Below, one piece after another: positions 1 through 39,104 of a DNA stretch of 39,104 nucleotides (the first letter of the stretch is position 1; every line of letters starts with the position of its first letter). The notes under the pieces were generated by a model. That model was not told the DNA's origin and did no database searches. It was given only the letters and a program-made list of their open reading frames with translations. Origin of the DNA: Candidatus Poseidoniales archaeon (lineage in GTDB: Archaea > Thermoplasmatota > Poseidoniia > Poseidoniales > Poseidoniaceae); NCBI GenBank assembly GCA_009887135.1, contig QXYA01000003.1:1-39104 (forward strand). The letters are read 5' to 3'. The translations under genes were made by a program, and so were the position numbers.

Positions 1-183
1 GCTGTAAATGAAATGAATGCACAGCGTGCTAAATTTCATCTTCGCAAAGTAACCGGTCCACGTGAGGCTAAATATCGGGCATTGATGAAATATCAACGAG
101 CAAAGGGAATCGTCGACACACTTCGATGGACTATTGGCGTACGGGGTCAAAAATCTCCTCTTAAAGAGGGCCTTGGTGATTAA
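1..183 (+). CDS. C-terminal end of an unrecognised protein (5' truncated by window edge)
   Basis: Frame 1 is open from the first base and ends at a TAA at 181-183, giving about 60 residues of a protein whose start lies outside the window. The tail is basic (HLRKVTGPREAKYR; KYQRAKGIV), ends KEGLGD, and has no membrane segment. I do not recognise the family. It lies about 80 bp upstream of xseA on the same strand, so co-transcription is possible but not shown. That it is coding is inferred from the clean frame and protein-like composition up to the stop. Confidence 0.6.
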   Translation, partial: AVNEMNAQRAKFHLRKVTGPREAKYRALMKYQRAKGIVDTLRWTIGVRGQKSPLKEGLGD

Positions 184-262
184 AAAATCAATCCCTATTT
201 TCGATCCACTTAGACAGGATTCGAAGAGTTGTGTTCAAGAACTATCGGCGTAATGAGAATTT

Positions 263-1507
263 ATGGACGGGAGTGAGCCAGTTGCCATCGGCGATTTTGT
301 TCAGTCCTTACGCAATCGTTTACGCTCTGATGAACGGAATAGGAATTGCTTGGTTCGTGGTGAAATTCGACAATGGAAACCTTACCCATCTGGACATACT
401 TATTTCAGTTTAAGGGATGATAATGGCCAGATGAGTGCCGTCATTTGGAAAGGGCGCTGTAGAATCCCATCCGGTATTGAAGAAGGCCAGGAAGTCATTG
501 TCCTGGGAAATGTCGACGTTTATGCTGGACGTGGCCAATTACAACTCATTGTCGAACGGATTGAACCTATTCGTAAGATCGGTGCTCTCGAGCAAGAACG
601 ACAGAGGTTGTTAGAAACCTTACAGAAAGAAGGTGTGCTCGATCGAGAAAAGAAAACACTACCGTTATTTCCAAAGCATCTTGCCATTATTACAGGAAAG
701 GATTCTGCAGCTCTCGCAGATATGCTTCGCCTCTCAGAAACACGTTGGCCTGGTTTGAGAAGAACTGTCATCGGCGTAACTGTACAAGGTGAGAAAGCTG
801 TTGAAGAGATTACTCGTGGGCTTTCTGTTGCTCGTTCTCTAAGTCGTATTGAGCATTCGGAACAACTCGGGATACCTCCTGTCGATGTGGTGATTGTTGG
901 GCGAGGAGGCGGCTCTCCTGAGGATTTGTGGGCATTCAATCTCGAACCCGTGGCCAGGGCTCTCTCAACAATGCCTGTCCCAGTGATCTCTGCGGTTGGG
1001 CACGAATCAGATTTGCTCGTCAGTGATGTTGTTGCTGATGTTCGAGCATCAACTCCAAGTCATGCCATCGAATTAGCTGTTCCAATTCTTGATGATGTCC
1101 TTTCGCTTATGGTTGATCTTGAAGATCGCCTGCATAGAAGTTCAATTCGTCGATTCGGTGAAGAGAATTTACGATTACAACAGTTACAATTGCGTTTACG
1201 TCTTGCTCCATCAAAAGGCCTAGACAATGCAGTACGCCATTTAGAACGACTTGGGAATGATCTCAATGGTTTTGTCAAATCTACAATTCAAAACAATAAA
1301 CAGAGATTGGCTATGCTCGAAGGAACACTTCAAGCAGCTCATCCACAACGAGTTTTGGAACGTGGATATTTGATGACAACCAATGAGAAAGGCGAAGTGA
1401 TAGCAACAGTCAAGAATTTGACAGCTGGAGAAACTGTTTCCTTACATTTCGCTGACGGCACAGCCGACGCAAACATTGACAATATACAACAGAGAGAGGG
1501 AGAATAA
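263..1507 (+). CDS. xseA: Exodeoxyribonuclease VII large subunit
   Basis: This is the large subunit of exonuclease VII, a metal-independent single-strand DNA exonuclease acting in DNA repair and recombination in the cytoplasm. The 414 residues follow the family order. An N-terminal OB-fold for DNA binding (about 28-102) is followed by the catalytic domain with VVIVGRGGGSPEDLWAF (near 207) and ISAVGHESD (near 242). These carry the conserved Arg, His and Asp of the active site. A coiled-coil-rich segment and a C-terminal piece with ERGYLMTTNEKGEVI follow. It is somewhat shorter than the E. coli protein (about 456 aa). The stop overlaps the xseB start (TAATG), so the subunits are translationally coupled. 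The gene is mainly bacterial, so a transferred origin is plausible. Confidence 0.95.
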   Translation: MDGSEPVAIGDFVQSLRNRLRSDERNRNCLVRGEIRQWKPYPSGHTYFSLRDDNGQMSAVIWKGRCRIPSGIEEGQEVIVLGNVDVYAGRGQLQLIVERIEPIRKIGALEQERQRLLETLQKEGVLDREKKTLPLFPKHLAIITGKDSAALADMLRLSETRWPGLRRTVIGVTVQGEKAVEEITRGLSVARSLSRIEHSEQLGIPPVDVVIVGRGGGSPEDLWAFNLEPVARALSTMPVPVISAVGHESDLLVSDVVADVRASTPSHAIELAVPILDDVLSLMVDLEDRLHRSSIRRFGEENLRLQQLQLRLRLAPSKGLDNAVRHLERLGNDLNGFVKSTIQNNKQRLAMLEGTLQAAHPQRVLERGYLMTTNEKGEVIATVKNLTAGETVSLHFADGTADANIDNIQQREGE

Positions 1508-1728
1508 TGACAGAACAAACCTATTCAGATGCACTTCGCCGATTGGAATCCATTGTGGCAGAACTCGAACGTGGTGGCATGGATTTGGAAACCACATTAA
1601 CACGATTTGAGGAAGGTTCTGCTTTGCTTGAGCGTTGCCAAGATGAACTGAAGGAAGCCGAAGGACGATTAGAAAAATTGCGCTTAGAAGATGCAGAAGC
1701 CATGGTCGAAGAGGCGAAGGAAGAATGA
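1507..1728 (+). CDS. xseB: Exodeoxyribonuclease VII small subunit
   Basis: This 73-residue protein matches the small subunit of exonuclease VII in size and pattern. An N-terminal SDALRRLESIVAELERGG helix is followed by LETTLTRFEEGSALLERCQ and a charged C-terminal helix. Several XseB copies bind the coiled-coil of XseA to form the active nuclease. Its ATG shares one base with the xseA stop, and its own stop overlaps the next start in an ATGA, so three genes form a tight operon. The tail is strongly acidic (EAMVEEAKEE). The assignment rests on the family pattern plus adjacency to xseA. Confidence 0.92.
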   Translation: MTEQTYSDALRRLESIVAELERGGMDLETTLTRFEEGSALLERCQDELKEAEGRLEKLRLEDAEAMVEEAKEE

Positions 1729-2021
1729 ACAAACTGCAAACCAAGATTCAACGTCGTCTCGTAAAAGCGATGGGGGCATGGCGTGATCCACACATGACAA
1801 AGCCGCTGCTCGAATCAGAGAATATTCAAGCAATCGACATTTCCGAAGAAGGGAATGTTCAGATTAAGTTCAAGCCTTCAAGACCTCATTGCCCGTGTTG
1901 CCTCATCGACGCCAAGGACTTAAAGCTCCACTTAGAAGGAACAAAGGGTGTTAATTCGATTCATCTTGAAATCGTTGATGTTCCTGCATCTGAACGTTGG
2001 TCAAGATTGGTCAATGATTGA
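1725..2021 (+). CDS. MIP18/DUF59-like Fe-S cluster assembly protein (probable)
   Basis: This 98-residue protein overlaps xseB by ATGA, so it belongs to the xse operon. Its second half, with KFKPSRPHCPCC, then helix AKDLKLHLEGTKGVNSI and strand HLEIVDVPASERW, resembles the MIP18 (DUF59/PaaD-like) fold. In that family a cysteine-containing loop follows a strand and precedes a helix, and members help deliver iron-sulfur clusters to target proteins. The CPCC cluster could bind metal. The N-terminus is short and basic. Its 3' end overlaps the convergent membrane-protein gene by about 60 bp. The family call is from pattern only. A small Cys-rich protein of other function is possible. Confidence 0.5.
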   Translation: MNKLQTKIQRRLVKAMGAWRDPHMTKPLLESENIQAIDISEEGNVQIKFKPSRPHCPCCLIDAKDLKLHLEGTKGVNSIHLEIVDVPASERWSRLVND

Positions 2022-2821
2022 CGCCATTGTAAGAAGAAGTAAGCTGGGACAGTCCATCCACCTACTGATATCACCCATGTTAGGATTGAGCCAATCACAA
2101 CTCCATACAATGGGAAAAGCCACATTGCAACAATCGCATAAACTGCAACACTCGCTCCACCTAACATCATTGGCCCTGCGGCTCCTTGAGGAACATCTTG
2201 TCCCTGAGAGAGCCAAAGAGCGACCATTGAAGTCAAAAATATGGCAGGGAAGGTACTGACTAATCCAGAAATCATCGCATAAGATAGGCTTGACAACCAA
2301 ACTGCACATCCAATGGCCAGCGCTGCAGCACTACCTCGTGCAATAAGCACAAGTGGACGTACTCGATGCTTTCCTTTCGGAGCATGAACCGTTTCCCATG
2401 TGCTCCATATACCGAGTAAAACCAATATCAAGAGGAGAAGAAGCCCAAACGACAACTCACTAAGTCCCTCGTCCTGAACCAAATCTGCCCCATAGAGGCC
2501 AACTGTTCCGGCCATAGCCCACACCAAAAGTGAAAGAATCATGGTCGTCACTAATCCGGTTCCAAACCGTGTTGGTACCTTCATCCACACCAATAAAAAG
2601 AGAGCATTTACCAACATTCCAAGAGGGACGACGGACATTGCTCGATCAAATTCTGAACCTGATGACATGCTGTACATCCCTATAGCTGCGGGGACGATTG
2701 TTGTAGGAACAGTCGCTAGAACGCCACCAGTTCTTCCTCCAAACTTTTCGATTGCTACAGTTACTAATGTAGCGACTACGCCTGCAAAGAAAGCAGAGAG
2801 TAGAACAGAGGTGAGTAACAT
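1961..2821 (-). CDS. Polytopic membrane protein, function unknown
   Basis: About 286 residues made mostly of hydrophobic helices, perhaps eight or nine transmembrane segments, separated by short loops. The first, SVLLSAFFAGVVATLVTVAI, precedes a Gly/Thr-rich GGRTGGVLATVPTTIV stretch. That pattern is reminiscent of small transporter or GlpM-like families, but I cannot assign one. A polar C-terminus (LDQRSDAGTSTISR) ends the protein. I chose the ATG at 2821, one base after the stop of the upstream histone-fold gene, rather than the TTG at 2839, which would overlap it. The gene is therefore probably co-transcribed with that gene. It runs tail-to-tail into the xse operon with overlapping ends. 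Confidence 0.75.
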   Translation of the reverse strand: MLLTSVLLSAFFAGVVATLVTVAIEKFGGRTGGVLATVPTTIVPAAIGMYSMSSGSEFDRAMSVVPLGMLVNALFLLVWMKVPTRFGTGLVTTMILSLLVWAMAGTVGLYGADLVQDEGLSELSFGLLLLLILVLLGIWSTWETVHAPKGKHRVRPLVLIARGSAAALAIGCAVWLSSLSYAMISGLVSTFPAIFLTSMVALWLSQGQDVPQGAAGPMMLGGASVAVYAIVAMWLFPLYGVVIGSILTWVISVGGWTVPAYFFLQWRQSLTNLDQRSDAGTSTISR

Positions 2822-2822
2822 A

Positions 2823-3608
2823 TCACTCAAACGGATCAATGTTTACAATTTGCTCAATGTCGATTCGTGAATAACCACGCTCTCGGGCATTATCAGCGGC
2901 TTTCATCAGCATTCTACGAATCCATCCGAAGGCCATTAACGCACTGAGTCGATTTACTGAATCGATGAAATGCATCGGATCTCTTCCGAGGTTTGCATGT
3001 TTGCGGATATCGGATTCAAGTTCTGAAACCATATCTCCGTATGTGAAGAGCAAATCTTGAGCTGCTTCATCGGTGAGGGCCATTTTTGCATGAGTGCGGG
3101 ACATAGACTTGACGTGAGGAATTGTAATCAATCCACCACCTTGAACTTGGATGCCTTCTTCTTCGACCTCTTCTGCATCTTCTTCACTGGCTGCTTCACC
3201 CTTCCCCATTGAGTTTAATGCAAGTTGGAGATGTCTTGGCTTGATGGTTGAAACACGATCTCTTGAGGCTGCTTCTTCGCAATTTCTCATAAGTCGAGCA
3301 AGGAACTTTTCGATGTATTCAATTCCACCTTGGACTGCTGCTGAGCCAACAGATTCCACTTGTTCCAGGCGATCGATCATCAGTTCTCTGGTTCGGTTGT
3401 AATTCAATCGTGTACGATTTGAATCGTCCAAGGTCTTTCGCTCAGGATCATTTTCAAGCGTGGCTTGTTCCATTGAAGGGACAAGTGAGTCAAGTTCAGA
3501 ACAAACTAGGCCAACGAGCGATTCTTTTACTGCACCAGAAATACGCATCGTTGTAAATGTTGATGCTACTGAACCGATGTGGCTTGGAGCGTAAGGCTTT
3601 GCCGGCAT
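2823..3608 (-). CDS. Histone-fold protein, possible doublet
   Basis: This 261-residue protein carries a histone-like helix-strand-helix around residues 70-135. The stretch from SVGSAAVQGGIEYIEKF to STIKPRHLQLAL aligns without gaps, by eye, to archaeal histone alpha2-L2-alpha3, ending in a segment like GRKTIKAEDIELAV of HMfB. The string PRHLQLA also occurs in eukaryotic H2A. An acidic linker (SEEDAEEVEEEG) follows. The C-terminal half, with a long helix (WIRRMLMKAADNARERG) then YSRIDIEQIV, could be a second, more divergent histone fold. Histone-fold proteins wrap or bridge DNA or act in transcription factors. The extra N-terminal helices and length are unlike the 67-aa archaeal histones, so it may be an architectural or TAF-like protein. 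The exact role is unknown. Confidence 0.6.
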   Translation of the reverse strand: MPAKPYAPSHIGSVASTFTTMRISGAVKESLVGLVCSELDSLVPSMEQATLENDPERKTLDDSNRTRLNYNRTRELMIDRLEQVESVGSAAVQGGIEYIEKFLARLMRNCEEAASRDRVSTIKPRHLQLALNSMGKGEAASEEDAEEVEEEGIQVQGGGLITIPHVKSMSRTHAKMALTDEAAQDLLFTYGDMVSELESDIRKHANLGRDPMHFIDSVNRLSALMAFGWIRRMLMKAADNARERGYSRIDIEQIVNIDPFE

Positions 3609-3657
3609 ATCACAGGCTACCTTTCCACCTCTTTGAACACACCGTGATGAATGGCTC

Positions 3658-4932
3658 CTACCATTCAGTCAACCATGGCCATGCACCATCGGCTGTTACT
3701 GGACGCATTCCGTCTTCATCACGAATCCACGTATCTTCAGAACCAATGCTCCCATCTGAATGAACGACCTTTGGCTCAATAGCCATCGTCCCTCCAATCG
3801 GCAATGGGCGATCAAATCCTGCAGCAACAACAGGAGATTCATCGAGTTGTAGACCAACAGAATGGCCAAGGAATTTTGATTGATCGGGAACCATGCCCAT
3901 CAAGTGATCTTGATGACCGAGTTCATGTGCTAATGCTTGACCTTCAACCCAAGCCTCACTGCATAGTCCCCCTTCATCGAGAACACCTACAACTGTATCC
4001 TTGACAGCCAACATATCTTCGAGACGTTGATGCCATTCCTGAGAAAGAGAACCAAGAGAAAACATTCTGGTCATATCAACAACATAACCGCGATGAACAT
4101 GAACAAGATCGACCAATACTGGTTCGTTTCTTTTGATTTTATTGAATCCAGAACCCATACCTGCAAGTGGATGAGGTCCTGCTCCTCCAACTGCTGAGTC
4201 AAAGAAGGACGGAACGCCACCCGCTCTCCCAGAGACAATGACACCTCGATCACACTGCAAAGGGAATCGGCGCATCTGGACTTGTCCTCCAAACCCTTCA
4301 CTACGGCTAATCGCTTCTGCTGCAGCAACCAAGTCGAGTTCTGTGATGCCTTCTGCACCAAGTCTCGAAACAGCATCGAACATTCTCATTTGGACTTCTG
4401 CTGCTGCTTCCATCTGTTCTTGTTCCCAAGTTGACTTGACTTCTCTTATCCGATGAATGACTGATGTGGCATCAGCACATGTTCCTAGTGAGGAGAGGGC
4501 GTTTGAGAATCGGTTTGCAAATGTAGTTGGTAGTTCACCAAATTGTAATGCTGGAGCGTCTGTAACTCCTCTTGACTGCAAGGTTTCGCTAAGAAGGCGC
4601 AATCGAGGAAAAGGCTCGATAATGAATGGAGCATTCTCGCCACCGGCTTCATATTGTGCTCGTTGTAGAGATCTTCGAACATAGAATACTGGTCCATCAC
4701 CACCTGCTTGGGCACTACCACCTGCTCCTTGAGCTGGAACGAACATTGTGCCATCTTGTCGGCCGCCTGCGAAATAGTACAAATCAATAGGATGCTGGAT
4801 GAGTACGCCTGGAAGTGATGAGGCTTGCAAGGCATCGGCGAGAGCGTTCAATCTCTGCTCAAGTTCCGAGACTGGTACACGCCAATCCTCGCCTTCGGGG
4901 CCAGATAATACGGATGAATCCCAATCGGCCAT
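3658..4932 (-). CDS. M24 family metallopeptidase (Xaa-Pro aminopeptidase/dipeptidase-like)
   Basis: A 424-residue cytosolic peptidase of the pita-bread fold, probably releasing N-terminal residues next to proline. The N-terminal creatinase-like domain (to about 190) precedes the catalytic domain. All five metal ligands of the M24 family can be placed: two Asp in LVDLVHVHRGYVVDMTR (near 270), His in GHSVGLQLDE (near 354), Glu in MAIEPK (near 382) and Glu in GSEDTWIRDEDG (near 397). This supports an active binuclear metalloenzyme. There is a Gly/Ala-rich insertion (PAQGAGGSAQAGGDG) in the N-terminal domain. It sits about 46 bp from the methyltransferase gene on the same strand. Substrate specificity (Pro-dipeptidase or aminopeptidase) cannot be decided from sequence alone. 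Confidence 0.88.
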   Translation of the reverse strand: MADWDSSVLSGPEGEDWRVPVSELEQRLNALADALQASSLPGVLIQHPIDLYYFAGGRQDGTMFVPAQGAGGSAQAGGDGPVFYVRRSLQRAQYEAGGENAPFIIEPFPRLRLLSETLQSRGVTDAPALQFGELPTTFANRFSNALSSLGTCADATSVIHRIREVKSTWEQEQMEAAAEVQMRMFDAVSRLGAEGITELDLVAAAEAISRSEGFGGQVQMRRFPLQCDRGVIVSGRAGGVPSFFDSAVGGAGPHPLAGMGSGFNKIKRNEPVLVDLVHVHRGYVVDMTRMFSLGSLSQEWHQRLEDMLAVKDTVVGVLDEGGLCSEAWVEGQALAHELGHQDHLMGMVPDQSKFLGHSVGLQLDESPVVAAGFDRPLPIGGTMAIEPKVVHSDGSIGSEDTWIRDEDGMRPVTADGAWPWLTEW

Positions 4933-4978
4933 GATGGGTCTTCCCGTTCGTTATTCAAAACCACTACGCTTCATTTGG

Positions 4979-5941
4979 TTACGAAGAGGAGGTTTCAACT
5001 TCTGGAATCAATGCTGGTTCTGTTTTCATAATTCGCTCAACAGCTATTGCACAATACTCTTCGGAAAGATCCATTCCAACAAACACTCTTCCAGATTGTT
5101 TTGCAGCAACACAGGTCGTTCCCGAGCCATTGAACGGATCAAATACAACATCTCCTGCAAAGGTGTACATCTCAATGCAACGACGAGGTAATTCAACTGG
5201 GAACGGGGCTGGGTGATTGACCCGACTTGCACGTTCTGTTGCAAATCTCCAGATGGATTTGGTTTGTTCAATAAAATCACGCTTCTCGATTGTATCGATA
5301 CGTCCTTCAGCTCGCTCTTTCTTGGATCGAGGAAGTTTGTAATCACCTTTTGAAAACACGAGAAGATACTCGTGGATGTCTCGTAAGCAAGGATTGGAGG
5401 CACTCTGGAAAGAGCCCCATGCACAAGAAGAACCTGCGCTTGCAGATTTGTCCCAAATGATCTCTCCACGCATAAGGAATCCCAGTTCAATCATCATGCT
5501 ATTGATGTATGTTGAAAGAGGAATGTACGGCTTTCTTCCAAGGTTAGCCACGTTGACAACCATCCTTCCACCAGGAGAAAGCACTCGATAACACTCTGCA
5601 AAGACCTGATGCAATAATTCCAAATATTCGTCGAGCGTTAAATCTTCATCATAGGCCTTTGAAGCATTGTAAGGTGGGGATGTTACCACCAATTGCACGC
5701 AATTATCAGGTAATGGGTTCTCTCTTGCATCACCAGTTAGAACAACATTATGGAACGTTTCTGGTAAGTCTTGTGGTTCACCAACATCTCTCTGTGAAGC
5801 GATTCCTTTGTTGATTCGACTGTTGTAATAGGTTGAAGCATCGTGGCTTTCTCTACGAGAGACGCCAAATGCTGAAGTCGATGTTTTCGCCCGTTGCCGA
5901 GCACCATCGAATCCTTCTTTTTTCGGCTTTTCGCCACCCAT
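4979..5941 (-). CDS. Orphan DNA methyltransferase, beta class, probable N4-cytosine type
   Basis: About 320 residues with the motif order of beta-class DNA methyltransferases. The catalytic TSPPY (near residue 84) comes before the SAM-binding DPFNGSGTT (near 267). SPPY-type tetrads are typical of N4-cytosine methylases, although some N6-adenine enzymes share them. A middle region (SRVNHPAPFPVELPRRCIEM) matches the usual segment just before motif I. The N-terminus is a basic, probably disordered extension (GGEKPKKEGFDG). The ORF begins with TTG, and I prefer the ATG at 5941. No restriction endonuclease or specificity subunit lies nearby, so this is a solitary methylase, perhaps for regulation, replication timing or self-marking. 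Confidence 0.87.
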   Translation of the reverse strand: MGGEKPKKEGFDGARQRAKTSTSAFGVSRRESHDASTYYNSRINKGIASQRDVGEPQDLPETFHNVVLTGDARENPLPDNCVQLVVTSPPYNASKAYDEDLTLDEYLELLHQVFAECYRVLSPGGRMVVNVANLGRKPYIPLSTYINSMMIELGFLMRGEIIWDKSASAGSSCAWGSFQSASNPCLRDIHEYLLVFSKGDYKLPRSKKERAEGRIDTIEKRDFIEQTKSIWRFATERASRVNHPAPFPVELPRRCIEMYTFAGDVVFDPFNGSGTTCVAAKQSGRVFVGMDLSEEYCAIAVERIMKTEPALIPEVETSSS

Positions 5942-6048
5942 TGCCAAGCAACGGGTTCGTCTCGGTTATGACCTTTCGCGCCAAACATATGCAACGGACG
6001 CGCGTTTTCAAGCCTCGGATGAAAAACCAAGAATGATTCGGAAACGAA

Positions 6049-9000
6049 TCACTTATCCCAAACAGTCCACGTTTCGCTAGGAGCATATCTGTAGTGCCAA
6101 GTTCCTGAACTCACTGGCCATTCAATCCAGTAGGTTCCCTTGTCATCCAAATCGCCCATCAAATTACCTGGTGGAGTATCCGAATGCTTGAGTTCATCAA
6201 CGCCTTCAGACATGGCTAACTTTTCCTCGAGGAGACTTGTACGCTCGTCTGTATCAACGACTTGAGATAAGCCGAAATAGGTATCATTGTGAGCGATTTT
6301 ATACAACTCACTCGAGGTTGACGATTGAAGTTCTTCGATTAAGATGAGGAGTTTTTCTCGCGTTTCTTTCTTGATTTGATTGTTCGTAAATCGAGCTGTT
6401 AGATCTGCTTTCAGGTCCTCTAATTCTTCAGCAAATTCCTTTGGATCGTCATAGTAGGCTTGAACCAGTGACTGAAGATAAGTCAACTCATTACGTTCTT
6501 CTTTTGTTAACTTCGAGTTCTTACGAAGAACCTGTACCCAGCGGAAAGCATCCGGAAGAACTGCTGCTACTGCATTCGTTTGAAGCAACGTAAACACGGC
6601 GAGAAGAATCGCTCCTACACCAACTGTGGTTGTCACAGGATCGGTACCACCAGAAAAGAACGACTCAAACCCAGAAGAAGTTTCGCTATCCTCTTCTGTT
6701 TCTTCAATTTCACAACCGTTAGCATCGACAACTACGCCCGATGAAGTTGCAGGACAATCATCTTCTATGTCGAAAACGCCATCGTTATCGGAATCGAGAG
6801 GTGTTTGAGTCTCGTTCTCATCATCGGTTTCATTGGTTTCTGGTTGCTGGAAGATATCTGGAATTCCATTTCCATCGTCATCTTCACAACCATAGAAACC
6901 ATTTGCAGTCGAGTTACCAAAGCTATCTGGACAATGATCAGCCTGTACCGCTCCAATGACGAAGATACCAGGCCATTCAAGCTCGCGAGTATCATTCCAA
7001 TCAGAGTCACCCCAATTGTCGCCATACCCATCACCGTCAGAATCCTGCCATTGTGTTGAATCAAGTGGGAAAGTGTCCTGTGTATCCATATATCCGTCAC
7101 CGTCAGAATCCAGTTGCGCTTGTGAACATCCGTTTCCATCGACTTCTGCATCTTGAATTGTGTTTGAACACAGATCGTTGAGATCGCCTACGCCATCACC
7201 ATCACTATCCAATGATTCGCCCGAATCGTTCGGGAATGCATCGGTATTATCACCGACTCCATCGCTGTCAGAATCGAATTGTTCGAATGCGTTTTGTGGG
7301 AAAGCATCAGCGTTATCTCCAACCCCATCACCATCACTGTCCACAGTCTCACTCGGGTTGTTCGGGAACGCATCGGAATTATCACCGACTCCATCCCCAT
7401 CCGAATCTATTTGTTCGAAGCCATTGAATGGGAAAGCATCAGTATTGTCACCTACACCATCGTCATCGCTGTCTTCAGTCTCGCTAGAATCGTTCGGGAA
7501 TGCATCAGCATTGTTACCAACACCGTCTCCGTCAGTATCCGCCCATTCGAGAACATCGTTCGGGAATGCATCGCCTGAATTGCTGTACCCATCATCATCA
7601 TCATCTGGACACCCGTTCTGATCTAGGGTGGAAGTACCAGCAACTTCTGGACAGTCATCGTTGGCATTTAGTACGCCATCAGAATCAAAGTCGTTCTGAT
7701 CGATAAACTGGAATGAGGAAGACAATTGATGTTGTGTGCCGTCTTTGTCAACCAGTGAAAGCACGACTGTATCTCCAGTGGAGATTGCAGGCGTTGTTAC
7801 TCGTATCGTTGAATCATCAACAACGGTACCTGTTACGGAGCCATGTTGGCCGAATTTGACCGTAATCTCGTTTGTAATACTCACGCCTGTTGATTTGGTG
7901 GCGTACCTGAGGACATTGTTGGTCTCATCACTGTATGCAACGTGAATTAAACCACTATCATCAATAAAGATAGAATTTGAATCCCCCATGTCGCCTGGTG
8001 TATCGAGATTGCTCATTTGCCAAATAGGCGAAGAGGGGTTAAGTGTGGCATATTTCAAATCAAATCCAGACCATGTCTGATAGACGATGTGTGGGTCCCC
8101 TGCTGCATCCAAAGCGATGGAAGGATTTCGTCCAGTATGACCTGTTGAATCGATCAGAGTATTTGTCCACTGACCATTTGGAGTGCCCGTTGAATATCGC
8201 AAATCATTGTCCTTGTTGTCGAAATGAGCGATATGGAATTGACCTTGTTTATCCATGGCAAGAGAGGTGAAGTAACCCGGATACATGCTGGATGAAGGGT
8301 TCGCAGTTTCAGGAGCGTATCGATCCCATGAGCCGGTTTTGTCTGTTGCAAACTTTAGTTTTGAGTCCTGTCTGTCTTGATATGAGATGTAAGCATGGTC
8401 GTTCTCATCAATGACGATAGAAGATTCACAGCCGATGTTACTACCTGATTCAACAACGCCCGTACTCCAACTGGAGCCATCATATGAAGCAAGACGGAGC
8501 CCTCCTCCACAATAACTGCCGGTTGCGACAAAGGAAATATGAGGATGGTTGTTTGAATCGACTGCGATACCAACGGGGCCGACCTGTGAACTTGTAGAGA
8601 CTTGGTTATGACTCCAAGATGTGCCGTCAAAATGCATGTATACAACCTTGTTATTGTTCGTCGAATATGCAGCATGAAGTTCGTCATTGCCATCAATAAC
8701 CATGTGAGTATCCCAACAGTAATTGCCTTCGCAATCCTTGATTTTTGTTGAACTCCATGATGTTCCGTCATAGATACTATGTTTGAATTCGTAATTACCG
8801 CCATTGGCATGTACAATGTGAACATCCCCTGTAGAATCAACTACGATTGCATTTTCATGCCCTGCTTGATCGGCATAATCAGCTGTGGTCTTTGTCCATT
8901 GGTGATTGATGCCGTCGTATGTCGTATTGGTAAAGGCAAGATCAGAAAACCCACTTCCTGAAATTGTAATCTCTTCGCCACCGGCAGTCCAACCTGTGCT

Positions 9001-9132
9001 TGGTGAAATCGTAGTTTGAATTGGACTTGAGTACTGAATCTCATCGCGCTCTGCTTCCAAAGTGGTTTGTTGTGTAATCATTGGAGATGCGAAAACTGTG
9101 AGGAGCACTACACTTACAAACAATGCTCGCAT
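6049..9132 (-). CDS. Large secreted, membrane-anchored surface protein: TIG domain with propeller, thrombospondin-3 repeats
   Basis: A 1027-residue cell-surface protein. A signal peptide (MRALFVSVVLLTVFASP) is followed by the start of an IPT/TIG domain (SPSTGWTAGGEEITISGSGF). Next come seven similar units of the type VDxxxxxHIxY...DGTSWS, which read as a seven-bladed beta-propeller. Strands that look like the rest of the TIG fold (VKFGQHGSVTGTVVDDSTI) follow. Then comes a long Asp-rich array of thrombospondin type 3 calcium-binding repeats (DSDGDGVGDNSDAFP). A transmembrane helix near 832-855 (VGVGAILLAVFTLLQ) and a charged, helical C-terminal region of about 170 residues ending in a Trp-rich WIEWPVSSGTWHYRY segment complete it. 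It probably acts in adhesion or surface binding in calcium-rich seawater. The ligand is unknown. Confidence 0.85.
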   Translation of the reverse strand: MRALFVSVVLLTVFASPMITQQTTLEAERDEIQYSSPIQTTISPSTGWTAGGEEITISGSGFSDLAFTNTTYDGINHQWTKTTADYADQAGHENAIVVDSTGDVHIVHANGGNYEFKHSIYDGTSWSSTKIKDCEGNYCWDTHMVIDGNDELHAAYSTNNNKVVYMHFDGTSWSHNQVSTSSQVGPVGIAVDSNNHPHISFVATGSYCGGGLRLASYDGSSWSTGVVESGSNIGCESSIVIDENDHAYISYQDRQDSKLKFATDKTGSWDRYAPETANPSSSMYPGYFTSLAMDKQGQFHIAHFDNKDNDLRYSTGTPNGQWTNTLIDSTGHTGRNPSIALDAAGDPHIVYQTWSGFDLKYATLNPSSPIWQMSNLDTPGDMGDSNSIFIDDSGLIHVAYSDETNNVLRYATKSTGVSITNEITVKFGQHGSVTGTVVDDSTIRVTTPAISTGDTVVLSLVDKDGTQHQLSSSFQFIDQNDFDSDGVLNANDDCPEVAGTSTLDQNGCPDDDDDGYSNSGDAFPNDVLEWADTDGDGVGNNADAFPNDSSETEDSDDDGVGDNTDAFPFNGFEQIDSDGDGVGDNSDAFPNNPSETVDSDGDGVGDNADAFPQNAFEQFDSDSDGVGDNTDAFPNDSGESLDSDGDGVGDLNDLCSNTIQDAEVDGNGCSQAQLDSDGDGYMDTQDTFPLDSTQWQDSDGDGYGDNWGDSDWNDTRELEWPGIFVIGAVQADHCPDSFGNSTANGFYGCEDDDGNGIPDIFQQPETNETDDENETQTPLDSDNDGVFDIEDDCPATSSGVVVDANGCEIEETEEDSETSSGFESFFSGGTDPVTTTVGVGAILLAVFTLLQTNAVAAVLPDAFRWVQVLRKNSKLTKEERNELTYLQSLVQAYYDDPKEFAEELEDLKADLTARFTNNQIKKETREKLLILIEELQSSTSSELYKIAHNDTYFGLSQVVDTDERTSLLEEKLAMSEGVDELKHSDTPPGNLMGDLDDKGTYWIEWPVSSGTWHYRYAPSETWTVWDK
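7168..7539 (-). repeat. Tandem 66-bp repeats encoding thrombospondin type 3 units
   Basis: Inside the 1027-aa surface gene a 22-residue unit of the form DSDGDGVGDNxDAFPxxxxE recurs with exact 66-bp spacing. The unit-start codons at 7539 and 7209 are five periods apart, so five full units and one partial are clear. More diverged units lie on both sides, out to roughly 7000 and 7700. Alternate units end in NDSSET-like and NGFEQ-like tails, which hints at a two-unit higher-order period. The Asp spacing suits calcium binding. Confidence 0.85.
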
Positions 9133-9152
9133 GTATTTGGCTATCTCTTAAG

Positions 9153-9162
9153 TTTAAAATAT
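9153..9162 (-). promoter_or_regulatory. Probable TATA box of the 1027-aa surface-protein gene
   Basis: On the minus strand the sequence ATATTTTAAA lies 21-30 bases upstream of the ATG at 9132. That is the spacing expected for an archaeal TATA box driving a nearly leaderless transcript. It is the most A/T-rich segment of the divergent intergenic region, and an inverted repeat lies directly upstream. Confidence 0.45.
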
Positions 9163-9167
9163 CCTTT

Positions 9168-9185
9168 GGTAACAGTTTTGTTACC
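9168..9185. promoter_or_regulatory. Inverted repeat GGTAACA-N4-TGTTACC, candidate operator
   Basis: Perfect 7-bp arms, GGTAACA and TGTTACC, separated by GTTT, lie immediately upstream of the TATA-like box of the surface-protein gene in the pgk divergent region. The symmetry suits a dimeric helix-turn-helix regulator. It could alternatively form a short hairpin in RNA, but there is no T-run beside it. Confidence 0.4.
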
Positions 9186-9212
9186 TATCTTGCCTCAGGC
9201 CTCTCCATATTG

Positions 9213-9233
9213 TGAATAAATTCGATTTATTCA
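9213..9233. promoter_or_regulatory. Inverted repeat TGAATAAA-N5-TTTATTCA, candidate pgk promoter/operator
   Basis: Perfect 8-bp arms flank TTCGA, ending 37 bases before the pgk ATG. The TTTAT of the right arm could double as a TATA-like element, giving a short leader. Overlap of a palindrome with the promoter suggests repression or regulated access. The arms are AT-rich, so chance is not excluded. Confidence 0.35.
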
Positions 9234-9270
9234 TCACATCACTCAAGAACTGGGTTCACTTGGAAGAACC

Positions 9271-10533
9271 ATGGCGAACGTCCTAACATTGGACAATATC
9301 AACATTGAAGGCAAGACTGTTCTCTTGCGCGTTGATATCAACAGCCCGCTTAATCCTGCAACCAAGTCGTTTCTTGATGATACAAGGATTCGAGCCATTC
9401 TTCCAACGTTGAATCGATTGTCAAAGGCAAAAACTGTTCTTATAGCCCATCAATCCAGACCTGGAAAGAACGACTTCACCAGTACACTTGGTCACGCTCG
9501 TGAACTTGGACGATTATTGGGGCGTTCAATTCGTTGGGTTGATGACATTCATGGCCCAAAAGCAATGAAAGCTATTGAGGACATGAAGATGGGAGATATT
9601 CTCATGTTGAATAACATTCGAATGGATCCTGAAGAAGTGAATCGCAAAGGTGATGCTCTCGCTCTTTCTGAAACACAACTCGTTCAAGATTTAGCGAGTG
9701 TTGCTGACGTGTTCATAAACGATGCGTTTGCATGCGCTCATCGTTCAAGTCCGAGCATCGTTGGGTTTGCACACCATCTACCGTGTGTTGCTGGAGAGTT
9801 AATGGCTCATGAAATTCGACAAATCGATCAAGCGCTTGAATCTCCAGCACGACCTTGTATTGCTGTTCTCGGCGGCATCAAAGTCGATGACAGTATCGAA
9901 GTAGCAAATAATATGCTTGAAAATAATATTGCTGACGAAGTCTGGTTCACCGGTGGAGTTGCGAACCTCGCCATTCACCTTTCTGGAAATGACATTGGAG
10001 AGGGAAATGTCTCCTTCTTACAGAATGAATTACAAGATACTTGGGAATCAACGATAGAATCTGCAACATCTTTGCTTAAATTATACAAAGACAAAATTGT
10101 GCTACCAACCGATGTTGCAGCGAATGTAGAAGAAAACCGTATTGATATCAATGTCGAGAAATTGCCTATTCACGCACCACTTTTTGACATGGGGATTGCG
10201 TCTATTCTCGCCCTATCTTCTCGGATTAAGAGTGCAGGAACCATCATTCTAAATGGGCCTGCTGGAGTCTTTGAATTGCCTGACTTTGCATTGGGAACCA
10301 TCGAAATGCTCAACGCCTGTGCAGAATCAAATGGGTATGCAGTCATGGGTGGAGGACATACGGCTACATTGGTGAGTCAACGCGGTCTTGCAGATAAAAT
10401 GGGCCACGTCTCAACTGGCGGTGGTGCTTGTTTAGATTACATTGCAGGCAGAACGCTTCCTGGAATTGAAGCACTCGAGATCAGTGCTCAACGATACCAA
10501 TTGGAAATTACGCCAATTATCCAAGATGAATAG
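9271..10533 (+). CDS. pgk: Phosphoglycerate kinase
   Basis: Phosphoglycerate kinase interconverts 1,3-bisphosphoglycerate plus ADP with 3-phosphoglycerate plus ATP in glycolysis and gluconeogenesis, in the cytosol. The 420-residue length is normal. Family signatures are present in order: VLLRVDINSPL (near 15), DDTRIRAILPTL, AHQSRPG, FINDAFACAHRSSPSIVGF (near 150), VLGGIKVDDSIEV, LNGPAGVFELP, VMGGGHTATLV and STGGGACLDYIAG. These supply the substrate-binding arginines and the nucleotide-binding glycines. The gene starts 138 bp from a divergent surface-protein gene, and that region carries two inverted repeats. The amidohydrolase gene follows 72 bp downstream on the same strand. The sequence looks archaeal in type. 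Confidence 0.95.
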   Translation: MANVLTLDNINIEGKTVLLRVDINSPLNPATKSFLDDTRIRAILPTLNRLSKAKTVLIAHQSRPGKNDFTSTLGHARELGRLLGRSIRWVDDIHGPKAMKAIEDMKMGDILMLNNIRMDPEEVNRKGDALALSETQLVQDLASVADVFINDAFACAHRSSPSIVGFAHHLPCVAGELMAHEIRQIDQALESPARPCIAVLGGIKVDDSIEVANNMLENNIADEVWFTGGVANLAIHLSGNDIGEGNVSFLQNELQDTWESTIESATSLLKLYKDKIVLPTDVAANVEENRIDINVEKLPIHAPLFDMGIASILALSSRIKSAGTIILNGPAGVFELPDFALGTIEMLNACAESNGYAVMGGGHTATLVSQRGLADKMGHVSTGGGACLDYIAGRTLPGIEALEISAQRYQLEITPIIQDE

Positions 10534-10605
10534 AGCCGTGAAGGCTGAACATGCTATTGCAGATTCAAGCACTAGGCTCATGAAGAAGCACAACTAGGCA
10601 AGGCC

Positions 10606-11865
10606 ATGGGCGATGATACTGCCGTTCGTTATCGAAACGCGGTTTTGTACGATGATCAGTTCGCCAAACATGTTGGAGATTTCTTGCTCCACAAAGATGG
10701 GACATGGTCAAAATCAATCGGTGATGAGGATGTTCTGGAAGATATCGACGGGTCAAATCGAGTCATTACTCGGTCCTTGCAAAATTGGCATACGCACTTA
10801 GCAATGCAATTGAATGCCCGTGATTTTAGCGATGGATTCCCCCTTCATCGATGGCTGAATGAAGCAATTTTTCCAACCGAGGCAAAGATTACACCTGAGT
10901 TTGTTCGAATAGGTGCTCAAGCAGCTGCTGCAGAAATGATTCGTACAGGTTCCACATTCGCTGCAGACATGTATTTCTTCCCAGCCGTAACAGGTAATGT
11001 CCTAGAAAGGGCTGGATTGAGAGGATTATGTGGCGGCCCTGTAAGTGATGCTGCGCTCCCTTCACATGAAGATGCACAATCTGCGTTAACTGAACTCGAT
11101 GGTTTGATCGCTAACAATTCTGAAGATGACCTTGTACAGTATGCTATTGCAACTCATTCAGTCTACCTTTGCTCTGAGGATACTCTACGAAGAGCGAGTG
11201 AACTTGCTGAAAAGAGGAATGGGCGCCTTCACATCCACGTGAGTGAAACCCGAAAAGAAGTCGCTGAATGCAAAGAAAAAACAGGAATGTATCCTGTCGA
11301 ATATTTGCAATCGATTGATTTTATCAAACCGGGAACAATCTTTGCCCACGCTTCTTGGGTCAAGAAAAACGAAATTCGAATGATGGCTGACTACGATATT
11401 ACTGCTGTTCATTGTCCTTCTTCAAACATGAAATTGGCCTGTGGTGGAACTCTTTCCTATCCCCCCTACAAAGATGCTGGAGTGGATTTGAGAATAGGAA
11501 CAGACGGTGCTGCATCCAGTGGAAATGGGCTTAATTTGCTCCATGAGGCTCGTTTAGCAAGCCTTGTTCAACGACACGATCATTGGGATTCAACATTGCT
11601 TCCTGCAAAAGATATTTTCAGTATTGCGACAAAAGGAAGTAACGATTGGGTCGCTTGGAATCTTGATGATATTCGAATGCGTCCTCTCGGTCGTTCAAAC
11701 AATCGGCATCTTGCAAACCTTGTTTACAACGGTGGTGACTGTCTGGATGTTTGGGTAAATGGACAGGCATTACGACTCAATGGAGAAACCAAAACTGTTG
11801 ATGAAAGAGCAACCATCGAAGAGCTCGATGCAGCAGTTAGCACATATTATGATGGAATCGAATAA
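10606..11865 (+). CDS. Amidohydrolase, S-adenosylhomocysteine/5'-deoxyadenosine/MTA deaminase-like
   Basis: A 419-residue TIM-barrel metal-dependent hydrolase of the ATZ/TRZ-MtaD group. Members deaminate adenosine-type nucleosides such as SAH, 5'-methylthioadenosine and 5'-deoxyadenosine to the inosine form. Metal and catalytic residues are visible: the HxH of NWHTHLAM (near 62), HIHVSET with His and Glu (near 208), FAHASWV (near 245) and GTDGAASSGNGL with the metal Asp (near 298). CPSSNMKL also matches the family. In archaea this activity serves SAM by-product salvage. That fits a genome with several methyltransferases, though guanine or other aryl-amine substrates remain possible. The stop directly abuts the stop of the convergent gene (TAA|TCA). 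Confidence 0.85.
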   Translation: MGDDTAVRYRNAVLYDDQFAKHVGDFLLHKDGTWSKSIGDEDVLEDIDGSNRVITRSLQNWHTHLAMQLNARDFSDGFPLHRWLNEAIFPTEAKITPEFVRIGAQAAAAEMIRTGSTFAADMYFFPAVTGNVLERAGLRGLCGGPVSDAALPSHEDAQSALTELDGLIANNSEDDLVQYAIATHSVYLCSEDTLRRASELAEKRNGRLHIHVSETRKEVAECKEKTGMYPVEYLQSIDFIKPGTIFAHASWVKKNEIRMMADYDITAVHCPSSNMKLACGGTLSYPPYKDAGVDLRIGTDGAASSGNGLNLLHEARLASLVQRHDHWDSTLLPAKDIFSIATKGSNDWVAWNLDDIRMRPLGRSNNRHLANLVYNGGDCLDVWVNGQALRLNGETKTVDERATIEELDAAVSTYYDGIE

Positions 11866-12414
11866 TCATTCGCGGCCATAATAAATCAATGTCGCACCTA
11901 TTCCAAGAATAAACATCGAAACTACAACGCTAAGCAATGAATGTCCAATGTGGGCTTCATAGTCAATCTTGACTTCGGTTCCTTCGGCTAGAACTCCATC
12001 CTTTGCTCCTAAGGCAGCAAAGTAGGTTCCTGATTCCATTTCCCAAGTAAAACCTGTTTCAGCGGTTGCACTTGAATCACCAGCAACGAAATTTGTTGAC
12101 ACTCCATCGCACCCAAGTCCTCCTGTAAAGAAAGAAGAGGGGACATCATCACAACGATCTTTTTCATCTTCATCGACAATACCAATCCATACATCATCAC
12201 GGTCCCATGTCAATGTGAGTTCAGTAGAAAGAATTCCAATGAGAGGATTGCTCGGTAATGGCTCATCTGAAAAAAACGCTTGATTCGGAGCATTTGGAGT
12301 AGGAACACCTTCGACTTCTCCTTCAAAGGTAAAACCAATCATTCCAGCTATAAGAAAAAGAATTGCGAAGCCTGTCAATCCTACTCCAAATTTTCCTCTT
12401 CCAAGTAGTGTCAT
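11866..12414 (-). CDS. Two-TM membrane protein with extracytoplasmic acidic domain, unknown function
   Basis: About 182 residues, with one hydrophobic helix at each end (VGLTGFAILFLIAGMIGFTF; LLSVVVSMFILGIGATLIYY) and a soluble middle of roughly 120 residues. The middle is acidic, has strand-like segments (ELTLTWDRDDVWIGIVDEDE) and two cysteines (DRCDDV, GLGCDGV) that could pair. Both ends would lie inside and the middle outside. The ORF begins with TTG at 12420. I prefer the ATG at 12414, two bases past the stop of the antiporter gene. That coupling suggests a shared role with the Ca2+/H+ antiporter, perhaps as an accessory subunit or a divalent-ion sensor. I do not recognise the family. Confidence 0.7.
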   Translation of the reverse strand: MTLLGRGKFGVGLTGFAILFLIAGMIGFTFEGEVEGVPTPNAPNQAFFSDEPLPSNPLIGILSTELTLTWDRDDVWIGIVDEDEKDRCDDVPSSFFTGGLGCDGVSTNFVAGDSSATAETGFTWEMESGTYFAALGAKDGVLAEGTEVKIDYEAHIGHSLLSVVVSMFILGIGATLIYYGRE

Positions 12415-12416
12415 AA

Positions 12417-13571
12417 TCAAGCCCCGACTTCAAATGGAATGAGAAGGAAGGATAGAGCCAGGATAACATAACATGCAAGTAACATAGCCCCCTCAAGCCA
12501 GTTCGTCTTCCCATCGTTTAGAATAAAGTTCGCAACAAGAACCCCCATGAAGGTCGCCGCAGTTTCTAGAAGGCCGAATTCCAAAGAGAGTCCAACGCCC
12601 AATATCCAAGCGAAAAGAACCATCAGTGGAGCAACGAATACTGCAATTTGGACACTTGAACCAATTGCGATTGCGAGGGATAGATCCATCTTGTCTTTTC
12701 CAGCAACGATTACTGCAGTGAAGTGTTCTGCAGCATTCCCAAAGAACGGAAGCAGAATAACACCGATGAAGAGCGTTGGCATTCCCCATTCGCTTGCTGC
12801 TTTGTCAACACTGTGAACAAGTAGTTCAGCCATATATCCCACCATTACAGTGGCAATAATCAGAAGAGCCCACGCATTTTTTATCAACATTTTTGGCTCT
12901 TCGTGGTGAGATGAATCCTCTGTAGAATTGAAAATATCGGAATGGGTTTTGAACTGGAAGAAGAGGGATAGGCCATACATCGCCAAGAGAGCCAAGGAAG
13001 CATAACGGGACAACTCGAGAACGTTTTCATCGGTAACGTTGGAACCTGTATGATGTGCTGCTGCTGGGATGATAAGGGCGAGAACTGCCAAGAGAAGCAA
13101 ACTACCGTTCATGGAAAGTGCAGATTGATTAAACGATTGAATCCTAAATTTGATTCCACCCCATAGCAATGCTAACCCAAGAACAAGAAGCAGATTACCA
13201 AGAATCGATCCAATCAATGATGCTTGAACGAGGACGATCATTGTCTCTGCTTGATCTGGGTCACTGAACGCCGTATAGATGGCAATGCTTGCGATAATGA
13301 TTTCAACAGCGTTTCCAAAGGTGGCATTGAGTAAACCTCCAAGATTTTCACCAGCCCGAAGGGCTATCTCTTCTGTTGCATGCCCCATTAGAAAAGCCAA
13401 AGGCATGATTGAGATCATCGAAAACAAAAACGTCATTTCAACGTTTCCTTGGATGTTGAAGAACAGTGTTACTGGTACTGCTAACAAGAGCCAATTCAAG
13501 CGGTTCTTGAGTGGACTGAAAGCATCAAGTAAACTATCGTAATTTGATTCAACAACAACCTCAGACATCAT
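12417..13571 (-). CDS. Ca2+/H+ antiporter, CaCA superfamily (CAX/ChaA type)
   Basis: A 384-residue cation antiporter that should export Ca2+ (or another cation) in exchange for protons across the cell membrane. It has about eleven hydrophobic helices in two homologous halves. Each half carries the signature with the cation-binding Glu: LLNATFGNAVEIIIAS (near 84) and LPFFGNAAEHFTAVIVA (near 275). The SSVQIAVFVAP stretch also matches the family. A central hydrophilic, acidic loop (NSTEDSSHHEEPK) separates the halves, as in CAX proteins. The first codons are ATGATG, and either ATG may be used. The following two-TM protein gene begins right at its stop. The 1109-aa surface-protein gene upstream ends 18 bp before it. 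Confidence 0.9.
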   Translation of the reverse strand: MMSEVVVESNYDSLLDAFSPLKNRLNWLLLAVPVTLFFNIQGNVEMTFLFSMISIMPLAFLMGHATEEIALRAGENLGGLLNATFGNAVEIIIASIAIYTAFSDPDQAETMIVLVQASLIGSILGNLLLVLGLALLWGGIKFRIQSFNQSALSMNGSLLLLAVLALIIPAAAHHTGSNVTDENVLELSRYASLALLAMYGLSLFFQFKTHSDIFNSTEDSSHHEEPKMLIKNAWALLIIATVMVGYMAELLVHSVDKAASEWGMPTLFIGVILLPFFGNAAEHFTAVIVAGKDKMDLSLAIAIGSSVQIAVFVAPLMVLFAWILGVGLSLEFGLLETAATFMGVLVANFILNDGKTNWLEGAMLLACYVILALSFLLIPFEVGA

Positions 13572-13589
13572 TCCTCACCGTAGTTCGCA

Positions 13590-16500
13590 TCAATCGTCGT
13601 TTCCCTTACGGCGAACTGGACGTTTGCGAGTTGGTGCTTTGCGAGCAGGTCGCTTGCGGACTGGACGCTTGCGTGGAGCAGGTTCTTCATCCTCCTCTTC
13701 ATCATCGTCATCATCATCATCATCATCGTCCCAGAAGATGCCTTCTGCTTCATCTTCATCGATTTCTTCGACAACTTCCTTCTTTCGGCGAGTCTTGCGT
13801 TGTATAAGGTTTACAGCGAACGGATCGTCTTCATCCTTCTCTGGTTCAGGTTCAGCTTCTGCTTCTGCTTCCTTCTTTTCCTCATTCTCAGGCTCCGTTG
13901 TAGAACCTGTTCCAGTAATGGCATCCATATCCAAATCCTGGCTTGTGCCAATGAATTCAGACATCCAATCCTCATCTTCTTCTTCGCCAGCCTTCTTCTT
14001 CTTTGGACCTGACATGCTCGTTTGCACAATCATTAGGGCGACAATGAACAAGAGTATATTGACCGCAACTGCAATCCAAACCAAAAGATATGGAGGATCG
14101 CTCAGCGATGGAGTGATTTCTTCTGGCTCAGGAGCTTCTTTGAGATCTTCTTCAAAGGTGCAAATTGTTTCACCTTCGAGGTTGTTTCGACAAAAGTCGA
14201 CTACAAAGACGACACGTTGTGAAACTTCATTACCTGCTGTATCGATACCACGGACTGTGATTGCGTGTTGGCCAGCATCAAAGGTTCCAGCTGAGAACTC
14301 CATATCGCTTACGAGAGTTGACATGTCTTGTTCAACATCTGTAATTCCTTCGGCGTCAGCCCATGGAGAGGTGCTGGTGATACCTGTCAATCCACCATAA
14401 TTGAAGGTGAATCTGTATTGTAAATCCTGGATTTGAACATCATCCTCTGCAGCAAACATGAGATTAATCTTGTTTCCATAAAGATACTTTGAGCCCTCTG
14501 AGGAAGGCGATGGTGAATAAATCGTAACTGTAGGTCCCTTTGCGTCAATATGATAGTTCGTGTTTGTTGTTATGCCTATGTTATCGGCGTCATCAATGAG
14601 AGTCATCTCGAACGTCATTGCTCCGGCATTGGCTGAAGCAGGAATTGTAAAACTGTAGGAATATTCAGGACCTTTGTCAGGGTTCAACAGGTTGTCGGCA
14701 ATTTGAGTCATTGGCTCTCCGCCCCCTGTTACGTTAAACCCAGAATCTGAGACCACTTCGATCATAGGAGTGGTTTTCAATTCCTCACTCGCTTCAATTT
14801 TGATGGTATATGTTCCAGCGATTAACGATGGGCTTGTGTATTCTGAATTTTCATCATCTAATAACCGAAGTTCAACAGATGGCGCAAGAGTATCTTCTCG
14901 AACCAGGAATGAATTACCGCTCAATCCTTCAAGAATATCGGAATTCGTATTGTTAAATTCATCTGCAACCGTAACTGCATACCAAACCTCACGCTCTGTA
15001 TCGCTTGCAAGCGGAATGTTTCTGATGATCGTTGCAGAATTTTGTTCTCCAACGTTTATGTCATCAAGGACCAATTCCCAACCGTCAGCATCGCTTGTGG
15101 TAATACTTGTCTGGCCACCGTTAAACGGATCACCAGTATGCCTCCAGACCTGATACGCTTCGTTTGATTCTTGGAGGTTGTACCACTCGAGAGCGACGAA
15201 GCCAAGGTCACCTCTGCTTTCGGCATCAACGATTGACGGGTTTGTTGGCGTGGTAATATCGATTGTTACTGGTCCAAACGAGTTGTTGTTCAGGCCAATA
15301 TATTCGTATGATCCAGTCGTGTGGACATACTGTGCTTCGCTTGTCACATAGATGTACCATTGCAATACAGCCCCGTTTGCAGATACAACGGATTCATTGA
15401 GTACAATATCAAATGTCTCAACGTTATCGTTTGCGAACCCGTGATATGTTGTTGCTGTGGTAAATTGTTGAGGGGATGGTTGGAACCCTGAAGATGAACG
15501 GACATGGTATCGTTCGCCTTCAACGCCGAGTTGATCTGTCCAAGTTACTCGAACAGTGCGATCGCCAATAAATTCAGCGTGAACATTTGAAGGCTCTTTT
15601 TCCCATGTGGAATATGCGTCTTCTTGTACGGTTGAACAGGAGCCGGAAGAGGTGTTCGAATCAAACAATCCAATTTCATCAACAAGGACAATACAATAAG
15701 TTGCAAGACCCAATGAACCGACTGGTAGGTTTCGGGCATATTCATACTTGATGTTTTCTTCTTCGATAGTTACCATCTCTGAGCCGTCTTGTGCTTCTGA
15801 AATATCAGTAAATTTCTCTGGAATGCTCGCAACTAAACTTGGGCCCGTTTCAAAAATTGAGGAAAAGCCATCACCAGCAACGTAAATCTCGTAGCGCTCG
15901 TCGTTTTCAATTGTGGAACCGCTCCAAGAGAGCGTTGTCGTTCCTGTTCCGTCGACGTTACCGACAAAGTATGCGTTAAAGTCCGTGATGTGCGATGGGG
16001 GGAGATTGTCTTCTAGAATTGGTTCACTCAGTGCATTTCCTGAGAGGAAACGAAGATCAACTTTGTCTACTCCTGATTCAGTTCCATTTGGAATGAAGTA
16101 GGTAATTGCATAATAGGATTCACGGTTTGTATTGCTTGGAATGACATTGACATATTCTGAATTCTCGGAACTAATGTTAGCAAGTAGCTCAACTGGATAA
16201 TTTGTTGGCAGGCCTTCGTACACAGCCCCGCCGTTATCTCTTCCAATTTCTCCATCGGAGCGCCAAACGAGGATTCGAGTATCTGGCATTGCAGGATCTG
16301 AATTCGGTAAATCATGATAATTATACCACGATAGAGTCGTTTCGCTGTCCGTCAATGAGTATTCTGCTTGGAAGAAAATTGGGGTTTCCACTGGCGATGT
16401 TACTTCATGGACTCCCTCGTACAATGATGAGGCGTTTGACTCTAATTCCGAAGATGAATATGCTTGTTCGCTTTCTGTCCAAGAAGTCGTGATTGCATAG

Positions 16501-16916
16501 AAGTAAGTGTCATTGACACCAGCTCCGACAAGGAAAGAGGCTGAGTGGCCTGGATGAGTAGGTGCAAGACATTCAACAGATTGAATCGCTACACATGCAG
16601 TTACGTTTGCGAATGGTATTGCGGCTCCAAGGGTTCCAGGAGTAATTGGTTCACTATGACGATAGACTGTGTATTCAGCATTTTGCAGATTAGCAACATT
16701 TGACCCAGAAAAAGTCTCAATATTTCTCCACGTGATCGTTGTTGTTTCAGAAACAGGATCGAAGGTTGCGGCGATATCCTGAGCTTGTAATTTTGAAGCA
16801 TCCCCAATGTCAGCAGCCGCTGATGTTGGTATCAGCGGAACAGTCATGAGAAGCATAAGCAAGACCATCAGGCCCGCCTTAGGTTGTAGACTCCGGTTCA
16901 GCGCGTTCGCACCCAT
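13590..16916 (-). CDS. Giant FN3/Ig-like surface protein with C-terminal membrane anchor and charged cytoplasmic tail
   Basis: About 1108 residues. A signal peptide (LMVLLMLLMTVPLIPTSAAA) is followed by about five fibronectin-III-like modules. These are recognisable by repeated x-TLSW/VTW-x and YxVWR strands (e.g. TTITWRN, ETTLSWYN, TTTLSWSG, VRVTWTD, VALEWYN). Then come two Ig-like modules (from APSVELRLLDDEN and GPTVTIYSPSPSS). A transmembrane helix near residue 930-955 (YLLVWIAVAVNILLFIVAL) leads to a cytoplasmic tail that is first acidic and ends very basic (KRPVRKRPARKAPTRKRP). The extracellular part suits adhesion or an S-layer-like role. I prefer the ATG at 16916 over the GTG just before it. 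The function of the tail is unknown. Confidence 0.82.
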   Translation of the reverse strand: MGANALNRSLQPKAGLMVLLMLLMTVPLIPTSAAADIGDASKLQAQDIAATFDPVSETTTITWRNIETFSGSNVANLQNAEYTVYRHSEPITPGTLGAAIPFANVTACVAIQSVECLAPTHPGHSASFLVGAGVNDTYFYAITTSWTESEQAYSSSELESNASSLYEGVHEVTSPVETPIFFQAEYSLTDSETTLSWYNYHDLPNSDPAMPDTRILVWRSDGEIGRDNGGAVYEGLPTNYPVELLANISSENSEYVNVIPSNTNRESYYAITYFIPNGTESGVDKVDLRFLSGNALSEPILEDNLPPSHITDFNAYFVGNVDGTGTTTLSWSGSTIENDERYEIYVAGDGFSSIFETGPSLVASIPEKFTDISEAQDGSEMVTIEEENIKYEYARNLPVGSLGLATYCIVLVDEIGLFDSNTSSGSCSTVQEDAYSTWEKEPSNVHAEFIGDRTVRVTWTDQLGVEGERYHVRSSSGFQPSPQQFTTATTYHGFANDNVETFDIVLNESVVSANGAVLQWYIYVTSEAQYVHTTGSYEYIGLNNNSFGPVTIDITTPTNPSIVDAESRGDLGFVALEWYNLQESNEAYQVWRHTGDPFNGGQTSITTSDADGWELVLDDINVGEQNSATIIRNIPLASDTEREVWYAVTVADEFNNTNSDILEGLSGNSFLVREDTLAPSVELRLLDDENSEYTSPSLIAGTYTIKIEASEELKTTPMIEVVSDSGFNVTGGGEPMTQIADNLLNPDKGPEYSYSFTIPASANAGAMTFEMTLIDDADNIGITTNTNYHIDAKGPTVTIYSPSPSSEGSKYLYGNKINLMFAAEDDVQIQDLQYRFTFNYGGLTGITSTSPWADAEGITDVEQDMSTLVSDMEFSAGTFDAGQHAITVRGIDTAGNEVSQRVVFVVDFCRNNLEGETICTFEEDLKEAPEPEEITPSLSDPPYLLVWIAVAVNILLFIVALMIVQTSMSGPKKKKAGEEEDEDWMSEFIGTSQDLDMDAITGTGSTTEPENEEKKEAEAEAEPEPEKDEDDPFAVNLIQRKTRRKKEVVEEIDEDEAEGIFWDDDDDDDDDDEEEDEEPAPRKRPVRKRPARKAPTRKRPVRRKGNDD
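13701..13730 (-). repeat. GAT/GAC triplet microsatellite encoding poly-aspartate
   Basis: A near-perfect run of ATC/GTC triplets (read as GAT/GAC on the minus strand) encodes ten consecutive Asp in the cytoplasmic tail of the FN3-like surface protein. It sits just before the Arg/Lys/Pro-rich terminus. Runs like this are prone to slippage, so tail length may vary between strains without breaking the frame. Confidence 0.8.
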
Positions 16917-16996
16917 CACACATAACGTCGCCGCCGTCTGTTAAGAGTATGCCGCATTACGCAGCGATGAAAACACCCGATTTGAGATGTTTTGAA

Positions 16997-17713
16997 TCAC
17001 TCGGATTCATCAGAATTTGGCTGTTCCAATGGATGTGTTGTATCGAGTTCGATAATTTCCTTGCGGGCTTGCAAAAATCTGATCCCGAATGTGTACATTC
17101 CACCGAGCCCAGAAATGAAGACAACTGCAGTGAGTGGGTTGAGTTCAAGATGCTCAAATACACCTGGCATAGCGGAATAATCCTGTACACCAATAAGCCA
17201 GAATATTCCTGTTACTGCAAGCGCTGCAATGGTTAGAATTGTTCGGTCTGCTCTTGAAAATCCTTTGTAATTTCGGCCTCCGCTCACCGCTTGTGCTTGT
17301 GTGCCCATGTAGGAGCCGAGGATTGTAAACCAAGCTGCAGCCCAACCTAATGCAGGATCATCGACCCATGCGGGACTTGATGCAATTGCAATTACCCACA
17401 TTGCGTCAAGAAGCCTGTCGAGAGTATGATCAAGATAATCTCCCCAGCGAGAAACTTGACCTGTTTGACGGGCGAGTTGTCCGTCGAGACCATCAAGAAT
17501 CATGGAGAAGCCAATCAATAGGGCAGATCCCATGAGCATCAATGCACCAGTATCTGATTTTGGTGCGAAGAGGACAAGTAGGCTGGCTGCAATACCGACA
17601 GGTAAAGCAAGCCATGTAAGAAAGGCAGGATTGGTTCGGCCTAAGCCCATTACCAGGGGGGAAGCCATTGCTTCCCAGCGCTTCCTTAACTGTTCCAGAG
17701 CCATTGGTCTCAT
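16997..17713 (-). CDS. CDP-alcohol phosphatidyltransferase family protein
   Basis: A 238-residue integral membrane enzyme that transfers a phospho-alcohol from a CDP-activated donor to an acceptor in phospholipid head-group synthesis. The complete family signature D-x2-DG-x2-AR-x8-G-x3-D-x3-D is present in LDGLDGQLARQTGQV and GDYLDHTLDRLLD (near 75-100). It includes all the Asp residues that bind the two metals. Around it are about six hydrophobic helices. The C-terminal tail is polar (TTHPLEQPNSDESE). Archaeal members make archaetidylinositol phosphate, archaetidylserine or archaetidylglycerol phosphate. The exact head group cannot be told here. The AK6-like kinase gene ends 42 bp upstream on the same strand, so the two may be co-transcribed. 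Confidence 0.9.
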   Translation of the reverse strand: MRPMALEQLRKRWEAMASPLVMGLGRTNPAFLTWLALPVGIAASLLVLFAPKSDTGALMLMGSALLIGFSMILDGLDGQLARQTGQVSRWGDYLDHTLDRLLDAMWVIAIASSPAWVDDPALGWAAAWFTILGSYMGTQAQAVSGGRNYKGFSRADRTILTIAALAVTGIFWLIGVQDYSAMPGVFEHLELNPLTAVVFISGLGGMYTFGIRFLQARKEIIELDTTHPLEQPNSDESE

Positions 17714-17755
17714 TCCTGCCGGTGCATCGAAAGGTCATATGCTTTCGGACATAAT

Positions 17756-18280
17756 TTAGCCTTCTAACCAGTCTATTGCAAGGGGTATTGATTCTTGGAC
17801 GGTCTTTTCATCCTCATATTGCGACATGAATAATTCAATGGAATCTTGGGCATTTGAAGCATTGGTCATGTCCAGTTCAAGTATCGGCAAATGAGGGCTT
17901 CTATCGAGTAACTCGGTCCAAATCCCAGCAATCATCTCCCACTCGATATTGTTCTGAATTTTCGTTGCATCATAGCCGTCTCTCTTTGACAACCTTATGC
18001 TTAATTCGTCTGGATGACATCGAAGAAGAATGAGAGCATCAACAGTGCAGTGATGAGCAAGATGTCCTTCGATGATGGCGATTTTATCCCCTTCATAGTT
18101 CCAGTCTGATAGAAGATCGGTTGTAATGATAAGGTCTCCTTCTTGGTGCTCTATACATCCTGATTGAGTTGCAATTTGTTCAACAGTAAAGCAGTCAAAC
18201 CGTTCTGGTGACAATTGGCTTGACAGAGTTGTTTTACCTGTACCAGGTGATCCCGTTATAGCAAAAATCGGCTTCTGCAT
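17756..18280 (-). CDS. Adenylate kinase-like NTPase, AK6/Fap7 family
   Basis: A P-loop kinase of about 174 residues starting MQKPIFAITGSPGTGKTT, with the Walker A loop at residues 10-17. The IIEGHLAHH segment (near 67) matches the AK6/Fap7/hCINAP family, as does the order P-loop, then GCIEHQEGDLI, then RCHPDELSIRLSKRDG. This family has adenylate kinase and ATPase activity and helps mature the small ribosomal subunit. The ORF track extends to a GTG at 18364, but that overlaps the divergent gene at 18344 and adds 28 residues not seen in the family. The ATG at 18280 is clearly better. It might instead be a general broad-specificity nucleotide kinase. Confidence 0.85.
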   Translation of the reverse strand: MQKPIFAITGSPGTGKTTLSSQLSPERFDCFTVEQIATQSGCIEHQEGDLIITTDLLSDWNYEGDKIAIIEGHLAHHCTVDALILLRCHPDELSIRLSKRDGYDATKIQNNIEWEMIAGIWTELLDRSPHLPILELDMTNASNAQDSIELFMSQYEDEKTVQESIPLAIDWLEG

Positions 18281-18343
18281 GACCTTCTCCGAATTCAACC
18301 AAAGCACGTCAAGAATTAAACATGAGGTTCCGAATCGACACTC

Positions 18344-18610
18344 ATGGCCGCCATTGATGAACACGAGTCAGTGGCGACTGCGATTGTTTTGATTTCAACA
18401 AAACCTGGATTTGAAAACAGTATTTCACAAACGCTTTCAGAGATGCCAGAGGTTGTCGAATCCATGGTCTTGTTTGGCGAATATGATGCCTACTGTAAGA
18501 TTGTGATGCCCGATTTTACATCTCTCTCATCATTTATTCTCCGTAATATTCGAACAATCGATGGTGTGATCAGTACCACAACGCTGACTGCTGCAACCAA
18601 TCATCAATGA
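18344..18610 (+). CDS. Stand-alone Lrp/AsnC-type ligand-binding (RAM) domain protein
   Basis: An 88-residue protein with the beta-alpha-beta-beta-alpha-beta pattern of the Lrp/AsnC ligand-binding domain. It shows strand ATAIVLISTKPG, helix SISQTLSEMPEV, strand VESMVLFGEYDAYCKIVMP, helix TSLSSFILRNI and strand DGVISTTTLTAAT. The DNA-binding helix-turn-helix of full regulators is absent. Such proteins assemble as dimers or higher rings that bind amino acids, and may modulate Lrp-family regulators or enzymes. It is divergent from the AK6-like gene (63 bp between starts) and is followed after 9 bp by an unknown helical protein gene, probably in one operon. Confidence 0.8.
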   Translation: MAAIDEHESVATAIVLISTKPGFENSISQTLSEMPEVVESMVLFGEYDAYCKIVMPDFTSLSSFILRNIRTIDGVISTTTLTAATNHQ

Positions 18611-18619
18611 GGTTTCAAC

Positions 18620-19360
18620 ATGTTTGGAATGTCAGACCCGAATCAAACATTGTCGCAAATGATTCGTTATTTTGAAGAACAGCGCTACGAAATGGTCGAA
18701 GTGATGTCAAGTGAATTCACCGGCATGCTTCTTTCTCAAAAATCACGAGATGCTGCAGCACAGACGTTGCTTGTCAAGGGGCTGCGAATTCTCACAGAGG
18801 TTTTGTCGAAGCGGAAAAAACACAAACTCGCAATCAAGGCTGCATCAGTCCTCCAAAGGGAACGGAAAAAATTAGAGAAAACATTGCTTCAATCAGCACC
18901 TCAGTTATTACAAAAAATTACTCCCTTAGAAGAAGATTTGAGACGAATAGGTGAGGTCTATGCGGCCTGTGGTAAAACCCGGAAGGCGGTCAAGTTCTTC
19001 TTACGAGCACACAAAATCCAACAGGGAAATATTCTAGCTCTTCTATCTGTATGTCAGTCCGAGGGAAATGCAACCAAGTATTGCAAAGCATTAGCAAATG
19101 ATACACGACTCGCTGGCCCAGTCATTTTAGAAAACGGACAATATTGGCTAAAGCCTGAAGGAAATCTAGCCACGCAGATAGATTCTGTCCTTGCAGTTTT
19201 GGAATCATGCAGCCATGGACATTCAGAATGTGGAGAACAATCTCAACGAATACGCCAAGAATGTTCAGATATTTCCGAGGGAATCACTGCTGCAAATGTA
19301 CGATTACAAAGCGCTATGGACACACTAAAGCCGAAGCACGACTATTACGAATATTCTTGA
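18620..19360 (+). CDS. Helical, possibly TPR-like protein of unknown function
   Basis: A 246-residue soluble protein, mostly predicted helix. The N-terminal part is rich in Lys/Arg (LSKRKKHKLAIKAASVLQRERKK). The stretch LRRIGEVYAACGKTRKAVKFFLRAHKIQ has the spacing of a tetratricopeptide repeat. Four cysteines cluster later (ESCSHGHSECGEQ and neighbours). It starts 9 bp after the Lrp-type gene and has a GAGG ribosome-binding-like sequence, so the two are probably co-transcribed. Its stop lies one base from the 3' end of the oppositely oriented initiator tRNA. I do not recognise the family and give no function. A scaffold role is only a guess from the TPR-like pattern. Confidence 0.7.
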   Translation: MFGMSDPNQTLSQMIRYFEEQRYEMVEVMSSEFTGMLLSQKSRDAAAQTLLVKGLRILTEVLSKRKKHKLAIKAASVLQRERKKLEKTLLQSAPQLLQKITPLEEDLRRIGEVYAACGKTRKAVKFFLRAHKIQQGNILALLSVCQSEGNATKYCKALANDTRLAGPVILENGQYWLKPEGNLATQIDSVLAVLESCSHGHSECGEQSQRIRQECSDISEGITAANVRLQSAMDTLKPKHDYYEYS

Positions 19361-19361
19361 G

Positions 19362-19439
19362 TGGTAGCGAGGGATGGATTTGAACCATCGATCTCCGGGT
19401 TATGAGCCCGACGGGATATCCAGACTACCCCACCTCGCT
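19362..19439 (-). tRNA. Initiator tRNA-Met (CAT)
   Basis: Read on the minus strand, a complete cloverleaf is seen. The acceptor AGCGAGG pairs with CCTCGCT, including the A1:U72 pair typical of initiators. A D-arm with GGG/CCC, an anticodon arm TCGGG-CTCATAA-CCCGG, a T-arm GATGG-TTCAAAT-CCATC, discriminator A and an encoded CCA complete it. The anticodon is CAT, and the three consecutive G:C pairs in the anticodon stem mark it as the initiator rather than an elongator Met or Ile2 tRNA. No intron is present. Its 3' end is one base from the stop codon of the convergent gene. Confidence 0.96.
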
Positions 19440-19536
19440 GCTTTGACGGCCACTGTCCTTCCCTTTCAATCCACCGATAATCAAAAAGTGGTCTGTTCGG
19501 CATTGATTTCTTCAATGATGACGTGTAACCATAACC

Positions 19537-20364
19537 ATGAGCGGAGGTTGGAAAGCGATAGGATTCTCTTTACTTGTGCTCCTAACATCATTCTCTGGCT
19601 GCCTTGATTCAGATGAAGGAGATGAAGAGAGCGCTATCAATTTGGTAGTGTATTACGATTCAACCAGCGGTACAATCCAGCAATCCTTCATCGGAGGATC
19701 ACAGATTTCTCTGACTGGAGTCACATTGAACTTTGATTTTGCCCGGACAACATCCGATTTTGATCTCGCCACGTTTTCAATCGAACCTGGAGATGGACGT
19801 AGTCCAATAACAGTGAACGCTGACGAAACGGCGAATATCGATGTGGAATATGAGCTTCATGGGTTATTCACAATCGTTCTTAGTGCTACGGATGTTGAAG
19901 AAAACTCGGAGAACATGACTCTTATCGTTCGAATCGAGAAGCATATCGAATGGAGTGAACAAAACAGTGCGCAACCAGATGTGATGTCGATTAATACAGA
20001 ACCTGATAATGATGGTCCTGCTCCGAAACTATTGACCATTCAATCTACTGTTGAAAACCCTTCAACAACAGGGCCAATCGGTGGCGGTGGACCTGTAACA
20101 ATTACATGGGAATTGACAAATGCCGATTCGGAAAGCAAGGGTATGAAATCCGAACAAATTGCGGATGGGCAAGATGCCGTATGGGATTTTTCCCTAAGCA
20201 TACCAGATAAGGAGATTCACGAACTATCGGTCAACATAGATCAAGGTCAAGACCGAATAAACATAAATCACATCGTTGATATTTTGTATGATGCGACTGA
20301 AAGTGCTACGAATCCCTTTCCAACAGAAAGTGGAAATGAAGATTCACAAACTGAAAGTGAATGA
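19537..20364 (+). CDS. Lipoprotein-like secreted protein with PKD/Ig-like domain
   Basis: A 275-residue protein with a lipoprotein-type N-terminus: a hydrophobic stretch (IGFSLLVLLTSF) then the lipobox-like LTSFSGC, followed by an acidic linker (LDSDEGDEESA). Anchoring through the lipid-modified Cys on the outer face of the membrane is inferred. The first module, ending in EYELHGLFTIVLSATDVEENSE, has the strand pattern of PKD/Ig-like domains (compare the usual Y-x-x-x-G-x-Y-x-V-x-L-x-V-x-D). A second strand-rich module begins with TIQSTVENPSTTGP. The C-terminus is acidic and polar (ESGNEDSQTESE). It resembles other archaeal surface lipoproteins without known ligand. It follows the tRNA region and precedes radA by 115 bp. 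Confidence 0.78.
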   Translation: MSGGWKAIGFSLLVLLTSFSGCLDSDEGDEESAINLVVYYDSTSGTIQQSFIGGSQISLTGVTLNFDFARTTSDFDLATFSIEPGDGRSPITVNADETANIDVEYELHGLFTIVLSATDVEENSENMTLIVRIEKHIEWSEQNSAQPDVMSINTEPDNDGPAPKLLTIQSTVENPSTTGPIGGGGPVTITWELTNADSESKGMKSEQIADGQDAVWDFSLSIPDKEIHELSVNIDQGQDRININHIVDILYDATESATNPFPTESGNEDSQTESE

Positions 20365-20440
20365 AAAGTGAAATTGGGGATACTGTCCACGTTGGATAAG
20401 AAATGTTCAGATTTCATACCTCCTTCCTCTCAAATCTTCT

Positions 20441-20450
20441 TTCATATACC
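20441..20450 (+). promoter_or_regulatory. Possible TATA-like element upstream of radA
   Basis: TTCATATACC lies about 30-39 bases upstream of the radA ATG. It could serve as a TATA box for a short-leader transcript. A small inverted repeat CACTG-N8-CAGTG follows at 20457-20474, between this element and the start codon. Both are weak motifs judged by eye only. Confidence 0.25.
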
Positions 20451-20479
20451 CTCAGCCACTGGTTTGAGACAGTGATACA

Positions 20480-21517
20480 ATGAGTACAACAAGCAAAAAG
20501 AAAAAGACAACAAGTAAGAAGGATGAAAGCCTGACTGTAGAAGAGGATATTCTTATGGAAGCCGTTGATGACGAAGCCCCCGAGGTTTCAATTGAAGACT
20601 TACCCGGAGTAGGTCCTGCAACGGCCGAAAAACTACGAGAAGCTGGATTCGACGAATTACTCGCTCTTGCGGTAATGTCTCCAGGCGATTTAGCGGACCA
20701 AGCAGAACTTGGCGAGGCTGTCGCTAGTAAGATCATCAACGCTGCAAAAAAGATGGCAAACATTGGAGGATTCGTATCCGGTGTCGCTCTACTCGACCGA
20801 CGCCGAGAAGTTCAGAAACTCTCATCCAAGGTTCAATCGATCGATGATTTACTTGGCGGTGGATTCGAAACACAGGCACTCGTAGAAGTGTATGGTGCAT
20901 TCGGTTCAGGGAAAACTCAAATCGGCCATCAACTCGCTGTCAACTGTACTATGCCACTTGAGGAGGGGGGCTTCGATGGCGATGTATTCTACATCGATAC
21001 AGAAGATACATTCCGACCTGAGCGTATTACTCAAATGGCACGAGGACACGGTCTAGATCCTGATGCTGTTCTAAGCAGAATACACGTCGCAAGAGCATAC
21101 AACTCCGCTCACCAAATGCTTCTCGCAGAAGAAATTAAGCGAATGAGCAAGGGATTGAACGTGAAGATGATTATTGTTGACTCACTAACAAGCCATTTCC
21201 GTGCCGAATATATTGGCCGTGGAATGCTAGCAAACAGGCAACAAAAATTGAATCGTCACCTCAAAGATCTCAAACAGCTTGCTGACATAAACAACGCTCT
21301 TGTCCTCGTGACAAACCAAGTACATTCCAAGCCTGATGCTATGTGGGGCGACCCAACCAAGCCTATTGGTGGCCACGTTTTAGCCCACGCTTCAACTTTC
21401 AGACTTTACTTACGAAAGGCAAAGGGCGGACGACGAATTGCTCGATTAGTCGACTCACCAAACCTCCCAGATGGCGAGTGTGTCTACCAGGTTACGCAAG
21501 AAGGACTCCGCGATTGA
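20480..21517 (+). CDS. radA: DNA repair and recombination protein RadA
   Basis: RadA is the archaeal RecA/Rad51 recombinase. It forms an ATP-dependent filament on single-stranded DNA and catalyses strand exchange. The 345 residues are of normal length. An acidic/basic N-terminus precedes a helix-hairpin-helix domain ([18 protein letters not shown], near 38). Then come the polymerisation and RecA core regions with Walker A GAFGSGKT (residues 139-146), [11 protein letters not shown], Walker B MIIVDSLT (near 230), the [15 protein letters not shown] region and VTNQV. The [15 protein letters not shown] segment near the end matches the family. The lipoprotein gene lies upstream, and ftsZ begins 68 bp downstream on the same strand. 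Confidence 0.97.
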
Positions 21518-21585
21518 AACAGGGTGTTGAAAACCTCTTCCGCGTGTGCTGATGAGGCAATACATTCAAGTTACCAACAACGAAG

Positions 21586-22722
21586 ATGTCTTACATGCGC
21601 CATTTGATCGAACGTGTGTTAGAACTCTCAGAAGAAGAAGTTGTACCACAGTTGACCCCTCAGCCTGCGGGCCAGGGGACAGATGAAGAACTCCGAACAC
21701 TCCTAGAATCTCTTCAACCAAGAATTCGCGTCTATGGCGTAGGTGGAGCTGGTTGTAACGCTGTTGGAAGACTTGAATCAGAAGGACTCTTTGAAAATTC
21801 ATTCGTGACAGGATATGCAATTAACACAGATGCTCAAGCCTTACTCATGTCACCACTAGAGAATAAAATTCTCATTGGTAGAACTGCTCGAGGACGCGGT
21901 GCAGGCGGAGATCCAACAAAGGGTGAAGCTGCTGCATTAGAATCTGAAATGTCACTTCGTACAATTACAACAGATACGCAACTTGCAATTATCGCTGCTG
22001 GTATGGGTGGCGGCTCTGGTACGGGCGCTGCAGGTCACATCGCACGATTGGCAAAGCAGCAAGGTGCTATGACCATTGCAGTTGTAACCTATCCATTCAA
22101 CTCCGAGGGCGCAACCCGTCGTGAAAATGCAGAGTGGGGACTTGAGAGACTTCGCGAGCATTGTGATACGATTCTAGTCATTCCAAATGAAAAGTTACTG
22201 GAGATAGAGGGTGTCAAAGATTTACCTCTTGCAAGCGCCTTCAGAGTTGGAGATGAATTGTTAGTTCGTTCAATTATCGGGGTCACAGAATTACTCACTC
22301 GTGATGGAATGGTCAACCTTGACTTTGAGGATTTGAAATCTGTCATTAATTCAGGTTCTGGTGTGGCTATGATTGGGCTAGGTGCTGGTTCTGGGCCAGG
22401 AAGAGCAGAAGAAGCAACGCTCGAAGCACTACATTCCCCACTTCTTGATCTTGATTTCAGTGATGCAAGAGGTGCGCTCATTAACGTGGTTGGAGGGAAT
22501 AACCTCACACTTGGAGAGGCTGAGCGTTGTGCTCAAATCATTACAGAACGAATTTCGCCACATGCACGAATCATTTGGGGAACTGCTATTGATGAATCCC
22601 TTGATGACGAGATCCGCGTCATGCTGGTGCTAACTGGTGTCAAGAGTGAGCAAATACATGGCTCCTCCGAGAGCAGGCAACTCAAAGCCTTACGCAGCAG
22701 TACAATAGAATTTGTAAACTAA
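21586..22722 (+). CDS. ftsZ: Cell division GTPase FtsZ
   Basis: FtsZ is the tubulin-like GTPase that forms the division ring. The 378 residues include YGVGGAGCNAVGRL (near 51), INTDAQAL, the tubulin/FtsZ signature GMGGGSGTGAAGHIA (near 140), IPNEKLLEI and VNLDFEDLKSVI, followed by the C-terminal domain. The signature has Ser where many FtsZs have Thr (GGGSGTG), a known kind of substitution. The IPNEKLL and DFEDLKSVI segments point to FtsZ rather than CetZ. A variable N-terminal extension of about 45 residues precedes the GTPase core, and no long linker or conserved C-terminal peptide is obvious. The TAA stop abuts the stop of the convergent gene. Confidence 0.95.
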   Translation: MSYMRHLIERVLELSEEEVVPQLTPQPAGQGTDEELRTLLESLQPRIRVYGVGGAGCNAVGRLESEGLFENSFVTGYAINTDAQALLMSPLENKILIGRTARGRGAGGDPTKGEAAALESEMSLRTITTDTQLAIIAAGMGGGSGTGAAGHIARLAKQQGAMTIAVVTYPFNSEGATRRENAEWGLERLREHCDTILVIPNEKLLEIEGVKDLPLASAFRVGDELLVRSIIGVTELLTRDGMVNLDFEDLKSVINSGSGVAMIGLGAGSGPGRAEEATLEALHSPLLDLDFSDARGALINVVGGNNLTLGEAERCAQIITERISPHARIIWGTAIDESLDDEIRVMLVLTGVKSEQIHGSSESRQLKALRSSTIEFVN

Positions 22723-23331
22723 TCAATCTTTAATGATGATTATTGCCAATACGATTAATCCGCCTAATGCTATGCTTCCGACTGTGTAATCCAGTGTATC
22801 AAGTGAAGCCTCGATCAAAGTAGGCTCAATATCACCTACGTATGCAATTCCAGGAATTCGAATTATTGTTCCATTCCAAGCATCACCGGTACTCTGCCCG
22901 TTTCCATTCACTGCATTGCCGTTAATTGTTAGATCTGTATATGTGCTATTATCATCAGGGCTGATGTAGGTAAAATTCCACGATCGAACTTTATTTCCTG
23001 AAGTTGTATGCGTCCAGCCATTTTCGAGTTTCTGAACATGGCCAAGTGTTTCATCGAACAGAATATCACCTCCGAAAATCTCTATTCTGAATCCTCCAGC
23101 CTCTTCTCCAGTAGAAAGACTCACTTCGGAGGAACGTACTTCGAGAGAAAAATTGTACGAAGTATTCGATTCAAATTGTGATGGAAGACCGAAGAGAATG
23201 AGTTCCGTCGATGCATCTTGAGAGCCGTGGCAAATACAACCGCCTCCAGCAATTTCTCCGATTCCTTGAGGGGCAGAACTCGCCCAAGGTAGAAAGAGAA
23301 CGAGAGCAAGAAGGAATGGTAATTTTTTCAT
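22723..23331 (-). CDS. Secreted Reeler/choice-of-anchor-V-like protein with C-terminal membrane anchor
   Basis: A 202-residue exported protein. A signal peptide (KKLPFLLALVLFLPWASSA) is followed by a Gly-rich segment with CICHG, then a beta-sandwich-like domain and a C-terminal transmembrane anchor (VGSIALGGLIVLAIIII). The pattern SWNFTYISP...NAVNGNGQSTGDAWN resembles the choice-of-anchor V / Reeler-type domains. In many bacteria these begin with a haem-binding CxxCH. Here the spacing is CxCH, one residue short, so canonical c-type haem attachment is doubtful, although a metal site is possible. There are several N-glycosylation sequons (NTSY, NFT, NST, NGT). The gene is divergent from the acidic-protein gene and ends back-to-back with ftsZ. 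Confidence 0.65.
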   Translation of the reverse strand: MKKLPFLLALVLFLPWASSAPQGIGEIAGGGCICHGSQDASTELILFGLPSQFESNTSYNFSLEVRSSEVSLSTGEEAGGFRIEIFGGDILFDETLGHVQKLENGWTHTTSGNKVRSWNFTYISPDDNSTYTDLTINGNAVNGNGQSTGDAWNGTIIRIPGIAYVGDIEPTLIEASLDTLDYTVGSIALGGLIVLAIIIIKD

Positions 23332-23364
23332 CCCTGTCCCTCAAGTAGTCCACTCAGCACCCTG

Positions 23365-23409
23365 TTTTGAACCTTTCATGCATGGCGTAATAGAAACAAC
23401 AGTTCAAAA
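23365..23409. promoter_or_regulatory. Spaced inverted repeat TTTTGAAC...GTTCAAAA in a divergent intergenic region
   Basis: Perfect 8-bp arms, TTTTGAAC and GTTCAAAA, lie 29 bases apart between the divergent genes starting at 23331 and 23439. The outward flanks (CCC and GGG) extend the symmetry if one extra base is allowed. The arrangement could place one half-site near each promoter. No regulator is identified, and chance is possible. Confidence 0.25.
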
Positions 23410-23438
23410 GGGAATGGCGTCAAAAGCAATTTGATAAC

Positions 23439-23942
23439 ATGGATTTCAATTCAGACTCAATCACGCCAGACTTCGATGCAGATGACATCAATATCTTTGA
23501 AGAACTATCTTCAAGCAACTCTTTCTCTCAACCAGAAAGAAACCCACTTGAGCAAATCTTGCTTGGAGAAGATGAAGTAAACGAAACAATAGCATTCGAT
23601 ACGGATGTAATTGCTGATCTATTACAAGTTCTAGCACATCATGCAATCGTGAAGAGCTCCGACGACCCAGCACAGATTCTTCCTGATGTGGCCAATGATG
23701 TTGATATCAACTCCGCTCGAGTCACTTCTCAAGAAGATGAATTCAGATTGTCTCTACTCGTTGAACTGCAAGATGAGCAAAAAATCCGCCCGTGTGTAAG
23801 AGTCCGTCAAGAAAATGGCTCATTGAATCTTGTTGAAGAAGAGGAGAAGGTCCCAAAACAGTGGCTTCCACTCTACAAAATGCTTCATCAAGCACTTAGT
23901 AGCGCAGTCGATTCTCTGAAGGCAACCGCACAAATTGCCTGA
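23439..23942 (+). CDS. Acidic soluble protein of unknown function
   Basis: A 167-residue, strongly acidic protein with a low-complexity N-terminus (DFNSDSITPDFDADD...SSSNSFSQPERN). A more structured second half holds a helix (TDVIADLLQVLAHHAIV), strands (EFRLSLLVELQDEQKIRPCVRVRQENG) and a C-terminal helix (PLYKMLHQALSSAVDSLKAT). There is no signal peptide or membrane segment, so it should be cytosolic. I do not recognise a family. The disordered acidic half plus a small folded half would suit a binding adaptor, but this is a guess. The TGA stop is immediately followed by the TCA of the convergent OsmC-like gene. Confidence 0.68.
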   Translation: MDFNSDSITPDFDADDINIFEELSSSNSFSQPERNPLEQILLGEDEVNETIAFDTDVIADLLQVLAHHAIVKSSDDPAQILPDVANDVDINSARVTSQEDEFRLSLLVELQDEQKIRPCVRVRQENGSLNLVEEEEKVPKQWLPLYKMLHQALSSAVDSLKATAQIA

Positions 23943-24323
23943 TCAGTGAAGAATCAAATCCCAAGTGATGTCAACCTTGTCGTTGATAGTATTCGACACA
24001 GAGCAGTACTTTTCATGAGATTTTTCGATTGTTCTTCGTACGAGTTTTTCAGGAACATCTCCCTCTACATTGTAAACAAAGTGCATCTTTGTGAATGAAC
24101 GTGGTTGTTCCTCTCGTCGTTCTGAATCCATATCGATCCAAACGTTCCCAAACTCACGATTTTTCAGACCGGTTACAACATCTACGATTGAACATGCTGC
24201 CACCATTTGAAGGAGGATCTGTACTGGATTTGGCCCATCTTCCCAATCCACGTCTATGCTTTGCTTGTGTTGATTTTCGCACCTTAATTTGGTGCCTCCG
24301 GCCCAATATACGCTGCCTCTCAT
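23943..24323 (-). CDS. OsmC/Ohr family protein
   Basis: A 126-residue protein of the OsmC family, whose members reduce organic hydroperoxides with a pair of cysteines in a dimer. The fold pattern is right: N-terminal strands, then the helix PNPVQILLQMVAACSIVDVV with the peroxidatic Cys44 position, strands, then the RRTIEKSHEKYCSVSN helix with Cys107. Both redox cysteines are present at the expected places, so it is likely active against peroxides. A third Cys (LRCEN) lies near the N-terminus. The YcfA/YhfA-like branch of the family has unclear substrates, so Ohr-type activity is not certain. It is divergent from icd, with 49 bp between starts. Confidence 0.85.
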   Translation of the reverse strand: MRGSVYWAGGTKLRCENQHKQSIDVDWEDGPNPVQILLQMVAACSIVDVVTGLKNREFGNVWIDMDSERREEQPRSFTKMHFVYNVEGDVPEKLVRRTIEKSHEKYCSVSNTINDKVDITWDLILH

Positions 24324-24372
24324 AGAAACTACCGCGTCGGTTGGTTCTTGAAGTGGTTATTGGTGGGACGTT

Positions 24373-25608
24373 ATGAGAACTATGAGCGGAACACCTATTG
24401 TCATGAAAGATGGTAAACTACACATCCCAGACCACCCAATTATTCACTACATCGAAGGAGATGGAATCGGCGTTGATATTACGCCTGTCATGAAAGCTGT
24501 CGTCGATGCTTCAATCAGCAAAGCATACAATGGCGCCCGTGCCATTGCATGGAATGAAGTTCTCGCTGGTGAAAAGGCATTCAATGCAACCGGAGAATGG
24601 TTGCCTGAAGCAACTCTTGATGCTATGCGAACTGGTTTGGTTTCGATCAAAGGACCTCTTACAACACCTGTTGGCGGCGGTATTCGTTCACTCAATGTTG
24701 CTCTTCGACAAAAACTCGATCTCTTTGCTTGCGTACGACCAGTTCGCTGGTATGACGGAACACCATCACCTGTGAAATCTCCTGGTGACGTAGATATGAT
24801 CATCTTCCGCGAAAACAGCGAAGACGTCTATGCTGGAATCGAATGGGAAGCTGGCTCAGAAGGAGTCAAGAAACTCATTGACTTCCTCACAAACGAGATG
24901 GGAGTCGATAAAATCCGATTCCCAGACACCTCAGGAATTGGCATTAAGCCGATCAGTCAAGAAGGAACCTATCGTATCGTTCGAGCTGCTTACCAATACG
25001 CAATAGACAACGACAAAGACAGTGTCACACTCGTTCACAAGGGGAACATCATGAAATTCACAGAAGGTGGTTTCAGAGACTGGGGATACCAACTTGCAAA
25101 GGAAGAATTCGGAGCAGTAGAACTCGATGGTGGCCCATGGTGCTCTATGACCAATCCATTAACAGGAAACGTCATCACAATCAAGGATGTTATTGCTGAT
25201 GCAATGCTCCAACAAATTATCACCCGACCTGCTGAATATGGTGTTCTTGCAACGATGAACCTCAATGGAGATTATATCTCAGACGCTTTGGCTGCTCAAG
25301 TCGGCGGTATTGGAATCGCTCCTGGTGCAAACATCAACTACGATACTGGAATCTCTATCTTCGAAGCAACCCACGGCACTGCTCCTAAATATGCTGGACA
25401 AAACAAAGTCAACCCCGGATCTCTTATCCTTTCAGCAGAAATGATGCTTCGTCACATGGGATGGGCAGAGGCTGCTGATCTTATTGTCAAGGGAATGGAA
25501 GGAGCAATTAGCGCAAAGACAGTGACTTACGACTTTGAACGACTCATGGATGATGCAACGTTGATGTCTTGTTCAGCATTTGGTGATGCTCTCATCACAC
25601 ATATGTGA
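24373..25608 (+). CDS. icd: Isocitrate dehydrogenase, NADP-dependent
   Basis: Isocitrate dehydrogenase oxidatively decarboxylates isocitrate to 2-oxoglutarate in the TCA cycle. The 411 residues match the E. coli-type enzyme in length (416). Key segments are [12 protein letters not shown] at the N-terminus, the substrate-binding [48 protein letters not shown] with the catalytic Lys, and [14 protein letters not shown] (near 334). The Lys-Tyr of that last motif fits NADP rather than NAD use. The C-terminus ([20 protein letters not shown]) is strikingly like gammaproteobacterial Icd, which suggests bacterial ancestry by transfer. A second in-frame ATG at 24382 could be the real start. The stop nearly overlaps the following methyltransferase gene. 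Confidence 0.96.
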
Positions 25609-25619
25609 AGTTGAATCAC

Positions 25620-26273
25620 ATGGATGAAGTTCGTAGACGACTACGTTCCTTTTCAGATGCGGCTGCCACTGAAGGGAAATTCCTTGATTGGTTTGAACGA
25701 TTGTATGAACATGCAGATAGCAATCCAGTATGGATTCCTTGGTCAAAAGGTGAACCTCATCCAATGCTCGTAGATTGGATGGAAAATACGAATCGATCGC
25801 CGGGAACAGCCCTTGTTGTTGGCTGTGGTCTTGGCGAGGATGCGATGTATTTAGCCGAACTAGGATGGAAAGTAACAGCATTCGATATTGCCCCTACTGC
25901 TGTCCAATGGGCTTCAAATCGTTATCCTCATGAAGATATTAATTGGGTAGTAGGTGACCTTTTGCAACCAAATAAGGAGTGGGAAAAAGCCTTTGATTTT
26001 GTTCTTGAGGTGCACATTCTTCAAGCAATACCTGAAGAGTTTAGAATACCCGCATCAAGAAATCTTTCTCCTCTTGTTTCACCATCTGGACAACTTGTTT
26101 GCATTGGCCGTCTGTCTATTGACGATTCAGTTCAACAAGAGGGGCCTCCTTGGCCTCTATCAGAGAAATTTATTTCTTCGATTGGAAACGATTTGAAATC
26201 AATCGATTTTACACCTGTTCAGTTTGAAGGTGAGGAAACCATTCGATACAGAGCCGTTTGGAAAAACGAATAG
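25620..26273 (+). CDS. Class I SAM-dependent methyltransferase (TPMT-like)
   Basis: About 217 residues with a Rossmann-fold methyltransferase core. Motif I is ALVVGCGLGEDAMYLAELGW (near 62-81), followed by VTAFDIAPTAV with the acidic residue that binds the SAM ribose, VVGDLLQP and DFVLEVHILQAI. The N-terminal WFERLYEHADSNPVWIPW and the overall layout resemble the thiopurine/thiol S-methyltransferase-like group. The natural acceptor cannot be told. The ORF can begin with a GTG at 25605 that overlaps the icd stop, or with the ATG at 25620, which I prefer. It is therefore in the icd operon. Its stop lies two bases from the stop of the convergent PIN-domain gene. Confidence 0.83.
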   Translation: MDEVRRRLRSFSDAAATEGKFLDWFERLYEHADSNPVWIPWSKGEPHPMLVDWMENTNRSPGTALVVGCGLGEDAMYLAELGWKVTAFDIAPTAVQWASNRYPHEDINWVVGDLLQPNKEWEKAFDFVLEVHILQAIPEEFRIPASRNLSPLVSPSGQLVCIGRLSIDDSVQQEGPPWPLSEKFISSIGNDLKSIDFTPVQFEGEETIRYRAVWKNE

Positions 26274-26275
26274 TT

Positions 26276-29200
26276 TCACGAACGAAGCCAAGGCGACAGA
26301 GTTCGGCTGTTCTTTGCAATTCCAAAGCCAAATCGTTCTTCGAATGCTCTTGCTACGACTGTGAAATCACCATCGTGAGTTGCAACGATGATTGCACCCA
26401 CATTGTCGATTGGGCGTCCTGAAAGAACTGCTGCATATTGCATAATCATTCGATCTGGTTGCTCTGGGTAGATTTTTCTCCCTTTCAGTTCAGTTCTGTG
26501 GGTTTCACCATAGAATTCTTTCATCTTTGTGAGTTCATCGTAGATTTCTTCATGCTCAATAAAGAAAGTGACCATGTCTTTGGTCAATTCCTCATCGCTG
26601 GAATCGGTTTCAAATTCTTCATCTGAACCGTTCCATGTGGAAAATTCTTCAATCAAGTCTTCAACCATCTTTTCAATGATTTCTGAGGTAAGGGTTGAAT
26701 CTAATGTTTCAGATTCAATGAAGGAATTATCGAAACGTTTTCTGACATCTCCCATAGAACGAGCAATGTTTCGAATCTCTCTGCGAACGACTTCGGGCAG
26801 CCACAAATCGACTCTATCATTTTGTGCTAAGTGAAGGAGATAACGAGCAAAGTGCGAACGTTGATTTGTTGAGTCCTCGAAATGATTTGATCGGTTGAGT
26901 TTTTCTTGTATGCGCTGATAAAGTGCATCGATGACAATGTTTGTATCAACTAAAACAAGAGGCTTGAGAGGCAAGTTACGCAAGTAACGGCGGTCAGAAG
27001 TTTTGATGCTCGCTTGATGTCTTCTGAAGAGCATCAATTCGAGATTAGCAAAGGAGTTGTTCTTTTTTGGGAAGCGTCCAGATAATTGAGCACGTTCTAA
27101 GATACGCAGAGCATCTAACGGAGAAGATTCACTTGCTTGATCTGCCAATGTATGAATTTCCATCGGATCTGGAGAACGCATTTGCATAATGTCACGATAT
27201 CGTCGATCGAATGACTTCGAACTCTGCGTTCTTCGATTTCTTTGAAGTGCATTTGTGGCAGCAAGGATCCTTCCTGTAAACGGCTCATCGGGAAGCGGTT
27301 TGGGATGTTCTTCTGGATATGAATGGAGCAGATCTAGTTCATCTTCTTTGAAGATTGTACGAGTGCGAGTGCGAGGTCCTTCCTCTGTTTCTTCCGTTGT
27401 TGTTTCAGTTGTCTTAACAAAATTCTTGAGCATTGATGTTGCTTTTTCAGTTTCCTGAATCGAAGCCTGGTGTGATACGTCAAGATAAAGTTGGAATCGC
27501 TTTGTAATAGCGGCCCTTAAGTTTGGATGATCGGAAAGAAGTTGCTTTGCTTCACCCCATTTCCTATCAAAGGCTAGATGAATCAATGCCTTCCTATACA
27601 ACATAATCTCTTCATCATAATCGAATTTCTTCGAATCGGCAGCTCGCTTGAAAAGTCGAGCAGCGCTCAAATTCCTTCCTTGAGATGCTTGAAGCGTAGC
27701 TTGGGAGAGAAGTGACCAGATAGAACGTTGATGTGCGCTTTGATACCACTGAACCAGGCCTTCAATACCAAGATCGAACTCATACATCAGTTGACGAACT
27801 CCATCAATAATTGTGAATGGGGCATCGTGCTGATGTAGAACGGTTTCTAACAGCGAGATTACTGCAGCCATATCTTCTCCATTTTCCAATGCAAGTCGGG
27901 CATTGTTCAATCGGAGTTTGGAAATGATTGTTGAGAGAAGCGCTTTCGCAAGTGGCGTAGTTTCTGCATCAACAAGAGTTTCTGCAAGGTTGCCCAGTTG
28001 TGTTTCATCGACGAGGTGTGAACCTCCTGATGAAAGTGCTTTGACGATTTGATTCATTGCCTTGAGACCGTTCTTACCAAGGGACATGCCCAGTTCAACA
28101 TCACTTACTGATTTGTCAATTCGGCCTTCAAGGAGAAGCAGAAGTTTATGCTCATCTTCATTCATCCGTTCAGGTAATTCTGAACTGTGAATATTTTGCA
28201 AGGCCTCTTTTCTTGCATATCGTGCCTGTTTCCAAACTTCTTCAGGGTGAGATGCAGAAAGCAGATGAGCAACAAGAAGGGTTTCGTAGGGATGTGAAAG
28301 AATTGCCAATGGGTTGCCTAGAAGCATCTCTGAAAGGTTATTCAAATCCATTGCCTGAAGGAACACATGAACCGAAATAGCCTGTGATTCTTGCCATCCT
28401 TCCCCATCCATTTGCTTGAGAAGAACAAGAGCTTTCGATCGCAATTCAAGAGGGATTTTCTCTTCTCTTCCAATTGAGATGAGCCCTCCTTCATCGATGT
28501 TTTCAATATTATTAGCCAGCCAATTATATGCATCGACGTTGTCAAGTTCTACTAAGAGAGGAAGTAATTCTGAAGCATCGGATTCATGCTCCAGATTGAT
28601 GGTTTGAATAACAGCCAACGCATCTTCTTTTCGATCCGATGATACGTAAGATTGCAACATCTTCCATCGAACTGCGCCTACGCGCTGGGTCGAAGCTTGT
28701 TGTTCAAGAAGAATCGAAAGACCAGATTCAAGTTGTTCAGTTGAGGGTTTCATTTCATTGATTGGTCCGTTTCTCCAGGCCGCCTCTAATATCGCAATCC
28801 CCAATTCATCATCGTCTTGCTTTAGGAGTTCGTCATCCCACTCCATTGTACCATTTGTTAATCCATAAAGGAGTTGATAGCGATCAGTTTGAATACTCTT
28901 AATGTCATGAGTTCTCTCAAATATTGAATCGATATTTTCGTTCGTGTTCATTGCAATAAGAAGAGAAATGAGAGAAAGGTCGTCTTCTAGTTCCAAGAGG
29001 ATTTGATCAACTTTGGGCCAACGGCCAGAGGAAAGTCGTTTGATGAGGCGCTTCATAGCGACCAATTCTTCAGCAGAAAAACTTGATTCAGATACAGATT
29101 TGAAAACACTAAGACAAGAGGAAATGTTGTATGGATTTATTGAAGCGGCTGACAATTCTATTCCCGCTTTAACATCAGATTCAACCTCGACGATTGGGCA

Positions 29201-29656
29201 TGCTGAGAATTGGCCAAACAAATCACATCGTTTTGCCATTTCGTGCCATACTGGATGTACGCCTTGTTCTAGGCACGTATTTCTCAACTCCTTTTCTAAG
29301 TCACCGCTATCCTCTTCAGACCATTGATCCACGTGAAGGAGTTTGTTTACCAAAATCAAAGCGAAGCGGAGAGCTGGAGATTCAGAATCCATTACAGCGA
29401 CATCTTCTGGAGTAGCAATCGTTGCTTGTTGTTTACCTCTGCGGCGCCCTCGCCTGAATCGTGGAGAGGTCGAAATGGTCTCCCCTTCTTCATCCTGGCC
29501 GGGAAGTTCCGTCTCCAGAACTGCTAATTTAACCAAATCTTTCCAAGGCTTTTCGAGAAGTGTAAACTCTGGGCATTTTCCCACAGTACTGAGGCGTCGC
29601 GACTTAATTGTCTTGAATCCTGCTTCAAGACAAGCCGCGAGATATGTTTCCTGCAT
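26276..29656 (-). CDS. Giant helical-repeat protein with C-terminal PIN-like nuclease domain
   Basis: An 1126-residue cytosolic protein. The first 850 or so residues are nearly all amphipathic helices without a membrane segment, read as TPR/HEAT-type repeats (for example AAVISLLETVLHQHDAPFT, ARLFKRAADSKKFDYDEEIML). After a charged linker a PIN-like domain follows: LVLVDTNIVIDALY (near 903), WLPEVVRREI, QPDRMIMQYAAVLSG (near 1067) and IIVATHDGDFTVVARAF (near 1090). The Asp/Glu residues of the PIN active site are in place, so it could be a metal-dependent RNase. A basic tract near the N-terminus (FRRGRRRGKQQ) may bind nucleic acid. Such long fusions are unlike toxin-type PINs (about 130 aa). 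RNA surveillance or rRNA processing is a guess. Confidence 0.8.
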   Translation of the reverse strand: MQETYLAACLEAGFKTIKSRRLSTVGKCPEFTLLEKPWKDLVKLAVLETELPGQDEEGETISTSPRFRRGRRRGKQQATIATPEDVAVMDSESPALRFALILVNKLLHVDQWSEEDSGDLEKELRNTCLEQGVHPVWHEMAKRCDLFGQFSACPIVEVESDVKAGIELSAASINPYNISSCLSVFKSVSESSFSAEELVAMKRLIKRLSSGRWPKVDQILLELEDDLSLISLLIAMNTNENIDSIFERTHDIKSIQTDRYQLLYGLTNGTMEWDDELLKQDDDELGIAILEAAWRNGPINEMKPSTEQLESGLSILLEQQASTQRVGAVRWKMLQSYVSSDRKEDALAVIQTINLEHESDASELLPLLVELDNVDAYNWLANNIENIDEGGLISIGREEKIPLELRSKALVLLKQMDGEGWQESQAISVHVFLQAMDLNNLSEMLLGNPLAILSHPYETLLVAHLLSASHPEEVWKQARYARKEALQNIHSSELPERMNEDEHKLLLLLEGRIDKSVSDVELGMSLGKNGLKAMNQIVKALSSGGSHLVDETQLGNLAETLVDAETTPLAKALLSTIISKLRLNNARLALENGEDMAAVISLLETVLHQHDAPFTIIDGVRQLMYEFDLGIEGLVQWYQSAHQRSIWSLLSQATLQASQGRNLSAARLFKRAADSKKFDYDEEIMLYRKALIHLAFDRKWGEAKQLLSDHPNLRAAITKRFQLYLDVSHQASIQETEKATSMLKNFVKTTETTTEETEEGPRTRTRTIFKEDELDLLHSYPEEHPKPLPDEPFTGRILAATNALQRNRRTQSSKSFDRRYRDIMQMRSPDPMEIHTLADQASESSPLDALRILERAQLSGRFPKKNNSFANLELMLFRRHQASIKTSDRRYLRNLPLKPLVLVDTNIVIDALYQRIQEKLNRSNHFEDSTNQRSHFARYLLHLAQNDRVDLWLPEVVRREIRNIARSMGDVRKRFDNSFIESETLDSTLTSEIIEKMVEDLIEEFSTWNGSDEEFETDSSDEELTKDMVTFFIEHEEIYDELTKMKEFYGETHRTELKGRKIYPEQPDRMIMQYAAVLSGRPIDNVGAIIVATHDGDFTVVARAFEERFGFGIAKNSRTLSPWLRS

Positions 29657-29763
29657 TGCGCCCCCAACCTATCGCTTGGGATAGAGACTTTCAACTCACC
29701 GACGGCATCATTTCGATAAATCGAAGAGAAACTGATTCAAGATAGCATCTCATGGGATGTAAT

Positions 29764-29770
29764 GAGGAGG
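29764..29770 (+). promoter_or_regulatory. Strong Shine-Dalgarno deciding the start at 29777
   Basis: GAGGAGG, a near-perfect match to the anti-Shine-Dalgarno, sits six bases before the ATG at 29777. It overlaps the codons that follow the earlier ATG at 29762. This favours the inner ATG as the real start of the small membrane protein. Confidence 0.6.
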
Positions 29771-29776
29771 AAGGGA

Positions 29777-30244
29777 ATGTCTGTTCTAAGAACCGCCATC
29801 ATGTTGATTCACCCTCTTCTTGCAGTCATCTTAGTCACCTGGCTTGTACGGCAATACGGGTGGAGAAAGCGAGGAATGACTTTGCGCGGAGAAGAACGGA
29901 AAGCTTCTCTCAAACGTCATCAAAAACATGGCGAATATATCCTATGGGCTGGAATCGCCTTAGCAGCCATCGCATTTCTCGCTCGAGCGGCCTCAGGGTA
30001 CATCGAAGAAGGAGACGTCACCTCAGACCTACTTCCACAAAGTGTTCATGGATATACTGGACCGATCGGCCTGATTCTTCTCTGGCTCGTAGTACGCTAT
30101 GGAAGAGATACAGTTTCAAGCAAAGAACAAGGTGAGAAGTTTTCTACTCAGAGGATGAAACATGGAAGAGCTGCAGATTTGGTCATGATATTGATCATGT
30201 TCCATTCATTCCTTGGATTCATCTACACATTTCAGGTTGTTTGA
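29777..30244 (+). CDS. Four-helix membrane protein, DUF4079/cytochrome b561-like (tentative)
   Basis: About 155 residues with four predicted transmembrane helices: AIMLIHPLLAVILVTWLV, YILWAGIALAAIAFLARA, GYTGPIGLILLWLVV and LVMILIMFHSFLGFIYTF. Histidines recur at helix ends (LIHPL, RHQKHGEY, SVHGYTG, MKHGRA, MFHSF), as in haem-binding four-helix proteins such as cytochrome b561 and DUF4079 families. A membrane electron-transfer role is therefore possible, not shown. Charged loops (RKRGMTLRGEERKASLKRHQ) face the cytoplasm. I use the start at 29777 because of the strong GAGGAGG before it. The gene is divergent from the PIN-domain gene, and its stop lies two bases from that of the DHH phosphoesterase gene. 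Confidence 0.62.
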   Translation: MSVLRTAIMLIHPLLAVILVTWLVRQYGWRKRGMTLRGEERKASLKRHQKHGEYILWAGIALAAIAFLARAASGYIEEGDVTSDLLPQSVHGYTGPIGLILLWLVVRYGRDTVSSKEQGEKFSTQRMKHGRAADLVMILIMFHSFLGFIYTFQVV

Positions 30245-30246
30245 AT

Positions 30247-31227
30247 TCACTTGATTCGAAGTGTATTCTCACGGTCGTTCCACATTTGGATCCAATCATT
30301 AAGATTGGAATCGAGTCCCGGTGGTTGAATTCGACAACCGCAGGCGTTAGCGTGCCCGCCACCATGAGGATCAAATGCTGTTGCAAGTTTTGATAAATCG
30401 TATCGGTTTTGTCCATCCTTGATGAACGAATTTGCATAGAAACTCGCCGACAGTGGGGGGCGATTTGGCGTGGACAAATCTCCATCGCTGTAGCCATGTA
30501 CAACACAGCACGCATCTGCCTTATCGCCAACGTGGGCAGTGATGAGATATCCATTTGAGCGTATACCTGAGTCATCAAGACGGCATATCGCTAACCGATC
30601 GACGATTTCTGTTTTTTCTTGAACGATTTGAACTGCATCAATACGTTGTACTTGGGCTGTTTTCATTCGTTCAGAGACGAGTCCATCGCCTGTGATGTCT
30701 GCTAATTCAGTACATGTTGTAAACAAGCGCAAGAGGTGCTGCATGTAGGCATCATCATTCGAAGACAGGGTGCGGGAGAGTTGTAAAATTGGCCCGTCTT
30801 GGAGAAAATCCTCTCGAGATATGCCACCGGAATCCAAGGCATCGACCATCGGCATAATTTCTTCAAGATGCGTGAGGTCAAATTGATGTTTAAACAATTC
30901 ATAAGCCAATCGAGCGGCTGAAGGCGTATGCTCCCAATGAACAACCCCCCCTCGTTGCGTGAATTCTTTTTCTTCAACCTCGTTTGGTTTGTTTGTTAAA
31001 TGGTGATCGAGATACCACCCACTTGCTGGGTGAAATGGTAAATCCACTGTCACGGTCTTTGAATCAATAACATCGTCCAGCATCCCTGCTCGGAGAATAG
31101 CCGCATGTCCGAAAACGACTTCAGCCTCTGGATATGCTTTGAGAAGTACCGCTGCTGCACACATTCCATCCAAATCGGAATCCGCCACAATTCGATTGAT
31201 TTCAGGGAACTCATCGACACCAGTCAT
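30247..31227 (-). CDS. DHH family phosphoesterase
   Basis: About 326 residues with the DHH superfamily layout. Near the N-terminus is IVADSDLDGMCAA with the metal-binding Asp cluster. Next come TVDLPFHPASGWYLDHHLT with the defining DHH (near 72) and DALDSGGIS. The C-terminal DHHA1 domain has the substrate-binding FDPHGGGHANACGCRI (near 283). Members hydrolyse small nucleotides such as pAp, nanoRNA or cyclic-di-AMP products, or are RecJ-like exonucleases. The short length and the GGGH domain favour a nanoRNase/oligonucleotide-type enzyme over full RecJ. The track start at 31323 overlaps the divergent Nudix gene and adds an unusual leader. The ATG at 31227 begins 13 residues before the first motif and is better. 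Confidence 0.87.
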   Translation of the reverse strand: MTGVDEFPEINRIVADSDLDGMCAAAVLLKAYPEAEVVFGHAAILRAGMLDDVIDSKTVTVDLPFHPASGWYLDHHLTNKPNEVEEKEFTQRGGVVHWEHTPSAARLAYELFKHQFDLTHLEEIMPMVDALDSGGISREDFLQDGPILQLSRTLSSNDDAYMQHLLRLFTTCTELADITGDGLVSERMKTAQVQRIDAVQIVQEKTEIVDRLAICRLDDSGIRSNGYLITAHVGDKADACCVVHGYSDGDLSTPNRPPLSASFYANSFIKDGQNRYDLSKLATAFDPHGGGHANACGCRIQPPGLDSNLNDWIQMWNDRENTLRIK

Positions 31228-31310
31228 ACTAATTCCTTCTGTGCGCGGGTCTTGAACGTATTGGAGTTTAATGGCGAAAAGGCCAAAGCATTGGATTCGA
31301 GGGACTAGAT

Positions 31311-31712
31311 ATGGAGACTTCATGCGGCGTAGTTCTTGTCAACTTTGATGCGGTTCTCCTTCTACAATATCCACAAGGACATTGGGATTTACCTAAAGGA
31401 CATGTTGAGGTGACAGATAACGACCACCTTGCGACAGTTCGAAGAGAATTAGGTGAGGAAACGGGCATTACTGAAATTACATTCATTGAAAACTTTGTAG
31501 AACGAACAGCCTATACATACAGACACAAGGGAAAACGAATGAACAAAGAAGTGTTTTGGTTTTTAGCCGAAACAGAACAACTCGACGTGGAACTTTCCCA
31601 CGAACATCGCGGTCATTTGTGGCTAGATTGGGAACAAGCTCTTGCTCAGCTAACACATGATGAAACAACATCTGTTGTTCGAGCAGCTTGGGAACATATG
31701 AAAAAGCAATAA
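31311..31712 (+). CDS. Nudix hydrolase (Ap4A hydrolase-like)
   Basis: A 133-residue Nudix protein, probably cleaving dinucleoside polyphosphates (Ap4A) or another nucleoside diphosphate derivative. The N-terminal ETSCGVVLVN and LLLQYPQGHWDLPKGHVE match the Ap4A-pyrophosphatase branch. The Nudix box is GHVEVTDNDHLATVRRELGEETGI. Compared with the consensus G-x5-E-x7-REUXEEXGU it has one extra residue before RELGEETGI and Asp in place of the first Glu, while the catalytic REL-EE core is intact. It is divergent from the DHH phosphoesterase (83 bp between starts), and both act on nucleotides. Its stop abuts the stop of the cobalamin adenosyltransferase gene. Confidence 0.9.
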   Translation: METSCGVVLVNFDAVLLLQYPQGHWDLPKGHVEVTDNDHLATVRRELGEETGITEITFIENFVERTAYTYRHKGKRMNKEVFWFLAETEQLDVELSHEHRGHLWLDWEQALAQLTHDETTSVVRAAWEHMKKQ

Positions 31713-32411
31713 TCAGATTTGATCAAAATCTGAATCATTCTCATTCTGTCTATTAATTGACCCTGCGATGCCATCTTCTTTCCCTCGTTTTCCGAGAGGT
31801 AGCCACAGCATCTCCTCTTCGCCTAGGACTGCTGTAATCCAGCGACTTAGCACGAAGAGCCAATCTGAAAGTCGATTAACATAGGTCAGGACAAGAGGGC
31901 GCACCGAATCATCTCCTTCGATATCTCTTAAGCGAACAATATTTCTTTCAAGCCGCCGAGTTACTGTACGAGCGTGATGGAGCATTGCTTGTGGAGGCCC
32001 ACCTGCTGGTAAGATGAATGAAGTAAGCGGTACTGTCTGACTTAGCCATGCATCCATATCCGATACCAAAACATTTGATTGATCATCGTTGATGAGGACC
32101 ATGAAAGAGGGAAGGTTTTCAGGAGGACATGCGAGTTCAGCCCCTAGGTCAAAGAGTTCATGCTGAACTCTCGAGAGTGCAGAATCACAAATGAAATGGA
32201 CACGTCCAGCACCCTTTCTGTCACCCCCATCTCTGTGTCGCATAGGAACACGAGCACATTCCATCCTTGCAACCCCAAGGAGGGAATTCAATTCGTCACA
32301 ATCTCCAACAACTGAAAATCGTACATCGGATTTGGAACGACGTGACCCATCAACCAAGGATGATTCTCCAGAATCACCGCCACCTGTATGAACTCGATCA
32401 ATCCGAACCAT
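31713..32411 (-). CDS. Cob(I)alamin adenosyltransferase, PduO type
   Basis: This enzyme transfers the adenosyl group of ATP to reduced cob(I)alamin to make coenzyme B12. The 232 residues follow the PduO/MMAB family: an N-terminal ATP-binding loop (HTGGGDSGESSLVDGSRRSKSD), VGDCDELNSLLG (near 35), QHELFDLGAELACP, FILPAGGPPQAMLHHARTV, RRLERNIVRL and the C-terminal YVNRLSDWLFVLSRW. The family's ATP- and corrin-binding residues (Arg of RRLER, Asn-Arg of NRLSD) are present. The N-terminal loop reads TGGGD rather than the common TGDxG, and there is a short insert (MRHRDGGDRKGAGR). It indicates use of adenosylcobalamin, though no B12-dependent enzyme lies in the window. The DUF2203-like gene lies 25 bp upstream in the same direction. 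Confidence 0.93.
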   Translation of the reverse strand: MVRIDRVHTGGGDSGESSLVDGSRRSKSDVRFSVVGDCDELNSLLGVARMECARVPMRHRDGGDRKGAGRVHFICDSALSRVQHELFDLGAELACPPENLPSFMVLINDDQSNVLVSDMDAWLSQTVPLTSFILPAGGPPQAMLHHARTVTRRLERNIVRLRDIEGDDSVRPLVLTYVNRLSDWLFVLSRWITAVLGEEEMLWLPLGKRGKEDGIAGSINRQNENDSDFDQI

Positions 32412-32436
32412 TGTTACGCCTCTAAACCATGCGAGA

Positions 32437-32919
32437 CTATGCTTCTATGAGGGGTTTTCGGGAAGAATACCCTTCATCTATGCCGTAATACCATTCAATA
32501 TCAGGCTCTCCCATTGCCCATGAGTACATCATGACCTTGTTGTCAATGACTCCATACCATTCGATTCGGCCAGGATCTAACCCTGCAACACGAGCCCCCA
32601 GTCGCTCAATCTTGGCAACAGTTTGTTGCCATAGTGCGACAAGACTCCCCAGCAATTCAGCCATTTCAACAACATATGGATGCTCAGGAGGATACCTGTC
32701 GAGGAGAATTTCAATCTCCTCAGTCATATCATGCGCTTCATCAACAAGGGATTGAAGGGTTGCAAGTTCTCGTTCAACTCTTGAGAGGCCTTCTCGAACT
32801 TCTTCCACCGTTAAAATATGCATATTTTCAAGTCCTTCGAGTTGTAATTCTTCTTCGAGAAGATCCTCAAACGACATGGGTTGACCTGAAAAGAGAGGTT
32901 CACGGTCAAGATTGAACAT
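32437..32919 (-). CDS. DUF2203-like protein
   Basis: A 160-residue protein with an acidic N-terminus, a long charged helical hairpin (EVREGLSRVERELATLQSLVDE and onward) and a C-terminal strand-rich part. The C-terminal part reads GLDPGRIEWYGVIDNKVMMYSW and GEPDIEWYYGIDEGYSSRKPL. This tail matches the DUF2203 pattern (G-x-V-D...V-x-L-CW-x-x-GE-x-x-I-x-x-W-H-x...R-x-PL), with Tyr in place of the usual His. Function in that family is unknown. It lies just upstream of the cobalamin adenosyltransferase gene on the same strand, so they may be co-transcribed, but no functional link is evident. Confidence 0.7.
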   Translation of the reverse strand: MFNLDREPLFSGQPMSFEDLLEEELQLEGLENMHILTVEEVREGLSRVERELATLQSLVDEAHDMTEEIEILLDRYPPEHPYVVEMAELLGSLVALWQQTVAKIERLGARVAGLDPGRIEWYGVIDNKVMMYSWAMGEPDIEWYYGIDEGYSSRKPLIEA

Positions 32920-32982
32920 GTGGTCATGTTTTTATTGGCATCTCTTAATCTCATCGGAGGTTTGAGATGCAAGACGGTTGTT

Positions 32983-33240
32983 TCAAGACGATGTTTGAGG
33001 CGTGGCCTTAACCTGTAGATTGCGGAAAACCTTGATTGAGAGGTAAATACCAACATAAATCCATGCAAGGATTTCGATCGCAACCAGTACGTAGTACCAT
33101 GGTCCAAGTGATTGAATCATCTCTATACCACTATAAGGAACGCCATTGAATCCCATGTAAACGGCTTGTGAAAACAAGTTCGATGCAATCCAAATGGAGA
33201 CCATCCAGAAAAAGATTGAACCTGAGATTATTTTACCCAT
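32983..33240 (-). CDS. Small two-TM membrane protein, unknown function
   Basis: An 85-residue protein with two hydrophobic helices (GSIFFWMVSIWIASNLFSQAVYM; WYYVLVAIEILAWIYVGIYLSI), joined by a short loop (GFNGVPYSGIEMIQSLGP). It ends in a polar tail (VKATPQTSS). I do not recognise a family. A TATA-like sequence lies 21-30 bases upstream of its ATG, the same spacing as at the 1027-aa surface gene, so it probably has its own leaderless transcript. It lies in the same direction as its neighbours, with gaps of about 60-90 bp. Confidence 0.65.
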   Translation of the reverse strand: MGKIISGSIFFWMVSIWIASNLFSQAVYMGFNGVPYSGIEMIQSLGPWYYVLVAIEILAWIYVGIYLSIKVFRNLQVKATPQTSS

Positions 33241-33260
33241 GTTATATTATTGACCTCTGG

Positions 33261-33270
33261 GATATTAAAA
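33261..33270 (-). promoter_or_regulatory. Probable TATA box of the 85-aa membrane-protein gene
   Basis: On the minus strand TTTTAATATC lies 21-30 bases upstream of the ATG at 33240, ideal for a leaderless archaeal transcript. The surroundings are unusually A/T-rich. An imperfect palindrome TGTTTAATGCTTAACA lies a few bases further upstream. Confidence 0.45.
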
Positions 33271-33328
33271 GTATCTGTTTAATGCTTAACATTTACCTGA
33301 TTACAGAAGTATAACCTGTTTTTCCGCC

Positions 33329-34096
33329 TTATTCTTCCTCAATAACAGGGAGGATGGCGGCTGCATCGGAATCCAGAGAGACGAGGGCATCGTGAATGGC
33401 CTCAACATATGGGCCTGCAACAGCTCGCTCTCCACCTTCTCGCAGGAGTAATTCCTCCCATTCAGATGCTTCCGATTTGTTTCCTAGGAAAAGGTGGATT
33501 CGATGTAATGCAAGATAGGCCATTGGATTTAGGTGTTCTTCATCCGCATCCCATCCTCGTTCAAAACACGAAATTGCACCTTGTGGACCAGTTAATCTCC
33601 CCTGCATGAGAGCAATCATACCTGCCTGCGACCATGCCAGAGGTAGCTTTCCAATGAGGAGTCCTCTGAAGATGAGCCAGGTTTCACCCCCGCCAATAAC
33701 AACCAATGTTAGGAAAGCAGCCCATTGCTCTAAAGTGGAGAGATCACTCCATGTTTCCACCATTAGGCCAACGACACCTACGCAAAATAACAACCCTGCA
33801 TATGGGGCAACTAGAACATCTCGTTGAGTTCGAGCAAGATGGTATACGCCTGCCACCAAACCAAACCCTCCAAGGGCGGATAGCATTACGAAGTGAGCAT
33901 TTGATCCCATCGGCTTTGGTGCTGCTTGGCCGATTAAAATCAATAAAGCAAGCATTAGCAAAAGCCAACCAAAGCGGGAGCTCGGTTGTGGAAAGGGTTG
34001 GTTCTTACTGTTGTAAAGCAGTGCACTTCCAATGAAGAATTCAAAACAAATCAGAGCCCATCGAAGACTGGATTCATCAGTCAATGGGAGCGCCAT
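33329..34096 (-). CDS. Membrane protein with C-terminal soluble helical (TPR-like) domain
   Basis: A 255-residue protein. About five transmembrane helices fill the first 165 residues (for example WLLLMLALLILIGQA, VMLSALGGFGLVAGVYHLA, AGLLFCVGVVGLMVE). They are followed by a soluble C-terminal part with paired helices (AGMIALMQGRLTGPQGAISCFERGWD; LNPMAYLALHRIHLFLGNKSEASEWEELL) whose spacing resembles tetratricopeptide repeats. The last residues are acidic. The family is not recognised. A membrane-tethered scaffold is a reasonable guess from the layout, no more. It lies 36 bp downstream of rlmH on the same strand and may be in its operon. Confidence 0.68.
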   Translation of the reverse strand: MALPLTDESSLRWALICFEFFIGSALLYNSKNQPFPQPSSRFGWLLLMLALLILIGQAAPKPMGSNAHFVMLSALGGFGLVAGVYHLARTQRDVLVAPYAGLLFCVGVVGLMVETWSDLSTLEQWAAFLTLVVIGGGETWLIFRGLLIGKLPLAWSQAGMIALMQGRLTGPQGAISCFERGWDADEEHLNPMAYLALHRIHLFLGNKSEASEWEELLLREGGERAVAGPYVEAIHDALVSLDSDAAAILPVIEEE

Positions 34097-34132
34097 GATT
34101 CCCCGTTGATGCAGGTCTTCTTTATCGTTCGC

Positions 34133-34555
34133 TCAGTCCTTGTGATACAATGTCCCTTTGAGAATTTCATGGGCACGGTACACTTGTTCAAACAAAATGA
34201 TGGCTGCCATCTCATGTGTAAATGTGAAAGATGACAATGAAATTCGTTGCAATGTGGGCTCTTTTCCATCCCAACCTTCAGCTGGACCAATCGCAAAATG
34301 TGTATCTTCACCACTGATGTTCCATTGCTTTATTTTTGCTGCAAATTCCGTAGACTCAAATGAATCCCCCCGCTCGTCAAGAAGAATCAATCGGCCTTTT
34401 TTTGATTTTAATTTATCCAAGTAAATATCAAGAGAATCATTGTGGACATGCGTCTTCACACCCGCGCTGGACAAGCGTTGCTGGTACATTTCGGCAATAC
34501 TTGCTATGGCCTTGTCTTTGAGTTTCCCATGAAGATGGATGTTGATGCGGCCCAT
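34133..34555 (-). CDS. rlmH: 23S rRNA (pseudouridine-1915-N3)-methyltransferase RlmH
   Basis: RlmH is a SPOUT-class methyltransferase that adds a methyl group to pseudouridine 1915 of 23S rRNA, in helix 69 at the decoding interface. The roughly 140 residues match its size. Diagnostic segments are HGKLKDKAI at the N-terminus, LILLDERGDSFESTEFA (near 68), the SAM-knot HFAIGPAEGWDG and the C-terminal RISLSSFTFTHEMAAIILFEQVYRAHEILKG then YHKD. The usual IGGxxG knot loop reads IGPAEG, and the normal R after H is replaced (THEMAA). I start at the ATG at 34555, which matches the family N-terminus, rather than 34585. Some archaea have this enzyme. Confidence 0.88.
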   Translation of the reverse strand: MGRINIHLHGKLKDKAIASIAEMYQQRLSSAGVKTHVHNDSLDIYLDKLKSKKGRLILLDERGDSFESTEFAAKIKQWNISGEDTHFAIGPAEGWDGKEPTLQRISLSSFTFTHEMAAIILFEQVYRAHEILKGTLYHKD

Positions 34556-34627
34556 AACTCTGCGAGAACATGGTTCTTTTTTCATATTCGTACGAAAGAT
34601 GAAAACAAACGCCGATTTGGAAACGTT

Positions 34628-34838
34628 ATGGGATGGTGGCCTTTTGGTAAGAAATCAGATTCTAAAAGACAAATCATCAACGATCCTCTAAGGAAAGATA
34701 CCAGAGTATGGCTCTCTGAATTGAGGGATATCTGTGAAATGAATTTCTTGTTCAGATGATGAATGGATCTCTTGGCTTGACAATGATAATTTTTGGAAGC
34801 CAGGATGGCGCCCTGATCAAGAAGATAACGAGGATTGA
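34628..34838 (+). pseudogene. Small Trp-rich ORF broken by a one-base frameshift (unknown function)
   Basis: From the ATG at 34628 one frame reads MGWWPFGKKSDSKRQIIN to a TGA at 34757-34759 after 43 residues. A second frame, open from 34743 to a TGA at 34836-34838, reads CSDDEWISWLDNDNFWKPGW then RPDQEDNED. Both look like protein (basic, then acidic and Trp-rich). Removing one T from the TTT at about 34744-34746 would fuse them into a single protein of about 69 residues. Neither piece is explained by the flanking genes. It lies between divergent rlmH and the mPGES-2-like gene, ending 25 bp before the latter. A sequencing or assembly indel is as likely as a true pseudogene. Confidence 0.5.
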
Positions 34839-34863
34839 AGAAGGAGTCCTTTCTCGTAGAACC

Positions 34864-35553
34864 ATGAGCAAGTCCTCGCTTCATGTATTACAAACATGCC
34901 CGTTCTGTTGGAAAGTTCGGGGAGTAATTGAGCACCTTGGAATTGATGCCCAAGAGATTCAGGTAAACGCCATGAAGCAAAAAAAAGAACTTGCATTTAC
35001 AGATGGATGGACTAAAGTTCCAGTTTTTACAGATCATGAAGGCACGGTAGTTGTTGACTCAACACCCATTATGTTGTACATTGATGACAAGTATAACCAA
35101 GGTAAATTATCCTCTGGAAAGGGTACTGAGCGTTATGATGGCATGATGAATCACGTTGACACGGTATGGAAGAATGCTACAATTCCAATTCTCTATGGCT
35201 CTCTCGGTTCCGCATTTAGTACTACTCGTCGAATTTCAAAACTTGAGAAATTCGGATTCATTTCCCGGCGCCTCTATGCATGGGCAGGATTTCCAATCAT
35301 GTGGGGAATCATTGCAAAAAAGCGTGTGAAGAAGGATGGGCGAACTCCTAAGAAACTATGGCATGATCTCTTGACAGAATACACCGAATCATTCGAAGGA
35401 AAGGATTTCTTCGGCGGAGAGCAACCAAATCTTGTCGACTTTGCTGCATTTGGCTACATGCGTTCAGTCTCACCATTCAAGCAATTCAGACTTCTAGAAG
35501 AACACGAAAATGGAATGATCTGGTATCGTAAGATGGAACAACATCTCAACTGA
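34864..35553 (+). CDS. Glutaredoxin/GST-fold protein, mPGES-2-like
   Basis: About 229 residues with an N-terminal glutaredoxin-like domain and a C-terminal GST-type helical domain. The redox motif CPFC is at residues 12-15 of this start (LHVLQTCPFCWKVRGVIEHLG). KVPVFTDHEG with the cis-Pro, and VDSTPIMLYID, follow. The C-terminal half with FFGGEQPNLVDFAAFGYMRSV resembles the GGQKPNLADLAVYG segment of animal prostaglandin E synthase 2. So it is an mPGES-2-like, thioredoxin-superfamily protein. Whether it isomerises a lipid peroxide or acts as a thiol-disulfide oxidoreductase is unknown. The track start at 34756 adds 36 residues that read in the wrong frame over the broken small ORF. I prefer the ATG at 34864. 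Confidence 0.78.
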   Translation: MSKSSLHVLQTCPFCWKVRGVIEHLGIDAQEIQVNAMKQKKELAFTDGWTKVPVFTDHEGTVVVDSTPIMLYIDDKYNQGKLSSGKGTERYDGMMNHVDTVWKNATIPILYGSLGSAFSTTRRISKLEKFGFISRRLYAWAGFPIMWGIIAKKRVKKDGRTPKKLWHDLLTEYTESFEGKDFFGGEQPNLVDFAAFGYMRSVSPFKQFRLLEEHENGMIWYRKMEQHLN

Positions 35554-35562
35554 AGTGATCAT

Positions 35563-36429
35563 TTGGAAATCATCTCTGTGAACGAACTTGATTTCAAGCC
35601 TATTTCACAAGGTAGTTCGTTCTTAGGAAGTGACAAAGGAGGCTGGATTTATGCAAGCCAAAGACCACGATATGAGGTTCAACTACCTGATTATTACATT
35701 CTTGAGAACCCTATTACACGAATGCAAGTCGCTCGTTTACTCGGGGAAGACGATGAAGTTGAAGATTCCGCAGAACCAATGATTGGACTCATTGGAAGCG
35801 AGATAGAAGCCCTTCGCAAACAGATTGAACAACAACTCGATTTCGATTCTTTGTCTGGTGAATGGGAAGTACGTCCGCCGTCTTTTCCAGAATGGCGTCA
35901 TGCACGTGATGAAATCCATCTTGATTCTGGGGTCGTCGAAATATTAGGGGATGCTGCAGCTGCAAATCATCGCGGTGCAATGATGGATGGACGTGTTCGT
36001 CCGATTGAAACCACTGGCCCGTTACAATACCATCGATTGGCAGTGGAGATGCATCCCAAACGGAAAGGTGTTTTTGCAACCTCAAATATTCCTGTTGACC
36101 GTTCACTCACCAATACAGTAGTACGCTTTGTTATATCACCCGTACGTGATTATCCAGCGAGAAGAGTTCCTAAAACTGCGGACTCTTGGGGTAATTTCAG
36201 AACAGAAATCCTATGGACTACGTTGCTTGGAATCATTCCCTCTTTTCTCATTCCTATTCTGCGTGGTTTCGACACATATGCGCTCGATGGATGGCCGAAC
36301 CTTCTGTTTGGAGGACTTGTTGCTGGGTTCGTAACTGGAGCCATATGGAGACCAAGAAGGCCGACAATTTCCTTTGAGGAAGGAGTTGTTCAAGAATCTG
36401 AAGACTCGCTCGCTAATGTTTCCCAGTAA
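35563..36429 (+). CDS. Divergent FGE/sulfatase-modifying-factor-like protein with C-terminal membrane helices
   Basis: A 288-residue protein starting at a TTG (35563) or an in-frame GTG (35578), nine bases or so after the mPGES-2-like gene. The N-terminal pattern GSSFLGSDKGG then YYILENPITRMQVARLLG resembles the start of formylglycine-generating-enzyme (SUMF1/FGE) domains, and FPEWRHAR resembles their PTEAEWEYAAR. VRFVISPVRDYP could match the end strand. The Cys-containing middle is missing, and the whole protein has no cysteine. FGE-type oxygen-dependent catalysis is therefore excluded, and a binding or C-type-lectin-like role is more likely. Two hydrophobic segments (WTTLLGIIPSFLIPIL; PNLLFGGLVAGFVTGAIW) anchor it. 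Its 3' end overlaps maeB by 40 bp. Confidence 0.6.
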   Translation: MEIISVNELDFKPISQGSSFLGSDKGGWIYASQRPRYEVQLPDYYILENPITRMQVARLLGEDDEVEDSAEPMIGLIGSEIEALRKQIEQQLDFDSLSGEWEVRPPSFPEWRHARDEIHLDSGVVEILGDAAAANHRGAMMDGRVRPIETTGPLQYHRLAVEMHPKRKGVFATSNIPVDRSLTNTVVRFVISPVRDYPARRVPKTADSWGNFRTEILWTTLLGIIPSFLIPILRGFDTYALDGWPNLLFGGLVAGFVTGAIWRPRRPTISFEEGVVQESEDSLANVSQ

Positions 36430-38708
36430 GAATCCTTACGCATAGCATCAGCAACACAAATTGCAGTCATGTTGACGATATGGCGAACACCGTCTTGACG
36501 GGCAACAAGTTGAACTGGGTTTTTCATTCCTTCAAGAATAGGACCAGTCATTTCAGCATCGGCGAGTTGTTCAAGCATCTTGTAAACGATATTCGCTGAA
36601 GCAAGGTTCGGAAGTACCAAAATGTTTGCTGGGCCAGTAAATTCCATGAACGGATATTCTTGCTGAACTGTTGGATCGAGAGCTGTATCTGCTTGCATTG
36701 GCCCATCGATAACAAGAGTTGGATCGAGAATCCTTGCCATCTCAACAGCCTCTTCAATACGATCACTGCGCTGAGCACGGGTACTTCCAAAGTTTGAGAA
36801 TGAAAGCATTGCAACCTTTGGACTCACGCCAAATCTTCGTGCCACCTTTGCAGTTTGAACTGCAATTTCAGCAAGTGTGCGGCTATCGGGATAGACATTC
36901 ACGGTTGCATCTGCAAGGAAGAGTATACGTCCTTTGATGGTCACCATGTAGCAACCAATCAGGCAATGGGCATCTTCTGAAGGACCGATTGTTTCCAAAA
37001 CAGGACGCAGAACATCGCTGTAATTTCGACTGACTCCTCCAACGAATCCATCAGCATCCCCTGATTCAACCATTTGGCTTGCAAAGTATGGACGACTCTT
37101 GAGCAGACGGGCTGCATCAACTCGTGTAACACCCTTGCGCTTTCTACGCTCGAACAACTTCTCTGCATAGACTCCTTTTCTTCGTTGGTCAGTGCGAGGG
37201 TCGTAGGCTTCGTATTCGAAATCAAAATGCATTTCCTCCATCATTCGAGCGATCCGATCTTTAGGGCCGAGTAAAATTGGTTTGCAAATCTTCTGCTCAG
37301 CCAATTGAGCAGCAGCGCGAATAACTTTCTCATTGTCCCCTTCAGGGAATACAATTCTCTTACCTCTTCGACGGACCTGGTTGATGACACTACGCATAAT
37401 GGAGTATGTCATTCCTAATCGAGCTTCGAGTGATTCCTTATAGCCTTGAAGAGAGAACTCTTCTTTGGTCACGGAAGTAATTCCTTCGTCAACAGCAGCC
37501 TGTGCTACTGCAGAAGCCTCCCAGATTAATACGCGCCGATCGAATGGTTTGGGGATGATATATTCGGGACCATATTCCATCGTTGCACCATCATAGGCCG
37601 TTGAAATGGAATCTGGAACGGGTTCTTTTGCTAATGCAGCAAGCGATCGTGTTGCTGCCATTTTCATGTTTTGAGTAATATCTCTTGCACGTACGTCAAG
37701 AGCGCCTCGGAAGATGTAAGGGAAACCTAAGACATTGTTCACCTGGTTTGCATAATCAGAGCGCCCTGTCGCAATAATTGCATCAGTACGAACTTCAAGA
37801 ATTTCTTCTGGAAGAATTTCAGGAGTTGGATTCGCAAGTGCGAAGATAATTGGATTGGCTGCCATCGAAGCAATCATTTCTTTTGAGACAAGTCCCCCTT
37901 TCGATAGGCCAAGAAGTACGTCGGCGCCAATCATGGCTTCAGCAAGAGGGCCATCTGGACAATCGACAGCAAATTTAGCCTTGTATTCATTGAGTTCTCC
38001 TTTGTTGAGTCTGCTGATCGTAATAATCCCCTGAGAATCAACCATCTTGATATTCGAACGCTTCACACCAAGAGCAACATAATGCTCTGAACAAGCAAAC
38101 GCAGATGCTCCAGCACCAAGGACAACGACGTTGATTGTGTCCAGTTCCTTTTCTTGTAATTCTACTGCATTCAATAAAGCAGCACCGGAAATAATAGCTG
38201 TGCCGTGTTGATCATCGTGCATGACTGGGATGTCTGTCGCCTCTGCAATTCTTCGTTCAATTTCAAAGCATTCTGGAGCCTTTATATCTTCAAGATTGAT
38301 TCCTCCAAATGTTTTGGAAATATTAACAACTGTCGAAATAAACTCCTCAGGATCGGTCGTATCAACCTCAATATCGAACACATCAATGTCTGCGAATGTC
38401 TTCAGCAGAAGGCCTTTTCCTTCCATGACGGGTTTACTGGCCAAAGCACCAATGTTTCCTAAACCCAACACGGCGGTTCCGTTTGAAATAACGGCAACCA
38501 AATTTCCTTTGGATGTATAGCGATACGCATCCTCTGGTCTTTTAGCAATTTCAAGACAGGGGTATGCGACTCCAGGGGAATAAGCAAGGGAAAGTTCGTG
38601 TGCTGTTGCGTGTGGTTTTGTTGGCACAACCTTGATTTTTCCACGCGGTTCTTTTTCGTGATACTCAAGTGTTTCACGGCGGAGAATTTCGTCTCTCTTT
38701 TTCTTCAT
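36390..38708 (-). CDS. maeB: NADP-dependent malic enzyme, MaeB type with phosphotransacetylase-like C-terminal domain
   Basis: Malic enzyme oxidatively decarboxylates malate to pyruvate, making NADPH. The 772 residues have the MaeB double structure. The malic enzyme part (1-430) has LSLAYSPGVAYPCLEIA, SNGTAVLGLGNIGALASKPVMEGK, MHDDQHGTAIISGAALLNA and the Rossmann glycines VVLGAGASAFACSE. The C-terminal part (about 430-772) resembles phosphate acetyltransferase (FPEGDNEKVIRAA, MLSFSNFGSTRAQ, FTGPANILVLPNLASANI). In MaeB this domain is regulatory, sensing acetyl-CoA or similar. It is divergent from pyk (153 bp between starts), so two pyruvate-forming enzymes share a control region. It is probably of bacterial descent. 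The 3' end overlaps the convergent FGE-like gene. Confidence 0.95.
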   Translation of the reverse strand: MKKKRDEILRRETLEYHEKEPRGKIKVVPTKPHATAHELSLAYSPGVAYPCLEIAKRPEDAYRYTSKGNLVAVISNGTAVLGLGNIGALASKPVMEGKGLLLKTFADIDVFDIEVDTTDPEEFISTVVNISKTFGGINLEDIKAPECFEIERRIAEATDIPVMHDDQHGTAIISGAALLNAVELQEKELDTINVVVLGAGASAFACSEHYVALGVKRSNIKMVDSQGIITISRLNKGELNEYKAKFAVDCPDGPLAEAMIGADVLLGLSKGGLVSKEMIASMAANPIIFALANPTPEILPEEILEVRTDAIIATGRSDYANQVNNVLGFPYIFRGALDVRARDITQNMKMAATRSLAALAKEPVPDSISTAYDGATMEYGPEYIIPKPFDRRVLIWEASAVAQAAVDEGITSVTKEEFSLQGYKESLEARLGMTYSIMRSVINQVRRRGKRIVFPEGDNEKVIRAAAQLAEQKICKPILLGPKDRIARMMEEMHFDFEYEAYDPRTDQRRKGVYAEKLFERRKRKGVTRVDAARLLKSRPYFASQMVESGDADGFVGGVSRNYSDVLRPVLETIGPSEDAHCLIGCYMVTIKGRILFLADATVNVYPDSRTLAEIAVQTAKVARRFGVSPKVAMLSFSNFGSTRAQRSDRIEEAVEMARILDPTLVIDGPMQADTALDPTVQQEYPFMEFTGPANILVLPNLASANIVYKMLEQLADAEMTGPILEGMKNPVQLVARQDGVRHIVNMTAICVADAMRKDSYWETLASESSDS

Positions 38709-38861
38709 GTTTCTATCCCCTAATCCTCTCTTGGTTGCATCAATGGTTTGAGCATTGTTCCTTGATTGGTCTCGAAGGAGGGTTTCTGTAACTCGTTTTC
38801 ATGAACCAATGATTGTAAGGACTATGGGTTGCTTGCTCTTGTTGAGGTTTGAGGAGAGACC

Positions 38862-39104
38862 ATGCGTTCGAGAATCATCGCAACAATCGGCCCAGCAAGC
38901 AACGGCGTTGAGACGTTGAAACAGATGATTGAAGCCGGCATGGATATTGCTCGGCTCAATTATTCTCATGGCGATTTTAAGGGCAAGGAGCAAACAATAC
39001 AGAACATTCGTTCGGCGGAAACAGAAGCTGGAAAATATGTTGGGTTGCTAGCTGATCTTCCCGGCCCAAAACTACGGTTGGGAACCTTCGAAGGTGAAGT
39101 CGTC
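38862..39104 (+). CDS. pyk: Pyruvate kinase, N-terminal part (cut by window edge)
   Basis: The first 81 residues of pyruvate kinase, which converts phosphoenolpyruvate and ADP into pyruvate and ATP. RSRIIATIGPASNGVETLKQ, AGMDIARLNYSHGDF and LLADLPGPKLRLGTF are the family's N-terminal TIM-barrel strands. They include the substrate- and cation-binding Arg-x-Asn-x-Ser (RLNYSHG). The frame runs on past 39104, so the rest lies outside. A GAGGAGAG sequence 5-12 bases before the ATG gives a good ribosome-binding site. The shared upstream region with divergent maeB is about 150 bp, without an obvious TATA box. Confidence 0.93.
   Translation, partial: MRSRIIATIGPASNGVETLKQMIEAGMDIARLNYSHGDFKGKEQTIQNIRSAETEAGKYVGLLADLPGPKLRLGTFEGEVV

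Follow-up and report, generated by a model that had tools for sequence, protein, structure and literature searches.

A giant helical-solenoid protein of the Poseidoniales with a predicted C-terminal PIN nuclease domain

The locus described here raises the question of what an archaeal protein of 1,126 residues, in which a long helical array leads into a PIN-like nuclease domain, does in the cell. It lies in a 39,104-nucleotide stretch of DNA (the window, which here always means that whole stretch) from a Poseidoniales (Marine Group II) archaeon whose assembled genome comprises 1.87 Mb and is 84% complete. In the surface ocean, Marine Group II rank with the most abundant archaea, and the interest of the protein lies in its being conserved and order-restricted in these organisms while lacking a curated family name in the libraries that we searched; NCBIfam gave no match, and our literature search found no account of it.

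The gene, its locus and its distribution

The gene and two of its neighbours are as follows.

26276..29656, minus strand: whole solenoid-PIN gene, 1,126 amino acids plus stop, without an operon partner; the upstream neighbour is divergent and the downstream neighbour convergent
29762-30241, plus strand: DUF4079-like membrane protein, the divergent neighbour, with invariant H17, H53, H96, H134 and H148
30247-31323, minus strand: DHH-phosphoesterase-like protein with the motif ADSDLDGMCAAAVL

An open reading frame check of the window reproduced exactly the coordinates that an earlier note had given for a 1126-aa protein, and added the strand, which that note had not stated. The frame is uninterrupted and contains all four motifs quoted there (VDTNIVID, LPEVVRREI, PDRMIMQY and ATHDGDF). 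It is coding beyond doubt, as protein searches and alignment yielded full-length homologues with 27-97% identity.

The gene was found in 240 of the 293 genomes of the order Poseidoniales, and in 32 of the 35 order genomes that are at least 90% complete and at most 5% contaminated. It is normally present in single copy, many apparent double matches reflecting a single gene that is split between contigs. When a profile built from 32 diverse homologues was run against a 293-genome sample of the phylum, all 77 matches fell within the order; the class's other family and the remainder of the phylum yielded nothing. The PIN profile alone likewise gave no match outside the order in this sample at E<=0.01. 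The lineage restriction proposed earlier thus holds in the phylum sample for both the full-length and the PIN-only profiles.

Two genera (families and genera carry our working labels f1, f2 and g-numbers) entirely lacked the gene in the samples, namely, g9, with four genomes, and g14, for which eleven genomes are listed, and a profile search confirmed the absence in representatives of both. All three high-quality genomes without the gene belong to g14. At the corresponding locus in g9 and g14, the DHH-like gene, an isocitrate-dehydrogenase-like gene and usually the methyltransferase gene adjoin, with the PIN gene missing. In a maximum-likelihood tree of 32 proteins, one branch (support 100/99) set the two families apart, the pattern expected under vertical inheritance. 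Together, order-wide presence, clean absence at the locus and the tree are therefore most simply explained by a gene that is ancestral to the order and was lost at least twice. Since two whole genera live without it, the gene is not essential to the order.

The flanking genes, encoding a methyltransferase and the DUF4079-like membrane protein, lie on opposite strands, and both the position of the locus and its neighbours were conserved among the Poseidoniales loci compared. No antitoxin gene adjoined the solenoid-PIN gene at these loci and no operon partner was seen, in agreement with the earlier observation that no antitoxin is near. A VapBC toxin-antitoxin module is ruled out by the size of the protein (1,126 aa) together with the identity and the opposite strands of its neighbours. 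The most consistently adjacent upstream gene is the DUF4079-like one, which we considered as a partner and rejected: it is missing from g9, as is the PIN gene, but g14 retains it, often at another place, and it was not found in one genome that carries the PIN gene (G150), so that there is no consistent link.

Some further features of the locus were recorded. The DHH-phosphoesterase-like gene, whose product had no Pfam match at E<=0.01, is a conserved companion of the PIN gene, adjoining it or lying close by at the loci compared, and the gene-less genera have it too. In the second family, a conserved protein of ∼1,210 aa starting with MTQSKIKGDAAQEVEERGMIIERRFTQAGKDPFDQFDW (cluster c19) is encoded near the locus, both where the PIN gene is present (L044, L047) and where it is absent (L093-L098).

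The fixed locus and vertical inheritance also speak against the protein being an immune or abortive-infection effector, in which a sensor solenoid would free a PIN toxin upon infection. Large solenoid-plus-effector layouts are common among defense proteins and PIN toxins are common effectors, so the design would fit. We nevertheless consider this role improbable, as the gene is near-universal rather than patchy in its occurrence, no PADLOC family was matched (only E=0.15) and no viral copies were found. Searches of PADLOC, PHROGs and IMG/VR gave no support for a defense or viral origin, and a viral structure library returned only weak PIN-like matches.

The C-terminal domain and its acidic site

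The following features, all on the minus strand, make up the C-terminal part of the protein.

26276..26971, minus strand: residues 896-1126, predicted PIN nuclease domain (AlphaFold2, Foldseek, hhalign; weak Pfam PIN_12 match)
26945..26947, minus strand: D904 in VDTN, end of PIN strand 1, predicted catalytic acid 1; invariant in 32/32, aligns with the first Asp of VapC
26777..26779, minus strand: E960, predicted catalytic acid 2; invariant in 32/32, aligns with the VapC Glu
26471..26764, minus strand: residues 965-1062, insertion in the PIN domain, acidic and helical, together with a short beta hairpin (AlphaFold2 models)
26453..26455, minus strand: D1068, predicted catalytic acid 3; invariant in 32/32, position assigned by fold order
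26366..26374, minus strand: D1095 and D1097 in ATHDGDF, predicted catalytic acid 4 and possible fifth acid; invariant in 32/32, weak alignment with the VapC T-D-x-x-F motif

When modeled separately, the C-terminal 255 residues gave an AlphaFold2 model (pLDDT 84, pTM 0.84) with the strand-helix order of a PIN domain. Foldseek searches with this model returned VapC structures at the top (3zvk and 5ecd, probability up to 0.99), followed by SMG6 (2hww) and, below it, EST1A (2dok), which is the same human protein; further down the list came 5k36_K, a chain from the structure of a nuclear RNA exosome (E=1.5). The E values were modest, at 0.05-1.7 overall and 0.05-0.4 for the best PIN matches, plausibly because the insertion of ∼100 residues (965-1062) breaks up the PIN fold. 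This insertion has a net charge of -16 and is less conserved in the 32-row alignment.

As an independent test of the fold, we gathered VapC-type PIN proteins from the phylum, aligned them and compared the profiles by hhalign. The solenoid-PIN family matched the VapC-type PINs with E=1.9e-4, D904 and E960 standing opposite the VapC Asp and Glu. Removal of the insertion raised the hhalign score to 37.4, while the maximum among 60 column shuffles was 20.8. With the C-terminal PIN half alone, ATHDGDF aligned weakly with the T-D-x-x-F motif of VapC (score 21.4). The protein thus shares the core PIN fold with VapC toxins (PF01850) but differs from them in its giant scaffold, its long PIN insertion and the lack of an antitoxin. 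As a side observation, no PF01850 VapC was present in five Poseidoniales genomes sampled: G002, G004, G006 and G001 had zero matches and the single match in G000 sits at its Nob1 gene, with up to 17 matches in other genomes of the phylum. Toxin-antitoxin PINs look nearly absent from Poseidoniales.

Similarity to known families was low. Among Pfam families, PIN_12 (DUF4935, PF16289) matched the PIN part best, being hit by 8 of the 32 members with a best E value of 0.0086; the window protein scored 13.7 bits, below the curated threshold of 32. Sequence searches of the PDB with whole-protein and PIN profiles returned nothing or chance matches only, and the PIN part had no match.

Conservation of the acids, in contrast, was complete. 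D904, E960, D1068, D1095 and D1097 were identical throughout the 32 diverse homologues, of which the most distant share 27% identity, in an alignment in which only 45 of the 1,126 positions are invariant. By a rough calculation, which assumes that invariance is randomly spread, all five named positions would be invariant by chance with a probability of about 1e-7. The model, the VapC and SMG6 matches and an hhalign score above the shuffles agree with the earlier proposal of a PIN fold, and no homologue in the alignment lacked the acids that had been read as intact. On this structural and alignment evidence, we hold it very probable that the domain is a PIN nuclease fold with an intact site. 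It is, in contrast, quite unlikely that the protein acts mainly as a scaffold with a catalytically idle PIN: weak similarity to known PINs and the subthreshold Pfam score would fit such a loss, but a dead PIN such as that of SMG5 would show the reverse of the invariance seen here.

In SMG6, the metal site of the PIN domain consists of D1251, E1282, D1353 and D1392, and a fifth Asp is supplied by SMG5; in some PINs, e.g., PRORP1 and VapC15, this fifth residue is present in cis (PMC12923823). By analogy, D1097 beside D1095 might be such a fifth acid, which is a guess.

The helical scaffold

The part of the protein that precedes the PIN domain contains three features of note.

26972..29656, minus strand: residues 1-895, predicted TPR-like helical solenoid of ∼50 helices (AlphaFold2, Foldseek, TPR_19)
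29423..29497, minus strand: residues 54-78, disordered loop (pLDDT <50), acidic and then Arg/Gly-rich, candidate RNA-contact segment
27350..27415, minus strand: residues 748-769, predicted beta hairpin breaking the solenoid (AlphaFold2)

AlphaFold2 run with the 32-row alignment modeled the full protein with a mean pLDDT of 82.6 and a pTM of 0.64, placing ∼50 helices at residues 2-889 and the start of a mixed alpha/beta C-terminal domain at residue 896; at this pTM, the placement of the PIN domain relative to the solenoid is uncertain. The best Foldseek matches of the solenoid were IFT-A, Ctr9 of the Paf1 complex, Ski3 and TPR subunits of the APC/C, with small-subunit (SSU) processome subunits at weaker rank. 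The superhelices of Ctr9, Ski3, APC/C and IFT-A, which are not nucleases, matched over long stretches. TM scores against TPR arrays were low (mostly 0.1-0.3, at ∼12% identity), as expected since long superhelices are flexible. In Pfam scans, TPR_19 matched only 2 of the 32 members, the better one with E=1e-4.

Of the repeat-like helices of ∼850 residues described earlier, the helical array was thus borne out by AlphaFold2 and Foldseek, and its length is closer to 890 residues. Repeats at the sequence level were not: self-comparison of the profile of the helical part detected none, and the array is therefore helical-repeat by structure only. Conservation of the solenoid is highest next to the PIN domain (residues ∼560-895). 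The loop at residues 54-78 reads RFRRGRRRG in the window protein (consensus RRRGRRGGRG), with R72 invariant and Arg/Lys-rich character in all 32 rows; Arg/Gly-rich patterns are frequent in RNA-binding segments.

Candidate functions

The combination of these parts is a new architecture inside the known PIN superfamily, and its closest counterpart in layout is SMG6, in which a TPR-like helical domain and a connecting helix precede a C-terminal PIN (PMC12923823). The likeness to SMG6/EST1A is one of layout only, comprising a TPR-like helical body that leads into a C-terminal PIN bearing D/E/D/D acids, and the SMG6 PIN belongs to the best structural matches of the archaeal one. Unlike SMG6, the archaeal protein shows no 14-3-3-like domain in its solenoid of ∼890 residues and has an insertion of ∼100 residues in its PIN. 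No sequence homology to SMG5/6/7 was detected: the PDB searches gave no SMG match and no such Pfam family was hit. Since homology in sequence was not found, we do not class the protein as SMG6.

Taking fold, acids and layout together, we favor, with somewhat more than even confidence, an RNA endonuclease guided by its scaffold. Such an enzyme would be dedicated and divalent-metal dependent, its C-terminal PIN cutting single-stranded or exposed RNA at a two-metal site made up of D904, E960, D1068 and D1095, with D1097 as a possible fifth ligand. The long TPR-like solenoid would dock the PIN either onto an RNA substrate or onto a partner complex, RNA affinity may be increased by the Arg/Gly-rich loop close to the N terminus, and specificity would come from the scaffold instead of an antitoxin, by the same logic as in SMG6. 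Catalysis, the RNA substrate and the scaffold role are what we infer, RNA in particular since the wider PIN/FEN superfamily includes DNA-cutting relatives.

The earlier note had suggested an RNA surveillance or ribosome-processing nuclease. A ribosomal role would have the PIN make a lineage-specific pre-rRNA or ribosome-linked cut, with the solenoid as a ribosome-docking arm. The PIN nucleases Nob1 and Utp24 mature rRNA and thus provide a precedent, and the SSU processome matches and the near-universal presence of the gene in most Poseidoniales would fit. Nob1 (PIN_6, PF17146), however, was kept as a separate protein in 16/16 genomes tested, although eight of these lack the solenoid-PIN gene, which speaks against a replacement of Nob1. 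The loss of the gene in two genera with its neighbors intact would be unusual for an rRNA maturation enzyme, and no ribosomal gene was recognized beside it in the loci compared. We therefore regard rRNA processing as unlikely. Nor does the gene follow the exosome genes with which co-occurrence had been proposed as a check: exosome-type RNase PH-domain proteins were found in 16/16 genomes tested, so that there is no covariation.

By the analogy to SMG6, RNA surveillance appears the most plausible class of function, although we put the chance that it serves in the surveillance of RNA or of translation in particular well below even. At similarly low odds, the protein may be an archaeal scaffold-guided endonuclease of mRNA or translation surveillance, restricted to Marine Group II, whose SMG6 layout was reached independently or from a shared root. 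To our knowledge, archaea have no established case of a dedicated, scaffolded endonuclease acting in the quality control of mRNA or translation. A nearly order-wide solenoid-PIN protein with a perfect predicted site that was dropped by two genera offers a natural comparison for finding the substrate.

The pairing of helices with a PIN also recalls tRNA-processing enzymes. PRORP combines helical PPR repeats with an NYN/PIN-like nuclease, the same logic as in the solenoid-PIN protein, and the PIN of HARP carries a helical insertion (PMC10941002), as does the PIN described here. A comparable tRNA-processing role is nonetheless improbable. Of 116 order genomes, 102 had canonical archaeal RNase P RNA, and they included genera that carry the gene as well as genera that lack it, which excludes substitution for RNase P; Pfam scans gave no PIN_5 (HARP) match, with neither PIN_5 nor NYN among the matches listed. 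Some of the RNase P RNA matches were long or duplicated: those at G050:C74:8630-9249 (620 nt, suggesting an insertion) and G089:C8:38121-38698 are unusually long, and G111 and G067 each have matches at two places.
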